Source: Strigamia acuminata
Lineage: Eukaryota; Arthropoda; Chilopoda; Geophilomorpha; Linotaeniidae
Length of the DNA: 64,000 nt
Assembly: GCA_949358305.1 (NCBI GenBank)
Contig: OX442314.1
Span: 43,408,581-43,472,580, forward strand
Reading direction: 5' to 3'
Part shown: positions 1 through 64,000 of the stretch, one piece after another
How the letters are laid out: the number at the start of each line of letters is the position of its first letter
How positions within the stretch are numbered: the first letter of the stretch is position 1
Translations under genes and position numbers: made by a program
The notes under the pieces: generated by a model
The model's input: the letters and a program-made list of their open reading frames with translations, nothing else
Databases searched by the model: none
What the model was told of the DNA's origin: nothing

Positions 1-466
1 AATTATAAACGAATTCTAATGACAAAATACATTTATTAAAAAATTGGTTTGATTCCAGATAAAGTGTAAAAAAAAAAATATTAAAAAAAACTGATTATTT
101 TATACTTACGGCAGGCACCTCAAAATAAATTATAATTTATTCATTTCGCATTGTCAATCATTTATGTTGACTCGTCTGATTTTTCATTTCACAATTTGCA
201 CTCGCAAAGTGTAAAGTGTGCAAAGTGCACGTGAAAAACGTCAACTCACGTTTGCGTGCTTGTTTTACTTGTTTGTTTGCTCGCTTGCTCGCTTTTCTTG
301 TTTGTTTTATTCGCTATTTACTTGTTTGTTTGCTTTACTGCCATTAATATCACATTTGAAAGCGATTATCGATTCTTTTTTTATTTACTGTGAACGAATA
401 AATTAGAAATATCACTTCCTCACTTTTAAATATCGTGCCAACATGTAAACTGTTTCTAGTTTTAAG
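1..466. other. AT-rich upstream region, no gene seen
   Basis: This is the 5' flank of the DEG/ENaC gene that starts at 467. It is AT-rich with pyrimidine-rich runs. A 62-codon open frame at 218-406 is low-complexity (Cys/Leu/Phe) and has no recognisable domain, so it is not called. Confidence 0.5.
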
Positions 467-2013
467 ATGCGCGCACCAAAGGCGAGAAATTTGCGCTGCA
501 TTCGCCGCCAAACGTCGAACAACTTAACTCGAACAATCGTGAGTTTGTTGTCGATTAGTTTGTGCACTTGGCAAGTCTACTTATGCTTGGCGAAATACTT
601 TGCCGTGCCCATCGCGACGTTCGTGCTCGTCCGCTCCTTCGACGTCTACCGGCCGCCCGCGATCACAATTTGCCCTTACAACTCCGACTTTGGCTACAAT
701 TTCAACTTGTCGTTCCAAACGACGTGCGAACAAGACGAAACGTGTAGAAATCTCACGTTGGAACAACGCAAATCCCACACCTTTTCCGAGCTCAACACCA
801 CGCTGTTGCGCTTGTGGAACCTCTGGGACACCGATCGACATCCGATGTTCAAGTTCACGGTCACAGTAGGGCAATTGGTATTACTCCACGCTAAGAGTTT
901 GATTTAATCCTTTGCGACATTTCCAGTGTAAATACGCGAGCAATCACAACGAGTGCGTGCAACACGAATGGTTGTCTGACACGCGCACCGACACCACGGG
1001 GGGTCGTTGCCGGGTTTTCCACACAGGTAAGTGATTGAATTAAATACAATTAAATAAATACTATGACTCCAACTAGATTTGGAATTGCTGTACGCTGGAA
1101 AATTGTGGGTTTCGTACCTCAAAATAACAAACTTCTCCTCCATCCCTGCTGAGTTCGGCAGGCATTTCATGGTGTGTATAGTTATTGCCACATTCAATAA
1201 AGCCTAACATGAGATTTAACACGAATCTCGTGTAACGTCGACACACAGCTGTGTTAACCTAATTCGTTATTGAATGCGCTTTACAGGCTAACGTACATTC
1301 GTCAAAAATTATCGACAAAATCTTCGTGCGGACAACATACATCGACGACTTGTATGCAAATGAAATTGAAGTGTCAGTTACAGAAGTACGAGAACTAAAT
1401 AAATCCATTTCGAATTCCATCTTAATTTAGTCTCCTTACACAGTTTAACTACCTAAATCTCGCCCATAATCCTTGCGGAAGCGAGGTCGGACAAATCGAG
1501 TGTCTCAACAACTGCACAAACGCATATTTGAACAACTCTAAAGCCGAATGCAAGTAAATGTCATAGATCAATTGTAAATATTAAAATAAAATCAACTGAT
1601 TGATTTTTTTTCTTCTCAGATGGCCGTTCTTCGAGTCGGATTTGCCGTACTGCGACTCCATGTCGCAAGTGGAAAAACTACGAGATCTCATTTTTCGATT
1701 TCGATTCACGAAAAAGAAGACGTGCTCCTGCAAACGCGCTTGCAATCAGACCAAATACTCGATCGTCCGAGTCATCAACCAGAGATCACTCGGCAATCTT
1801 TACGTTCCAATGTTTTTCAGCTCGAACAACAAACAAATCGTGTCGGAATTCCTCTTCTATCCCTTCTCGTCTCTCGTCTCCGATCTGGGCGGTAACATCG
1901 GCTTCTTTCTCGGCATCTCTCTCTTCTCTACGCTAACAAGTTCCTCGCAATTCATTCGACGATTCCTGTCAAGAAAACCGTCTCGCATACAACCAGCCTG
2001 TTTTATCGTGTAA
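467..2013 (+). CDS. DEG/ENaC (pickpocket-like) cation channel, six exons, complete
   Basis: Predicted amiloride-sensitive-type sodium channel subunit of the plasma membrane. The exons I infer are 467-865, 927-1026, 1077-1171, 1287-1385, 1444-1553 and 1620-2013. All introns are GT-AG and 50-115 bp. The spliced length is 1197 nt, an uninterrupted 398-aa frame. The N-terminal TM1 is followed by the family motif PAITICP. The extracellular part has GRCRVF, a PCG...EC...C...C cysteine pattern (exon 5) and a CSCKRAC segment. TM2 is preceded by SDLGGNIGFFLGIS, containing the G-x-S selectivity-filter motif. At 398 aa it is short for the family (usually 450-700), with a compact ectodomain. A RING pseudogene on the opposite strand ends about 130 bp downstream, tail to tail. 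Boundaries are inferred by eye, but the phases close perfectly. Confidence 0.85.
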
Positions 2014-2144
2014 TAATAATTAGTACCGGTATTATGAAAGGCGATGGGCAATTTGACGACTGCAAATAACAATAAAGAATACAAGATATAAATTTTTATT
2101 TTATTTAAAGACGAACTGATGAACTGAAATGTAATGAAAACACT

Positions 2145-2999
2145 TTAGGTAAATAATTGATGCAGGTCTTTGCACTTCTCGACTACTTCACGACACACAT
2201 GGCATTTTAATTGAACGTCCACTTGGACTGCCTTCTTGGCACACGCTGCACAAACCATGTGTCCACACTTGTACGATATATTGCACTGATTTGTGCAACA
2301 AAGTTGGCAAGTAAACTCGTTGTGTTCGCGCGTAAGGACCAGGTTTGTGACCGATTATCGGCCACTACAACACGCCCACATGGCCCAGCCCAACCCCACC
2401 GGCCAGGTGGCGTTGACGGTTGAGGGATGGTGACCAGGATGACGTCATATCCGGTCACCAACCCCACAACCAATGGGAAGAGGTACTCTCGTACCCATGG
2501 TGCAAGAGTGGGGTATAAAAGGCCCAACATCCTGTTTCTGGCCAGAGTTCCACAGGAACGGTCCTGACCAACATGAGACCGGTCCACACTCTTGTTCACC
2601 ATGGTGTCACTTAGGGACTTGGCCGGTTTGCCAATCCCAGTACCGTGAGCGATTACCATGGGCCAAATGAACATCGACGTGACCACGCCGCACAACCAGG
2701 TTAACCCTAACCACGTGTGTGCCGCGTGTGGTCGCAGATCCACTGCAGCCATGCAGTCGGAGCTTAGGAGAGACACAAGATATCGACCCCTAGACAACTG
2801 AATAAAGGCCTAAAACCTCAAACACAGTCTCTTGTAGTCTCTTATCTATACGTGTCGAGCGTCCGGCGCTGTTTAGGCATTCCCGTGCCCGAACAATGTC
2901 CGTCCACTCTCACAGGTTTTCGGCCGCTGCAGTCAAGAAGTACACCAACTCAATGGCCAATACGTGCACTTCTGGAGCTAAGTTTGTGATACTACCACT
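2145..2999 (-). pseudogene. Proline-rich RING gene remnant, split by a solo LTR
   Basis: The minus strand of 2145-2345 and 2919-2999 matches the C-terminal half of the RING genes at 10402-10974 and 13225-13944: the helical segment before the RING, then the CGH...CAAC and CHVC zinc ligands and the tail to the stop codon. A 569-bp LTR (2346-2914) with a 4-bp duplication interrupts it between the helix and the RING. At 2999 homology ends abruptly against an AT-rich repeat, so the proline-rich N-terminus is gone. It faces the DEG/ENaC gene at 467-2013, as in the other modules. Confidence 0.75.
2346..2914 (+). mobile_element. Solo LTR, 569 bp, TSD GGTT
   Basis: It begins TGTGACC and ends CTCACA. 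It is flanked by GGTT on both sides (2342-2345 and 2915-2918). It contains a TATA-like GGTATAAAAG near 2511-2520 and an AATAAA near 2801. Homology to the RING gene resumes exactly on both sides. No internal retrotransposon region is present, as expected from LTR-LTR recombination. Confidence 0.8.
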
Positions 3000-4124
3000 G
3001 GAAAAAAAATCAGATTTACTCACTTGTAAAGATTTGTAAATATATAGGAAGATGGATTTTACAAGTTTGTAAATTAGATTTACAAACAATTGAAAATAAG
3101 TCTTTTCCAAACATATTTACAATCTGGAAAGTGACCCTTTCCGTGACTTTTTTTACAATAACTTTCCAAACATTTTCAATTGTGTAATTATAAAATTTCA
3201 TAATATATTTCCAATGTATTTCCAATATATTTCCAATAAAAAAATCTACTACCCTCCAATTTGAAAAATTTAAATACACATTTCCAATGTATTTCCAATA
3301 TATTTCCAATAAAAAAATCTACTACCTTCCAATTTGAAAAATTTAAATACACAAACTCAATTCTTTTTTTTTTAAGCTGTTTGATTTTTTTTTTCAAACA
3401 CCTTTCAACAATTAGTTTTCATTGATTAGATCACAATTTGCATGTTTTATTAACAGTTTTATTTAAATTTATTTTAATCTTATAGTTTTCTTTTTTCTTA
3501 CCTTGACCTCTGCTGGAATTGAACCTGGGACCCTTTGTTCTAAAGACCACTACCCTATCCACTAGGCTAGCATGACTTGTGATAATTAGATGTGTAACTT
3601 CCCATAAGTTATATAGCTAATTCTTTGTTAAATGGTTTTGATTTGAATTCTCTAACAGTCAATTTGGTATGTATTGTTTGATATATATTGTATTTTAAGT
3701 GTACGAGCCGGTTGTTTGTTTCATTAACGACGGTACGTTTCGTCGACGAAACACGTATTTTTCCGTCCCTGCGCCCTGATTGGTCGTTTCCATATTGTGC
3801 CCACACGTTCGAAATTGGTTCGTTTTAGGCATTATTTTCTGTTCAGATTTCAAAATTGATACAATTATCATGTTCCTGACTGTATTTTACCTTGTGCCTG
3901 TTACATTTCATGCATTTTCTTGCCTTTACATTATTTTTACAATCATTGTGAAATGACATATTTTCATTTCATACATTTACAACACATTTCCAACTTAAAG
4001 AAAACTGATTGGAAACATAAGACTTTGAACAAAAGATTTACAACTTATTGGAAATATTAGTTTTCATCTCTAGAATTTACTACACATTTCCAGAAGTTTG
4101 GAAATATGTAATTATTTCTTCCAG
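3000..4124. repeat. AT-rich dispersed repeat with TTTCCAA motifs
   Basis: A low-complexity AT-rich block rich in TTTCCAATATATTTCC-type motifs. Its ends are weakly inverted (CTGGAAAAAA at the left, TTCTTCCAG at the right). Two near-identical stretches of about 90 bp lie in tandem at 3210-3350. A related copy lies at about 37020-37067 and 38001-38150, where another element has inserted into it. No target duplication was found and no coding capacity is evident. Confidence 0.5.
3508..3580 (-). repeat. tRNA-like / tRNA-derived SINE segment
   Basis: The minus strand reads as a tRNA-like block: an A-box-like TAGCCTAGTGGATA followed about 35 nt later by a B-box GGTTCAATTCC. The acceptor stem does not pair convincingly. 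The block lies inside a repeat, so a SINE head or tRNA relic is more likely than a functional tRNA gene. Confidence 0.5.
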
Positions 4125-4192
4125 ATGGAACATTCAGGGTGGTGCCAAGAATGTTTTATAAGTTGTTTACAACATTCTTTGAGAGTGGGGTA

Positions 4193-4462
4193 TTTGCTTG
4201 CTACTGTTGTATGCGCTGATAAAGGGCAAAACCAAAGCGGTGTATGAAGAGCTTCTGCGATATGTAGTGAGCTTAAACTTCCTCCGTGCACCTGGCACAA
4301 CAATCATTACGGATTTCGAGACCAGCCTGCTGCCGGCGATTCACCGCAAGCTACCAACTGTATATCACCAGGGATGTTTGTTCCACTTCAGTCTGCCTCT
4401 CTGGAGAAAATTGCAAAAATTTTGCATGGCGAGACAGTACAAGGACCCGGATTTTGGGAGTG
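4193..4462 (+). pseudogene. MULE transposase fragment
   Basis: Frame +, from about 4198, matches the core of the FLYWCH-MULE transposase at 56697-57869: GKT-AxYExLLRY, then TIITDFET with the second catalytic Asp, then LLPAIH, and a GCxFHF segment. The N-terminal FLYWCH domain and the first catalytic Asp are missing. The homology stops near 4462, where kinase sequence begins in another frame. This is a dead fragment. Confidence 0.7.
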
Positions 4463-4463
4463 C

Positions 4464-4803
4464 CGCTTGGCGTTTAGTTTGGCAACGGATACGTATCTTT
4501 TACTGGCTAGCGTGGTTGGGGTCGTCGTCTCCCGAAATGAAAATCATTTGGCTTTAATTGTGGAATTGCTCGGTGAGATACCGAGAGAAATGGCCTTCTC
4601 GGAAAAGTACCTAGTTTACTGAAGACGGTAAATTAATACATTCTTCAAAAATTGAGCGGTACGGGCTTTTTAAAGTCCTCACTAGAAAGTGTAATTGGAA
4701 TGAAAAAGAAAAGCATCAAATTTCTGACTTTGTATTGCCATATGTTCGCTATTGATCCGACCAAGTGGTGTTCAACTAAAGAGTCCCTTGCACATAAATA
4801 GCA
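4464..4803 (+). pseudogene. SRPK-like kinase C-lobe fragment
   Basis: A diverged duplicate of the C-lobe in the minus-strand kinase at 8322-9033, from AFSLATxTYL through SENHLALIVELLGEIPREM to the final AIDPTK and AHK. A stop interrupts it after SEKY (about 4620) and frameshifts follow. It is fused directly to the MULE fragment upstream. Confidence 0.7.
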
Positions 4804-4899
4804 ATAAATTCACGCGATAATTTGCCACACCAAATGCTCTAGAATAACCTCCCTTGTTCATTTTTGGTTGTCTACATTTATTAAAAACCAGCCACAGTA

Positions 4900-5050
4900 C
4901 AAGTTCATATAAATGCCACATTCATGAAGGTGTGTGGGCTTACAATACAATGAGAAATGTAAATGCCACATTCTTGCGAGCTTACAATATACTAGTATTA
5001 TTAAAGTATTAGAAAATATATCTGAAATGTGAAAATGACCAGTTGTTATG
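4900..5050. repeat. Dispersed repeat, AAATGCCACATTC units (copy 1)
   Basis: Two roughly 50-bp units each containing AAATGCCACATTC and GCTTACAATA, followed by an AGTATTATTAAAGTATTAGAA tail. The same arrangement recurs in the same orientation at 6245-6450. No coding potential is seen. Confidence 0.55.
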
Positions 5051-6244
5051 CTGGGATGGCAAGACACACATCTTGATTTTAAGTGCGCATATGTCTATGG
5101 AGAATCAGATCATCGGACATACATAAAGATTCCAGCTGGGGCTGGAAGCAAGCTCCTCCACAATGCTTGCGACATATTATAGAACTCTTTATTGTGTCAC
5201 TCCTTAGTTATTTTCACCATAGATTCCCAGTAATCTTATTTATAATTGTATGTCTTCTAGCACCATATTTGTATCCTTTGCCACTAGCCTGAGCTACTAT
5301 AGTTTTTTTCACTCTTATCCAACATGGCAGCCTCGAGGCCAAAATGGCCATGTTATTCCTATGGAAATTTGCTTTATTTGTAAGTTTTACACATTATTAA
5401 ACCTTTATTTTATATTTGTAGTCTTTTAGTTTAAATTGTGACGTGCTCGTTTCCGCCAGCGCCCCCTGTACCAATTTGTTTAATAAATTCACTTATGTAA
5501 ATTCTCGGCTTATGCATGGCTGCTTTTCATGAGACTCCACTTTCACATCCAGCTTTATCAAAAACAATCGATTAGAAATACACATAATTTGCGACGAGGA
5601 TGGGATACTTCCTTTGTGACTTTGTGACCTTGTAACAACCGAAGAAATAGACAAATTGTTAAATGGATTGTTAAACAAATTTGAGGATCTGAAAGTGGGC
5701 GACACCGACTCGCGAATTTCGCGAATTTTTGGAGGAAAATGGAATTTGCCATACCTTCTCCCCTCCGTATCAACCGACCACAAACTGAGCAGTTGAGGGT
5801 TTTGTTGGGACATACAAGCGATGCATAACCACGACGTCCCGTGGTCCCGTTATGGTGTTCTCACATCAGAAATTTTACATGGAAAAAGTCAAGGCAACAA
5901 ACACAGATTGAGCCACAATGAGAAGCCAACCAGGTCACCAGATTTTGTTAGTTATTTACCGAAATTTGATGCTTTATATGCGTAAATCTGCATTTCTACA
6001 TTTCTATTTGAGTTTTTGATGAGTTTTAACACATTTCGTGTTCATTTGTGATAATTATTTAATCCTAATCCGATATTTTTCTAACTTTATTTTGAATTGG
6101 ATACTTTGTGCTTTTTAAATTTCAATTATTTAAGAGTGTGACTTTGTTATAAAAAAAACCAGCTGCAATCAATCCCAGCCAAATGTATTCATGCCTAGGC
6201 CACCTAGGGAATAGCGCTCCCCGACAAGCCGACCAATACTCGCA
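5051..6244. other. Mostly non-coding, possible LTR/PBS remnant
   Basis: No convincing gene. A 150-bp stretch at about 5437-5586 starts TGTGACG and ends ACATA. It is followed by ATTTGCGACGAGGATGGGAT, which resembles the primer-binding region of the small element at 34337-34356. It may be a degraded LTR plus leader, but no second LTR or gag is visible. Confidence 0.3.
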
Positions 6245-6450
6245 ATACAATGGAAAATGTAAATGCCACATTCAAGGAGGAACGTGGTCATGCAATACGC
6301 ATTCATATAAATGCCACATTCACGGAGAAATGTGGGCTGTCACAATATAATAAAAACTGTAAATGCCACATTCATGAAGGAATGCGGGCTTACAATTACA
6401 CGAGTATTATTAAATTATCAGAAGAAATATCAGAAACTTTCAAATGACCA
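6245..6450. repeat. Dispersed repeat, AAATGCCACATTC units (copy 2)
   Basis: Three units with AAATGCCACATTC and the same ATTATTAAATTATCAGAA-like tail as the copy at 4900-5050, direct orientation. Short open frames across it are products of the repeat. Confidence 0.55.
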
Positions 6451-7110
6451 GAGCTCTCATCTGGTTCAACTAAGACAAATCATGTGCTCAGTTTATCCAG
6501 GGGTGACCACGTGGAGGTAGAGAGTTGGATTTTACACCCCCATGTAAAATATTACATTATTTCAAGATATTGAATCACTTAATTAATCCAAACATTACAT
6601 TCATGTCTCTGCTAAGCCAAATCGAGAGCACCGTGAAAATAATGTTCGAGTCGGACGTAGCCGCGGAATTTTTCGCGTTTTTACAACAATTTTTGTTTTA
6701 CAAATTATTACAGAATGTTGATTCAACAAGCTAAAACAAACAAGGTACCTAAAAACCGAATCCAAAATTAATAAGCGTCTATTTTAAATTAAATCCTCGA
6801 CCTCAACAACGTGATGCATGTAGCGAGGCACCGACATGAAAACGAACAAATAAAATCTACGGGGTTCACACGCGAAAGAAACGATTTATTGCTCGAGATA
6901 GAATGAATCCTCTCCACGTTATAAGAAGCGCATCGATCTAAACCTTACGGAGGCTGACATGGATCCTAAATTAGCGCTCTGTGTTTATGTTATTTAAAAA
7001 ATAAAAAATAAACACTTCGCACTGCAGTGAATTAAAAAACTAAAGTTTATTATCTGAACAGAAATAAAAATTGCCGAGTAGTAATTTGATTTTACATGCA
7101 AATTGCTTAC
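6451..7110. other. Intergenic, nothing firm
   Basis: AT-rich. A short open frame at about 6603-6734 (44 codons from an internal ATG) has a hydrophobic C-terminus but no recognised family. No repeat or RNA gene was recognised. Confidence 0.35.
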
Positions 7111-7425
7111 TCATTTTAAATAATAATGTAACCACACAGTCAAAATGATAATAAAAACGGTGAAAATGAAATAACTGACAATTTTTGGCCCTCCGCACCG
7201 ATATCGCCCATCTAGCGCAGCTTCCGGATCGTCCCTTGCGAAGGATCGGTAATTCCCTCCGCTTCGTCTTCGTATTTCATTGTGCAACGTCCTGTACGTG
7301 TTGCTGAGTAGAACGACACGGCGCAGCTTGGTGCGCTCTTCAATTCGATGGATTTTAGCACACGTTACACCGAGTATTCTTTCTGCATGTAAATTTTCCA
7401 CTACGGGGCGATTGGCGACCTCCAT
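7111..7425 (-). CDS. SERTA-motif-like small protein with C-terminal membrane segment
   Basis: A 104-aa single-exon frame. Residues 17-52 (ILGVTCAKIHRIEER, then LRRVVLLSNTYRTLHNEI) resemble the SERTA motif of SERTAD/Taranis-type transcriptional co-regulators, whose signature is LRRSVLxxNTLR. The last 20 residues form one hydrophobic helix ending HYYLK, so the protein looks tail-anchored. That is unlike soluble nuclear SERTA proteins. The next frame upstream on the same strand (7511-7813) has the same plan. The family assignment rests on motif recognition only; a lineage-specific gene is the alternative. Confidence 0.5.
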   Translation of the reverse strand: MEVANRPVVENLHAERILGVTCAKIHRIEERTKLRRVVLLSNTYRTLHNEIRRRSGGNYRSFARDDPEAALDGRYRCGGPKIVSYFIFTVFIIILTVWLHYYLK

Positions 7426-7510
7426 CGTGATGATTGTGACAATGTGATGTGGTGACTCAAATTGGGATGACTGGACAATGTTTTATTGGCTGATGATATC
7501 TTTAGTGAAT

Positions 7511-7813
7511 CTAAAAAGGTTTTTGTAATTTGCCTTGGCAGATCAAGACGAAAAGATAAAATGAGAGACAAACGAAAATGGGAAATAGAATGTGAATCAT
7601 TTCGAAATGTTGGGCATTGTCGTGCGTTTCCTGGCGCTTCACAAAGCGGCGTGCTTCGGTTTGAGCTGTAATCTGATTTCTGATGCTATTATTTAATTCT
7701 TCTGCCAATTTCTTACGAGTGTTATTTCTTAGAACTGTGCGGTGTAACGAGTCCGGACGTTTAGGTGTTGAAATTCGATTTGGCGAAATGATTGGTTTGT
7801 TGTTGGTGTTCAT
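7511..7813 (-). CDS. Small protein with C-terminal membrane segment, possible paralogue of 7111-7425
   Basis: A 100-aa frame, not firmly recognised. The N-terminal half is basic and Asn/Arg-rich, with SLHRTVLRNNTRKKLAEEL. This lines up loosely with the LRRVVLLSNTYRTLHNEI stretch of the downstream neighbour. Residues about 75-94 form one strongly hydrophobic helix, followed by a short basic tail. It is on the same strand as the SERTA-like gene, 85 bp away. Shared size, order and C-terminal anchor suggest tandem paralogues or two exons of one gene. Confidence 0.45.
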   Translation of the reverse strand: MNTNNKPIISPNRISTPKRPDSLHRTVLRNNTRKKLAEELNNSIRNQITAQTEARRFVKRQETHDNAQHFEMIHILFPIFVCLSFYLFVLICQGKLQKPF

Positions 7814-8321
7814 CGCGAATGGATTGTAGCGATCAAACGTGAATTGAATTGAATGTTGCAGTGCAGGCTTTTAAATCATGGTTGAAGATGGATACGTTTT
7901 GTTTTCGTAGCGAAAAAATGGAGAACGTTGTTTGGACGACTGCCCGTAGCGGGTGGATTGTTTAGCAACGTCTCAAGGACGATAATGTGAGCTAAAAGAA
8001 TTCATTTAATCAATAAAGTGTTAAGATAAAGCCACAAGTAGATTTTCGTTTAGTTTTGTTATTTTATTAAACTCCTTTCCGTCACAAATTTTTCTTTTCG
8101 TTTGGAAATATAAATTTCTATTTTGTCATCAATCGCATCATTCGTCCATCAATCTAAATCTCGACTTCCTTCTTGACTTATTTTACTGTGCACATAGTAA
8201 TAAGAAATAATTCAAATTAATATGAAAAAGAAGAAATAACAAAAGAATAATTCATTAATTCATTAATATCTTTCAATTATTTGGTTTTCGAATTATTGCT
8301 TGAATAAATAAAAATGTGGCA
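7814..8321. other. Intergenic, nothing recognised
   Basis: AT-rich sequence between two minus-strand genes. It lacks a long frame, tRNA or repeat that I could identify. Confidence 0.4.
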
Positions 8322-9033
8322 TTAAAACTGCAGCCATTTATGTGCAAGGGACTCTTTAGCCGAGCATCGCTTGGTCGGATCAATAGCCAACATTGGCAAC
8401 AGAAAGTCAGAAAACTCACGCGCTTCTTCCGCATCCCACTTGTACTTTCTAGACAGGACTTTAAAAAGTCCGTACTGCACAATGTTTGGGGAATGAATTA
8501 ATCTACCATCGTCAGTGAAATACTTCTCCGAGAAGGTCATTTCTCTCGGTATCTCTCCGAGCAATTCCACAATTAAGGCCAAATGATTTTCACTTCGAGA
8601 GACGACGATTCCATTTACGTCAACAACCTCGCTAGCCGGAAAAAGATATGTACCGGTTGCCAAACTAAATGCCGTGCAAGCTGCACTCCAAACATTCGCA
8701 TTCGCCTCATAATCCTCTTCCAGGATAACCTCGGGAGATCGATACGGCCACGTTTGAATTCTCTTACTAAACTTACGATCAACCCAGCACGCGTTGCCAA
8801 TATCAGTCACTGTAACTGAATAAATCTCCTTATCTGCAATCACGCACACATTTTCCGGCTTTATGTCCGTGTGAATTATATTACACGTGGTGTGCAAGTA
8901 TTCCAGCGCTTCAAGCACTTGCCTGACGATGATTTTGACACTGGTCAATGACGGGAGACCTCTCTGCACAAACTGAATCAAATTCTCGCCCAAAACTTCA
9001 AACACCATGCAAACATGATTGTCCGTGCCACAC
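8322..9033 (-). pseudogene. SRPK-type Ser/Arg protein kinase, N-lobe missing
   Basis: An open frame of about 236 codons covers the hinge to the end of an SR-protein kinase. It starts at CMVFEVLGENL (hinge). It has the SRPK-style catalytic loop HTDIKPEN, DIG in place of DFG followed by NACW, YRSPEVIL, the aC-F region, and a terminal AIDPTKR...AHKWL. The glycine loop and VAIK lysine are absent. Coding homology ends near 9033 at a GC-rich block unlike the neighbourhood. The ATG at 9050 lies in that block and is not a natural start. It is either the 3' exon of a gene whose upstream exons lie elsewhere or a truncated copy. A more decayed copy is at 4464-4803. Confidence 0.7.
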
Positions 9034-9432
9034 ACTGGGTGGGAACCCAATGGGTGACGTGGTCGGTTCTTCGACTAAACATTCGTGTCGTACTTACCTA
9101 CGACCCACGCGTCCACTCATGGAGGCTGCACAACGGGCTCAGCCGTCGTACTGAGTATCATTGTGGTGAATGGTGAGGAGTACAGAGTCCAAACCGGGAC
9201 ACAGCTTGTCCCTCCCAGATCAACAACTTCTCCTCTCGGGGAGCCACTCCAGACACGTCCTTCTCAGTCCGTATCCAGCACAACTCTCTCCTCCACTCCT
9301 CTCCTCACCACACCACTCCACTCCCTCCTCCCCGGGTTAGGGCAATTACCCACACAGGGGTTTGACCTTTGGGGCCGTATGGTGGTGTGTGGCAGTGCCG
9401 CAGGTCACTCAGGTGGCCTGACGGTCACATGA
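9034..9432. mobile_element. GC-rich inserted segment, possible solo LTR
   Basis: About 400 bp of markedly GC-rich DNA begins where the kinase frame breaks and ends in CGGTCACA at about 9429. That end resembles the TCACA end of the LTR families here. The left end (TGGGTGGGAA) and flanks give no matching target duplication, so this stays tentative. Confidence 0.35.
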
Positions 9433-9748
9433 CTTTTGCCACAATTTTGATATTTTTCCAAACCAACGACACCACCCAGTCACTGATTAGAAAACAGTTT
9501 TGTTCTTGACATTGAAGCTTGCTTGATCAGAAATTTAAATCATTACAGAAGGAAGAGAATAACACATCCCATCCACACGCACTGTGAGGATCTTTTGTTC
9601 ACAGAAGGACGAGCACTAAATAAACAGAAACACTACAGCTGCATTCGAAAATCATGTTAAAAAATGCAATTAAAATTTAAAAATGACTTTTCGAATGCAG
9701 CTACTGAATCCATTTCGAATTCCATCTTAATTTCGTCTGCTTACTCAG
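9433..9748. other. Non-coding, shared repeat upstream of channel copy B
   Basis: Contains AAATAAACAGAAACACTACAG and GAAAATCATGTT segments also found at about 47230-47310 and 63390-63470. They lie between the exon-4-like and exon-5-like parts of the channel copies. Exons 1-4 of the channel are not present. Confidence 0.5.
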
Positions 9749-10320
9749 TTTAACTACCTAAATCTCGCTGAAAATCCTTGCGGAAGCAAGGTCGGACAAA
9801 TCGAGTGCCTCAACATCTGCACAAACGCGTATTTGAACAACTCCAAAGCCGAATGCAAGTAAATGTTATAGATCAATTGTAAATATTAAAATAAAATCAA
9901 CTGATTGATTTTTTTCTTCTCAGATGGCCGTTCTTCGAGTCGGAATTGCCATACTGCGACTTCATGCCGCAGGTGGAAAAACTGCGAGATCTCGTTTTGC
10001 AATTTCAATTCACCAAAAAAAAGTCGTGCTCCTGCAAACGCGCTTGCAGTCAAACCAAATACTCGATAGTCCGAGTGGTCAACCAAGTCGATTCACTCGG
10101 CAATCTTTACGTCCCAATGTTTTTCAGCTCGAACAACAAACAAATCGTGTCGGAATTCCTCTTCTATCCCCTCTCGTCCCTCGTCTCCGATCTGGGCGGC
10201 AACATCGGCCTCTTTCTCGGCATCTCTCTCTTCTCTACGCCAACAATTTCCTCGCAAATCATTCGACGATTCCTGTCAAGAAAACCGTCTCGCACACAAC
10301 CACGCTGGTTTCTCGTGTAA
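9749..10320 (+). pseudogene. DEG/ENaC gene copy B, last two exons only
   Basis: Exon 5 equivalent 9749-9858 (110 bp) and exon 6 equivalent 9924-10320 (397 bp) are closely similar to those of the 467-2013 gene. Splice sites, phase, the PCG...EC...C pattern, the CSCKRAC segment, SDLGGNIGLFLGIS and the stop codon are all intact. No match to exons 1-4 was found within about 1 kb upstream. Instead there is a shared repeat and the truncated kinase. It is most likely a 5'-truncated duplicate. A very distant 5' part cannot be excluded. Confidence 0.75.
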
Positions 10321-10401
10321 TAAGAATTATTTCAAGTAACAATAAAGAATACAAGGCATGAATTTTTATTTTCTGATGAACTGAAATGTAATGAATGCAC
10401 T

Positions 10402-10974
10402 TTAGGCAAATAATTGACGGAGGTGTTTGCGCTTCGTGACTACTTCACGACACACATGGCATTTTAGTTGAATGTCCACTTGGACTGCCCTCTTTGCACA
10501 CGCTGCACAAACCATGTGCCCACACTTGCACGATATATTGCACTGATTTGTGCAACAAATCTGGCAGGTAAAGTCGTTGTGTTCGCGCGTAGGGACCAAG
10601 TTTTCTACTGCTGCAGTCAAGAAGTGCACTAACTCAATGGCCAATACGTGCACTTCTGGAGCTAAGTTTCTGATACTACGTAATCGCTGTTGCTCCCATA
10701 TTTTCTCCCAATCATCTGGTGGCGGCAATTGTGCAGGCGGTTGCGGCAATTGAGCAGGTGGTAGCGGCAATTGAGGAGGTAATGGCGGAAATTGAAAAGC
10801 TAAGCCACGCCGTATGCTGCGAGGCAGTTGCGGCAATTGAGCAGGTGGTGGCGGCAATTGAATAGCTAAGCCACGCCGTCTGCTGCGACGTGGCATTGGC
10901 AGCTCTGTGATGTCCATGGGGACACTCGGCGACCTTCTCCACCTTTCACCACGCGGTGGATCAGTGCGTGCCAT
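10402..10974 (-). CDS. Proline-rich RING-finger protein (copy B), 190 aa
   Basis: Single-exon frame, convergent with the channel copy that ends 82 bp away. Residues about 1-95 are Arg- and Pro-rich with repeated QLPxPPAQLP blocks. A helical segment follows (about 100-125). The C-terminal RING (about residues 137-180) has CQIC, CGHMVCAAC and CHVC spaced as a C3HC4 finger of the kind at the C-terminus of IAP/MDM2-type ubiquitin ligases. Such RINGs recruit E2 enzymes; activity here is inferred. All eight ligands are present, unlike in copy C. No substrate domain is recognised. Confidence 0.7.
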   Translation of the reverse strand: MARTDPPRGERWRRSPSVPMDITELPMPRRSRRRGLAIQLPPPPAQLPQLPRSIRRGLAFQFPPLPPQLPLPPAQLPQPPAQLPPPDDWEKIWEQQRLRSIRNLAPEVHVLAIELVHFLTAAVENLVPTREHNDFTCQICCTNQCNISCKCGHMVCAACAKRAVQVDIQLKCHVCREVVTKRKHLRQLFA

Positions 10975-11405
10975 CGCCGATCAGTTCGGAATAATTGCTT
11001 CGAATAAGTGTTAACTTTGAATAAATTTAAGTATTGTTCAAACCTAGCAATAAATTTTTAAGTTCTTGGATACAAAGTTTTGAAGAGATTGATGAAATCC
11101 AAAATGTCGTTTTGAGCAGTGAAATGAAGCACAACCACACGTCTTAAAAACAAGGGTAACACTATTTATTCTCTAAGCAAGAAAAGGGAAAAAAGGGGTT
11201 TTAAAATAAAATAACCCACTCGAGTTCCAAGAAAGTGAGGGGTCAAATACAAGTGACCCATACCAATTAAAGGGTTGGCATAGTAGGGTGAATGACACAC
11301 TCAAACATGTAACTACATGTAGCATAAATCACTAAAATAGGAGTTTATAAATAACAATGTTAAATCTACTCAAATTAAATAAACACTTGTTGAACCAAAT
11401 AAAAC
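10975..11405. other. Intergenic, nothing firm
   Basis: Upstream flank of the RING gene, AT-rich. It ends in CAAATAAAAC, the left target duplication of the element at 11406-12537. Confidence 0.4.
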
Positions 11406-12537
11406 GGGGCGCTGTACTGGGAGCAACATGCCTAAGGGCAACATTGCCCTTCGTCATGTTAAAAAAATGTCTAACAGCAACACTGCTCTTCGTAATATAA
11501 ATATAATGACCAAGAGCAACACCAGAAATTTTTGCATGTTGTCCTTAGGCATGTTAAATATGTTGCTAGTAGTTATGTAAATATAATGACCAAGAGCAAC
11601 ACCAAAAATTTTTGCGTGTTGCCCTTAGGCATGTTAAATATGTTGCTATTAGTCATGTAAATATAATGATCAAGAGCAACACCATAATTTTTTTTAATGT
11701 TTTAATTTTCTTGAATGACCAAGGAACTCTACATAAATAAACGGAGTGTGGACTGGACATTAGCTCGACAGTAAGGGCACGTTGCAGGTCTCCCCTCTGT
11801 GGGTGCAATGGTCATTACACGCTCGCTGCAGGCTGCGCAGAAGAATAAATGCGCGCAGGGCAGCATGGCGGTGTTTCTGTCAGTTAATAGACAAACCACA
11901 CAGAGGCCCTGTCCTGTGGCTTAATTAGCACCCTCATCATGCTCCTCATCCGATTCCACATGGGCTAAGTCTGCTGCGACGTCAACTACCTCGACGGACA
12001 CAATGTTCTCCCGGCGCGTAGCAGCACACGCAGCTGCCTGCTGGCCGTGGATAGTACCGCCAATGCTTGATGTCATGAGCATCATCCGGAGGAGAACATC
12101 TGGGATGCTCATCAAACCTGTTCGGTACTTCTCCGTCACGCGCAGCACCCTTCGATCGTCAGGACGTATTTCATCTTACGTTCTCGGCGGGAAATAACTC
12201 TTTCTAGCAGTTGTGTGTGCTCTCTCGCGTACGCGTGCTCCATCGACCTGAAGGTGTCAACAAACACCCATACGTTAGGGTGGGCAACACGACGTGACTT
12301 GATTCGCAATCCCAAATAATACAAATGTTGCTCTTAGTCATGATTACAACTGTTGCTCCACGTCATTTTCTTATAATGTCTAAGAGCAATCCCAAATAAT
12401 ATCGAATTTGCTCTTAGTCATTATTATACGCAACTACAACTGTTGCTCCACGTTATTTTTGTATAATGTCTAAGAGCAATGTTGCTCTTAACCAATTTTA
12501 GACCTAATTTCAACTGTTGCTCCCAGTACGCGGCAGC
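11406..12537. mobile_element. Mutator-like non-autonomous element, 1132 bp, 8-bp TSD
   Basis: Flanked by a perfect AATAAAAC repeat at 11398-11405 and 12538-12545. A paralogous stretch at about 48494-48514 reads straight through as CAAATAAAACATCC and serves as an empty site. Termini are imperfect inverted repeats sharing GTACTGGGAGCAACA. Subterminal regions carry short repeats with AAGAGCAAC or GTTGCTCTTA, including tandem units of about 110 bp at 11500-11690. The interior retains the decayed 3' end of a transposase gene with a RING domain. Confidence 0.8.
11729..12324 (-). pseudogene. MULE transposase C-terminus plus RING, decayed
   Basis: The minus strand encodes a segment HPNVWVFVDTFRSME...ER (12324 to about 12150) typical of the region after the catalytic core of MULE transposases. 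After a frame change it continues YRTGLMSIPDVLL and an acidic stretch to an in-frame TAA at 11921-11923. The same frame then continues with a RING: CVVC, PCAHLFFCAAC, SERVM, CPYC, ending LRLFM and TAG at 11729-11731. The finger is closely related to that at 57583-57984. The frameshift and stop make it non-functional. Confidence 0.7.
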
Positions 12538-12545
12538 AATAAAAC

Positions 12546-12960
12546 ATCCAAATTATTTAAATAAAACTGTGCTTTATATGTACACAACATACGCAAAACG
12601 TTACTGTTGCAATCGCCAATTTGAATTCATCGCCACTTTGCATTAATCGCCAAGTTGAGATGAAATTACAATAATTAAGCATCGCCAATACGATCATTTT
12701 ATTATTATATTATTACATTATTTTAAATTCGGCGCCAAATAAGCCTATCGCCAATTTGGTCCGCGTCGGATTTGGTCATGCACTTTATTTAAAAAAAATC
12801 GATTTTCCAATCAAAACGTCGCGTGCGTTCATCATTTGGCTTCTATTGTCCATCCAACAGTTAAATTAGAGCTTGGATAATCTTTACAACACAAAAAGTA
12901 AGCGAATTGTCGCCAGAAAGACAAGCTTCAATTGATTTTCTGGTACAAGAACTCATCCAA
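12546..12960. repeat. Module spacer repeat, copy 1
   Basis: A block rich in ATCGCCAATTT and ATTATTACATTATTTTAAAT motifs. It ends with a possible exon-like TCGCCAGAAAGACAAGCTT stretch followed by a GT. Copies occur at about 13980-14330 and 48490-48860. In the first two it flanks the RING/channel modules, so it is part of the amplified unit. Confidence 0.6.
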
Positions 12961-13015
12961 CAATCCCTTCCAAAGGTAAAACAACACAAAACAACTAAAG
13001 TTTCAAGTGAGCGAG

Positions 13016-13083
13016 ATTTATTCGACGATTCCTGTCAAGAAAACCGTCTCGCACACAACCACGCTGTTTTCTCGTGTAATAAG
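13016..13083 (+). pseudogene. DEG/ENaC exon-6 tail remnant
   Basis: The last 65 bp or so of the channel coding region (CGACGATTCCTGTCAAGAAA to the TAA) survive here without the rest of the gene. The usual 3' flank follows and then the convergent RING gene. It marks a third copy of the channel/RING module. Confidence 0.65.
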
Positions 13084-13224
13084 CATTATTACCGGTATCA
13101 TGAAAGGCGATGGGCAATTTGGCGATTGCAAAAAAATGTGGTCCCAAATTGGCGATTTTCTAAGAAGTAACAATAAAGATTACAAGATATATGAATTTTT
13201 ATTTTATTAAAAGACTGATGAACT

Positions 13225-13944
13225 TTAGGCAAATAATTGATGCAGGTGTTTGCACTTTGTGACTACTTCACAACACACATGGCATTTTAGTTGAACGTCT
13301 ACTTGGACTGCTTTCTTTGCACACGCTGCACAAACGATGTGCCCACACTTGTACGATATATTGCACTGATTTGTGAAACAAACCTGGAAGGTGAAGTCAT
13401 TGTGTTCGCGCGTAGGAATTAGGTTTTCGGCCGCTGCAGTCAAGAAGTACACCAACTCAATGGCCAATACTTGCACTGACGGAGCTAAGCTTCTGATGGT
13501 ATGTAATCGCTGTTGCTCCCATACCTCCTCTAAATCGTCTGGTGGCGGCAATTGGGCAGGCGGTTCCGGCAATTGTGCAGGTGGTTGCGGCAATTCTGCA
13601 GGCGGTTGCGGCAATTGTGCAGGAGGTTGCGGCAATTGAGCAGGTGCTTGCGGCAATTCTGCAGGCGGTTGCGGCAATTCTGCAGGCGGTTGTGGCAATT
13701 GAGCAATTAAGCCACGCCGTAGGCGGCGAAGCAGTTGCGGCAAATGAGGCGGAAAGTGAAAAGCTAAGTTACGCCATATGCCGCGAGGCAGTTGGGACAA
13801 TTGAGGAAGTGATGACGGAAATTGAAAAGCTAAGCCACGCCGTATGCCGCGAGGTGGCATTGGCAGCTCTACGATGTCCATGGCGACACTCGGCGATCCT
13901 CTCCGCCTTTCACCACGTCTTGGAGCTGGTTGTGTGCGTGACAT
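13225..13944 (-). CDS. Proline-rich RING-like protein (copy C), 239 aa, first zinc ligand lost
   Basis: Paralogue of 10402-10974 with a longer proline region: about nine repeats of QLPQPPAxLP-type units between residues 65 and 130. A helical segment and C-terminal RING follow. The finger keeps CGHIVCAAC and CHVC, but the first CxxC reads FQVC, so the first zinc ligand is Phe. The CxC before the His also becomes YKC. The zinc site is probably impaired. The frame is otherwise open. It is either a decaying copy or one selected for something other than E2 binding. Confidence 0.6.
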   Translation of the reverse strand: MSRTQPAPRRGERRRGSPSVAMDIVELPMPPRGIRRGLAFQFPSSLPQLSQLPRGIWRNLAFHFPPHLPQLLRRLRRGLIAQLPQPPAELPQPPAELPQAPAQLPQPPAQLPQPPAELPQPPAQLPEPPAQLPPPDDLEEVWEQQRLHTIRSLAPSVQVLAIELVYFLTAAAENLIPTREHNDFTFQVCFTNQCNISYKCGHIVCAACAKKAVQVDVQLKCHVCCEVVTKCKHLHQLFA

Positions 13945-13979
13945 TACGGATCAGTTCGGAATAAGTGCTTCGAATAAGT

Positions 13980-14330
13980 AAAACTGTGCTTTATATACAC
14001 AACATACGGAAAACGTACGTGATACGTACGCAAGACGTTACTGTTGCAATCGCCAATATGGATTCATCGCCAATTTGATTCATTGCCAATTTGAGAGCAT
14101 CGCCAATACACTGTATGATCCTTTTATTATTATTATTTTATTATTATATTATTACATTATTTTAAATTTGGTCCGCGTCGGATTTGATCATGCACTTTAT
14201 TCAATAGAAATCGATTTTCCAATCAAAACATCGCGTGCGTTCCTTATTTGGCTTCTATTGTCCATGCAACAGTTAAACTTAGAACATAAAAAGGAAGCGA
14301 ATTGTTGCCAGAACCACAAGCTTCCGACGT
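13980..14330. repeat. Module spacer repeat, copy 2
   Basis: Same CGCCAAT-rich block as at 12546-12960, beginning at ACTGTGCTTTATAT and running to CAAGCTTCCGACG. It lies directly upstream of the minus-strand RING copy C, so it may include that gene's promoter. Confidence 0.55.
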
Positions 14331-14697
14331 TGCCAGTTGCCACAGCGACATAGTTCCTCTCAACGAAGACGCCAGACGAGAGTCAATCACACCTCTTTCT
14401 CACACAATTTGGGTTGCAACTGATTATTTTAAAAATTAAAACACGTGGTATCGTCTCTGGTATTGTTTCTAACGCCAAAAGAAATAGTTATAATTTGGAT
14501 ACTATGCACAAACGTTCTAAATGCAAAGTTTTAAACATAAGCTAGATTAAACATCAAGGATGTAGCGGACATAGTGAAATCTGTAATGGAAGCAGAATAA
14601 ACGGTATTAATACCTGCTTCTAAATCTTCCAGTTGCGGATTGTCCACAGCAGGTACGTGCTTTATCTAAGTTGTGTTGCGATCCGATAAATACTTAC

Positions 14698-14788
14698 CTT
14701 TAATCCACTCTTGGACAAACACTAGTGTTCGTCCAAGATCGACCAAATCGCAATCGAGCTGCCGTTTATAGGCCTTAAACTCAGTTGC
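14698..14788 (-). CDS. Possible internal exon of an unknown gene
   Basis: On the minus strand a 91-bp open stretch is bounded by a pyrimidine-rich TTTTTTACAG acceptor and a GTAAGT donor. It encodes about 30 residues, including AYKRQLDCDLVDLGR. No family is recognised and flanking exons were not found. The call rests only on splice signals and an open frame. Confidence 0.3.
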
Positions 14789-14959
14789 CTGTAAAAAAGG
14801 TCTAGGGAATGAAATAAAACTACTTTTGAAGAAGTAAAAATTACAATTGTCTTTATTCGATAAGTAATCGTATGATTTATACGAAATATAATGATAATAT
14901 ATGACTAGGAATTTAGGACTAAATTAGAAAAAAATAGAAATGAAATACAACGCGAGCGG

Positions 14960-15540
14960 CAAAGCTCACGTTGAAACAAAGGAAGCTTTTGGCGCGCAAC
15001 AAACGGTGTTTGTTACACACGCAAAATGGCGAGACGGACTCGCCGAGACAAATTTTGCTGCCCGTACGATGGCAGCGACTGCAAGCTCCGGAGGGACTCC
15101 GCAGTGGCTTACAATCGTTTGCGACAGTCACGGCAAACGTGGCTGCTGTATCAGCGACGGTGAGTCCTAGATAGTTCAACGGGACTCACAATAACCGACA
15201 GTGAGCGGTTTCTCGGGCGTACAAATGCGTGTAACCGACGATGCATAGCGCAAATAGGGCTGGTTGCACTGGAATATCAGTGGAAACAGCAGAGTCTCAA
15301 CTCACCAAAACGTTACACGGTCAATACTTGAATCGGGTGAAGTTCTAAGCAGTGATGTTTGTGTGTTGTTGTTGGTGAATATGTGTGAGAGTGAGCAAAA
15401 CCGCCAAAATTTGGGGTTTTATGCACTCTCAGATCCTGCGCACGAAATGTGCGTGGAGAGCTAATTTTGGTGCAACAAAGGGGTTTATTGCACCATAATT
15501 GCTGCTCTGGCGTAATACCCTGGCTAAAAGAAGGTGAAGT
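14960..15540 (+). repeat. Dispersed repeat family R1, copy 1
   Basis: Contains GGCGCGCAACAAACG, CTCCGGAGGGACTCC, AAACCGCCAAAATTTGGGG and GAAGTGTGCCC landmarks. They recur in the same order at 60960-61830 (direct) and on the other strand at 44280-44640. No terminal repeats were identified. Short frames inside it are not conserved between copies. Confidence 0.6.
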
Positions 15541-16322
15541 GTGCCCAGGGAGTTTGCATGTATATTATTGTTACGTGATGTGCTCGTCGAATTTTTTTCT
15601 ATTTATGACTGAATTTGTTTAATTCATGACAAGTTCGTCCAGTTAATACAGAATCACGTCCATTTAATACATCATTTCTTAAAAACAAAATTAAAAATTT
15701 TTTGAATAAAAATGAAAAATGAAAACATAAAAAAGCTCCATCAATATAATTCATAAATCATGTTTGCTATAAAATACAAATGTTCCACTTCCTCTGCCAA
15801 AGTAATAAAAGTTCTGAAAGATATAATTCATCGGGCTTAGAAAGTTGTCATAATTTCAAAAAATAAATCATCTTTACATAAAATGGTAAACGGGATGTTA
15901 CATATATTGATTAGAAAAATGAATTAAGCAGAAGCAGGACAAACAGCAGTAGCACACGTACACTCTTATTCAACTGGAATACAGTTACAGGTAACTGCTA
16001 TTCTCACTGTGACAGTGATCTATAGCAATATTCAGAAAATTGTCCACAACTCAACGGGTTGAATAGCCTTTCACCATTAGTCACTGTGACCAATGACATA
16101 AACCAAACAACCGGTTTGAGCAACTTTGATACAACTGTTTCGGTTGAACTACCCACGCATTAACATTATAAGTCCAACGCTACGATAAGACGATACATTT
16201 TATTACGTACACCAACTAAACCAGTAAACCAGGCATACAGATATACGTGAGAAAAATTAATAATGGAAGCACAGCAAGCAAGCCAACCGTTAGGTCCGTT
16301 AGGCTAGATTCAGAAACACAGA
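15541..16322. other. Upstream region of the tandem DEG/ENaC gene, no gene seen
   Basis: AT-rich, with no long frame and no recognised repeat. It would contain the promoter and 5' UTR of the gene starting at 16323, but no core promoter element stands out. Confidence 0.4.
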
Positions 16323-18829
16323 ATGCGTCACCTCGTTGCAAACATTCTCAGCGAACAAACGGAGACACCGGAGTTGATCAAATCACTTGAGAAGGTTTTG
16401 GAAAAGAAAAAGATTCTGCGTGTACTAGTTTGCACTCTACTCTTGATGAATACAGCAGCTTGTGTGTACCAAAGCGCAGACCGAATAATGCATTACACGT
16501 CTGAGCCAACGGCAGTTGACGCCAACTTAATTGAAATAACAGACGCCTCTACGATGCCATTTGTTTATTTTTATCCAGACACCACGCAAGAATTTAATAA
16601 TTTCATGAATCAAAAAGACCAATGCAGGTATTTGCACGTTAATCCATGGTACTCAAAATATAACTACTCAGACATAATAAAATATGTCAGACCTTCTAAC
16701 TTCATAACCGATGCCTACTTTGCAGCGGTAAATCAATTTCATTTTTTTTTAAATATTCTGTTGTCTGGAAATTCAATTGTTTTATCCAAAATCTAATTTC
16801 ATGTAATCTTTGTAGGGAAAGTCACGTGTTAACCTTACAGTTAAACCGCACCCCGCCCTTTGGCCAGTGACTCAAGTTTCTAGTCGTGAGTCTACAAAAA
16901 TTGGTTTATTTAAATTTTAAAATCCATTTTCTTTAGCATTTGGTTTTTCATCTGGAAATCAATATTGCAAGATGATTATCAAATTCAAACTCCCTAAAAA
17001 ATGCTGGGACGTTGCTGTAAGTATTTGATTAGCTAAATGAATTGCGTTAATTTGCAATAATTTGCATTGAAAACAAACTTGATCCCTTATTAAGAGGAGG
17101 TTTTTAGTCTGCGAGTGCATCCAATACGCCACTAAGCTAATTGCCTATTTTTGTAACATTTTTCATTTATTGTTTTAATTTAAAGGTATTAATAGATGCA
17201 TCACCGATCTTGTTTCATTTAAACAAATATTATTTAATCAAAATGCCATGTAAACGCCAAATGAACCGTGCTGGAATAATCACACAGAAAGTAAGGATTA
17301 AGTTCAAAGTTCAAAATTCAAAAAATAAGATACTGTATTACTGTCTCAGCAGTCAAACATGTAATGTTTAGTTCTACTTGTACATCTTTCAAAATATTAG
17401 CGCTGTTTGTTTATTCTAGGTAACAATTGTGCTAAAATTAATTCAATATTTCATTCTAAACTTGTTTTAGTTTCACTTTATTAACCTGAAACGAAAACCG
17501 TGTGGCAATGAAATTGACTTAGAGAACTGCTTGCGAGCTTGTTTCAAGAAAATGATAAACAGCTGGTACTGTAAAGTGTCGTTATGACAAAATCTGCATA
17601 TCCGCACATAGATATCCATTGGATGCCCCTGTGTTCTGTGGAAAAATAAAGAGAATAAAGTTTTTTCTCAACAGGTGTTGTACTTTACAACTCCTTAGCA
17701 AAAAAAATGAAATAATGGTCAAAACTAAGTTCATCACCTCTTTTAATATAATTTTCTAAACGTAATTATCCAAACATTCCCGCGCATTGCATCGTAACAT
17801 CTATCAAACCCTAGTTACGACTCGGGTGTAAACATTCCTAGAACATTCAGTGTATTTTGAGTATACAATTTTGTTAAAAGCAAACTTAAAAATTATGATT
17901 TTATTTTGAGTAATCTGGATTTCAAAAATGAAAAAAAACTGGAATGTGCAATTGTTTGAGACAAAAACAATGGAGCAATGAGTTAAAGTGATATACAAAA
18001 CATTTATTAGTTAAAATTATAACTTTTAGTTGATGTGGATCATCGTTTTGCATTAATTACAGTTCGGATTTTGTTATAGTTTCAAGCAATAAATGTTTTT
18101 TTTATCTCACTATTCCACATTGTAAAATTGGTAAATTGAATCAATATTTTTCAGTTCAATTTTAACCAAACCACAGCTAAATAATGGTAGAATCGTATCC
18201 TAAAAACTATCACTTATTCATTTATTTTGTTACTTATTTTGTTATTTATTTTGTTGAAGTTGTAGCAAAAAACAGTTGTGAACATAGTTTGACCAATATA
18301 CTGTAGGTTGTTAAAATGTTGGGATAAAAGGTTTAGGGGCTTTCATTTGTCCTCAAGTTGAGAAAATCACTGTGTTTATGTTGTTTCAGTTATTTATTTT
18401 ATGAACTACAAAATCGACAAAAATTCAACCAAACTGAAATTAAAAGGCAGTCCATGGGTATAAGAGACCTATGTACCAAAGTCAACACCATTGAGAAATG
18501 CAAATGTCTCGATTTATGCGATGTAACACATCAAAGCACTTCATTCAATACAGAGGATTATAAAGAAAATGTTCTACAAGTATATGCTGTGAATAATTAT
18601 GTTCAAACATTGCAAGAACATCACTCTTACGATCTCATCGATTTACTGTGTGATATTGGAGGAACTATCGGTCTCTATTTCGGCATGTCATGCTTAACAC
18701 TCGTTGAAATATTTGTCCACTGCTGCAAAACACCTTTCGTCAAGTCCTACAAAACAACTAAAGAAAATTGCGAGTTAAAAGAGAGAATACAAACGATACT
18801 CGAAAAGAAACAGAAAACGCAAAAACAAT
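16323..18829 (+). CDS. Tandem DEG/ENaC gene, first channel unit
   Basis: The first of two DEG/ENaC units in one transcription unit. Supported exons are 16323-16727 (TM1 region ILRVLVCTLLLMNTAACVY), 16816-16885, 16937-17016 (GNQYC), 17186-17290 and 17471 to about 17570 (KPCGNE...ENC...AC, matching exon 5 of the 467-2013 gene). Phases agree through exon 5. The splice to the next exon is unclear; a mini-exon near 17611-17636 is possible. The exon opening at about 18358 or 18390 carries the CKCLDLC segment, then DIGGTIGLYFGMS and TM2. The frame continues without a stop through a basic linker (KEKKQKTQKQ-like) into a second TM1. Unit size is close to the 398-aa gene at 467. Confidence 0.75.
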
Positions 18830-19321
18830 CATTTGTCAAAAAGCTATTGAAAATGAAAACCATACTAATATTATTCCTGCTCTCTCTTTCAGTTTATTAC
18901 ATGTACGATTTGATGGTTGAGTTTTTTAAATATCCAGTCTATATAACTGTTAGTCTCAAAAGGGACAAAATCATACATTTTCCACAAATTATTGAATGTG
19001 AAGAGAATATGAAAATTTTGTATTCTAAAATAGATTTAGCGAAAAAAATGAATGATTATATCAAAGAATACCAACTCATCGATTTGCTTCATCAATCATC
19101 AAAATTCGCTAACAAGCCATTGCAATTATGGAACGCTTCATCCAATTTCAAACACTATGACGACCAAATTCGTAAATTTAAGTGGAATGTAAGCAAATGA
19201 ATATTCAAAGAAGGTGAATTTGTTTGCATACTTTTATTTTTTTTACAGACTCACAAACTAGATGCTGTTACTGTATCTAATCTGTCAACAATGTTTGGAC
19301 TATGCAGTGTTTTCAAGAAAA

Positions 19322-19954
19322 GTAGCAAAAATTTGACATCTTATGCCATCTTTCAACTTGTTTAGCCATTTAAAGTTCTAACACACGTTTCCCTAAGAAT
19401 CGACCAAAAATGCACCAGCCCTGTAAAAGACTAGCGGATACATTTCATAATGATGGGTTTGACATTGTCACAACATTAAAACGAGTTATCGCACATGTTG
19501 GCAATGCGTGCTGACCACGCCCTTAATGCATCTCGATTGAGGAACTTCTGCACATTTAAATATTGCTTAATTGCAGCATGAACCAAGCATGACATGGACA
19601 CGTATCCATTTTTCGACCCGGCTGCTTTTTTACTACACTTTTTTCCCCCGGGTGCAAGTAAAATTCGATACAAGTTAGCGCGTCACCTAAATCGTCACAC
19701 CAGCACTGTAAGATATGTTTTTTTTAATGTTTCAAGTCGCAACACCAAAACACGAGTACTCAAGCAAAAGTTTTGTACCTGTTGGCAATGTGTGCTTATA
19801 TTATGCTTGATCTTAATTGATCAATCATGGATGCAGTGGGATTTTGTGCTGGCGCCATATTTAATAAGAGTTGCTACGCGCAACAATTCCACTTTTTCCC
19901 ATCATAATCACGTCAAATAGAATAATTTTTTCTTTCTGCTTTTAAATCTTCTAG
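19322..19954. other. Long intron of the tandem channel gene with possible unidentified repeat
   Basis: The intron between exons 19249-19321 and 19955-20028 is 633 bp, far longer than its neighbours. It holds two similar TGTTGGCAATG-GTGCT stretches (about 19497 and 19782), suggesting an old insertion. Neither open frame here has a recognised domain. Confidence 0.4.
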
Positions 19955-20248
19955 AAGAAGCACAGTTTATTCCGCATAGGAACGTGGTAGACTTGTTTAA
20001 AAGGTGGAAAATCAACAAACTTCAACCAGTGAGAAATTTTGAACATTTGAATTAAACGAATTATTTCAACTTGAGATGCATTGTAGCACTTCATTCTGCC
20101 ACAAAATCAATATTTTCATCCTAAACACATTTTCCACATACTTGGTGGACATTTTGTTAAAATTTATATTTCCCGTCAAACGGTAAACTTATAATTGAAT
20201 CAGAACAACTCTGCACAGTGCTTAGAACACATTTGTTCATTCTAGATT

Positions 20249-22003
20249 TGTGACGATTCTACTTTTGGCTGATTTAATAGCCATTTAAGATAGATAATTA
20301 ATCGGTTTAAACAAGACGTTGCTAGGAATAGCAACAACCTAACCGAGATAAGCTTACGGAAGTCTGTGTAAAAATATGAACTCATGACTGAGTAGAAATA
20401 ACTTACAGTTTTCAGTGTGACATAACAAATTTATTACTGAATAATAATAACGGAATTTGTGGGTTCTTGACGCGTGTAAACGGGCGGCATCAACTGGTTG
20501 AGGATCCGGGCGAAGCCAGAGGGATACGGCTGACTTGCGGCATCGTCACAAATATCGCTACGGAGACGTATTTGGTCCGCAGCATCGATTATCTAAATAT
20601 GCGAAGAGTCCTACGCATAAACAGGAATATTCGGCAGAATATTCCATTGTTTCAAATGAATAAAGTCAAGTGATTAAAATAATACAACAAATGAATTGTT
20701 ATATAAATATTAATTGGGCGGGGACCGTCACGACAATTGAGAGAACGTCGCGGGAGTTGTTGAGACTCCATCCGCCAGCATGCCTTACGACGACAAGATC
20801 TCGTGATCAGGCGCCGAGTATTTAATTGTGTGCTTTAACTCGCTATCGGTGGTACCAACCACCAGGTAAACATTTTTATGGACTTACCGGGTCTAAAAGA
20901 TATTGCCAATACAGGATTACCAATGCCCAAGTAATTTGTTTAACACGATATATTCGTATATCGTTCACGGGTTACTAACCCGGAGGGTACGATGGGGCGG
21001 GGACCGTCACGACGGTCGAGAGAACCATCGCGGGAGGATTTGACTCCTCCATCCGCCAGCATGCCTTACGATGGCGGGATCCAACGATCGAGCACCGGGT
21101 AAAATATTATTTGGCCACTGCCGTTGGATTACCATTATCCAGGTAGTTTTTTATCGCAACATCTTGAAGACATTACTCACGGGCTACCAACCCGGCGTAT
21201 TACCTGTGCATTAGGTCTTTACCGACTTTTAACGAGCGGAAGGACCAATCGTAGAAAGACGGGAACCTGCGTGGGCTGTTTACAACAACCATCCTGCAGC
21301 GGACTGTGGCCAGTTAGCTGAGGGACCTACTTTCATTTAGCAAGGTCGTACTGTATACGACCGTTATATTAAGCCACCGTACGAAGTCCTACTGTCCCGT
21401 AGAACAGCTGGCTAACGTTACGGGGCCATTTCATGCGAATGCATGTCTATTACCGGAGTTAGCCTTCCCGAAATAGCCCTACAACAGCAATAACAAAATA
21501 GTAATGAATACTAACTGTGGAGAGCTGAGGTGGCCTGATGTGTCGATAGAGAATAATGAAATCAAACGATAACAATTCAACTACAGACAATATACAAGTT
21601 CAGTTATCAAGCAAGCACACGGGGAAGTGAGAAACTGGAGCTTATATAGTTCTGTAGAACTACTAGATTGGCGACAGCCAATCAGCATACGAATCGGCGG
21701 ATTCGCGGGTCACTAGTCCGGACCTAATATATGACTATGTCCAGATGGGCCCAGTTGGGGTCCGGAAGGGTCCAATTGGTTCCCTTCGACAGGTAAGTAA
21801 TGTGGACATTGATTCAACAGAATCAACATCATCAAGTAATTAATACTTTAGTTTATGTCGAATAAAATAGTTATATTTTATTCACCGTGTCTAAATAATT
21901 ATTTAACACACTTTTTAGTTTTAATCGAGTTTGAATTGCGCGCGTTTGTTAAACAGCGCCATCTATTGTGAACATTGATAAATACGGATTTGTAATCATC
22001 ACA
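20249..22003 (-). repeat. 3' LTR of the Ty3/gypsy element
   Basis: 1755 bp, TGTGACG...ATCACA. It contains two diverged copies (about 20717-20810 and 20996-21095) of a GC-rich motif starting GCGGGGACCGTCACGAC and ending CCGCCAGCATGCCTTACGA. A 68-codon and a 65-codon frame inside are LTR sequence, not genes. Confidence 0.9.
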
Positions 22004-22750
22004 CATCCCCCGGTGACAATCATAGAGTTTACCAACTTTTTAATTGTCATTCTTAATGTATAAGAAATGTTCACCTAATTCTATCGAATTAATCCACTCG
22101 GTAAGTATTTTATTAAACTTAATCTCGTTATTTCTTTCAGAAACTTCGTCACCCGATTAGACTAATCGGCTTCCCTGTACAACGCAACTCCTGGTTGCTA
22201 AGCGACGGAAATGGACTCGTCCGAACATGGATACATGTTCGAGAAAACTAATTTCGATAGAAATTTTATTTTCTCCATCAAATAAACTTCTTCACAGCTT
22301 ATTAATTATCCAGATGATCAAATAAAATAAATTTATGCAAAATTTTATTTATCGGAAAATCTAAACTACGAATTCTTTATTACGAATGTTATAAAAAAAT
22401 TAACGAATTTCAACTTGAAATTCTTTAACGCTTTGATCAAAGCAAAATAAACACAAAGTTTCCACAAATAATTATGAAATTAACTAAACAATCACACATA
22501 TGTTAATATGATTAGTTCAAATAAACTTCCAAATTGAATTCGAAAAACAATAACAAATTAAATTGAATCCAATTTTTAAATTAAACTATACTCGTTTGAG
22601 CATTTAATGATTAGTCCAAGATCTTGAAACAAACAAACACAATACTCGTGGGAATATTTCGTAATTGCAAAAAACACAACAAAACACTTGGAGTATTTTT
22701 AGTCATAAAAATCTCCACTCGGAAAAATAACGAACGTTAATTTGTCCCTT
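22004..22750. other. Untranslated stretch between ORF3 and the 3' LTR
   Basis: AT-rich, no frame. It starts with the polypurine tract (minus strand ACCGGGGGATG) directly next to the LTR at 22004-22015. Confidence 0.6.
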
Positions 22751-24154
22751 CTAATCTTTCTGTTCGACGTCAGTCGAATCTTTCTCTTCCTTCTTCTCGA
22801 CTTCAGCAGAAGTCAGAAAATCAGACTCTTCAGTCGCCTCTGTCGAGACGGCGGAAAACACAGCTTCTTCTGGCGCTTCGATTTCATCCGGACTCGGAGG
22901 CGGAAACGGCATGTCGTCGAGAAGCTCAGCCACGAAATCAACGACTGAAAGCAGCTCCTCGGCGTCCTCGAACTGCGCGTCGTCCGAAGTCTCAGACTTA
23001 GACGCTGGAGGGGCGCTAGACACGTCGGTTACGGCCGTTGGAGGATCCTCCACGGGTTTAGACGACGTTTCAACAGCCTGTTGAAGCTTACGAGCTCGCC
23101 CTCGTGCCAAGATGTTGGTTCGTTGAACCTTGGCAATTTCTCTTGCTCGGTCGAGCGTAAGACAGCCTCGTCCTCGCGACATCGTTCTCGGTCGAACGAA
23201 TTCTTCCTGCACCTCGCTTCCGGCGCTCTCGACGGCCTGGACAGTTTCAGTTGAAACTTCGGAGTCTTCAGACGGCGGCGGCGACTGTCGAAGGAGTTCG
23301 ACTCTTACGCCGGCGTTGGCTTCAGCGCGGGTCCAGGTGAGGAAGCGCGGGTCGATGTAAACCGCTTCGCCGCGACTATTCAGGAAAAGTCGACACTTTG
23401 GGCAGTGAGCCCAACATCGCTTCTCATTCGGCTTAATGCCTTTCACCACGTGGGGCTGAACCTCCTTGCGCCACGGCTCCGAACGCGGTCGCGTTTTCCT
23501 TCCACGGCAGTTTGGACAGCGCATTAGAGAAGAACCTGCGGATGCACCGCAGCACCACCCACAGCCGACGCAAAATGGGCAGATCGTCTCTGTTGCCTGG
23601 TCCGTCACGATGTTATCGTGAGGTATTCCGGCTGCCATGTCTCGTTCGCACTGCTCCTTGCGCAGGCGGGCCTTCTCGTCCTTCTTTCTGGCCTTGTTGG
23701 CCGCTCGGTACTCGCGGTTGCGAGAAACAGGCTCCGAATAACGCAGAGCGCCCGGCGGCGGCTCATTCCATCCGTATTCTGACGCAGAAGACTCAGCACC
23801 AGCAGGAAGATGCGTAGCAGACGCTGATTGTCCCGTCACAGTCGGTGCAGCCGCATTCGACGTGTTGGCGACGGTGGGCGCCACGCTTGCAGTTGGCGGC
23901 CGAAATTCTGGCGAATGCGGGGCCAACGGGACGTTAATAACGTTTACAGGCGGATATGCTACCTGGGCCAACGGGGCCAATTGCGCCGACTCATAAATAG
24001 TTGGCTGCGCAGAAGTGGATGGGGCCTGCATCATCGCATTTAAGTCGAGCGGAAGTCCGTCCGGATGGACGCTCAGCCAATTTAGCGTTGCGAGTTGCAG
24101 CGGAGTCAGGGCGTACATCGAGGCGGGCGCCGTCGGTACCGGTTGGGCCCTCAT
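22751..24154 (-). CDS. Retrotransposon ORF3, cysteine-rich protein of unknown function
   Basis: 467 aa, downstream of pol in the env position. It lacks a signal peptide, membrane segment or cleavage site, so it is not an envelope glycoprotein. Layout: a Pro/Ala/Ser-rich N-terminus, then a charged KARKKDEKARLRKEQ segment. A zinc-binding-like block follows (about residues 190-260) with CPFCVGCGWCCG and CPNCRGRKTR, spaced like the CxxCxGxG repeats of the DnaJ zinc domain, then CPKC. The C-terminus is strongly acidic. Upstream the same frame is serine-rich and reaches a TAA at 24218-24220. Beyond that an ATG at 24269-24271 sits just after a TTTGCGTCTGCAG acceptor-like site. It is probably made from a spliced subgenomic RNA. 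Function is not known. Confidence 0.65.
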   Translation of the reverse strand: MRAQPVPTAPASMYALTPLQLATLNWLSVHPDGLPLDLNAMMQAPSTSAQPTIYESAQLAPLAQVAYPPVNVINVPLAPHSPEFRPPTASVAPTVANTSNAAAPTVTGQSASATHLPAGAESSASEYGWNEPPPGALRYSEPVSRNREYRAANKARKKDEKARLRKEQCERDMAAGIPHDNIVTDQATETICPFCVGCGWCCGASAGSSLMRCPNCRGRKTRPRSEPWRKEVQPHVVKGIKPNEKRCWAHCPKCRLFLNSRGEAVYIDPRFLTWTRAEANAGVRVELLRQSPPPSEDSEVSTETVQAVESAGSEVQEEFVRPRTMSRGRGCLTLDRAREIAKVQRTNILARGRARKLQQAVETSSKPVEDPPTAVTDVSSAPPASKSETSDDAQFEDAEELLSVVDFVAELLDDMPFPPPSPDEIEAPEEAVFSAVSTEATEESDFLTSAEVEKKEEKDSTDVEQKD

Positions 24155-24271
24155 GTAAGCACGTTCCGCTGAACGGCGTTGCTCGTCACTAGACGAGGTG
24201 GACGAGCTGGACGAGCTTTAATGACGGTGTCGTCGATGACTCCGTTTTGAGCGGTGTTTACCACTTCCCAT

Positions 24272-25322
24272 CTGCAGACGCAAATAAATTATTTTATTAA
24301 AAATAATTCCACTCTGAATAATCATTCCTTGAGTCCAAAGAATTAAAACGTATTGTTCGCAACGAAAATACACAACTCGAGTTATTTATAACCCTCAACA
24401 TGTGACACTAATGAGTCACATTCCCCTTGTGTTTATGACACGAGAATGGATTCGCCTGACAGCGACTTTCATCGAAAATCGCAACTTGTTGATTTTTCAA
24501 AAGAAAAATCCCCGTAGTTTCTATAAACTATTTAATCCTACTTTTCGAATATCAAAGATAACTTTCGTATTAATTAATTAACACTTAGTCTAATAAATAT
24601 CTTACATCGAAAATTCATCGCCAAATAATTTATGCAAGCCTCGACCGCGACTTGATTTAAATAATTAGTGCCTACATACTTAAATCTTAATAATTCATTA
24701 TTAATATTTAACCCAACTATTCGACTGAATAGCTAAACTTCCAGAGTGATTTAATGCCGATTCACGCTTATAATACACGTGAATTTTTTAACTTCTATCG
24801 GGACGCCGATAATTTTCAATTGTTGCGAACAATTTTTTCCAATTCTTTGGTCAAAGAATATATTTGAAAACTACTTACTGTTGAAGCTTGTTTTCCTTGC
24901 TGAAGTTGCTAATTGAATTAGCGTTGAAATCTCGAGTCGAAAAGTGAAGAGGGACGAAGGGACGAAGTCACTTGTATCCACGTGTTTTACGAAGTGTTTG
25001 TGTGCAATGAACCCTGGGAATTTTATTCCCTATTAATTGTCGGGTTCGAGGTTTAATCACACCTCGTAAGTCTCGTACCTTCGTAATTACGCGAGATTAT
25101 CACTTTTCAAAGTAATTCTCAGTATTTTGGTTAAAATACATGTAAATACGACCAAAAATTAAAATATTCTATCGAATATTTAAGTCCTCGCAACAAATTC
25201 ATATTTTAATATAAATTTCGATAAATATCGTAATATCTTGTCCCCCGGTGTTGAGATTATAAATCACTACACCTGTCAGACATGTAAATAATTACAGTCT
25301 TCAAGTTTTGAATAAAACTTTA
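24272..25322. other. Region between pol and ORF3, no gene
   Basis: About 1 kb of AT-rich sequence inside the Ty3/gypsy element without a long frame. On the minus strand its end (about 24272-24290) looks like a 3' splice site before ORF3. Confidence 0.5.
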
Positions 25323-28300
25323 TTAATTCCAACAGAACTTTGAGGCTTTTCCTCGTTGTTGGTAAGGTTTTTTAAATACTGCAGTGATGTTTCGCACGAA
25401 ATTTTCATCTGCATATTTAGGATTTGGTTTTCGTTCTCGTCGTGAACGAGTGCTAGTTCGCGGAACTATCGGTTGGGGTTTGCGGGGTTTTCGAGGCGGT
25501 TTCTTTGGAATTTCGCCTCTTTTTAACGCCGCTTTCTTTTCCATAGCAGTTAAGCGTTGTCTATGTCTATGTTTAGACTTTGTTGGCGCAGATTTGTCAA
25601 TCTGCACTGAAGTTGAGTCGGATAATTCCATTGGAATTTCTGAAGAAATTTCAGGAATTAATTCCATTTCTTCAGCATCCGGAAGTTGGTTACTTTCATC
25701 CATCCATTTAGGATTTTCTTGAGGCGAGTAAGAGGCGGACTTTTGTCCTACTTTCCAAGTCTCAATCGGGTATGAGGGCGTATAGGGGTATAACGCTTTA
25801 ATGTTCACTGATTTTTCGATCGAACCATCAGATAATTTGCGTAATTTATACGCTCCGCCTGGAAGTACTTTAGTAATCTCCCACGGACCATCTCTCTTCT
25901 CTGCGAAACCAGCAGAAATATTTTTATCTGCGCACGAGAGAATGTGAGTTTGTTTCCAAACTAAATCTCCAACTTCAAACTCCGTAATTACGAACTTTTG
26001 TTCGTGTATTTTCCTATGTCGTTCAAAATTCAATTGAATTCTGCGATGCATCTCTTGATGCGATCTACGTAATATATCCAATAGTACTCTGACATATTTT
26101 TCTGGATTTTCTTTGTCAAATGGATTGGCATGTTTAATAATCCTTGGGTCGAAAGGTAATGTTACGATTCGTCCCGTGTTCAGTAACATCGGGCTTGAGC
26201 CCGTTGCCGCTGAGACATTATTTCTCATCGCGAACGCGAATTCGTCTAAATATCGTGGCCATTGCGTGTGCACATCTGTGTACAAAGCCAGCATGGTTTT
26301 TATATCTCTATTGGCTCGCTCTGTCGGGTTCGCCTGGGCATGATACGTGCTTGTATGAGACGGGCGAATGTTGTACATTTCGCAATACTCATTGTAAATA
26401 TCGGAAACAAATTGTTTTCCGTTATCGCTTACAATCTTTTTGGGGTGTCCCCATCTGTTTGTAACAGATCTTAATTCTTGAACGCAGTTAGCGCTCGTGG
26501 CTTTGGTCAAAGCCTTAATTTCAACGAACTTGGTACAATTGTCAATAATGACAAAAATATACTGGTTTTGGGACCTTCCCGCGGGTTTTGGGCCCATCAA
26601 GTCCATGTTAATACATTCCCAAGGATTGGTCATGTTGTGTGGCGTGTAAGGAGCTGCGTGCCTTTTCTGTTGAATAGGCTTGTACTGAGCACAGTGCGTG
26701 CAGCTTTTGACGTAGTTCCTGACACTTCTACTCATACCAGGCCAGAAATATATTAAACGCGTTTTCTCAAGCGTCTTACTCATCCCAGCGTGACCGCTTA
26801 GGGGGTGGCCATGACAAGCGAAGAGTACTCGTTTTACGAGTGAACTGGGTACAACGGCTTTAAAGCCATTTCCCGAATCGTTTAATTCCTCTTCGAACGA
26901 AGGGTTAAAATAGATGATCATTTGATCACCATCAATTTCTTTTTTGTCCAAACAATAATTTTTGACTTTGTTTTTCCATTCTTTTATTTCAGATTGTGGT
27001 ATCCCAACAACCTTGTCATTCAATAAATATTCTCGAATGCGTTTGCATTCATTATCTAGTAATTGAGCATTTATTATTTCTCTCCTTGTAGGAGGGACTT
27101 CTTTAAGTACTTCAGTCAACGCACTGTACAAGGTTTCTTGTACTTCCTCCCCCTCCTTTTCTTCAGAACATTCTTTAGAATTTTCTGAAAAATAGGAACG
27201 CACACTAGCCAAATATTCTCGTTTCTCCGGGGCACGATTTAATGAAACAGAAGGATTTCCGTCCCACTCAGGCCAGTATTGTTTAATTTCGACAGGTTCC
27301 ACATGATCTTGAAGAGGAATGTCTTCCTCTGTCAGTGGGGCTCTAGAAAGTGCATCTGCAACTTGGTTAGCAGCACCTTTTCGAAAAACAATTTTAAAAT
27401 TTCCACATTGGATTCTTAAGGCCCATCGGCCAAATTTCCCAGATGGTTCAGGCGTTCGCATCAACCATTTCAGTGCTTCTGCATCTGACTCTAAAGTGAA
27501 TGTACCATATTCGAGATATGGTTTAAATCGATCAATAGCCCACACGACTGCGAGACATTCGAGTTCCGGCGTTGTATAACGCTTCTCCGCTCCACGTAAA
27601 ACTCTGCTTGCATAAGCTACAGGTCTGGGTACAGAAATGCTTTTCTGTTTCTTTTCATCGAATATATCGACGTCTTGGCAAAGGACAGCTCCTAAGCCTT
27701 CATGTGAAGCGTCAGTCATGACAACAAATGGCAACGTCATATTTGGTTTGTGTAGACAATTGTCACCACAAAGTAGCTCTTTAATTTTATTAAAAGCTTC
27801 TGTCTGCTCATCTCCCCATTCAAATGGAGTTTTCTCATTCATCATACGTGTGTATGGTGCGGCAATAGTTCCGTGATTTGGAACAAACTTCCTGAAGAAG
27901 TTAGTCATGCCGTGAAAGCGCTGAATGTCTTTAGCACACGTGGGGGTGGGAAATTTCATAATCGCCGATATTTTATCGGGATCACCGAAGAGACCTTCAG
28001 GTTTAATCCAGTGGCCCAAGAATTTTAATTCTGTACGCCCAAAACGAGATTTCGCTTTATTTATTGTCATGTTGGCTTGGTTAAGCCTTTCCAAAACATC
28101 TCGAACATGTTTGAGATGATCATCCCAATTATCTGAATACACAATTACGTCATCCAAATAAACTAACGCGTAGTCTTGCAAAGCTGAGCCTAAAATGCCT
28201 TCCATCAGACGCTGGAAAGTACAAGGCGCATTGCAAAGGCCGAACGGCATTCGCACAAATTGATAAGGGCCGTTTGGCGTGTAAAACGCCGTTTTTGGAC

Positions 28301-29483
28301 GATCTTCCTTACACATTTCGACTTGGTAGTAACCTTTAACAAGGTCAATAGACGTAAAATACTTTGCCGGACCAGTATTATGTAACAAAAGGTCAATACT
28401 TGGCATTTGTATTACTTCGACTTCAGTGATGGCATTTAGCCACCGGTAGTCAATGCACATCCTATACGAGCCGTCAGGCTTCGCAACAATGACGGGATGA
28501 CTTATGAAGGGCCCTTTGGCCTTTTCAATGAGTCCATCCTGTTCCAATTCTGCAGCTAGTTTGGTCATAATGGCTCTCTTGGCCGGGTTATACATTCTAT
28601 ACTGCATTTTGGGCAATGAATGCCCTTCTTTGAACTTAATACGATGTTGGGTCACGTTAGTGCACCCAACTTGATCACGAAATACATTCGGTATCGATTT
28701 AACCACTTCGCGAAGTGCTAGTCGTTGTTCTGGAGTGCAGTCGCTCTCCTCAACTAATTTTTCATCCCAAGTCAACACAGGAGTGTCTGTTAACTCAATT
28801 GAGTTGAGAGTGGACGACAGTCCTAAATAATCGAAAGTAATTCGATTCAACGGGGCGAGGGCCAAATTGGCTTCTTCCGACTCATAAGGGGCGGACCAAT
28901 TGGGTTTATCTGCACACGAGAACTCTTGTAAATGTGGATGCGGACTAATTTTCTGTCTGCGCATGAAATTGTGACCAAGTATCAAGCCACAAACTCGTTT
29001 TGCTAAAACGATGAAATTCATTGGTGTAAATTCATCAGCCCATTGCACGCACAAAGTTATTTGTCCGACAGGCTTGTGTGCTACGCCTACAGCGTTAACC
29101 AACATGTTTCTGGGAGCCTCTTGCAAAAATTCCGGCAGAGCCTGAGTTTCAGACAAAAGTTGTTCTCCAATGTAACATTGAGATGCTCCTGTATCCATGA
29201 GCGCGTTATAGGTGAGCCCACCAATTGTGATCTTCATTCGAGGATCATCTTTATTATTACCTAAAGTAATATTGTGCAAATTATTGCCGCCTATGACTCT
29301 GTTGAGTCGGCGAAGTCTACAGAATTTCTTCGTGTAACACTTGTGAGGAAATAATGTCAGATTTTTTAATTGTTCTGTCATTTCTTGCAAATTTTCCTCT
29401 ACTCCGCCACTATGACTAGTGGCTACTTCAAGACAAGTTGTGTCTACATCCATAAATAAAGATTCCGACGTAGCATTAGCCAC
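25323..29483 (-). CDS. pol: Ty3/gypsy Pol polyprotein (protease, RT, RNase H, integrase)
   Basis: 1386 codons from 29483, where the first codon is GTG; translation almost certainly enters by frameshift from gag. Domains in order: aspartic protease with DTGAS (about residue 97); reverse transcriptase with the YLDD catalytic motif and FGLCNAP; RNase H starting TDAS; integrase with an HHCC zinc finger (HGHPLSGHAG...CTHC) and a D,D,E core (MDLMGP, VSDNGKQF, TERANRD). A basic, proline-rich C-terminal tail follows and no chromodomain is seen. Catalytic residues are all present and there is no internal stop. It makes and integrates the element's cDNA. Confidence 0.93.
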   Translation of the reverse strand: MANATSESLFMDVDTTCLEVATSHSGGVEENLQEMTEQLKNLTLFPHKCYTKKFCRLRRLNRVIGGNNLHNITLGNNKDDPRMKITIGGLTYNALMDTGASQCYIGEQLLSETQALPEFLQEAPRNMLVNAVGVAHKPVGQITLCVQWADEFTPMNFIVLAKRVCGLILGHNFMRRQKISPHPHLQEFSCADKPNWSAPYESEEANLALAPLNRITFDYLGLSSTLNSIELTDTPVLTWDEKLVEESDCTPEQRLALREVVKSIPNVFRDQVGCTNVTQHRIKFKEGHSLPKMQYRMYNPAKRAIMTKLAAELEQDGLIEKAKGPFISHPVIVAKPDGSYRMCIDYRWLNAITEVEVIQMPSIDLLLHNTGPAKYFTSIDLVKGYYQVEMCKEDRPKTAFYTPNGPYQFVRMPFGLCNAPCTFQRLMEGILGSALQDYALVYLDDVIVYSDNWDDHLKHVRDVLERLNQANMTINKAKSRFGRTELKFLGHWIKPEGLFGDPDKISAIMKFPTPTCAKDIQRFHGMTNFFRKFVPNHGTIAAPYTRMMNEKTPFEWGDEQTEAFNKIKELLCGDNCLHKPNMTLPFVVMTDASHEGLGAVLCQDVDIFDEKKQKSISVPRPVAYASRVLRGAEKRYTTPELECLAVVWAIDRFKPYLEYGTFTLESDAEALKWLMRTPEPSGKFGRWALRIQCGNFKIVFRKGAANQVADALSRAPLTEEDIPLQDHVEPVEIKQYWPEWDGNPSVSLNRAPEKREYLASVRSYFSENSKECSEEKEGEEVQETLYSALTEVLKEVPPTRREIINAQLLDNECKRIREYLLNDKVVGIPQSEIKEWKNKVKNYCLDKKEIDGDQMIIYFNPSFEEELNDSGNGFKAVVPSSLVKRVLFACHGHPLSGHAGMSKTLEKTRLIYFWPGMSRSVRNYVKSCTHCAQYKPIQQKRHAAPYTPHNMTNPWECINMDLMGPKPAGRSQNQYIFVIIDNCTKFVEIKALTKATSANCVQELRSVTNRWGHPKKIVSDNGKQFVSDIYNEYCEMYNIRPSHTSTYHAQANPTERANRDIKTMLALYTDVHTQWPRYLDEFAFAMRNNVSAATGSSPMLLNTGRIVTLPFDPRIIKHANPFDKENPEKYVRVLLDILRRSHQEMHRRIQLNFERHRKIHEQKFVITEFEVGDLVWKQTHILSCADKNISAGFAEKRDGPWEITKVLPGGAYKLRKLSDGSIEKSVNIKALYPYTPSYPIETWKVGQKSASYSPQENPKWMDESNQLPDAEEMELIPEISSEIPMELSDSTSVQIDKSAPTKSKHRHRQRLTAMEKKAALKRGEIPKKPPRKPRKPQPIVPRTSTRSRRERKPNPKYADENFVRNITAVFKKPYQQRGKASKFCWN

Positions 29484-29487
29484 TTCT

Positions 29488-29528
29488 GGGGGATGGAATA
29501 AACCTTCGTCCCCCGGATCTAGTTTTTT
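29488..29528 (-). promoter_or_regulatory. Gag-pol -1 ribosomal frameshift signal
   Basis: On the minus strand the slippery heptamer A AAA AAC lies in the gag frame directly before the gag TAG. Seven nt further is GGGGGA, which can pair with TCCCCC 15 nt later (29509-29514 with 29488-29493). A -1 shift enters the pol frame, which is open from there to the pol body. Heptamer, spacer length and stem match the standard retroelement arrangement. Confidence 0.8.
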
Positions 29529-31747
29529 GAACTAGTCGCACTTGAATCAGCAGATTCTGGCTTGATCAAAGTCTTGACCATTTCTGCCAATGAGTTAGTC
29601 AGCGAAGTTTGTAACTTATTTTCAAAAGTATTTAATTTCGCATCAAGTTTAGCATCTAGTGTTGCATCCAACACTTCTTGAGTTATCCACCTATTATTAG
29701 GTCGTTTAGAAGTAGGATCCACAGTCGGGGAATCCGGCGTACTTCGTTTTTGCAACTCTTCAGAGTTGAAATTTGCACGTGGTTTTGAATCTGGACATTC
29801 TCGACGCATGTGTCCTGGTTTCTTACAGTGGTAACAAACTAATTGACCACGTCTGGTCTGATCCACTACTCCATTTATTAAATAAACGGCCTCGCATTCC
29901 TCAGGTAACTCTTCTTCACAAATATTAAGTTGTTCTTGTGAATCCAAAGTTAAAGATTTAACATTTGTCTTTGGCTGAGGACGAGTGTCAGTTTTCCGAG
30001 GTGGGAAAACAACTGGATTGGAAATATTTTCCCTTGCTCCATTAGCTGTACGACTGTACAAGCCTTTATTTTTTGTTATAACGGTATAAATCTCTGTCAG
30101 AGGCAAATCCGCTATGCCTTGCGTATGCAAAAGCAAATCATTAGCAGGAGTTACACTCCCGATAAAAAGACAACCAGCCCCTTTTGCATCAAGACTGTCT
30201 TGTAATATCCATAACTGGTAATATTTGTGCATAAAGTCGTAAAGACTTTCTGTTTCCAGTTGTTTCAACTTAGTTAGTTGGTTCGTCCGCTCTTGTCGAG
30301 TGGCTACAAACCGTTCTTTGAACGCCTGTTCAAATACTTCCCAAGATATGAAATCTTCTCTCCTTTCATGAAACCAACCATGCGCTTGCTCGGTTAAATA
30401 ACCGGCCACGCCTTTAACAAGCATGTCATCGAGTGACATGTTTCGCAGGAAAGCGACATTTTTTACAATATTGAGAAAGCGTTCGCTTTCTTCTGCTTTT
30501 CCAGAGAATACAGGGATATCTGGTGGTTTCAAACAGTTGGTTTGAGGGACAGTGGCGGAACTTTTTCCTGCCTGCATCAACTTGTGCATGGTCGTGGCAA
30601 TTGACGCGAGGTCATCAGCCGTCATTCCAAAGCTACTGGGGGGGCGCGAATTGTCATTTGACGATCCGCCATTGTTAGGTTGACTCGAGTTATTTTGACT
30701 TGAGCCACCACTATTAGGGTTGAAATTATTCGACCTTCCTTGATTTGACCTGCTGTGGTTACCAAAGTTCGAATGGTTATTCGAATTGCCTTGGTTCCCA
30801 TAATTCGAATGATTATTAGAATTACCCTGATTGTCAAAATTCGGACGGTTGTTCGAACTTTCTTGATTACCAAAATTCGGACGATAGTTCGAATTACCTG
30901 GCGTACCCCGATTCAAATAGTTATTTGAATTTCCTGGAGTTCCAGTAGAAGGATTATTTGGGTTATTCGAGTTCGGAGGAACTGGGTGACCCCTTTGTAT
31001 GTTAGGTGCTGGACTAGAATTGTTTGCAAATCTAGAATTTGGGTCAAAACGGCGGTTTGGACCTCTTGTCGCACCTGAATTTGGGTTCAAATTTCCAGCG
31101 AGTTTCGGACAACTATTGGATCCGTTTGGAAAACTTGAATTAGGGTTGGCCATATTAGGCGGACCCAAATTCGCTCTGGTGAACGTATTCTCAAAGTTCT
31201 CTGGATTTGTAAATCCCCTTTGTTGGTTGCGAGCAAAGTTATTCGCTCGTAATCGTTGTTGGAAAGCGCGATTAAAATCTCCTGGAGTCAAATTCGACTG
31301 ATCTTGACGAGGAGGTTGTGCATTTTTATTTCTATATCTAGAAATAGGCGTTGAAGGAGTGGGACTAAAATTATTTAATCTTTGGCTGGCTGGGGAATTA
31401 GGATGCTCCGACGTAGCACGTTGCGCGTGCACGAAATCTAACACTTCGGTCAAAGATCTAAATTGGTTTGGGTTCAAACCGTGATCCTGACAAAATAATA
31501 GACCGCCTCGGCCTAAATGAGAACCTTCAGGAATGCATTCCTCTTCTCCAGGCGGAGTAGGTTCACGTGAAGCCCTATTCTCTCCAGATGGTCCGGCTGT
31601 TTCATTTGAAACGCCATTATGGACCGCGTGGTTCTCCACTTCTTCAGTTCCATTAGGAACAGGTATAAACCCGGATAGATTCATTCCACCGGTCAAACAA
31701 GTTCTTTCCTTACCACGGGTGTTCATGTGATGCTGGTTATTAGTCAT
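29519..31747 (-). CDS. gag: Ty3/gypsy Gag polyprotein
   Basis: 742 aa, structural protein that forms the virus-like particle. The N-terminal half is low-complexity and Asn/Pro/Ser-rich, with many Asn-Ser-Asn repeats (about residues 210-360). The retrotransposon gag/capsid region follows (about 405-560; FLNIVKNV, AHGWFHERRED, FKERF). A single CCHC zinc knuckle, CYHCKKPGHMRREC, lies near residue 640. The C-terminal 90 residues include a predicted coiled-coil-like LDAKLDAKLNTFENKLQ. The frame ends at the frameshift site. The asparagine-rich expansion makes it longer than typical Gags. Confidence 0.88.
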   Translation of the reverse strand: MTNNQHHMNTRGKERTCLTGGMNLSGFIPVPNGTEEVENHAVHNGVSNETAGPSGENRASREPTPPGEEECIPEGSHLGRGGLLFCQDHGLNPNQFRSLTEVLDFVHAQRATSEHPNSPASQRLNNFSPTPSTPISRYRNKNAQPPRQDQSNLTPGDFNRAFQQRLRANNFARNQQRGFTNPENFENTFTRANLGPPNMANPNSSFPNGSNSCPKLAGNLNPNSGATRGPNRRFDPNSRFANNSSPAPNIQRGHPVPPNSNNPNNPSTGTPGNSNNYLNRGTPGNSNYRPNFGNQESSNNRPNFDNQGNSNNHSNYGNQGNSNNHSNFGNHSRSNQGRSNNFNPNSGGSSQNNSSQPNNGGSSNDNSRPPSSFGMTADDLASIATTMHKLMQAGKSSATVPQTNCLKPPDIPVFSGKAEESERFLNIVKNVAFLRNMSLDDMLVKGVAGYLTEQAHGWFHERREDFISWEVFEQAFKERFVATRQERTNQLTKLKQLETESLYDFMHKYYQLWILQDSLDAKGAGCLFIGSVTPANDLLLHTQGIADLPLTEIYTVITKNKGLYSRTANGARENISNPVVFPPRKTDTRPQPKTNVKSLTLDSQEQLNICEEELPEECEAVYLINGVVDQTRRGQLVCYHCKKPGHMRRECPDSKPRANFNSEELQKRSTPDSPTVDPTSKRPNNRWITQEVLDATLDAKLDAKLNTFENKLQTSLTNSLAEMVKTLIKPESADSSATSSKN

Positions 31748-32701
31748 AACTAAACTTAAAACTAAGAAAATTTCCTAAGTCTGAGAGATAACGATGAAGT
31801 TGCAAACGTTCAGGAGGATCGCAAACGAAGCAGTGGTCACACTAGTTCGAAAGGAAGTAAGGGTACTTCGATACACCTCTCTGATTGGTCAAATATCAAC
31901 GCTAGTCTCGCGAGAGTCAAATCTCGTCCGAGATTGGTGGAAATCATCAAGTTCGTGGAACCGTAATCTTGACAGATTCCAGTGTTATGACGTAGTCACC
32001 AAACAAAATGGATACTTTTCAAAATATTTTAAAATATCACCGCATTTATTAATAAATGAATGATCACCTTTATGGAATTTTTTACAGTTTTAAAACTCGT
32101 AATTTCAAAAGACGCGCCAATTCGTTTGAATCGACGGCTTTTCTGCACAACACTGGTTGCTAGGCAACACAACAGCGAGAATTCTTCTTCGCTAAAATTC
32201 GAATGGTATTCCATTCGTAAAATTCGATTTCAATGACTTGAGATCACAATTTTTAACCAACATTTTAATGTAGATCAAGTCTGTAAAATAAGGTAAACCC
32301 ACTTTGAAATAAAATATAAATTTTAATTCCTTCGGAAAGCGTCAATTTTCTTTCTAATTTATTTAGGCAAATAAATTTAGGTTTAACTTGAAGTCTCAAG
32401 CAAAATACATGTGAAAAATATTTCTAAAATTAAAACAACTGTTAAATCGATAGAATTCTTTAAGAATTCCAACAAAAGTCAACTTTTCAAAATTAGGCCC
32501 GACCGCGTGGTTTTGTCAGATTGTCGACGACAAAATGACGTTACCCGGGCGGAACCAACTTCAACAAGTTCGGGCAAGATTCCCATTCTCAGGGTTAGGC
32601 CTTTAGGCCTGACCACGCGGTAGAAATTATTATTTTGTTAAAACGTATAATTTCCACGGCGGGGAATAAAGTACAAAGTGAGTTACACTTATTATCTTTT
32701 C
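31748..32701. other. Leader region of the Ty3/gypsy element
   Basis: Untranslated leader between gag and the nested element. No gene is seen. It ends in TTTTC, the target duplication of the nested element. A paired CGGTTCCAC/CCGACCGCG region at about 32498-32625 shows inverted-repeat character. Confidence 0.5.
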
Positions 32702-34540
32702 TACGGTGTTTTGTGCATTATGATTTCACTTGTAGGAGCAAAATAACTGGACAACTAGTTGGGTCTAACAAAACAGTGAAGTTATTTTATTACATAGTTG
32801 AAATAAGGGAGTGCTGACCAAGGGCAGCGTCACATATACAAAAAGGGCAATAAAAGTGCAAGGTTACGTGGGGGAGAACACAGCAATATTCCCCATTATC
32901 AAATTAAGGAATTGATAATAAAACTAAGCAAAGGTATGAAGATAAAAAATTAACAATTTAAAAAGATGGAAGATTAAACATGTAATCAAAACAAATAAAA
33001 GTGGAAGGAATTATTTACATAAAAAAAGGATTTACTAAATTATAACATTTGCGGATGCTGATGCGGTTGAGCGGATGCTGGATGCGGAAATGGAAGCCGG
33101 AACGTATGGAACGATGGCTGAAACGTGTGGAACAGTAGCAGGAACGTGTGGAACGATGGCGGAAACGTACGGAACGTTGTTGGAACGTAGATGGAACGTG
33201 TGGCGTGATAGCCGGAATGCGCGGCGTGGAAGCGGGAACGCACATGAATGTTTGAAATGGGAGGAAGGGAAAATCGTGGAGATTCTCCCCCCACTCCGAT
33301 GATTTGGAGTGTTTCCGGAGTGGAATTAATAAAATGTGAGCTCCAAAGGAGGCTCGGTGGATTGGTAGTGGACTGGTTGTGGAGTAGCAGTAGCGGGTCT
33401 GCCGGCGGACATGCAAGCGGACTTGATGTGGCCTTTTTTTCCGCAGCCGTAACAGGTTGCGTATCGATGCGTGCAGTCGTCACGTCGGTGGTCCGTTCCT
33501 CCGCACGAAGCGCATTGTGGGCCGCTGCCAGACGCTTGGGTGTTGCCCGATGGCTGGTGCGTCGCTTCTGCGTTTGTCGAATTACGGGATTTGGTGTAGG
33601 CACGATTGCCGTTGCCGTGCGACTTCTCGGTGTTGCCGACTTTGTGCACTTCAGTTTTGGTTCCTGGGTGGAAATTCGGAACCTCTGTCAACGTCTGCTC
33701 CATGGAGATGGCGTGTTTGTAGACATTATCGAAGGAAATATCTGCCAGATGGACAAGCGTTGATATTATACGTTCATGACGCAAACCGCACACGAAACGA
33801 TCCCGGAGAGTGTTGGATAGGTTTTCTGCGTAATCACACGACTTCGCATGCGCCTGGAGAGCCAAAGCAAAGTCGGCAATTGACTCGGTCGGTCCTTGAT
33901 TTCGCCGCTGAAAACGATTTCGTTCGGCCAACATCATGGGTTTGGGCCGTGCATGTTTGGTCATCAATGCGTTCAGCTCAGCGAAAGTCATGGTGCTTGG
34001 TTTCTTTGGATTTGCAAGGTCGGACATGCATTTATAGTTGTCGTCTCCAACGCACGAAATTAGCAAATTAACCTTTTTTTTGTCGTCCACGATGTCATGG
34101 TATCCGAAAAACGCCTCCATCCGTTCAATGTAGAGCTCCCAATCGCCTGCTGGATTGAATTCGTGGAAAACTGCGGTTGTAGCCATGTTGAAGCGAAAAA
34201 AAATGGCGGAAAACGGTGACAACGATGAACAAAGGTCGCAGGCCTAACCCGTGGTGGTGTGAAAATCGGTGAAAGGTTCCAAAAGGCTCGGAAAAACTTG
34301 CATGGAGGTGGTTTCAGTGTAGTGCGATGGATTGTGGTCGCATCCTCGTCGCCAATTACGGTGTTTTGTGCATTATGATTTCACTTGTAGGAGCAAAATA
34401 ACTGGACAACTAGTTGGGTCTAACAAAACAGTGAAGTTATTTTATTACATAGTTGAAATAAGGGAGTGCTGACCAAGGGCAGCGTCACATATACAAAAAG
34501 GGCAATAAAAGTGCAAGGTTACGTGGGGGAGAACACAGCA
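32702..34540 (-). mobile_element. Gag-only LTR element (TR-GAG type), 1.84 kb, nested
   Basis: 184-bp LTRs at 32702-32885 and 34357-34540, identical by eye. In element orientation they start TGCTGTGTTC and end CACCGTA. The target duplication is TTTTC at 32697-32701 and 34541-34545. The primer-binding region is ATTGGCGACGAGGATGCGAC (minus strand, next to the 5' LTR); a purine-rich AATGGGGAATAT precedes the 3' LTR. The only gene is gag, so replication must depend on another element's Pol. It lies in the leader of the 16.4-kb element, in the same orientation. Confidence 0.88.
33326..34186 (-). CDS. gag: Gag protein of the nested element, 286 aa
   Basis: I chose the ATG at 34184-34186 rather than the one 36 nt upstream because the Gag-like sequence MATTAVFHEFNPAGDW starts there. 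The N-terminal capsid-like part includes WELYIERMEAFF and RDRFVCGLR, as in Ty3/gypsy gags. The C-terminus has two CCHC knuckles, CASCGGTDHRRDDC and CYGCGKKGHIKSAC. No protease or RT follows in any frame before the LTR. The frame is intact, so the protein could pack its own RNA into particles; this is inferred. Confidence 0.82.
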   Translation of the reverse strand: MATTAVFHEFNPAGDWELYIERMEAFFGYHDIVDDKKKVNLLISCVGDDNYKCMSDLANPKKPSTMTFAELNALMTKHARPKPMMLAERNRFQRRNQGPTESIADFALALQAHAKSCDYAENLSNTLRDRFVCGLRHERIISTLVHLADISFDNVYKHAISMEQTLTEVPNFHPGTKTEVHKVGNTEKSHGNGNRAYTKSRNSTNAEATHQPSGNTQASGSGPQCASCGGTDHRRDDCTHRYATCYGCGKKGHIKSACMSAGRPATATPQPVHYQSTEPPLELTFY

Positions 34541-34610
34541 TTTTCAACAAAAATTAAGACAAAAATAAAATATATTAGACACTTATAAATCTCAAACGAA
34601 ATTTAATTTA

Positions 34611-34925
34611 CACACAAAAATTTCACCTGAAATTTTATCACTGTAAGCACATTTCCGAATTCTCATAAACACACGAAAACTTCAAAATTCATTTGAATTT
34701 TTGCAACCTTATCTCGGTAGAACCTCCACTTGTGACGGTTCTAACGAGATTCCTATAAAAAGAAGAAAAACATTAAACAAAACATGGGATCTGTCACACA
34801 AAAAAAAATTTCATTCGAAATTTTATCACCGTAAGCACATTTCCGAATTCTCATACACATAATACACAAACTCAAAATTCATTTGAAAATTTGGCAGCCT
34901 ATCTCGGTAGAACCTCCACTTGTGA
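34611..34925 (-). repeat. Tandemly duplicated leader/primer-binding region
   Basis: Two diverged copies (about 34611-34740 and 34797-34925) share TAAGCACATTTCCGAATTCTC and ATCTCGGTAGAACCTCCACT followed by TGTGACG. The outer copy is the real LTR junction; the inner repeats the first bases of the LTR plus the primer-binding site. Confidence 0.7.
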
Positions 34926-36675
34926 CGATTCTACTTTTGGCTGATTTAATAGCCATTTAAGATAGATAATTAATCGGTTTAAACAAGACGTTGCTAGGAA
35001 TAGCAACAACCTAACCGAGATAAGCTTACGGAAGTCTGTGTAAAAATATGAACTCATGACTGAGTAGAAATAACTTACAGTTTTCAGTGTGACATAACAA
35101 ATTTATTACTGAATAATAATAACGGAATTTGTGGGTTCTTGACGCGTGTAAACGGGCGGCATCAACTGGTTGAGGATCCGGGCGAAGCCAGAGGGATACG
35201 GCTGACTTGCGGCATCGTCACAAATATCGCTACGGAGACGTATTTGGTCCGCAGCATCGATTATCTAAATATGCGAAGAGTCCTACGCATAAACAGGAAT
35301 ATTCGGCAGAATATTCCATTGTTTCAAATGAATAAAGTCAAGTGATTAAAATAATACAACAAATGAATTGTTATATAAATATTAATTGGGCGGGGACCGT
35401 CACGACAATTGAGAGAACGTCGCGGGAGTTGTTGAGACTCCATCCGCCAGCATGCCTTACGACGACAAGATCTCGTGATCAGGCGCCGAGTATTTAATTG
35501 TGTGCTTTAACTCGCTATCGGTGGTACCAACCACCAGGTAAACATTTTTATGGACTTACCGGGTCTAAAAGATATTGCCAATACAGGATTACCAATGCCC
35601 AAGTAATTTGTTTAACACGATATATTCGTATATCGTTCACGGGTTACTAACCCGGAGGGTACGATGGGGCGGGGACCGTCACGACGGTCGAGAGAACCAT
35701 CGCGGGAGGATTTGACTCCTCCATCCGCCAGCATGCCTTACGATGGCGGGATCCAACGATCGAGCACCGGGTAAAATATTATTTGGCCACTGCCGTTGGA
35801 TTACCATTATCCAGGTAGTTTTTTATCGCAACATCTTGAAGACATTACTCACGGGCTACCAACCCGGCGTATTACCTGTGCATTAGGTCTTTACCGACTT
35901 TTAACGAGCGGAAGGACCAATCGTAGAAAGACGGGAACCTGCGTGGGCTGTTTACAACAACCATCCTGCAGCGGACTGTGGCCAGTTAGCTGAGGGACCT
36001 ACTTTCATTTAGCAAGGTCGTACTGTATACGACCGTTATATTAAGCCACCGTACGAAGTCCTACTGTCCCGTAGAACAGCTGGCTAACGTTACGGGGCCA
36101 TTTCATGCGAATGCATGTCTATTACCGGAGTTAGCCTTCCCGAAATAGCCCTACAACAGCAATAACAAAATAGTAATGAATACTAACTGTGGAGAGCTGA
36201 GGTGGCCTGATGTGTCGATAGAGAATAATGAAATCAAACGATAACAATTCAACTACAGACAATATACAAGTTCAGTTATCAAGCAAGCACACGGGGAAGT
36301 GAGAAACTGGAGCTTATATAGTTCTGTAGAACTACTAGATTGGCGACAGCCAATCAGCATACGAATCGGCGGATTCGCGGGTCACTAGTCCGGACCTAAT
36401 ATATGACTATGTCCAGATGGGCCCAGTTGGGGTCCGGAAGGGTCCAATTGGTTCCCTTCGACAGGTAAGTAATGTGGACATTGATTCAACAGAATCAACA
36501 TCATCAAGTAATTAATACTTTAGTTTATGTCGAATAAAATAGTTATATTTTATTCACCGTGTCTAAATAATTATTTAACACACTTTTTAGTTTTAATCGA
36601 GTTTGAATTGCGCGCGTTTGTTAAACAGCGCCATCTATTGTGAACATTGATAAATACGGATTTGTAATCATCACA
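34921..36675 (-). repeat. 5' LTR of the Ty3/gypsy element
   Basis: 1755 bp, same as 20249-22003. Transcription would start here on the minus strand. Its outer end (ATCACA) plus the G of the duplicated GATT makes CACAG immediately before the host exon at 36677. Confidence 0.9.
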
Positions 36676-37067
36676 GATTGTTCGAATCGATACTCCGAAA
36701 AGCCCGTGTGGTGACAACGAGCAAGTATCAGAATGTGAACAAGACTGTTATGCATCCCGACTGAATATTTCATGCAGGTCAGCATTTACATTATCACATT
36801 ATTCTAGACCATTTCGTTTACTGAATGAATGGCACCAACTGCAAACTTTAATTCAGAGAAAATACTACGAGCAATAAGATTTAAAACTGATGTGTATTGC
36901 TGTAGTTAGATGCCAGAACTGCTGTGTATGTTTCAGTACTTAGTTTCAATTGGACTATGAACATGGGGTTCACATAGAATTTTTTTACAAGAAGTTACAA
37001 ACATTTTCAATTGAGAAAATTTGACATTTCACAATATATTTCTAATATATTTCCAAAATCAAAAAAA

Positions 37068-38000
37068 GGGTCTTGGTTTTGCCAGCTTTTTAATGTGCCA
37101 GCCTTTTCGATTTTAGCCTTTTTTATTATGATTATTTTTTTTTTTTGGTTTTATTGTGCCAGCTTCTGGCAGTGCCAGCCTGTTTTTTGCCAGCTTTTTA
37201 TTTTTCAGCCTTTTTTTTAATAATGTACTGTTTTTTTAAATAAATAGCATTTAATGAAATAATTAATTTAAATTTGCCAGCCTTTAATATTCAGCCCTTT
37301 TTTCCCTGATAGCAATAAATGAAATAATTAATTTTAATTTGCCAGCCCTTAAAATTTCAGCCCTTTTTTTTCCTGATTACCTAAAGGATTAACTTCTTCT
37401 AAAACATTTTATACACAGTACTGATAACTTGTCTACAAGACGGCTCAACCTTATCTTTTAGGAAGTTGTTTGCACATGAGGAGCAGAAGGTGTTCCGCTT
37501 GTTAGTCAGGCAAATGGAACATTAGTTTGATTCATGTTCCGATTCTTCTGCTTCCAAAAACCAAAAACCTAACTTAACCAGACCTAACCTAACCTAACAC
37601 AACCTGGAGGCCGCCCTCGTCTGCGTGCAGCCAGGAGAGGTTGCAGGGGTTCTTGAGTAACCACAGGCAATGTGAGTTTGATTTCCCCTTCGACGCGTGA
37701 TGGGTCAGCATTTTCCACAACCCTTTCGTCAATCCGTGGATGGCAAAACTCTACGGAATCAATTCCTGCGACGTTCGTGTGACGTTCGTGAAAAGGCTTT
37801 TTCCAAAAAGGCTGGAAAAAAAAGGGCCGGCAAATATAAGGCTGGCAAACAGATAGGCAGGAAAATTCTAAATATTTTATTAATTTAATCAATAATAAAA
37901 AAGGCCAAATCCAAAGAGGCTGAGTTGAAAGTTTGAAAATAAAAAAAAGGCTAAAATCGAAAAGGCTGGCAAGCTATAAGGCTGGCAATGCTGTGCACCC
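37068..38000. mobile_element. Foldback-type element with GCCAGCC repeats, 933 bp
   Basis: Imperfect inverted ends share TGCCAGCCTTTTCGATTTTA about 40 bp from the tips (GGGTCTTGG at the left, reverse of TGCACCC at the right). Several internal TGCCAGCCTTT units face each other. Runs of A flank both sides (37061-37067 and 38001-38008), a possible target duplication. It interrupts a copy of the AT-rich repeat also seen at 3200-3350. It lies in the intron between the two last channel exons. No transposase is seen. Confidence 0.6.
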
Positions 38001-38377
38001 AAAAAAAATACTACCCTCCATTTTTTAAATTTTAAATACACTTAGCTGAAACTATTTTTTTAGTTAAATTCAAATGTTCTCATGAGAGTAAATTTAAATT
38101 TTCTATATAAATTTCCAACTTGGAAATGTTTGGAAATTCACTTTTTTCACAGTATATGCATGTATTCTAATTTCAACAATTCATAGATTACCATTTATGG
38201 AGAATAGCAATTCACCGCTTTGCACTACATTAGAAGAAGCTAAAACAATGCAAAAAAAATATTTGGAAACTCAAATGAAGACAAACCTTCAGAAAGACTG
38301 TCGGTGCAAACCACGCTGCATTGAAACCATATTCTATCCAGCAGTGGTAGAGGAAAAATTAATAGGTTTCCATGATT

Positions 38378-38999
38378 TGTGAGTGTTCGGACGGACGCCA
38401 CGTGGTCGGGGGAGAGCCACGGAGGCGCTGGACGCAACACACACGATAAAACAAACCACGAAATACACGGAGACACAATATAGTTTTAGTTATGGCTTTA
38501 TTGGATGTCTAGGGGTATGATGCAGTGTCCCATAGTGTATTTCCCAAGGCGGCGGTTCCTTCGAACCGTCCCTAATCAGACCGCGTGGCACGGCGGCCAT
38601 CGGCCGCCATGACACACGAGGTCGGTAATCGGTTTTGGGCCACGCCGCCGAAGTTACGGTTAACGTCCGGCGGACGTGGCGCAACTGGACGCTCAGGTCC
38701 CGGCGGGCGACAACGTCGCCACGCCGATAGTTCGGGTTATCTTTGCAGCCAGTTTCGGAGGCGGTCGCGATGCGACCGTTCGCCTTGCTGGTTGATCAAC
38801 AACTCTCTTGTCCCTACGGGGACCAACCACTTCCGGAAGGGCGACTTCCGGGGCCCGATCCTGCTTGACCAAAGGCCCGCAGCTCCACCTGGTTGCGGGG
38901 GACCGCAACAGGCTGCGCGAGATACGAGAGGCGCTGGAGCTGCGCCAAGTGCATTGCCGTTGCAGTGCAGCGACCCGTGCGCAGGGGCAGCTGGTCACA
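38378..38999 (-). repeat. 3' LTR of the 4.7-kb element
   Basis: 622 bp and GC-rich compared with the surroundings. It includes a 160-codon open frame on the plus strand, present identically in both LTRs and without a recognised domain. Confidence 0.88.
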
Positions 39000-39444
39000 T
39001 TTCCCCCCCCTGGAAAAAGGTAAGTACGAGGGGGTACAACGCAGTCACTGAAGTGGTTGTTGAAAGTTAACACATCGCATTACTTTTCTTTTTTCAGATT
39101 ATCAGATGACCATATTTCGGACGAGCCATCAGCTAGAACGAAGATCACCGGTAGGAATGCACTTGGGAAAATCAACACTACAAAGGAACACATACACACT
39201 TACCCCCAGGATGGAAACTTGTACAATTTAAACACTATTGAAAAATAAAAATGTAAAATAACACTTGTAATTTAAAAATATATATGAATAAAAAACACTT
39301 TTTGAACTTTAAAATCTAACATTTGTAGTTATTGAATCCATTTAACATTTAAAAGGTAAGTATGCTAATTTTAACACTTTGGAATAATAATAAAAAAACT
39401 TGTTTTGACAATAAAAAAAAATTATTTCTGGCACTATAAAAGTC

Positions 39445-40695
39445 TTAATAGGCTTGGCCAAAATCTCCTCGGAAAAACTTAAACAAATGCTCAGCAAGCA
39501 CTTGGTTCAGATAGGGCAAAGCAAAGCGTAGAGAACGTTTTAAATCAATAAGGAAAGACTTAGCTTTCGTTTTGTCCCCTGCAAACGCTTCAATTCCAAT
39601 GGATTTGACTCGTTTACTTAGCTCTACTTCATCCATTGGTCTGGGAGCAGGCATAGCCTGGTCAGTTCTGTGAAGAAACTTTTCTCCCCAAGCCAGAAAA
39701 AGAGGATTTCCAGTCGTAGGCGTTGAGCCTGTGCTGGATCCAGAGTTTGGTGTTGTCACGGTGGGAGAAATCGTGTTTGAGATTGCAGATTGTGCTCTCA
39801 AATTCGATTGTCCAGCCGCCACCACGCTGTCAACGATAGCTTTTTGACTAGCTATCATCTTCAACAAGCTTTCATTCGATAATTTCGTAGAGTCTAACTC
39901 CTGCAAAGCATGAGTTAACCGGTCGCTAATATCACCGAATTCCGTGCGCGTTTGCGTTAATTGACGCATAGTGCTATCCGATTTGTCTTGGAGTTCCACC
40001 AAGTGATCGGCTACTTTCAGAAGCGTGTCTTCCCACACTTCGTAGGTTGTCATATCATCGATAACTAGATTAAAGACGTTGCAAGTCGTTTCAAGCATCG
40101 CTTGATCCAACAATTTAACTTTAGGACTTGACATATCGTCGTTTGAAGAAGCAATCGAATTGTTATCTGAGTCGTTCAAATCTGAATCCGTTGCGGGTGT
40201 GAAAGAATTAGGTGCAGGAGAGTCCCACGTGGTCTTACCAGTTCTGGTCGCTGGCATTGACACAATGTGACCAAAAGCAGGACCGCAGCTTGCAAGGTGA
40301 ACAAGTGGAATTAAGTCACGACCAATGAGGAGACAGGAGATTAGGCTCAAGTAGCCATTCTTGGGAGAGGGATTAGTGATGTCACTTCCCCCCCCCTGGT
40401 TTCCCATTGGTAGAAAATTAAAATAATTCATGGAATTGATTTCCCAGAGTTCCAAGAAAATGTCGAAATTTGAAATTCCAATCATTCTCGAAAATTTCGA
40501 GATTTCCACATGTTTTTCTATTGTTTTCAGGTCGCCATCTTGATTTTTTGACAAAAAATAAAACTTTGACCAATATAAATGCCGAATTTTCTCCATTTCT
40601 GAAGAGAAACAACATTTTTTTGAAAGCAAAATAGAAATTTGTTTGGAACTAGAAGTTCTGAACCAGATCAAAATGGTCTGATTCCACAAAAACAT
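39445..40695 (-). CDS. Gag-like frame of the 4.7-kb element
   Basis: 416 codons. The first roughly 150 are unlike the rest and may be leader translated by chance. A more likely start is the Met of MPATRTGKTTWDSP at about 40258. From there a Ser/Asn/Asp-rich stretch, a coiled-coil-like region (LVELQDKSDSTMRQLTQTRT to about LQELDSTKLSNESLL) and a C-terminal helix-rich part ending LFKFFRGDFGQAY follow. No zinc knuckle is seen. It looks like the N-terminal part of a retrotransposon Gag and is probably truncated. Assignment rests on its place between LTRs. Confidence 0.5.
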   Translation of the reverse strand: MFLWNQTILIWFRTSSSKQISILLSKKCCFSSEMEKIRHLYWSKFYFLSKNQDGDLKTIEKHVEISKFSRMIGISNFDIFLELWEINSMNYFNFLPMGNQGGGSDITNPSPKNGYLSLISCLLIGRDLIPLVHLASCGPAFGHIVSMPATRTGKTTWDSPAPNSFTPATDSDLNDSDNNSIASSNDDMSSPKVKLLDQAMLETTCNVFNLVIDDMTTYEVWEDTLLKVADHLVELQDKSDSTMRQLTQTRTEFGDISDRLTHALQELDSTKLSNESLLKMIASQKAIVDSVVAAGQSNLRAQSAISNTISPTVTTPNSGSSTGSTPTTGNPLFLAWGEKFLHRTDQAMPAPRPMDEVELSKRVKSIGIEAFAGDKTKAKSFLIDLKRSLRFALPYLNQVLAEHLFKFFRGDFGQAY

Positions 40696-40699
40696 GACT

Positions 40700-42477
40700 T
40701 TTGTGCTTTCCTAAAAAAGCACGAAATCATGTCTGTAGAACTTCGAAATTTTCAAACCAGTTAATTTTATCATTGTTGGCAACAAATAACAAAATCAAAC
40801 CGCGCTAGCGCGCAGACAAACCGATTCTTGATGCCTCGCAAGAAGAAACAGAGGAAGAAAGATAAGAAAATAAAAATAAAAAATTACAAAATACTGGGTG
40901 TTTTTTAATCTAAAAGACACTCAAAAAGTTCCAATTTTTAGCAGAAGGTTTTTGCAGATATTTACACTACGGGGATATTGTTGCAATCTCTTCTTCTGCC
41001 CCAAGAGACCAACAAACGCGCCCGCCCACCCCTTTCGGAGACTCATTCCAGTCTGCACGAGGCTGCCTTTCGACAGAAACGTGCCTACACTGAGATGTCT
41101 GTTCATCCCAATGAAATGGTGTTTTTTGTGGAACAGTCAGTTGCACTTAAAGTAAGAAGGAAATGCATCTTCTGTCCCTAGTCGCCTTGGGTCCCACCCT
41201 TCAGCCGCCATTGTGAAGCCATATCGCCCTCCATTTGGCGCTGTATACAACCCGGCATTTGAGGTGATTACTACCGCTGTCAGGTGTGGAGTCCCAAGAA
41301 AACCATGAAAATCATAGATAGGGAAGTTTAGAGAAAAAGTAAAAAATGAAAAAGATGTAAAAACAACTAATTTCCAAATTACAGAGATTGCTCCAGACTG
41401 TGGTTCGAGCACAGTCCTTTAACAAACTGCAGTAGCCCAGAAATCAAGCAAGAGTGAATAAAATTCAGAAACAAAAGTTACAGGCTAGATTCCCAATCTT
41501 TTTTCAAAGTTGGTAGCTACCTGAACGCACAGATATCGTTCCTACGCCCTAACGAACTCTCTGTGCCATTTGAGCACTTCACCATCGGTATCCCCGTACC
41601 TCCGGCAGCTCTCCCTGCTGTCCGTGTCCCAATTTCAGCAACTCTTGGGTTAAATACGTTAACTTGCAGTTGCCTACCAACCAGTACACGGGACAGGGTA
41701 GGATTATGACCGATGTGAACCCGGATGAGCGCCTTGAGCAGCCACAACGCAACCCATAAATTATGAGTCGCAACAAAAATCAAGGCAGTCTTCCCATGTG
41801 TGCGGACACTTCGCTGCTACTCGGGTCCAACTACACGCCAACTCACCGCACGTGACTGTTCCCGCGCCAGCGACCACTAAGCTAGCAACCTGCATCCAAG
41901 CGACTAAACGTCCTACAAGAAATTTGGTGTCACTCAAAGCTCAGTTCAACATCGCCTCCTCGCCCGGCCCATAATGGAACCAGTGATTACAGCGTGGCAC
42001 CTGGAATATGACCGCTTCTCCCCCGTGGGATTTGGTTTGCTGGTGGCCACCAGCGCGCCTCCTCCACGAATCGAGTTTGAATACGCTGCAGACTGTCCCA
42101 TTACTTTTACTTGGGCTGCGCACCAAGAAATAGAAATAATAAAGAAGGTTTGGAATTATATTCCCCTCCCAACCACTCAGTTTTTTAGGCTAAGCTAGAA
42201 AGGAATAGAAGACCGTTGGAAAGTGTGGCTAGTGTAAGTCCCGGCTTGCCAGTACCCAGGCAAGCTGGACATGCAAAGCCACCAATTTTTGTCTGATCAG
42301 GGTCCAATGGTCAGCGATTAGCGGCCGTTTCGCCTGCTGACCCCCTGTCACAATCATGACCAAGGAAATTTCCCCCTCTAGTTGAAAGAAAAAATTCATT
42401 TAATATTGTGCTTCGCACAATCAGTAAATTAGAATAGTATTCGCAAGAGAATTCAAAATCCTGGACGGGCCCACAAT
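40700..42477. other. Interior of the 4.7-kb element, no Pol
   Basis: About 1.8 kb between the gag-like frame and the 5' LTR. I find no RT, integrase or protease motif in any frame. Frames of 60-90 codons on both strands are unsupported. A second purine tract (about 40388, minus strand) hints at earlier rearrangement. Confidence 0.45.
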
Positions 42478-43099
42478 TGTGAGTGTTCGGACGGACGCCA
42501 CGTGGTCGGGGGAGAGCCACGGAGGCGCTGGACGCAACACACACGATAAAACAAACCACGAAATACACGGAGACACAATATAGTTTTAGTTATGGCTTTA
42601 TTGGATGTCTAGGGGTATGATGCAGTGTCCCATAGTGTATTTCCCAAGGCGGCGGTTCCTTCGAACCGTCCCTAATCAGACCGCGTGGCACGGCGGCCAT
42701 CGGCCGCCATGACACACGAGGTCGGTAATCGGTTTTGGGCCACGCCGCCGAAGTTACGGTTAACGTCCGGCGGACGTGGCGCAACTGGACGCTCAGGTCC
42801 CGGCGGGCGACAACGTCGCCACGCCGATAGTTCGGGTTATCTTTGCAGCCAGTTTCGGAGGCGGTCGCGATGCGACCGTTCGCCTTGCTGGTTGATCAAC
42901 AACTCTCTTGTCCCTACGGGGACCAACCACTTCCGGAAGGGCGACTTCCGGGGCCCGATCCTGCTTGACCAAAGGCCCGCAGCTCCACCTGGTTGCGGGG
43001 GACCGCAACAGGCTGCGCGAGATACGAGAGGCGCTGGAGCTGCGCCAAGTGCATTGCCGTTGCAGTGCAGCGACCCGTGCGCAGGGGCAGCTGGTCACA
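42478..43099 (-). repeat. 5' LTR of the 4.7-kb element
   Basis: 622 bp, same as 38378-38999. Its plus-strand end GGTCACA plus the duplicated G forms CACAG at the boundary with the rest of the channel exon. Confidence 0.88.
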
Positions 43100-43385
43100 G
43101 ATTCACGTGCTTTATACAAGATTCCGGACAACGTTAAGGAAGTGATTAGCGAAGAGAGAACAGTTTCGCTCACAAAATTGTTTTCTAATGTTGGTTCTGT
43201 AATTGGTATTCTGACTGGTTTCTCAACGTTTTCTGTCATAAATAATTTGATTTAACAGAATTATAATCAGAAAAAGCTTTCTACTATTACTACTAAATTA
43301 TAAAGATGTTTACTTAAATCTTTTAACCTTTATAAACACAAGCAGATACAGAATAAGCAATTGTAAAATTTTATCATTTAAAAAC

Positions 43386-44028
43386 TCATGTGTCATTTTA
43401 ACTTTGTCAAACTCGTGTCATTTTAAATTTGTCTAACTAGTGTCATTTTAACTTTGTCAAACTCGTGTCGTCTTAACTTTGTCAAACTCGTGTTATTTTA
43501 AATTTGTCTAACTAGTGTCATTTTAACTTTGTCAAACTCGTGTCATTTTAACTTTGTTCAAACTCCTGTCATTTTAACTTTGTCAAACTTGTGTCGTCTT
43601 AACTTTGTCAAACTCGTGTCATTTTAACTTTGTCAAACTCGTGTCGTCTTAACTTTGTCAAACTCGTGTCATTTTAAATTTGTCTAACTACCGAAGTTAG
43701 TGTCATTTTAACTTTGTCAAACTTGTGTCGTTTTAACTTTGTCAAACTTGTGTCATTTTAACTTTGTCAAACTCGTGTCGTCTTAACTTTGTCAAACTCG
43801 TGTCGTCTTAACTTTGTCAAACTCGTGTCATTTTAACTTTGTCAAACTCGTTTCGTCTTAACTTTGTCAAACTTGTGTCATTTTAACTTTGTCAAACTCG
43901 TGTCGTCTTAACTTTGTCAAACTTGTGTCATTTTAACTTTGTCAAACTCGTGTCGTCTTAACTTTGTCAAACTCGTGTCGTCTTAACTTTGTCAAACTCG
44001 TGTCATTTTAACTTTGTCAAACTCATGT
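43386..44028 (+). repeat. 25-bp minisatellite, about 26 copies
   Basis: Tandem units of consensus TGTCATTTTAACTTTGTCAA plus ACTCG. There are two main variants (CATTTT and CGTCTT) and a few units with AAATTTGTCTAACTA. It starts about 130 bp after the stop codon of the tandem channel gene. Confidence 0.9.
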
Positions 44029-44279
44029 ACCACTCACACCAATCCCGAATAAATTTGTGCTGAACTTGGTCTAATAACTCAAAAGAGATTATTACAACAA
44101 TTGGTTAAAAAAAAGATATCTTCGAGGGGATACCCAACAATAACCGAAATTCTTCTCCGGTGGGTAGACCCCTTTTAATACAAGTTTCCTCTACTAGGTG
44201 AGCCTTTTAGGAACCTACATTGTATCTGCATCAGTCTTGTGGTGACCTTGGTTTTATTCCACTTAAATAATTATTTATT

Positions 44280-44640
44280 TATTTATTTAATGCGGCACAC
44301 GCCGAACACCTGCAAAGTGTGACTTGGGGGTGGAAACTCCCTGGGCACACTTCGTCCTCTTTTAGCCAGGGTATTTAGCTAGAGCAGCAATTGTGGTGCA
44401 ATAAATCCCTTTGTTGCACCAAAATTGACTCTCCATGCACACGTAGGACCTGAGAGTGCATAAAACCCCAAATTTTGGCGGTTTTGCTCACTCTTGACAT
44501 TACACCAACAACACACAACATCACTGCTTTGAATCACCCAGAACTTCAAGTATCGTATTGATAGTGTACCGTTTGGTGAGTTGAGACTGCTGTTTCCACT
44601 GATTTTCCAGTGGAACTAGCCCCATTTGCGCTCGCAGGAG
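44280..44640 (-). repeat. Dispersed repeat family R1, copy 2 (inverted)
   Basis: Reverse-strand match to the right part of the repeats at 14960-15540 and 60960-61830, including CCCCAAATTTTGGCGGTTTT and GGGCACACTTC. It runs into the 5' side of the frame at 44626, so that gene's start is obscured. Confidence 0.6.
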
Positions 44641-44943
44641 CAGCTCATCTTCCACCTAGATTCTGGAATCAAATTAAAATTTCTACCTGATGACGACCAA
44701 TTGGTTTTACGTAAAGCAATGTCCTCTTTTAATGTTTTACATATTTTAACGGTACACAGCCAGTTTGATTCCTTTGCTGTTTTTATGAAGGAAACCTTAG
44801 AAATGGGCATGTCATTTGAGGTAGAATACTCTGTAGGTAAACAATAATTATATAATTAATAATAATTGATGCTGATGTTTCTTTACTAAAACACAACTTT
44901 GGTTTCAGATATAACATGTATCCAAGCCGAGTTTAGAGTATAG
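44626..44943 (+). CDS. 3' end of an unknown two-exon gene
   Basis: Exon 44626-44836 and exon 44909-44943 join in frame over a 72-bp GTAAAC-CAG intron. The product has about 81 residues; the body includes KLKFLPDDDQLVLRKAMSSF, FMKETLEMGMSFEVEYSV and the end ITCIQAEFRV. I do not recognise the family. The beginning overlaps a dispersed repeat, so upstream exons are probably missing or displaced. Alternating hydrophobic strands look like a genuine globular fragment. Confidence 0.4.
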
Positions 44944-44989
44944 ATACATGAAAACGTAGATTGTACTTTTCTAATATATTGTTGGATTG

Positions 44990-45184
44990 GACAATACACA
45001 TTTAGCAGTATTGGCCCACTCGACACTGATTGGTCGAGTGACCCGTCATGTATACGTTACGTGACATTGTTTGAGGTATATAAACCCCCAAACCATTGTT
45101 AATAAATCAGTCCATTCAGTTGTTCTAACATTGTCGTGTACACAGCTCCTTCTAGCATTTAACATAACTCCAGGTTATGGGCCC
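44990..45184 (+). mobile_element. Copia-like LTR and primer-binding site remnant
   Basis: A 175-bp stretch (44990-45164) begins TGTTGGATTGG and ends TTTAACA. It has a GGTATATAAACC TATA box and an AATAAATC signal. About 6 bp later comes GGTTATGGGCCCA, the form of primer-binding site used by Ty1/copia elements (initiator tRNA-Met). No copia coding region follows; TIPIN sequence follows at once. Confidence 0.6.
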
Positions 45185-45791
45185 ACACACCCAGACCGTT
45201 CGCCGACCCAGGTTGAAATTAGATGCTGCCAGGCTGTGCGGCGAGAGAGGTTTACCTGCTTTGACGGCGACATTTCAACATGTCAGCTTCAAGAAAAAGG
45301 GTCACGAGAAAGAAGACCTTGATAAATTAATGCGCAGGATGCAGCACTGGGCTTTTCGATTGTATCCGAAAATATCGTTTGACGAATTTCTCGGACAAGT
45401 TGAAGGGTTGGGTAAGAAACGACAAGTGAAAAAAATCGTAAAAAAAATCCGATTCGATATGCTCGATACGGACGAGTTGGTTTTACCTGACAATGAAGTC
45501 GCCAACAACAGAGACGAAACTGAACCCGAATTCGTCGATCCATTCGACGAATTAGTCGCGCAAAATCATTTTCCGGAAGAAATTCAGAGGCCCGTGTCAC
45601 CCGTGTTCCAAAACAGGACTCAGGAACTGACTGAAGATCAGGTGAGTAGGATGGAAAGGAATCGATTAATGGCTCAAGAACGTCGAAAATCAAAAAATCA
45701 TTCCATCAACCAAGGAGCTCAACGATTAGCTTCAAATCCCGTGCACCACTCGAGACCAAAACACATCGATGTCCGTTACCACTTCGATTAG
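45177..45791 (+). CDS. TIPIN / Swi3-Csm3 replication fork protection protein
   Basis: 204 codons. Residues about 10-90 match the Swi3 domain of TIMELESS-interacting protein: KLDAARLCGERGLPAL, FKKKGHEKEDLDKLM, HWAFRLYPKISFDEFL and VEGLGKKRQVK. The rest is an acidic, then basic, tail typical of the family. The partner is TIMELESS, in the fork protection complex that stabilises stalled forks and supports checkpoint signalling in the nucleus. The first ATG (45177) lies in a copia-type primer-binding sequence. An acceptor-like CACACACCCAG at about 45183-45212 suggests the true coding start is in an upstream exon. It is shorter than usual TIPINs (about 250-300 aa), mostly at the N-terminus. Called with good confidence for family, less for integrity. 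Confidence 0.78.
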   Translation: MGPHTQTVRRPRLKLDAARLCGERGLPALTATFQHVSFKKKGHEKEDLDKLMRRMQHWAFRLYPKISFDEFLGQVEGLGKKRQVKKIVKKIRFDMLDTDELVLPDNEVANNRDETEPEFVDPFDELVAQNHFPEEIQRPVSPVFQNRTQELTEDQVSRMERNRLMAQERRKSKNHSINQGAQRLASNPVHHSRPKHIDVRYHFD

Positions 45792-45967
45792 ATGGGATTA
45801 GCAGCGGGTTTAATATTGTTTTACGTATGCTAGACGTTGATCGCCATGAATTTTAAGTAAATTAGCGCCGGATACCTTAATAAACTTTTATTTTATTTTA
45901 TTTTCATCTAAATTTTATGTTTTATTTTAATTGGATCGCCGTTGATTGATTAATTGAGGAACGTTTT

Positions 45968-46295
45968 ATGTACGACGGCGATCCGTTACGCCATGCCGTC
46001 ATGGTCGGGATGGCTGACAAGTGAGTCGAACCAACAAATGACCCATTTTTTGTTTGTTATTCAAAGCAAAATTGCTGACAAATAACTGGAAACCTTTTAC
46101 AGTTTTAAGTTGTTTCGGCGAGTACGCGAATTAGCGTACGCGCCTGCCGAAGCCGGGAAGATAATTCGCATCGAAAACGGACAGGAAAGCCAATCGTATT
46201 TCCGACGTGATATCAGCGTGGATACGAGTGGCGGACGATTGAATTTAGCGACGGAAATTAGCGTTGACCCGCCGAGTTTAGAGTGCATTCCATGA
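45968..46295 (+). CDS. Small two-exon ORF, unknown
   Basis: Exon 45968-46020 and exon 46103-46295 join in frame over an 82-bp GTGAGT-CAG intron, giving 81 residues (starting MYDGDPLRHAVMVG, then FKLFRRVRELAYAP). No family is recognised. It lies about 180 bp after TIPIN on the same strand. It could be the 3' end of a longer gene. Confidence 0.4.
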
Positions 46296-46849
46296 CGCCA
46301 GCCAACAATCTCGTAAAATTATATGAAAATTGATGAAAAATAAAATAAAATGTTTGCATAGAGTATTTTAATTTACTATTTACAAATTTGTGCAAAAATA
46401 AAAATAAAATTTTTTTAAAAGATATTTTTTTGTTGTATCGTTTGCGCGTCCCGGTCGCACGAGTACATTTAACCAACGAATTGTGATTGTGAACCCTTTA
46501 TTTAAACATAATTGAGCATTTACTCACAGTTTGGGAGGTGGATACTTTACCTGATAGTGTTTATGACACTTGAAAGACTGATCCATCGATCTAATGGTCG
46601 AGGGAGCCATTTTGAATTTGATTGTGAAAACCAAATCCCGGCATAAACCAATTCATAAAATAAACCACTCCAGTCGTGATTTTGGTTTTTGCGGTTTTTG
46701 GTGATGGTTTTTGGCTGTTTTTATAGAAAAACCGTAAAAATCAAAACTTTGAACACACCTATCGTATACTATAAAGAAAACACCCGACAATTTTATTTTG
46801 TTTGTGTGCAAGATCCAAAAAAGTCACGTCTGTATCGTAAACATAAGTT

Positions 46850-47054
46850 ACGTTACGGCAAATCGTCTCAAGCGATTGTCTTCCCCTGTCTACTGTACAT
46901 AATCGCCTAAGAAGAGATATTTGGCGTCGGGAAGGAATCCACATCGATCAAAGTATTTCAGCAAGTCGGCGTACTGTCCGTGAATGTCACCGACAATATT
47001 GAGTGGCGCTTCCAATTCGATCAGCATCGGTTGTTTCAAAAATATTTCTCGCGA
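46850..47054 (-). pseudogene. PP1 protein phosphatase catalytic subunit fragment
   Basis: The minus strand encodes [28 protein letters not shown] (metal-binding GDxHG), then LFLGDYV. After an extra five bases it resumes as [12 protein letters not shown] in another frame. These are the signature segments of the PP1/PPP family. Homology ends on both sides: at about 47054 against a repeat shared with 63024 onward, and near 46850. It is a dead, truncated fragment. Confidence 0.75.
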
Positions 47055-47310
47055 AGTTTAATGTCATGTATTTAAATGTAGTGCATGAAGTTAGTATTAA
47101 TTCGCTGTAACATTGTTATAATGCATGAATAAATGTGAACTTCACTTGATTTTTGTGCAATCATCGTGTGTGTTTGAGTGTGTTTCTGTATCCAAATGAA
47201 ATTGAAGTGTCAGTCACAGAAGTACGAGCACGAAATAAACAGAAACACTACAGCTGTATTCGAAAATCATGTTGAAAAATGCAATTTAAATTTAAAAATG
47301 ACTTTTGTTT
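47055..47310. repeat. Segmental repeat shared with 63024-63470
   Basis: Starts GAAGTTTAATGTCATGTATT and includes a GAAATTGAAGTGTCAGTCAC segment that matches the end of channel exon 4 (about 1365). It then has CAGAAACACTACAGCTG. At 63024 the same block, with an internal insertion, leads into channel exon 5. Here the channel exons do not follow. Confidence 0.6.
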
Positions 47311-48489
47311 GTTTGCTTTAGTGTTTGACTTTTTGATTGGAATTTAAGAAATCTGACCTGCTAGCAGGGATGGATGGTTTAGTCATTAATTCTCTTTTTT
47401 GTTTATTTGGAATAAGAATAAAGTGTTTGTAGGAATAAATGTTGATTTTACTTTGAACTGTTAAAAGTACATTGATTTAAGTGGTTTGTTGAGTTTTCAC
47501 ATTTGTATTATTTCTGTAAACCTTGAATCTGTCCAATTTAAGATTGATTCTAGAAAACCTTTGTTAGTTCCAGCTGATGCAATGATAAGTTCTTATTTCA
47601 TGAGCTGGTTGATGCAATGCCACGTTATTGTTTCATAAGTGGCTGATGTAATATGAATTCTTATTTCATGGATTGTCTGATGTAATCGCACATTGTTATT
47701 TAGTAAGTTAGCTGATGTAATAACGTGCTGATATTTCTGATTGTTATTGTTTAAATTGGCTTATGCAATTAACTGTTTTTGTTACTTCATATTGTTTTGT
47801 GACTTTGGCATTAGATACGATTGTTTATCTCATGAATTGATATTGTTGTGAGTTTATTTCTTAAGTTGTTTGAATTGTATCTAGTCAGAGTATCAGATTA
47901 GGTTTGAATAAACCAGATGTGTTTACATATGCTCGTCCTTTCTTTCATCATAACCATGAACAGAGAGGAGTAGAAATTACAGTTTCTCCTGCGTGAGGAG
48001 AACCACTACAAGAGCCATCTAGCCAACAACATTGCACGGAAGTACATGAACTCTATCCACTATACTTTCTTCAGAGTTGTTAAGTGAGCAACTGCCTTTT
48101 CATCTCCACCATGTTGACCGCATCATAGGTGGCGCTGTAAACAATTGACGAATGTCTTAAACTTAAGAAATAAAATCCGTCTGGCTGCATTCAAAAATTA
48201 AAATAACAATTTTAGTTTAAGTGTATTTTAAGTTTTAACATGGGTTTAAACAGGAAATGATGTCATTTTTGGTTTAAAATTGAAGTAAAACACAAAATAT
48301 TTTAGATTTTGCAACCAACAAACGTGTCGAGAAACTTTGCATTCATTCAAGTTGCGACTAACTTGTCTACGATACGAACAATTGAACAAGTGGATTTGCA
48401 AGAGGCGAATCTCTTGCATTATTTGAACGATTGATTGCCTTTTTCGAAGCTTGCAGTGTGTTAGATTTAACAAATTAAATAAACACTTG
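47311..48489. other. No gene seen; GATGCAATG-type diffuse repeats
   Basis: From about 47570 to 47760 several diverged repeats of TTCATGxxxTGxxTGATGTAAT occur. No coding region or structural RNA was recognised. Confidence 0.4.
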
Positions 48490-48860
48490 AACCAAATAAA
48501 ACATCCAAATTTTTATAAGTTACACAACATACACAAAACGTTACTGTTGCAATCGCCAATTTGCATTAATCGCCAAGTTGAGATGAAATTACAATAATTA
48601 AGCATCGCCAATACGATCCTTTTATTATTATATTATTACATTATTTTAAATTCGGCGCCAAATAAGCCTATCGCCAATTTGGTCCGCGGCGGATTTGATC
48701 ATGCACTTTATTTTAAAAAAATTGATTTTCCAATCAAAACATCGCATGCGTTCTTCATTTGGCTTCTATTGTCCATCCAACAGTTATATCAGAGCTTGGG
48801 AAATCTTTACAAACACAAAAAGTAAACGAATTGTCGCCAGACCGACAAGCTTGTTGCGAC
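48490..48860. repeat. Module spacer repeat, copy 3
   Basis: Same CGCCAAT-rich block as 12546-12960. Its left edge CAAATAAAACATCC is uninterrupted and provides the empty site for the 11406-12537 element. Confidence 0.65.
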
Positions 48861-49092
48861 TCCGGGATTTCTATCTAAACAAATACTTACCTGTTGTCTA
48901 GATAGTTCGCAAGTGAGATGCCGTGGATAGGTCTTATACTAAGCTGGCTGTAAAATGGTGTCTAGGGGTATTTTTAGGAAATGAGAACAGCAGTTTGAGT
49001 TGAATAAAAATGACAAATGAATTTTATTTGATCGAAAATTACAATATAAATTTATAAATGTAGGAAATATAATAACTGAAGGAAGTTATGAA

Positions 49093-50517
49093 GGGGTGCC
49101 GTTCCAACGGCGAATCGTCCAAGGGCGAATCTGGCCATTCGGACGAATGGCGAATTTCGACTTTATTCTGTCCAAAACAGTCCCAACGGCAAATTTCTCC
49201 CAATTCAGCATTGGGACTGCTTTTGGACCTTTCTAATGGCGAATTGGTAAACGATTTGCCATTGGAAACGCAAAAACGTGACCAATGGCGAATATGTGTG
49301 TGCTGAATTTCGCCATTGGAAACGCAAAAACGTGACCAATGGCGAATATGTGTGTGCTGAATTTCGCCATTGGAAACGCAAAAACGTGACCAATGGCGAA
49401 TATGTGTGTGCTGAATTTCGCCATTGGAAACGCAAAAACGTGACCAATGGCGAATATGTGTGTGCTGAATTTCGCCATTGGAAACGCAAAAACGTGACCA
49501 ATGGCGAATATGTGTGTGCTGAATTTCGCTATTGGAAAGGGTTTTGCGTTTCCAATAGCGAATATGTGTGTGCTGAATTTCGCCATTGGAAACGCAAAAA
49601 CGTGACCAATGGCGAATATGTGTGTGCTGAATTTCGCCATTGGAAACGCAAAAACGTGACCAATGGCGAATATGTGTGTGCTGAATTTCGCCATTGGAAA
49701 CGCAAAAACGTGACCAATGGCGAATATGTGTGTGCTGAATTTCGCTATTGGAAAGGGTTTTGCGTTTCCAATAGCGAATATGTGTGTGCTGAATTTCGCC
49801 ATTGGAAACGCAAAAACGTGACCAATGGCGAATATGTGTGTGCTGAATTTCGCCATTGGAAACGCAAAATCGTGACCAATGGCGAATATGTGTGTGCTGA
49901 ATTTCGCCATTGGAAACGCAAAAACGTGACCAATGGCGAATATGTGTGTGCTGAATTTCGCTATTGGAAAGGGTTTTGCGTTTCCAATGGCGAATTGAAA
50001 TTGAACGAGCCGAGTGTGTATTTAAAGTGCTTGTGAGTCACGAGCGAACGATTTGGTTTGTTTAAACTGGTCGACTGATTTATTTAGAAAGTTCTGCTGT
50101 TTAAATAAGACGAATTAAACAGAACGTTGAGTGGACGTGATTCCCTAAAGCAAACGAACTGTGGACGTGATGCCAGGCGAGAGGTGACCGGATGTCACAG
50201 TGCTAAAGCCAATATTGGCCTAATATTGGTAGGCTACAAGAACGTATTGCTAGCTGATCGATTTTTACACATGCCGCATTTGCGCGATCGAATACAGCTA
50301 AACACCCGCCGTATTTGGGCGATCGAATACAGCCAAACACCCGCCGCATTTGCGCGATCGAATACAGCTAAACACCCGCCGTATTTGGGCGATCGAATAC
50401 AGCCAAACACCGGCCGTATTTGGGCGATCGAATGCGGCGGATGTTTGGCTGCATTCGATCGCGCAAATGCGGGCAGTGTTTGGTCGGTTCTCAGGTCTTA
50501 AAAAAATAAATAATAAT
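49093..50517 (+). repeat. Left inverted terminal arm of the MULE
   Basis: Outer 150 bp contains CCAACGGCGAATCGTC. A 54-bp array follows (about 49250-49990), three times interrupted by a palindromic GCTATTGGAAAGGGTTTTGC variant. A single-copy stretch and 35-bp GATCGAATACAGC units (about 50287-50470) complete it. The 54-bp length (18 codons) keeps several frames open on both strands; these are not genes. Confidence 0.85.
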
Positions 50518-51228
50518 TGAAATTGAACGAGCCGAGTGTGTATTTAAAGTATTTAAAGCAAACGAACTATGGACGTGATGCCAGACGGATGTCACAGCGC
50601 TAAAGCCAATATTGGCTATAATTGGTAGGTTACAAAAACGTATTGCTAGCTGACTCCGACTGGTCCGCAACACACGCAACACACGCTGCTGGTTTTAATT
50701 CAAAGTTATCTTTATTTGTAATTCTAACTGGTTATGTAGTGCAATCGTCAGCTCCTATTGGCTGTTTAAAATAAAACGTTATTGAGACGTTCTCGTCTCC
50801 TTCCCATTCTCGTGTTCGTCTCGTCTCGTGTTCCTCAGGAACCCGAAAATTCTACAATTCATTAGTTCGAGACCAGCAGGACATGAACAGTGTTACACAA
50901 CAATTTAGAACCCAAACGGACTCAGCATCGAACGGAATCACATGTGCGAGGTCAAGTTAAACTTTCCATTCGATATCGATGCGAGTAACCTTGTATGTAT
51001 ATAAATATAACGCCTCACGCAGCACGTAAAACGTATTTACACGACATTTTTACTGAAATAAAAGTTTGAAATTAAACAAAAAGCAATTTGAGGCACAAAA
51101 CTGTGCATTTAAGTGCAAAAATTCATACTTTTGGCTTAAATTTTGAAACTTGTATAAACAATGCCGTGTGGGTCCAAAAAACGCTTAAATAAATGAAAAA
51201 TGAATTTTAAAATGAATTTTTGTTACAG
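50518..51228. other. MULE interior, no gene seen
   Basis: Begins with a partial second copy (50520-50660) of the arm's single-copy stretch (GGACGTGATGCCAG, CCAATATTGGC). After that the sequence is unrelated and non-coding by eye. Confidence 0.45.
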
Positions 51229-51333
51229 GCATCGAGTAACAGCACCGGACATTACGTTTACTTCACCAAACATAAAACGAAGATAGTACGACGGACAACG
51301 CACCCGAAATTTATGGAAGATACATATTTTTAA
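51229..51333 (+). CDS. Possible terminal exon, unknown gene, inside the MULE
   Basis: After a TTTTTGTTACAG acceptor an open stretch of 35 codons (34 residues, starting ASSNSTGHYVYFTKHKTK) ends at a TAA and is followed by AT-rich DNA. If real, it is a host exon carried as cargo. The family is not recognised. Confidence 0.3.
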   Translation, partial: ASSNSTGHYVYFTKHKTKIVRRTTHPKFMEDTYF

Positions 51334-54116
51334 TATTGTGTAAATTATTATGTCTATACATTAATGCTTCTTTTTGGAAAGGAGATCGAAAAAACCGTTA
51401 ATAAAACTTCTGTTATTCTATATTATGGAATGGATTTTTTTGTGTTAATAAAATAAATTTTAGAAATTTTTCTAATATTTGAATTAATAATCATTTGGAT
51501 TGAAATGAGCACGGTGCTTTTGTAGAAGCGCGCAAAGCATTGCGGAGTACCTGCTCTGCACGCAGGAGCAGCAAGCGGTACAGCCAATCTAGCTGCCTGA
51601 TTTAACATTGTTGTCCCAAGAGCAGCAATCGGAAATGTAGAAAGCGGCGCCTAATCGCTTCAAACAACACGTTTTTGAAAAGTTTAATTCTTTTCATCAC
51701 ATATTGTCTATGTTATTATTCATTAAGCAGAGCCGGCTTGTGGGTCTTGCAAAAAATGTTTTTATTTTGGCAAAGTATTTTTTATCCCAAAAAGTTCATT
51801 TGTAAAGTAGATTGTCTCTAAAAAGAGTCTATTGCAGCACATGATAATGCATTTATTTGCCTAAAAATGTCTAAAAATGCATTTATTTTCGCCAGGTCGC
51901 TTACTACGACAAGACTGAAACGTTGCAAATGAGATTGCACAAATTTTGACAATTTTGCATTAAAATGACCCAAAAAAAATGCATTTTTACACGCAGATTG
52001 CAATTTGTCTGTCGAAAGAAACGTTTTCTAGTGGTTTCTGCAGATGATGATGTTAATCTGAGCCAGCCATTTGATCTCTCTCGTTTACAATGCTACATGA
52101 AATACGGATTGCCGAAACGGGACTCAATTTTAAGATACAATCGGACTCTCCAACCCAGCTGGGTTTTGGAACACTAAAAAAACAAAAGCCGCATTGAACT
52201 TTACAAGTGTAGGGCCATCCACGTATTTGAAATGTTTCGCAACACCAAAATATAGTAGGCACTTGATTCAAAATTTGATCGTGAAGATGGTGATGAGGAA
52301 ACTGAAGTGTTTCATTATTGAACATTGCAATTATTGCACTAGAATGCAGAGAATTCTCCGCATTCATCGAGGTTTGATAACCGATCGAATGATTTGATTT
52401 TTTGACGTTTTTGATGGATTTAAATGTGAAAAAAAGTTATTTTTGGTTGGAAAATATCGATTTGAGCTCGAATTTTGATGAATTTGTTATGAAAATGTGA
52501 ATTTTTGATGGTTTTTAACACTTTTAACCGATTTACATTCTGATTAATGTGGATACGTTTAGGAATTGTTCCATTTATGGTTTGTTTTGGCCAATCATGC
52601 GCTGTTTAGTTTCGTACTGACAATTTTGCATTAAAATAGCACGAAAAAATGCATTTTTACACGCAGATTTCAATTTGTAAGTTTGCTTACTGTTAAAACT
52701 ATTTATAGGAAAAGGCAAACTGTGTAAGATTTGTATTACTTTTCATTTTAATTTTTTTTTCTCAAATATACTTGTAGAAAGTACGATTGGGAGGACAGCA
52801 GTGCCTGCATATGGACATGATCAAGATCTATTTTGAAAACGAATAATTATACAAAAAATATTTAATATTTTTGAAAAATTGTACTTCCTTATTTTAAATT
52901 TGATGTATTTTTCTTTCAATTGAATAAAAACATATATTTTAATTTTTTCATCGATTTTTTCATTCCAACATGATTGACGGCCGGAAAATGAAGGCAAAAT
53001 TGTCTATTTTAATAAAAATAAAAACATGATCAAATGTTGAAGAAAGAACTAGCTGCTAAGCTGATTGAAAAAAAAAGAATTTGAAACAAACGTCGAAGAA
53101 GTAGACACGATAAGAGCATCGTCCGATTTCGTGGGAAATGAGACGCGGCATCGAAAAGTGATATCCTCGTAAGTTGCGAGGCAGGAAAGCCACGCGTAAT
53201 GAACCTCGATTCAAGAAACGACCTTAAAGCCGAGACAGCAAATTACGTGAATTAATTATAACCGTTGACTAAATGCAATTAAAAGTTTTATTCAACATAT
53301 TGGAACGTATTGGAACACGTATTGCAACCAGTATTAGACACTCTGGATAACTTTTTTAATGTTTTTGAGATGGCGGAAATGTAAAACCAAGATGAAACGA
53401 TCATCGCTGTTCAAATATTCGTTCTAATGAACACGAACCAGATGTCGGAGACGGACATGCATTTGGTCATCATTGACACAATTAGAGAGTCTCGTTTTAA
53501 AGGTGAAACGCAATAAATTGGCGGAATTTGTCATACTTATACTGAATTGGGAAATAAGACACGTGGACGACGAGAAAACAACACGACTTGGGACCATAGC
53601 TTTTGGATGAGAACAAAAAACCATTCGACTATTTTCCGACAGTTTCGAGCACAGGACACATGTTTTATTGCAGTTTATCCAGTAGGAGGAGGTTTACCGC
53701 TCCCGTGGGCGACACAGACTTGCACATGCAGTTCTATAAAAATGAAGAAACGACGATAATTTTTGATAACATCACAGAATAAAAATTCGTGTTTTTATTT
53801 CGAATTGAAAATGTAGCGGTCGGTTTATTTTGACGATCAAATTGAAGGCAGCAATTGCAGGCTTTTGCCAATCGGTGACAAGTATTTCTTCGACTTGGAA
53901 ATCCACATGAAAATCTTGGAGAGTTGTATAAATGAGAGAGAAATTGCCGGGTAGTTGGCAAAATTAAAAATGTAAAAGTCAGTGCAGAAATTCGACGGAG
54001 AAATTAATATTTTCCCGAGAGTTGATAATTCCACTGATTTATGAATACATCAGCACATTTTTGAATTCGTGGAAGATAAATTAGAGATAAACAAAATATA
54101 TCGATCTCGTTCAGTT
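51334..54116. other. MULE interior, unidentified cargo
   Basis: No complete gene. A segment with AATGCATTTTTACACGCAGAT is present twice (about 51977 and 52650). A short acceptor-bounded frame at about 52779-52845 and frames at 53547-53759 have no recognised family. Confidence 0.35.
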
Positions 54117-54340
54117 TGTGACGATTCTACTTTTGGTTGAATTATAAGCCATTAAACGAGATAAATCGGTCGGAACAAGACATTGCTAAACCTAACAATA
54201 ACCTAACCGAGATAAGCTACGAAATATGTGCAACGTGAATAAATAACCAGAATAGCAAATAACTTACGGTTTTCCATGTTTATTATCAATACAACTGGTT
54301 CTGGGTTCTGGGCATGTGTAAACATAACCGATCGTTTTTG
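54117..54340 (-). repeat. Partial relative of the 1755-bp LTR
   Basis: Starts TGTGACGATTCTACTTTTGG and follows the outer end of the 20249-22003 LTR with substitutions and small gaps (ATAACCTAACCGAGATAAGC, ATAACTTACGGTTTTC). Similarity fades by about 54340 and no right end with a duplication was found. It is an older, truncated or diverged copy. Confidence 0.6.
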
Positions 54341-56147
54341 ACGTTGCAATCGAATTCTTTCGAAGGTCGCCATGTCGTTTTTTCACTGTTCGATTGAATC
54401 TACGTTGGAACGACGTATCGTGGGCGGACATGAGTGTATCATGGTTTTGATTATACAATACGAATGTAAATATAATCAGGTATGTGTTTATTTTGTAAAT
54501 AAACTTTTAACACGAATAAACTTAAAAATGCATTGATTTGCCTAAAAAAGGTCTAACTTGCCTAAAAAAAGGTCTTTAATGCATGAAAATGTTTATAACT
54601 GCTTAAAAAAAATTTGTCGTTATTAAACCTGTTACTTTCTCTCCTAATTTTATGTTAAATGGGCCACACATAGTCTTTGCACTCGTTCCCGAAGCCTTCC
54701 AAGCCGGCCTCGCCATCAAACCGTATCAAACATTTTTTGCAAAGCAAAAGGTAGTTGTCACGTGATTTTTTTTTTATTTATTTATTTTTTTATAATATTT
54801 TTTTTTTTTTTTTTTTTTTTAAGGAATTTAAGTGAAGTCACATTATTCAGCAATAGTCATTCTGTCCAAAAGACTATTTATTTCTGTACTAAGCCGTGGA
54901 ATAGTAGGAAGTTTTCATTAGAAGCAACTCGCGCATTTCAATTCTTTTTAAGGTAATGACTTTGTGACCACAATCTTTTGCTATGCATAAAATGTTTGAT
55001 ACGGTTTGATTGCGAGGCCGGCTTGGAACAAAAAAATATATTTTTAGACTTTAAAATATAACTTAGCTAAAATATTAGACGCTTTTTAAAAAAAAACTTA
55101 GTCTATATTTTGAAAACTTATATTTTAAAGTTGTTAGCAATGAGAGAGCGGCTGACAAGAGAATTGACAACTGTTCTGGTTGGAAAATGTGCACAAACTG
55201 ATTTATTCGAGCTCTTTACAATTAAAAAGTAAACAAAACAATTCTCGAACTTAAAATGTTACGACTTCTTCAATTGGTTGGCTTGACGCGACGTCATCAA
55301 ACGACACCGACAGGTGCGCTACGTGGCAGGTGTTCGCCCCAGGCGCAAGGTCATCGCACAGACGTGAGGTCATCCTATGGCCTCACAAAAGTCTAAAAAT
55401 ATATTTTTTTGTTTCATTTCTTCTGGTAGAACTTACTGCTGCTATTCTCTTGGTTATTTTCTACTTTAGTATAAAGAAATTCTTACAATTCATCCAGAAT
55501 TGTATGTTAACTAAATTTCACGTCATTATGACGTAATTGTAAACTCTGCCAACGGAATTTTTTCTTTAAAGATCATAGGAAAAGAAATAAAAAATTTCTC
55601 TCATAGCTTTGAAATAACCATGTTAAATCAAAATAAATTAGGCGCATTCAATTCTAAATTACCAAATTCCGATTTCAAAAACTTGATTACAGAATCGGTT
55701 TTTAACTTTTAACGAGTTAAACAACTAAACATCTGTAATGCAGGGAAGCATTACATATTAGACTTCTAAATCCTGTCCCTCTGTCCCTAAATAAAACACC
55801 GAAATAAAAGAAGATACAGTAATTAAATAAAAAATAAAATTTTTGGCCAAAATAGAGCAACAACAAACCAAATCCCGCCAAAATTCGATCAAAAATGATC
55901 AAATTCGCGTAAGATAGCTCAACAACAAAAATATAAAAATAAATAATACTGTAATTTGTATTAACGACAATCAAAAATCTAATAGTTTTGCATTTTCCGC
56001 TACAAAGCCGTCGCCGGTTGCTAGGAGACAGCGAGACGGCTGCACTGTAATGCGCGTTGATTCGTTCGTAAATTGGTTGTTTTTTTTTGTTTGATACATT
56101 TAATCGGAAAACTTTTTGATTTGATTTGATTTATTGAAAAGAGGAGC
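54341..56147. other. MULE interior with small inverted repeats, no gene
   Basis: Holds a 330-bp inverted-repeat unit at about 54697-55027 (ends CCAAGCCGGCCTCGC and its complement, with an internal T-run). A neighbouring inverted repeat built on AAATATATTTTTAGACTTT lies at about 55028-55411. A stretch at 55615-55720 repeats directly at 59228-59345. No coding region is supported. Confidence 0.45.
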
Positions 56148-56255
56148 CAGGGCCGTTTCTACCTATGAGGCGAAGAGGCGGCCGCCAGGTGGCCATGCCG
56201 TGGTAAGTAACTTTACCAAGGCCGCCTCTTTGCCTCATAGGTAGAAACGGCCCTG
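56148..56255. mobile_element. hAT-type MITE, 108 bp, TSD AGAGGAGC
   Basis: Perfect 8-bp duplication AGAGGAGC at 56140-56147 and 56256-56263. The 36-bp terminal inverted repeats start CAGGGCCGTTTCTACC and differ at one position. The CAGGG start, the 8-bp duplication and the lack of coding sequence fit a hAT MITE. Confidence 0.85.
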
Positions 56256-56696
56256 AGAGGAGCGAAAAGTGTATCTTAATTATGCGTTTTTAAGATTTTT
56301 CATTCGAAATTCGAAAGTTAGATTACATTGCATCTGCCATGCGGCTAAAAGTTATTCATTTAAAATGGGTACATAACCTTTTTTAAGGTTATTTCAAAGC
56401 TATGAGAGAAATTTTTTATTGCTCTTCCTATGACCTTAAAGGATTTTGAAGAGATTTGAATTTTTTTCCATCGTTTTTTGAATAAAACTCATTTTTTTGC
56501 GGTTTTTTTTAAAAATAAAATTGAATTTTTCATCAATTTTGAATTAAATTGAGTTTTTAAAAAAATGTTTTTGAATCAAATTGAATTCTCAAAAGATTTA
56601 CATGAGGCTTTGTGATGTTATTTTGTAAATTTTTAATTTATTAATTCTTTATTAATTCTTTTAATTTTACAGCGGATATCAATATCAAATACAGAC

Positions 56697-57600
56697 ATGC
56701 AAGCCACTATCATCGAAGGATTCCGAAAGAATTCTAAGCTGTATTTAATAGATGGACTACTCTATAGGCGCGATTCCTCAAAGGACAATAAAGCATACCT
56801 GTCGTGCAATGACAGAGCTTGTAGTGGAAGGGCGATTTTGCAAACAATCACAAATGAATCACTAATTTCAAAAGAACATAATTTAGCACATCTGGATGCA
56901 CACGTAGATGTAGCAAACAGGCAGTTTGCAGTTGTCGTTAAAACACGTGCTGAAGAAGAACCTTCAGTTAGCTTACGCACCATTTACCATGCCGCTGGTT
57001 TAGAGATCCCTGAAGCAACGACATCATTCAGGTCTGCGGAGTCGGGAATGGCAAAGAGGCGGCGTCTGAATTTCCCAGTATTGCCTGACACTTCAGAGGA
57101 GTTAGCCCAGCTGTTACCCGAAATAATGCATGGCCAAACGATTGGAGAAGAGATTTTTTTTCGAGAGCGACTGGTTGCGGGTGATGTAGAGATGTTAGTT
57201 TTCGCAGGGCCTCGAATGGTCACTGCCGCGACGAATGCTACGCTTTACCAGATGGATGGGACATTTACAGTTGTTCCGTTACCTTATTACCAACTGTTCA
57301 CCATATTCGCCATTACGAACGGATTTGCACTGCCTGTTCTGTTTGTGCTTATGACAGGCAAGACCCAGGCTGCGTACGAGACTTTGCTACGGTATGCAAA
57401 GAGCCTTAACTTAATGCGAGCTCAGGACCTAACCATTATCACCGACTTCGAGACAGGCTTGCTGCCAGCCATTCACCAACAGCTGCCTAATGCCCGGCAC
57501 CACGGCTGCTACTTCCACTATTGCCAGGCTCTCTGGAGGAAAGTTCAAAGTCTGCGAATGATAAGAGAATACCGAACTGTGGTTGAGATCAAAAGCATCG
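56697..57600 (+). CDS. FLYWCH-MULE transposase, truncated after the core
   Basis: The exon starts after a TTTTACAG acceptor at about 56672. Residues 1-80 form a FLYWCH zinc finger (LYLIDGLLYRRD, YLSC...CSGRA, H.DAH). Residues about 180-280 form the MULE DDE domain: MDGTF (first Asp), then TGKTQAAYETLLRY, TIITDFET (second Asp), LLPAIHQQL and a GCYFHYCQALW zinc-like segment. The usual several hundred residues after this are missing. From about 57583 the transposase frame runs into a low-complexity Cys/Thr repeat while a neighbouring frame opens into a RING. The enzyme would cut and move the element, but this copy looks internally deleted. The third catalytic acid is not identifiable. Confidence 0.78.
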
Positions 57601-57984
57601 ATTGTTGTACCCGCACCGATTGTTGTACCCGCACCGATTGTTGTACCCGCACCAATGCCTGTTGCTCGGCCACGCCCAAACACGCGCGCCCGTGTGCGAG
57701 ATGCAAATGTAGTACCACCTGTAGTTGCGCCACGAGATGCAAATGTAGTACCACCTGTAGTTGCTCCACGAGATGCAGACGACATGAACTGCATAATATG
57801 TCTAACTGCCAGAAAGAATGCCATTTTTCTGCCATGTGCACATGGCCACTGCTGCTTGCCTTGCAGTGAGCGGGTGATGCGTGGAGAATATACGGATGCC
57901 GCGGGAGTTCAGCGTGTGGGTAGAAGACCTCATTGCCCCTTCTGCCGTGGTCGCGTGGTTAGCGTGCTCAGAATTTTTCTCTAA
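57583..57984 (+). CDS. RING-finger domain encoded at the 3' end of the MULE transposase locus
   Basis: A 133-codon frame, +1 relative to the transposase. It has VVPAPI repeats and two ARDANVVPPVVAP-like repeats, then a C3HC4 RING: CIIC, PCAHGHCCLPC, SERVM, CPFC, ending LRIFL. The finger is the same family as that in the 11406-12537 element (PCAHLFFCAAC, SERVM, CPYC). Separation from the core by a short low-complexity repeat and a frame change suggests an internal deletion fused them here. Ubiquitin-ligase activity is inferred from the fold only. Confidence 0.72.
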   Translation: MRSKASIVVPAPIVVPAPIVVPAPMPVARPRPNTRARVRDANVVPPVVAPRDANVVPPVVAPRDADDMNCIICLTARKNAIFLPCAHGHCCLPCSERVMRGEYTDAAGVQRVGRRPHCPFCRGRVVSVLRIFL

Positions 57985-59372
57985 GATGTCATTTTCTTTT
58001 TTTACATAATAAACATTATATTCCAATATTTTAAAACCGCAATAAACAATTTAAAACTGCTAGAATTCATTCGAAATTGGAATAAAAACATGAAATTAGT
58101 GCATTATTTGCCTCTTTAACTTCCTTGACCGCAACACTCCGAAGTGCTTCAAATTTCCCACTCACTTTGTAAGCGTTTTAAATACACACTAGGCTCGTTT
58201 GAGAAAATGATTTGTCCGTGTCCTCGTTCACTTTTCGATCTGCGCGACGGTCGACAGTCGATGGCTGACGGCCGTCGGACGTCGTACGTCGACTGTCGAC
58301 CGTCAACTGTCGAATGTCGTGGCCGTCAGCTGAAGACTGTCGCGTCCGTCGGATGACAACAGCTGACGGTCAATCATGCTTTATTAGTTCGTTAGTTCAT
58401 TTTTAACTTTGCTAAATGTTTTTTCATTCTTGTACAGTCACATCTTATTATTTCATTCGGTTTTGTTCCAATCAATAAATAAATAAATACTCTTAATTTA
58501 AGAAAAAAAATTCAATATTATATTTATTCGCATTAAATTACAATTTGTATGCAAATTAAACAATTTTGCTAGATGAGCAAAAAGACACTCAGATGTGCGA
58601 TCACATACTATTTGCTATGGCGTATTGGCGAAGGAAATGCTTTTAACGACGATGGATTTAATTAAGCGTTGTTCAACAGCAAAAACAATTTTACAATGCT
58701 GGCATATGTGGATCTGTGTGGATGTTAAAGCAAATATCGTGTGTTATGTGAAAAATAGAAAATTACAGCAAATAATCCAAAATACCAGCATCCAAAAATT
58801 TTAAAAAATTAAAAAAAAAATAGCCGAAAATTATCAAAATAACCTGAAGTAACACCAAATAACAACAAAAAAATTACCGAAAATAACAGAAAATAACAGA
58901 GAATCATCAAAAATTACCAAAAAAATAGAAAAAAAATTGACGGTTTTAGGATTTAGTGTATTATTTTGGTGGTGATAAGTTGGCAGTAAAAACCTTAGCG
59001 GTTTGGAATGGGTGGTGGTGTTGTGCTATGCTATGCAGCTAAAACAGCTTTACATGACACTTTACAATAATTAAATGCACATATTTAAAATATTTAAAAA
59101 AAATTATAAGTACCGGTATACATTATAAATACACCATAATTTGTGATAAAAGATGTTGTAGATGTGTATGTTTTGTGATGTTAAACGACTTTTGAATGCA
59201 GCTATTGTGTACTTTTTAAAAATCTTCATAATAACCATGTTAAATCAAAATAAATTAGGCGCATTCAATTCTAAATTACAAAAATCCGATTTCAAAAACT
59301 TGATTACAGAATTGGTTTTTAACTTTGAACGAGTTAAAAACCGATAATCAAGTTTTTGATTATCTATTTAAA
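57985..59372. other. MULE interior, palindromic GC-rich cluster
   Basis: At 58235-58370 repeated GTCGAC/GACGGTC words form several overlapping hairpins (for example CGTACGTCGACTGTCGACCG). The remainder is AT-rich, with the direct repeat of 55615-55720 at 59228-59345. No gene is recognised. Confidence 0.45.
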
Positions 59373-60918
59373 TTATTATTTATTTTTTAAAGACCTGAGA
59401 ACCGACCAAACACTGCCCGCATTTGCGCGATCGAATGCAGCCAAACATCCGCCGCATTCGATCGCCCAAATACGGCCGGTGTTTGGCTGTATTCGATCGC
59501 CCAAATACGGCGGGTGTTTAGCTGTATTCGATCGCGCAAATGCGGCGGGTGTTTGGCTGTATTCGATCGCCCAAATACGGCGGGTGTTTAGCTGTATTCG
59601 ATCGCGCAAATGCGGCGGGTGTTTGGCTGTATTCGATCGCCCAAATACGGCGGGTGTTTAGCTGTATTCGATCGCGCAAATGCGGCATGTGTAAAAATCG
59701 ATTGGTACTGTTGCGGATCAGCTAGCAATACGTTCTTGTAGCCTACCAATATTAGGCCAATATTGGCTTTAGCACTGTGACATCCGGTCACTTCTCGCCT
59801 GGCATCACGTCCACAGTTCGTTTGCTTTAGGGAATCACGTCCACTCAACGTTCTGTTTAATTCGTCTTATTTAAACAGCAGAACTTCCTAAATAAATCAG
59901 TCGACCAGTTTAAACAAACCAAGCAAACCAAGCACTTTAAATACACACTCGGCTCGTTCAATTTCAATTCGCCATTGGAAACGCAAAACCCTTTTCAATG
60001 GCGAAATTCAGCACACACATATTCGCCATTGGTCACGTTTTTGCGTTTCCAACGGCGAAATTCAGCACACACATATTCGCCATTGGTCACGTTTTTGCGT
60101 TTCCAACGGCGAAATTCAGCACACACATATTTGCCATTGGTCACGTTTTTGCGTTTCCAATGGCGAAATTCAGCACACACATATTCGCCATTGGTCACGT
60201 TTTTGCGTTTCCAATGGCGAAATTCAGCACACACATATTCGCCATTGGTCACGTTTTTGCGTTTCCAATGGCGAAATTCAGCACACACATATTCGCCATT
60301 GGTCACGTTTTTGCGTTTCCAATGGCGAAATTCAGCACACACATATTCGCCATTGGTCACGTTTTTGCGTTTCCAATGGCGAAATTCAGCACACACATAT
60401 TCGCCATTGGTCACGTTTTTGCGTTTCCAATGGCGAAATTCAGCACACACATATTCGCCATTGGTCACGTTTTTGCGTTTCCAATGGCGAAATTCAGCAC
60501 ACACATATTCGCCATTGGTCACGTTTTTGCGTTTCCAATGGCGAAATTCAGCACACACATATTCGCCATTGGTCACGTTTTTGCGTTTCCAATGGCGAAA
60601 TTCAGCACACACATATTCGCCATTGGTCACGTTTTTGCGTTTCCAATGGCGAATTTCAACATGCACATATTCGCCATTGGAAGCGTAAAAACGTTCCCAA
60701 TGGCGAATTTTACATTAAAAACAAATCTCCCACATTCGCCCTTGGAAACAGAAAATATCTTTCCAATGGCGAATGTGGGAAATAAAACATTCCTGCACTC
60801 AAAAAACGTTTCCAATGGCGAATTTAATAAAATTTGCCATTGGAAACGTCAAAATAGGTTTCTAAAGGCGAATTTCCAAAATTCGCCCTTAGACGATTCG
60901 CCGTTGGAACAGGTACCC
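59373..60918 (-). repeat. Right inverted terminal arm of the MULE
   Basis: Mirror image of the left arm: 35-bp units (about 59420-59690), a single-copy stretch, a 54-bp array of about 13 units (59968-60660), then about 250 bp of diverged units (GGCGAAT/ATTCGCC pairs) to the tip. It is slightly longer than the left arm because of the outer part. Confidence 0.85.
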
Positions 60919-60959
60919 GTTATGAATTTAACGGTTAAATTTAGGGAGAGAAAAGGAGA

Positions 60960-61830
60960 AAGAATTGGAAATGAAGCAAGTGAGCGGCTGCACTCACTCG
61001 AAACAAAGGAAAGTGCGCGCACAACGACGGTTGATCGTTGAGCGCGAGTATTTGGCGCGCAACAAACGACGGTTTGTTGCGCTGGAAAAATGGCGAGTTA
61101 GACTTGCCTGAGAAATATTATTTCTCGTTGAAAACGATGACTTTTTATTCGTAAGCTCCGGAGTAAAGCTCGCAGGTGGCTTACGAATATCGGCGATGGT
61201 TCACGGCGAGAAGTTTGCCGTTGACGACGACGATGAGTCTCGGAACAAGTCAACGAGACTCACAATAATCAGCAACGAGCGGTACAAATTCCTTCGCTCG
61301 TTCGATGGCGATCAACTGTAAACTCCGGAGGAAGCTCGCGGTGGTTTACAGTCTTCTCACGATGGTACAGGAGCAAGGTTTGCTCGATCGACGATGGCGA
61401 GTCTCGAGGAGACTCAACGATGGCCGACGGTGAGCGGGTTTTCTCGGGCGTTACACGAGATTCGTAGTCAGAGCGCAAATGTGGCTGGTTCCACCGATAA
61501 AACGGTGGAAACAGCAGAATCTCAACTCACCAAAACGTGTAACACGGTCAGCACTAGAATCCTTTTGTTTGAAGTTCTCAGCGATGATCATTTGTGTTGT
61601 TGTTGTTAGTGTGTGTGTGTCAAGAGTGAGTCAAACCGCCAAAATTTGGGGTTTTATGCACTCTCTGATCCTGCGCACCAAATATGCGCAGAGTGTTGAT
61701 TTTGGTGCAATACAGGATGTATTACATCACCATCATCACTCTGATGTAATGCTTTGGCCCAAAGAGGGTAAAGTGTGCCTGAGGGATTTCCGCTCTCAAG
61801 TCACACTTTTGGCGTGTGCCATATTAAACA
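60960..61830 (+). repeat. Dispersed repeat family R1, copy 3
   Basis: The longest of three copies, with GGCGCGCAACAAACG, two CTCCGGAG blocks, AAACCGCCAAAATTTGGGG and GTGTGCC...TCACACTT. It begins about 40 bp outside the MULE. Confidence 0.6.
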
Positions 61831-62663
61831 ATTAAATAATTATTTAAGTGTAGCAATTCTGCACCTGCAGGCCTGGCACACTGTGAAAACTAATGTTTTG
61901 GTAAAATATTTTATTGTTGAATTTTTATTAAAAGGTTTTGGGAATTTTTGTATTAATTAAAATAGGTGATGGTGAATTTGGATTTTTTAGTGTTTTCTAT
62001 TTTTAATTGTTTACTTGAAGATTTTGAAGGGAAAAAAGTGAGTCATTGTTAAAAAAGGGAACTTTTTGTCCTGTTTTCCGAGAACTTGTTAATTTTCACC
62101 AGATGTGGTGACATGCATTGTTTTGGGTTTTTGACCTTTTTTCTGTCTTTTGTTCTTGATTCCAAGAACAAACCAATTATCTGTAGCATAAAAGTAGTTT
62201 TCTTTGCTTAAATAAATCAGTACAACATTTTACCTCAACTGAGGAGAGTTACTTGTGTCAAGCAGCTAAAAAATCACTTGTATTCGCAAACACTGAACCA
62301 GAAAGAAACTTGGACAATTTTCGAGACATTGAATTTGGAGACCGTTTATTTCATCAAAAAGGAACTTTAACATTTTACGTTTGTGGATTTCACACACACT
62401 TCGGATTTTTCCCCAAATAGGGGTGAAAATATGAGAGGGCAGTTCTCCTCTCCTCATTATGTAATTTGGTTTGGCGTGCGCCAAACCAAACAAAACAAAC
62501 AAACAAACAAAATAATACAATTTCTTCCGTGGTGACCATTTATTTAATAAAAGCACATAAAATTACTAAATAACGACTCAGGGTCACCACAAGCTTAAAT
62601 TGATTTTCTGGTATAAGGAAAAAGTAAAACAAAACAAAACAACTAAAGTTTCAAGTGAGCCAG
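61831..62663. other. Intergenic, nothing firm
   Basis: AT-rich, without a supported gene. The right end (from about 62592) matches the exon-like AAGCTTxAATTGATTTTCTGG stretch at 12926. Confidence 0.4.
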
Positions 62664-63022
62664 ATTTATTCACTAATTCCTGTCAAGAAAACCGTCTAGC
62701 ACACAACTACGCTGTTTTCTCGTGTAATAAGAATTTTTACCGGTATCATGAAAGGCGATGGGCAATTTGGCGACTGCAAAGAAATGTGGTCCCAAATTGG
62801 CGATTTTCTAAGAAGTAACAATAAAGAATACAAGATATACAGAGTATGAATTTTTATTTTATTAAAAGGCTGATGAACTTTTAAGCAAATAATTGACGGA
62901 GGTTGTTGCACTTTTTTACTTCTTCGCCACACACATGGCATTTTAGTTGAACGTCCGCTTGGACTGCCCTCTTTGCACACGCTGCACAAACCATGTGTCC
63001 GCACTTGTACAATATATTGCAC
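62664..63022. pseudogene. Fourth module remnant: channel tail (+) and RING tail (-)
   Basis: 62664-62732 repeats the last part of channel exon 6 with changes. 62883-63022 on the minus strand encodes the second half of the RING (KCGHMVCAAC, CHVC, LRQLFA) with its stop codon. It is cut at 63022, where the repeat shared with 47055 begins. Same tail-to-tail order as the other modules. Confidence 0.7.
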
Positions 63023-63023
63023 A

Positions 63024-63516
63024 GGCGAAGTTTAATGTCATGTATTTAAATGTAGTGCATGAAGTTAGTATTAATTCTACGAAATGGTTGGCTGGCGTCA
63101 TGGAAAACACTTAAAACTCGGCGGGCGAATGGTTTATGCTGGAGATTTGGAAGAAACACAACGTCTAGCAAAAAGGAAATCTTCATTCCACTATGCTGGC
63201 AAGGCTTAGGACAACGTGAAGATTTGTGTGTTCTGTTTCTACAGCAACGTTATAATGCATGAATAAATGTGATAGCAAACGGCAGTGCGGAACTTCACTT
63301 GATTTTTGTGCAATCATCGTGTGTGTTTGAGTGTGTTTCTGTATCCAAATGAAATCGAAGTGTCAGTCACAAAAGTACAAGCACGAAATAAACAGAAACA
63401 CTACAGCTGTATTCGAAAATCATGTTGAAAAATGCGATTAAAATTTAAAAATGACTTTTCGTATGCAGCTACTGAATCCATTTCGAAATCCATCTAAATT
63501 TTGTCTCCTTACTCAG
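63024..63516. repeat. Segmental repeat shared with 47055-47310, leading into channel exon 5
   Basis: Same as the block at 47055, with about 130 bp inserted near 63077-63250. It then continues through GAAATCGAAGTGTCAGTCAC (channel exon 4 end) to the exon 5 acceptor. Confidence 0.55.
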
Positions 63517-64000
63517 TTTAACTACCTAAATCTCGCTCAAAATCCTTGCGTGCAAATCGAGTGTCTCAACATCAGCACAAACGCGTATTTGAACAACTAC
63601 AAAGCCGAATGCAAGTAAATGTCATCAGTCATCGTAATTCAATGTAAATATTAAAATTAACTTACCGTAACCTTTTTTTCTCAGACGGCCCTTGTTCGAG
63701 TCGGAGTTGGCATACAGCGACAGGAAGACGTGCTCCTGTGCAAACACTTGCAATCAAACCAAATACTCGATCGTCCGAGTGGTCAACTAAGTGAGATCAC
63801 TCGACAATCTTTACGTCCCAATGTTTTTCAGCTCAAACAACAAACAAATCGTGTCGAAATTCTTCTTCTATCCCCTCTCTTCCCTCGTCTCCGATCTGGG
63901 CGGCAACATCGGCCTCTTTCTCGGCATCTCTCTCTTCTCTACGCTAACAAGTTCCTCGCAATTCATTCGACGATTCCCGTCAAGAAAACCGTCTCGCACA
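63517..64000 (+). pseudogene. DEG/ENaC copy D, last two exons, broken, runs off the window
   Basis: Exon 5 equivalent 63517-63614 carries a 12-bp in-frame deletion and one Cys-to-Ser change. The exon 6 equivalent from 63685 lacks about 70 bp between the YxD and KTCSC segments. It has an in-frame TAA at 63788-63790 where other copies have a Gln codon. Splice sites and the downstream DLGGNIGLFLGIS region remain. The frame is cut by the window edge. Confidence 0.78.

Follow-up and report, generated by a model that had tools for sequence, protein, structure and literature searches.

A stretch at 56697..57984 of the DNA analysed here reads, on the plus strand, as a FLYWCH-MULE transposase followed by a RING finger, which raises the question of whether a Mutator transposon has made a ubiquitin-ligase-type domain part of its own transposase and, if so, what that domain would do in transposition. 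The window (the whole 64,000-nucleotide stretch that was analysed) corresponds to C1:43408581-43472580 of the 237.5-Mb genome of the centipede Strigamia acuminata. The first-pass annotation had described a FLYWCH-MULE core with the RING immediately behind it, and this order stands, with a MULE domain (PF10551) at 57249..57527 (Pfam E=4e-12) and a C3HC4 RING (PF13920, zf-C3HC4_3) at 57781..57960 (Pfam E=8.7e-10), but the RING is not in frame with the core and the FLYWCH-like finger is sub-threshold.

The window copy and its intact relatives

The N-terminal 301 residues of the transposase, encoded at 56697..57599, are residues 21-321 of the full-length transposase P0001, and they include the sub-threshold FLYWCH-like zinc finger at 56730..56882 (coordinates transferred from P0001 residues 32-82). 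Next comes a 139-aa frame (stop-to-stop ORF, 57565..57984) made up of a Pro/Val-rich repeat linker, the RING, and a C-terminal tail. The stop-to-stop ORFs of the core (56637-57869) and of the RING (57565-57984) lie in different frames, and a deletion junction is found at 57595..57600, where, relative to a full-length copy on C6, ~572 bp have been lost (a length taken from alignment coordinates) and the frame is shifted. D207, D270, and E394 occupy invariant columns across eight aligned rows and are taken as the putative DDE catalytic residues; the two Asp codons are present in the window copy (57255-57257 and 57444-57446), and the Glu is deleted. The window copy thus lacks the third catalytic residue and is unable to make the fused protein.

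The core and RING lie within an element of 11,826 bp on the plus strand (49093..60918), with ends GGGGTGCC...GGTACCC, which is a deletion derivative of a ~12.3-kb full-length element and is flanked by the 8-bp target-site duplication GTTATGAA at 49085..49092 and 60919..60926. Its left foldback arm (49093..50658) carries a 54-bp minisatellite (49254-49995) and 35-bp repeats (50273-50433), and its right arm (59363..60918) carries the 35-bp repeats (59456-59686) and the 54-bp minisatellite (59992-60680); the inverted match of 49247-50526 to 60713-59363 is 88.9% over 1366 columns with 101 gaps. Both arms thus consist in part of 54-bp and 35-bp tandem arrays, as in foldback elements, whose long inverted repeats are built of short tandem repeats. 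The C6 full-length copy (8471981-8484236, ~12.3 kb) has its own 8-bp duplication, GTAAAAGC, and the deletion derivative occurs again on C10, flanked there by a different, 9-bp duplication, GTTTTTAAT, which shows that the derivative has been mobile in its own right. Two copies of the derivative (window and C10) and one full-length copy (C6) therefore bear different target duplications, and these lengths of 8, 8, and 9 bp at three sites, together with the inverted arms, agree with the ~8-11-bp duplications and terminal inverted repeats of MULEs. On C1, two more copies of the derivative match the window without a difference over 3417 bp, and terminal repeats were not seen at their expected ends. 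The C6 copy is also longer than the window by ~1.34 kb at window position 54755-54761, which reflects an insertion or a deletion.

Used as a query against the same genome, the RING frame gave 82 matches, four of which end open frames of 639-640 aa; three of these four loci encode an identical 639-aa protein, with 0-1 differences in 1917 nt. In a Pfam scan, the protein of one intact locus (P0001) contains the sub-threshold FLYWCH-like finger, the MULE domain (45.9 bits against a cut-off of 27.6, which places it among the MULEs), and the RING at residues 573-632 of 639. The FLYWCH match of P0001 has E=0.0016 and 19.0 bits against a cut-off of 23.6, that of P0002 has 16.4 bits, again sub-threshold, and for L033, L036, and L052 of the sublineages described below there was no Pfam match to FLYWCH at E<=0.1. 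The full-length ORFs with core and RING that the first-pass annotation predicted are therefore found, in these four loci (sublineage A) and as single frames in sublineages B, D, and E. The window copy would be non-autonomous, depending on intact copies to move it in trans as a passenger.

Besides the main element, the window contains six further MULE or MULE-RING remnants. The MULE derivative claimed at 11406-12537 was borne out on the minus strand at 11729..12333, where C-terminal MULE fragments of sublineage C (11921..12333; 26-40% identity, E 4e-11 to 4e-7) precede a RING with its C-terminal tail (11729..11920; Pfam E=1.2e-14); this RING is 44% identical to that of the main copy. A MULE core fragment nearest to sublineage A (50-56%) lies on the plus strand at 4103..4443, with no RING found beside it. 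The others, all on the minus strand, are a linker plus RING (10402..10980, a derivative), a linker plus decayed RING (13225..13950), and a RING (2148..2309) of sublineage E, and a decayed linker plus RING of sublineage D (37399..37739).

RING-bearing MULEs across the genome

Pfam searches of the genome gave at least 118 MULE and at least 146 RING matches. A RING lies within 2 kb downstream on the same strand for 17 of the 118 MULE matches, against an expected mean of 0.10 and a maximum of 2 in 1000 shifts of the RING positions; adding 23 RINGs found by tblastn and widening the radius to 6 kb left the count at 17, each RING lying 0.53-1.7 kb downstream of its MULE on the same strand. The adjacency of MULE and RING is not due to chance. 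These 17 pairs comprise eight near-identical copies of sublineage A, three of B, five of D, and one (L035) that stands apart, and they are not independent because eight of them are the near-identical A copies.

Single-frame fusions of core and RING recur across diverged sublineages. In sublineage B, L019 has both in one 609-aa frame with 45% identity to A, with a Trp in place of one zinc-binding Cys of the RING. Sublineage D includes single frames at L033 (759 aa) and L032 (589 aa), together with L036, in which the RING is in a separate frame, and the broken copies L034 and L037. Sublineage E, identified among opened MULE loci without a Pfam RING, has single frames at L052 (783 aa) and L050 (608 aa); its RING was recognized by motif and is not among the Pfam matches. 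Sublineage C (window 11729-12333, L022, and others) is represented by fragments only. The loci opened were hand-picked, 20 RING loci and 28 further loci, and tblastn found MULE remains at 8 of the 20 RING loci, which had been drawn from 129 without a nearby MULE Pfam match. Frames resembling LTR-retrotransposon polyproteins were seen by eye beside MULE-RING loci at L010:1-1767 and L026:3049-6846, and that in L026 may stand between a B RING and its core.

Several derivatives have kept the two ends of the protein rather than its middle. In L076, L077, and L078 the core is largely deleted and the N-terminal part and the RING are retained, and, taking these with L066 and L089, the N-terminal finger region is kept along with the linker or RING while the catalytic core is partly or wholly lost; no RING was found in the frame of L089. 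These derivatives could possibly encode finger-RING proteins of the element or be plain deletion products.

Class, selection and ancestry of the RING

The RING resembles the C-terminal cIAP1/MEX3-type RINGs. It is a C3HC4 RING at the end of the protein that scores above the PF13920 cut-off of 27 bits in sublineages A (35.8), B (33.1), D (40.6), and C (54.3), but not in E. By phmmer, the sublineage C RING matched 27 PDB chains, among them MEX3C, CBL, TRIM25, and cIAP1, and the sublineage A RING matched a single chain, TRIM2, weakly. In cIAP1, Phe616 and Arg614 contact donor ubiquitin from the other half of the dimer, in trans (PMC6349121), and in an alignment to 6hpr these residues correspond to positions +11 and +9 after the last Cys. 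An aromatic residue occupies +11 in 23 of 26 MULE-linked RINGs and Arg or Lys occupies +9 in 20 of 26 (23/27 and 20/27 when L088, dropped by the search pattern, is counted). Both tail positions are kept in A, C, C2, D, and L035, +11 alone in B (+9 in 0/3), and neither in E (0/3 rows). Host RINGs of the same genome have the aromatic at +11 in 5/5 and the basic residue at +9 in 3/5, and because the tail is shared with them, it marks the RING class and not the transposon family. RINGs of IAP and MEX3 look, by eye, to be present among the RING loci of the genome, as would suit an animal; spliced leaders were looked for with the RF00198 model, whose control gave no signal, and with an exact 22-nt pattern, and no match came up. 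Of 39 distinct RINGs, a set that takes in host RINGs, 37 have an Arg at the linchpin place, which we take to be right after the last cysteine of the RING. This Arg has been given weight in catalysis (PMC12326332). L088, with the family finger 1.25 kb upstream, lacks the linchpin Arg as well as the +9 and +11 residues. Among the sublineages, the ubiquitin-contact positions are kept except in B (partly) and E.

As to how these counts were made, the 26-row set required the Arg by its search pattern, so the Arg was recounted without this requirement, dropping tails outside 8-20 residues. L088 was lost by the pattern, four rows (L019, L025, L027, and L028) are decayed, and two (L050 and L078) duplicate counted rows exactly; among the 26, L067, L068, and L071 are deemed linked only through the likeness of their RINGs to that of L066, the L023 locus is without a core, and L026 has only the end of the B linker region.

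RING and core have diverged at like rates, with dN values of 0.53 and 0.50, respectively, between A and B, 0.19 and 0.24 between L033 and L036, and 0.03 and 0.05 between L033 and L032. For diverged copies the RING dN/dS is 0.10 (A-L023), 0.15-0.18 (four D pairs), and 0.06 (one E pair), and the A-L024 RINGs differ by 8.0 changes over 117 nonsynonymous sites versus 32.0 over 36 synonymous sites. The ratio, computed pairwise by NG86, is defined for 19 of 23 RING pairs, two of them not MULE-linked, with dS saturated in the other four and values of dS >1 unreliable; it lies at 0.06-0.57 in 18 of the 19 and reaches 2.9 in L026-L013, the other young pairs ranging from 0.19 to 0.57. These ratios indicate purifying selection on the RING. 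The like rates and the low dN/dS fit a RING and core that move together as one functional protein, with single copies decaying afterwards.

The first-pass annotation had taken the RING for the ancestral C-terminal domain of the family's transposase. The single frames in A, B, D, and E agree with this for the family, but the view does not extend to FLYWCH-MULEs at large, since those of Rotaria and others are without a RING, so the RING belongs to this clade. Even within the clade, members without a RING, which that annotation had named as evidence against its view, are found in part: L048 (570 aa; L042 is the same minus the N-terminus) and three aphid gene models, which means that the RING is not needed in every member of the clade. 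The Bemisia gene model has just a Cys-rich stretch with no clear RING. Whole-protein and A/B-alignment queries gave the same set of 18 database relatives, all with PF10551 and 8/18 with PF04500 in precomputed annotation; that annotation contained no recognizable RING accession for the 18, the search having scored the best 7996 candidates by shared words. The RING part alone as query gave 23 candidates, none at E<=0.001, and none of 70 pattern matches in viral contigs was confirmed.

In the core tree, built from 23 of 33 collected rows with the C-terminal parts of RING-bearing rows removed, the six RING-bearing rows fall together in a clade with 100/100 support, along with the RING-less L048 and, on long branches, aphid P0008 and whitefly P0010; another five MULEs of this genome, all without a RING, group in a second clade outside the RING-bearing one. 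A single RING-bearing clade is not rejected on the core data, nor positively supported (p-AU 0.242). This pattern suggests that the RING was present early in the clade and then lost in some members, or that it was gained twice. Swapping of RINGs among sublineages was considered, as the core joins A with C2 and not B and the RING joins A with B, and was set aside because the conflict falls short of significance (core order tested with the RING data, p-AU 0.243). Ten more distant rows were left out of the core tree beforehand (L043, L044, L045, L046, L049, L051, L053, L054, L055, and L059). Some of these have, or by eye seem to have, other domains: L046 (C1:13499786 and five more matches of the same 1075-aa frame length) carries an Ulp1/C48 peptidase (E=1.9e-12) within the frame of its MULE domain; L045 (C5:5334687 and eight more matches, 1083 aa) is a MULE with FAR1-like (below cut-off) and SWIM matches, and its end, cut by the locus boundary, looks C48-like by eye and is not reported as such by Pfam; and L043 (C13:801800-805500) is a 790-aa MULE frame with a C-terminal Cys-rich stretch that is PHD-finger-like by eye, with no Pfam PHD match at E<=0.1.

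RINGs unlinked to MULEs, likewise named in advance as evidence against an ancestral RING, do exist, in Q/N-rich and Nup98-GLEBS frames, but the short RING tree (53 usable columns) gives no direction of transfer and does not resolve the order of the A, B, C, Q/N, and Nup98-linked RINGs. L020 and L021, on C11, are Q/N/G-repeat-rich frames ending in a RING that resembles that of sublineage A, with several such RING matches on the same contig; no MULE core was found in these 7-8-kb loci. L014-L018 (C3:16331496, C9:10452780, C5:11377506, C5:11915155, and C18:73092) share a 382-aa frame ending in a RING, which falls with sublineage C in the RING tree (89/85), and L014 contains a Nup98 Gle2-binding (GLEBS) motif (Pfam E=3.9e-21). 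About 1.7 kb is shared at 98-100% among the five, L014 and L015 being the same over 6.7 kb, and neither a MULE core nor clear terminal repeats were found in these 7-kb loci.

Possible role of the RING and known systems

We think it rather probable that the family encodes a transposase with an in-built, probably dimeric E3 ligase that acts on the transposase complex and nearby chromatin, a RAG1-like arrangement built independently. In this family of Phantom-like Mutator transposons, one predicted polypeptide combines an N-terminal FLYWCH-like DNA-binding finger, a DDE (MULE) core, and a cIAP/MEX3-type RING at its extreme C-terminus. From its conserved positions the RING is predicted to be an active, dimeric E3; it would homodimerize via the C-terminal tail, as cIAP1 does, and its main substrates would be the transposase complex itself and adjacent DNA-bound proteins. 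Ubiquitylation might limit or time transposase activity, and the RING might also alter chromatin at the terminal repeats in aid of excision and repair. The RING of RAG1 ubiquitylates RAG1 itself and histone H3 (PMC3949197), and, with RAG1 as the nearest substrate precedent, we consider self- and neighborhood-ubiquitylation at the terminal repeats most likely.

The main rival to such self-directed activity is action on the host, which the first-pass annotation had envisaged alongside a role in transposase turnover. The RING would then ubiquitylate small-RNA or chromatin repressors that are brought to the element to silence it, and the transposase would escape repression. Selection that keeps the RING through repeated divergence would fit, and the five scattered copies in which this type of RING follows a Nup98 GLEBS motif give a hint that RINGs of the kind can be directed against proteins of the host; however, no likely substrate-binding region was seen beyond the FLYWCH-like finger and the variable linker, and no host target was identified, so that we regard this as unlikely. 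That RINGs of this class with C-terminal tails dimerize (PMC6349121) and that sublineage E has drifted from the E3 consensus could reflect a dimerization or zinc-folding module that helps to assemble the transposase complex and is not an active E3, but the positions for ubiquitin transfer (linchpin Arg in 37/39, tail +9/+11) are kept in A, C, C2, and D, which makes a purely structural role quite unlikely.

Other explanations would give the RING no part in transposition, or the locus no part in transposons. MULEs are known to acquire host gene fragments (PMC6446971), and a fragment caught between the inverted repeats in Pack-MULE style, in a chance position, would account for core and RING being out of frame in the window copy and for RING frames without MULE elsewhere in the genome (L020, L021, and L014-L018). 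The single frames in four loci and in B, D, and E, the like rates of core and RING, and the purifying selection on the RING all count against capture, which is largely refuted and in our judgment very improbable. Long intact frames under purifying selection would also be expected of a domesticated host gene family, but the locus has the marks of a transposon, with foldback terminal repeats, duplications of 8-9 bp at each of three sites, scattered copies that are nearly identical, and derivatives with internal deletions; for sublineage A, the one with mapped ends, the target duplications refute domestication, and for the fused locus in general we hold it to be extremely improbable.

A wider extension of the preferred reading, a RAG1-like E3 within the transposase, is offered tentatively and is in our view rather doubtful. 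The Mutator transposase would be a dimeric ubiquitin ligase, independent of RAG1, that has been kept through a long radiation, and this type of RING would be an exchangeable effector, found also behind a Nup98 Gle2-binding motif, where it could target a host nuclear-pore or mRNA-export partner. The core-less finger-RING derivatives would then be element-specific ubiquitin ligases, serving as repressors or in anti-silencing.

For comparison with other MULEs we relied on the survey of Dupeyron et al. 2019. In its description of the Ghost clade (aphids, spiders, and cnidarians), the most complete element, from Myzus cerasi, has a 420-bp RING ORF and a truncated 1120-bp transposase ORF (PMC6446971). 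Ghost thus resembles the family described here in having a RING finger near a MULE transposase, but in Ghost the RING has an ORF of its own and neither a TIR nor a TSD was found (PMC6446971), whereas here several sublineages encode the two in a single frame and one of them has mapped TIRs and TSDs. The same source lists arthropod Ghost with SWIM and one Phytophthora MULE with a C3HC4 ring finger in its table (PMC6446971). Aphid P0008 and whitefly P0010, which join the 100/100 clade of the RING-bearing rows, are database proteins not identified as Ghost. There is also a likeness in overall architecture to the Phantom group, tabulated with 8-10-bp duplications and, in aphids, a minisatellite after the ORF (PMC6446971), and to its member Tm1 of root-knot nematodes, with FLYWCH and MULE, foldback-like inverted repeats, and 9-bp duplications (PMC3169594). 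The element here shares with them a MULE transposase, in this case with a sub-threshold FLYWCH-like finger, the foldback-like inverted repeats, and a similar duplication length; on the other hand, the 496-aa Tm1-A transposase is described with FLYWCH, MULE, and an NLS only, and no "ring" words occur in the main text of that paper (PMC3169594).

MULEs of plants are also known with an Ulp1 domain. Those with an OTU domain, listed in a table (PMC6446971), and those with Ulp1/C48 likewise carry a domain of the ubiquitin or SUMO pathway, but they would remove tags, whereas the RING described here would add ubiquitin. The likeness to cIAP1 lies in a RING at the extreme C-terminus with a basic residue at +9 and an aromatic one at +11 of its tail (PMC6349121); unlike in cIAP1, no other IAP domain was seen and the RING is fused to a transposase. 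RAG1 and Chapaev have a RING in the same protein as the transposase or transposase-derived enzyme, with E3 activity in RAG1 (PMC4411706, PMC3949197), but they belong to a different superfamily, with the RING N-terminal in RAG1 and after the Chapa domain in two Chapaev subgroups (PMC4411706), whereas here it does not precede the core but occupies residues 573-632 of 639. Searches of open-access full texts for MULE, Mutator, or MuDR transposases with RING brought up no paper describing a fused FLYWCH-MULE-RING family; such a fused, selected, and recently mobile family looks to be a new form, a separate RING ORF in one aphid MULE being already known. RINGs within a transposase are described for RAG1 and Chapaev, and one aphid MULE has a RING ORF next to it; another superfamily with a selected RING fusion would show convergent use of ubiquitin by mobile DNA and would open directly the question, so far tied to V(D)J recombination, of what a ubiquitin ligase does for transposition.
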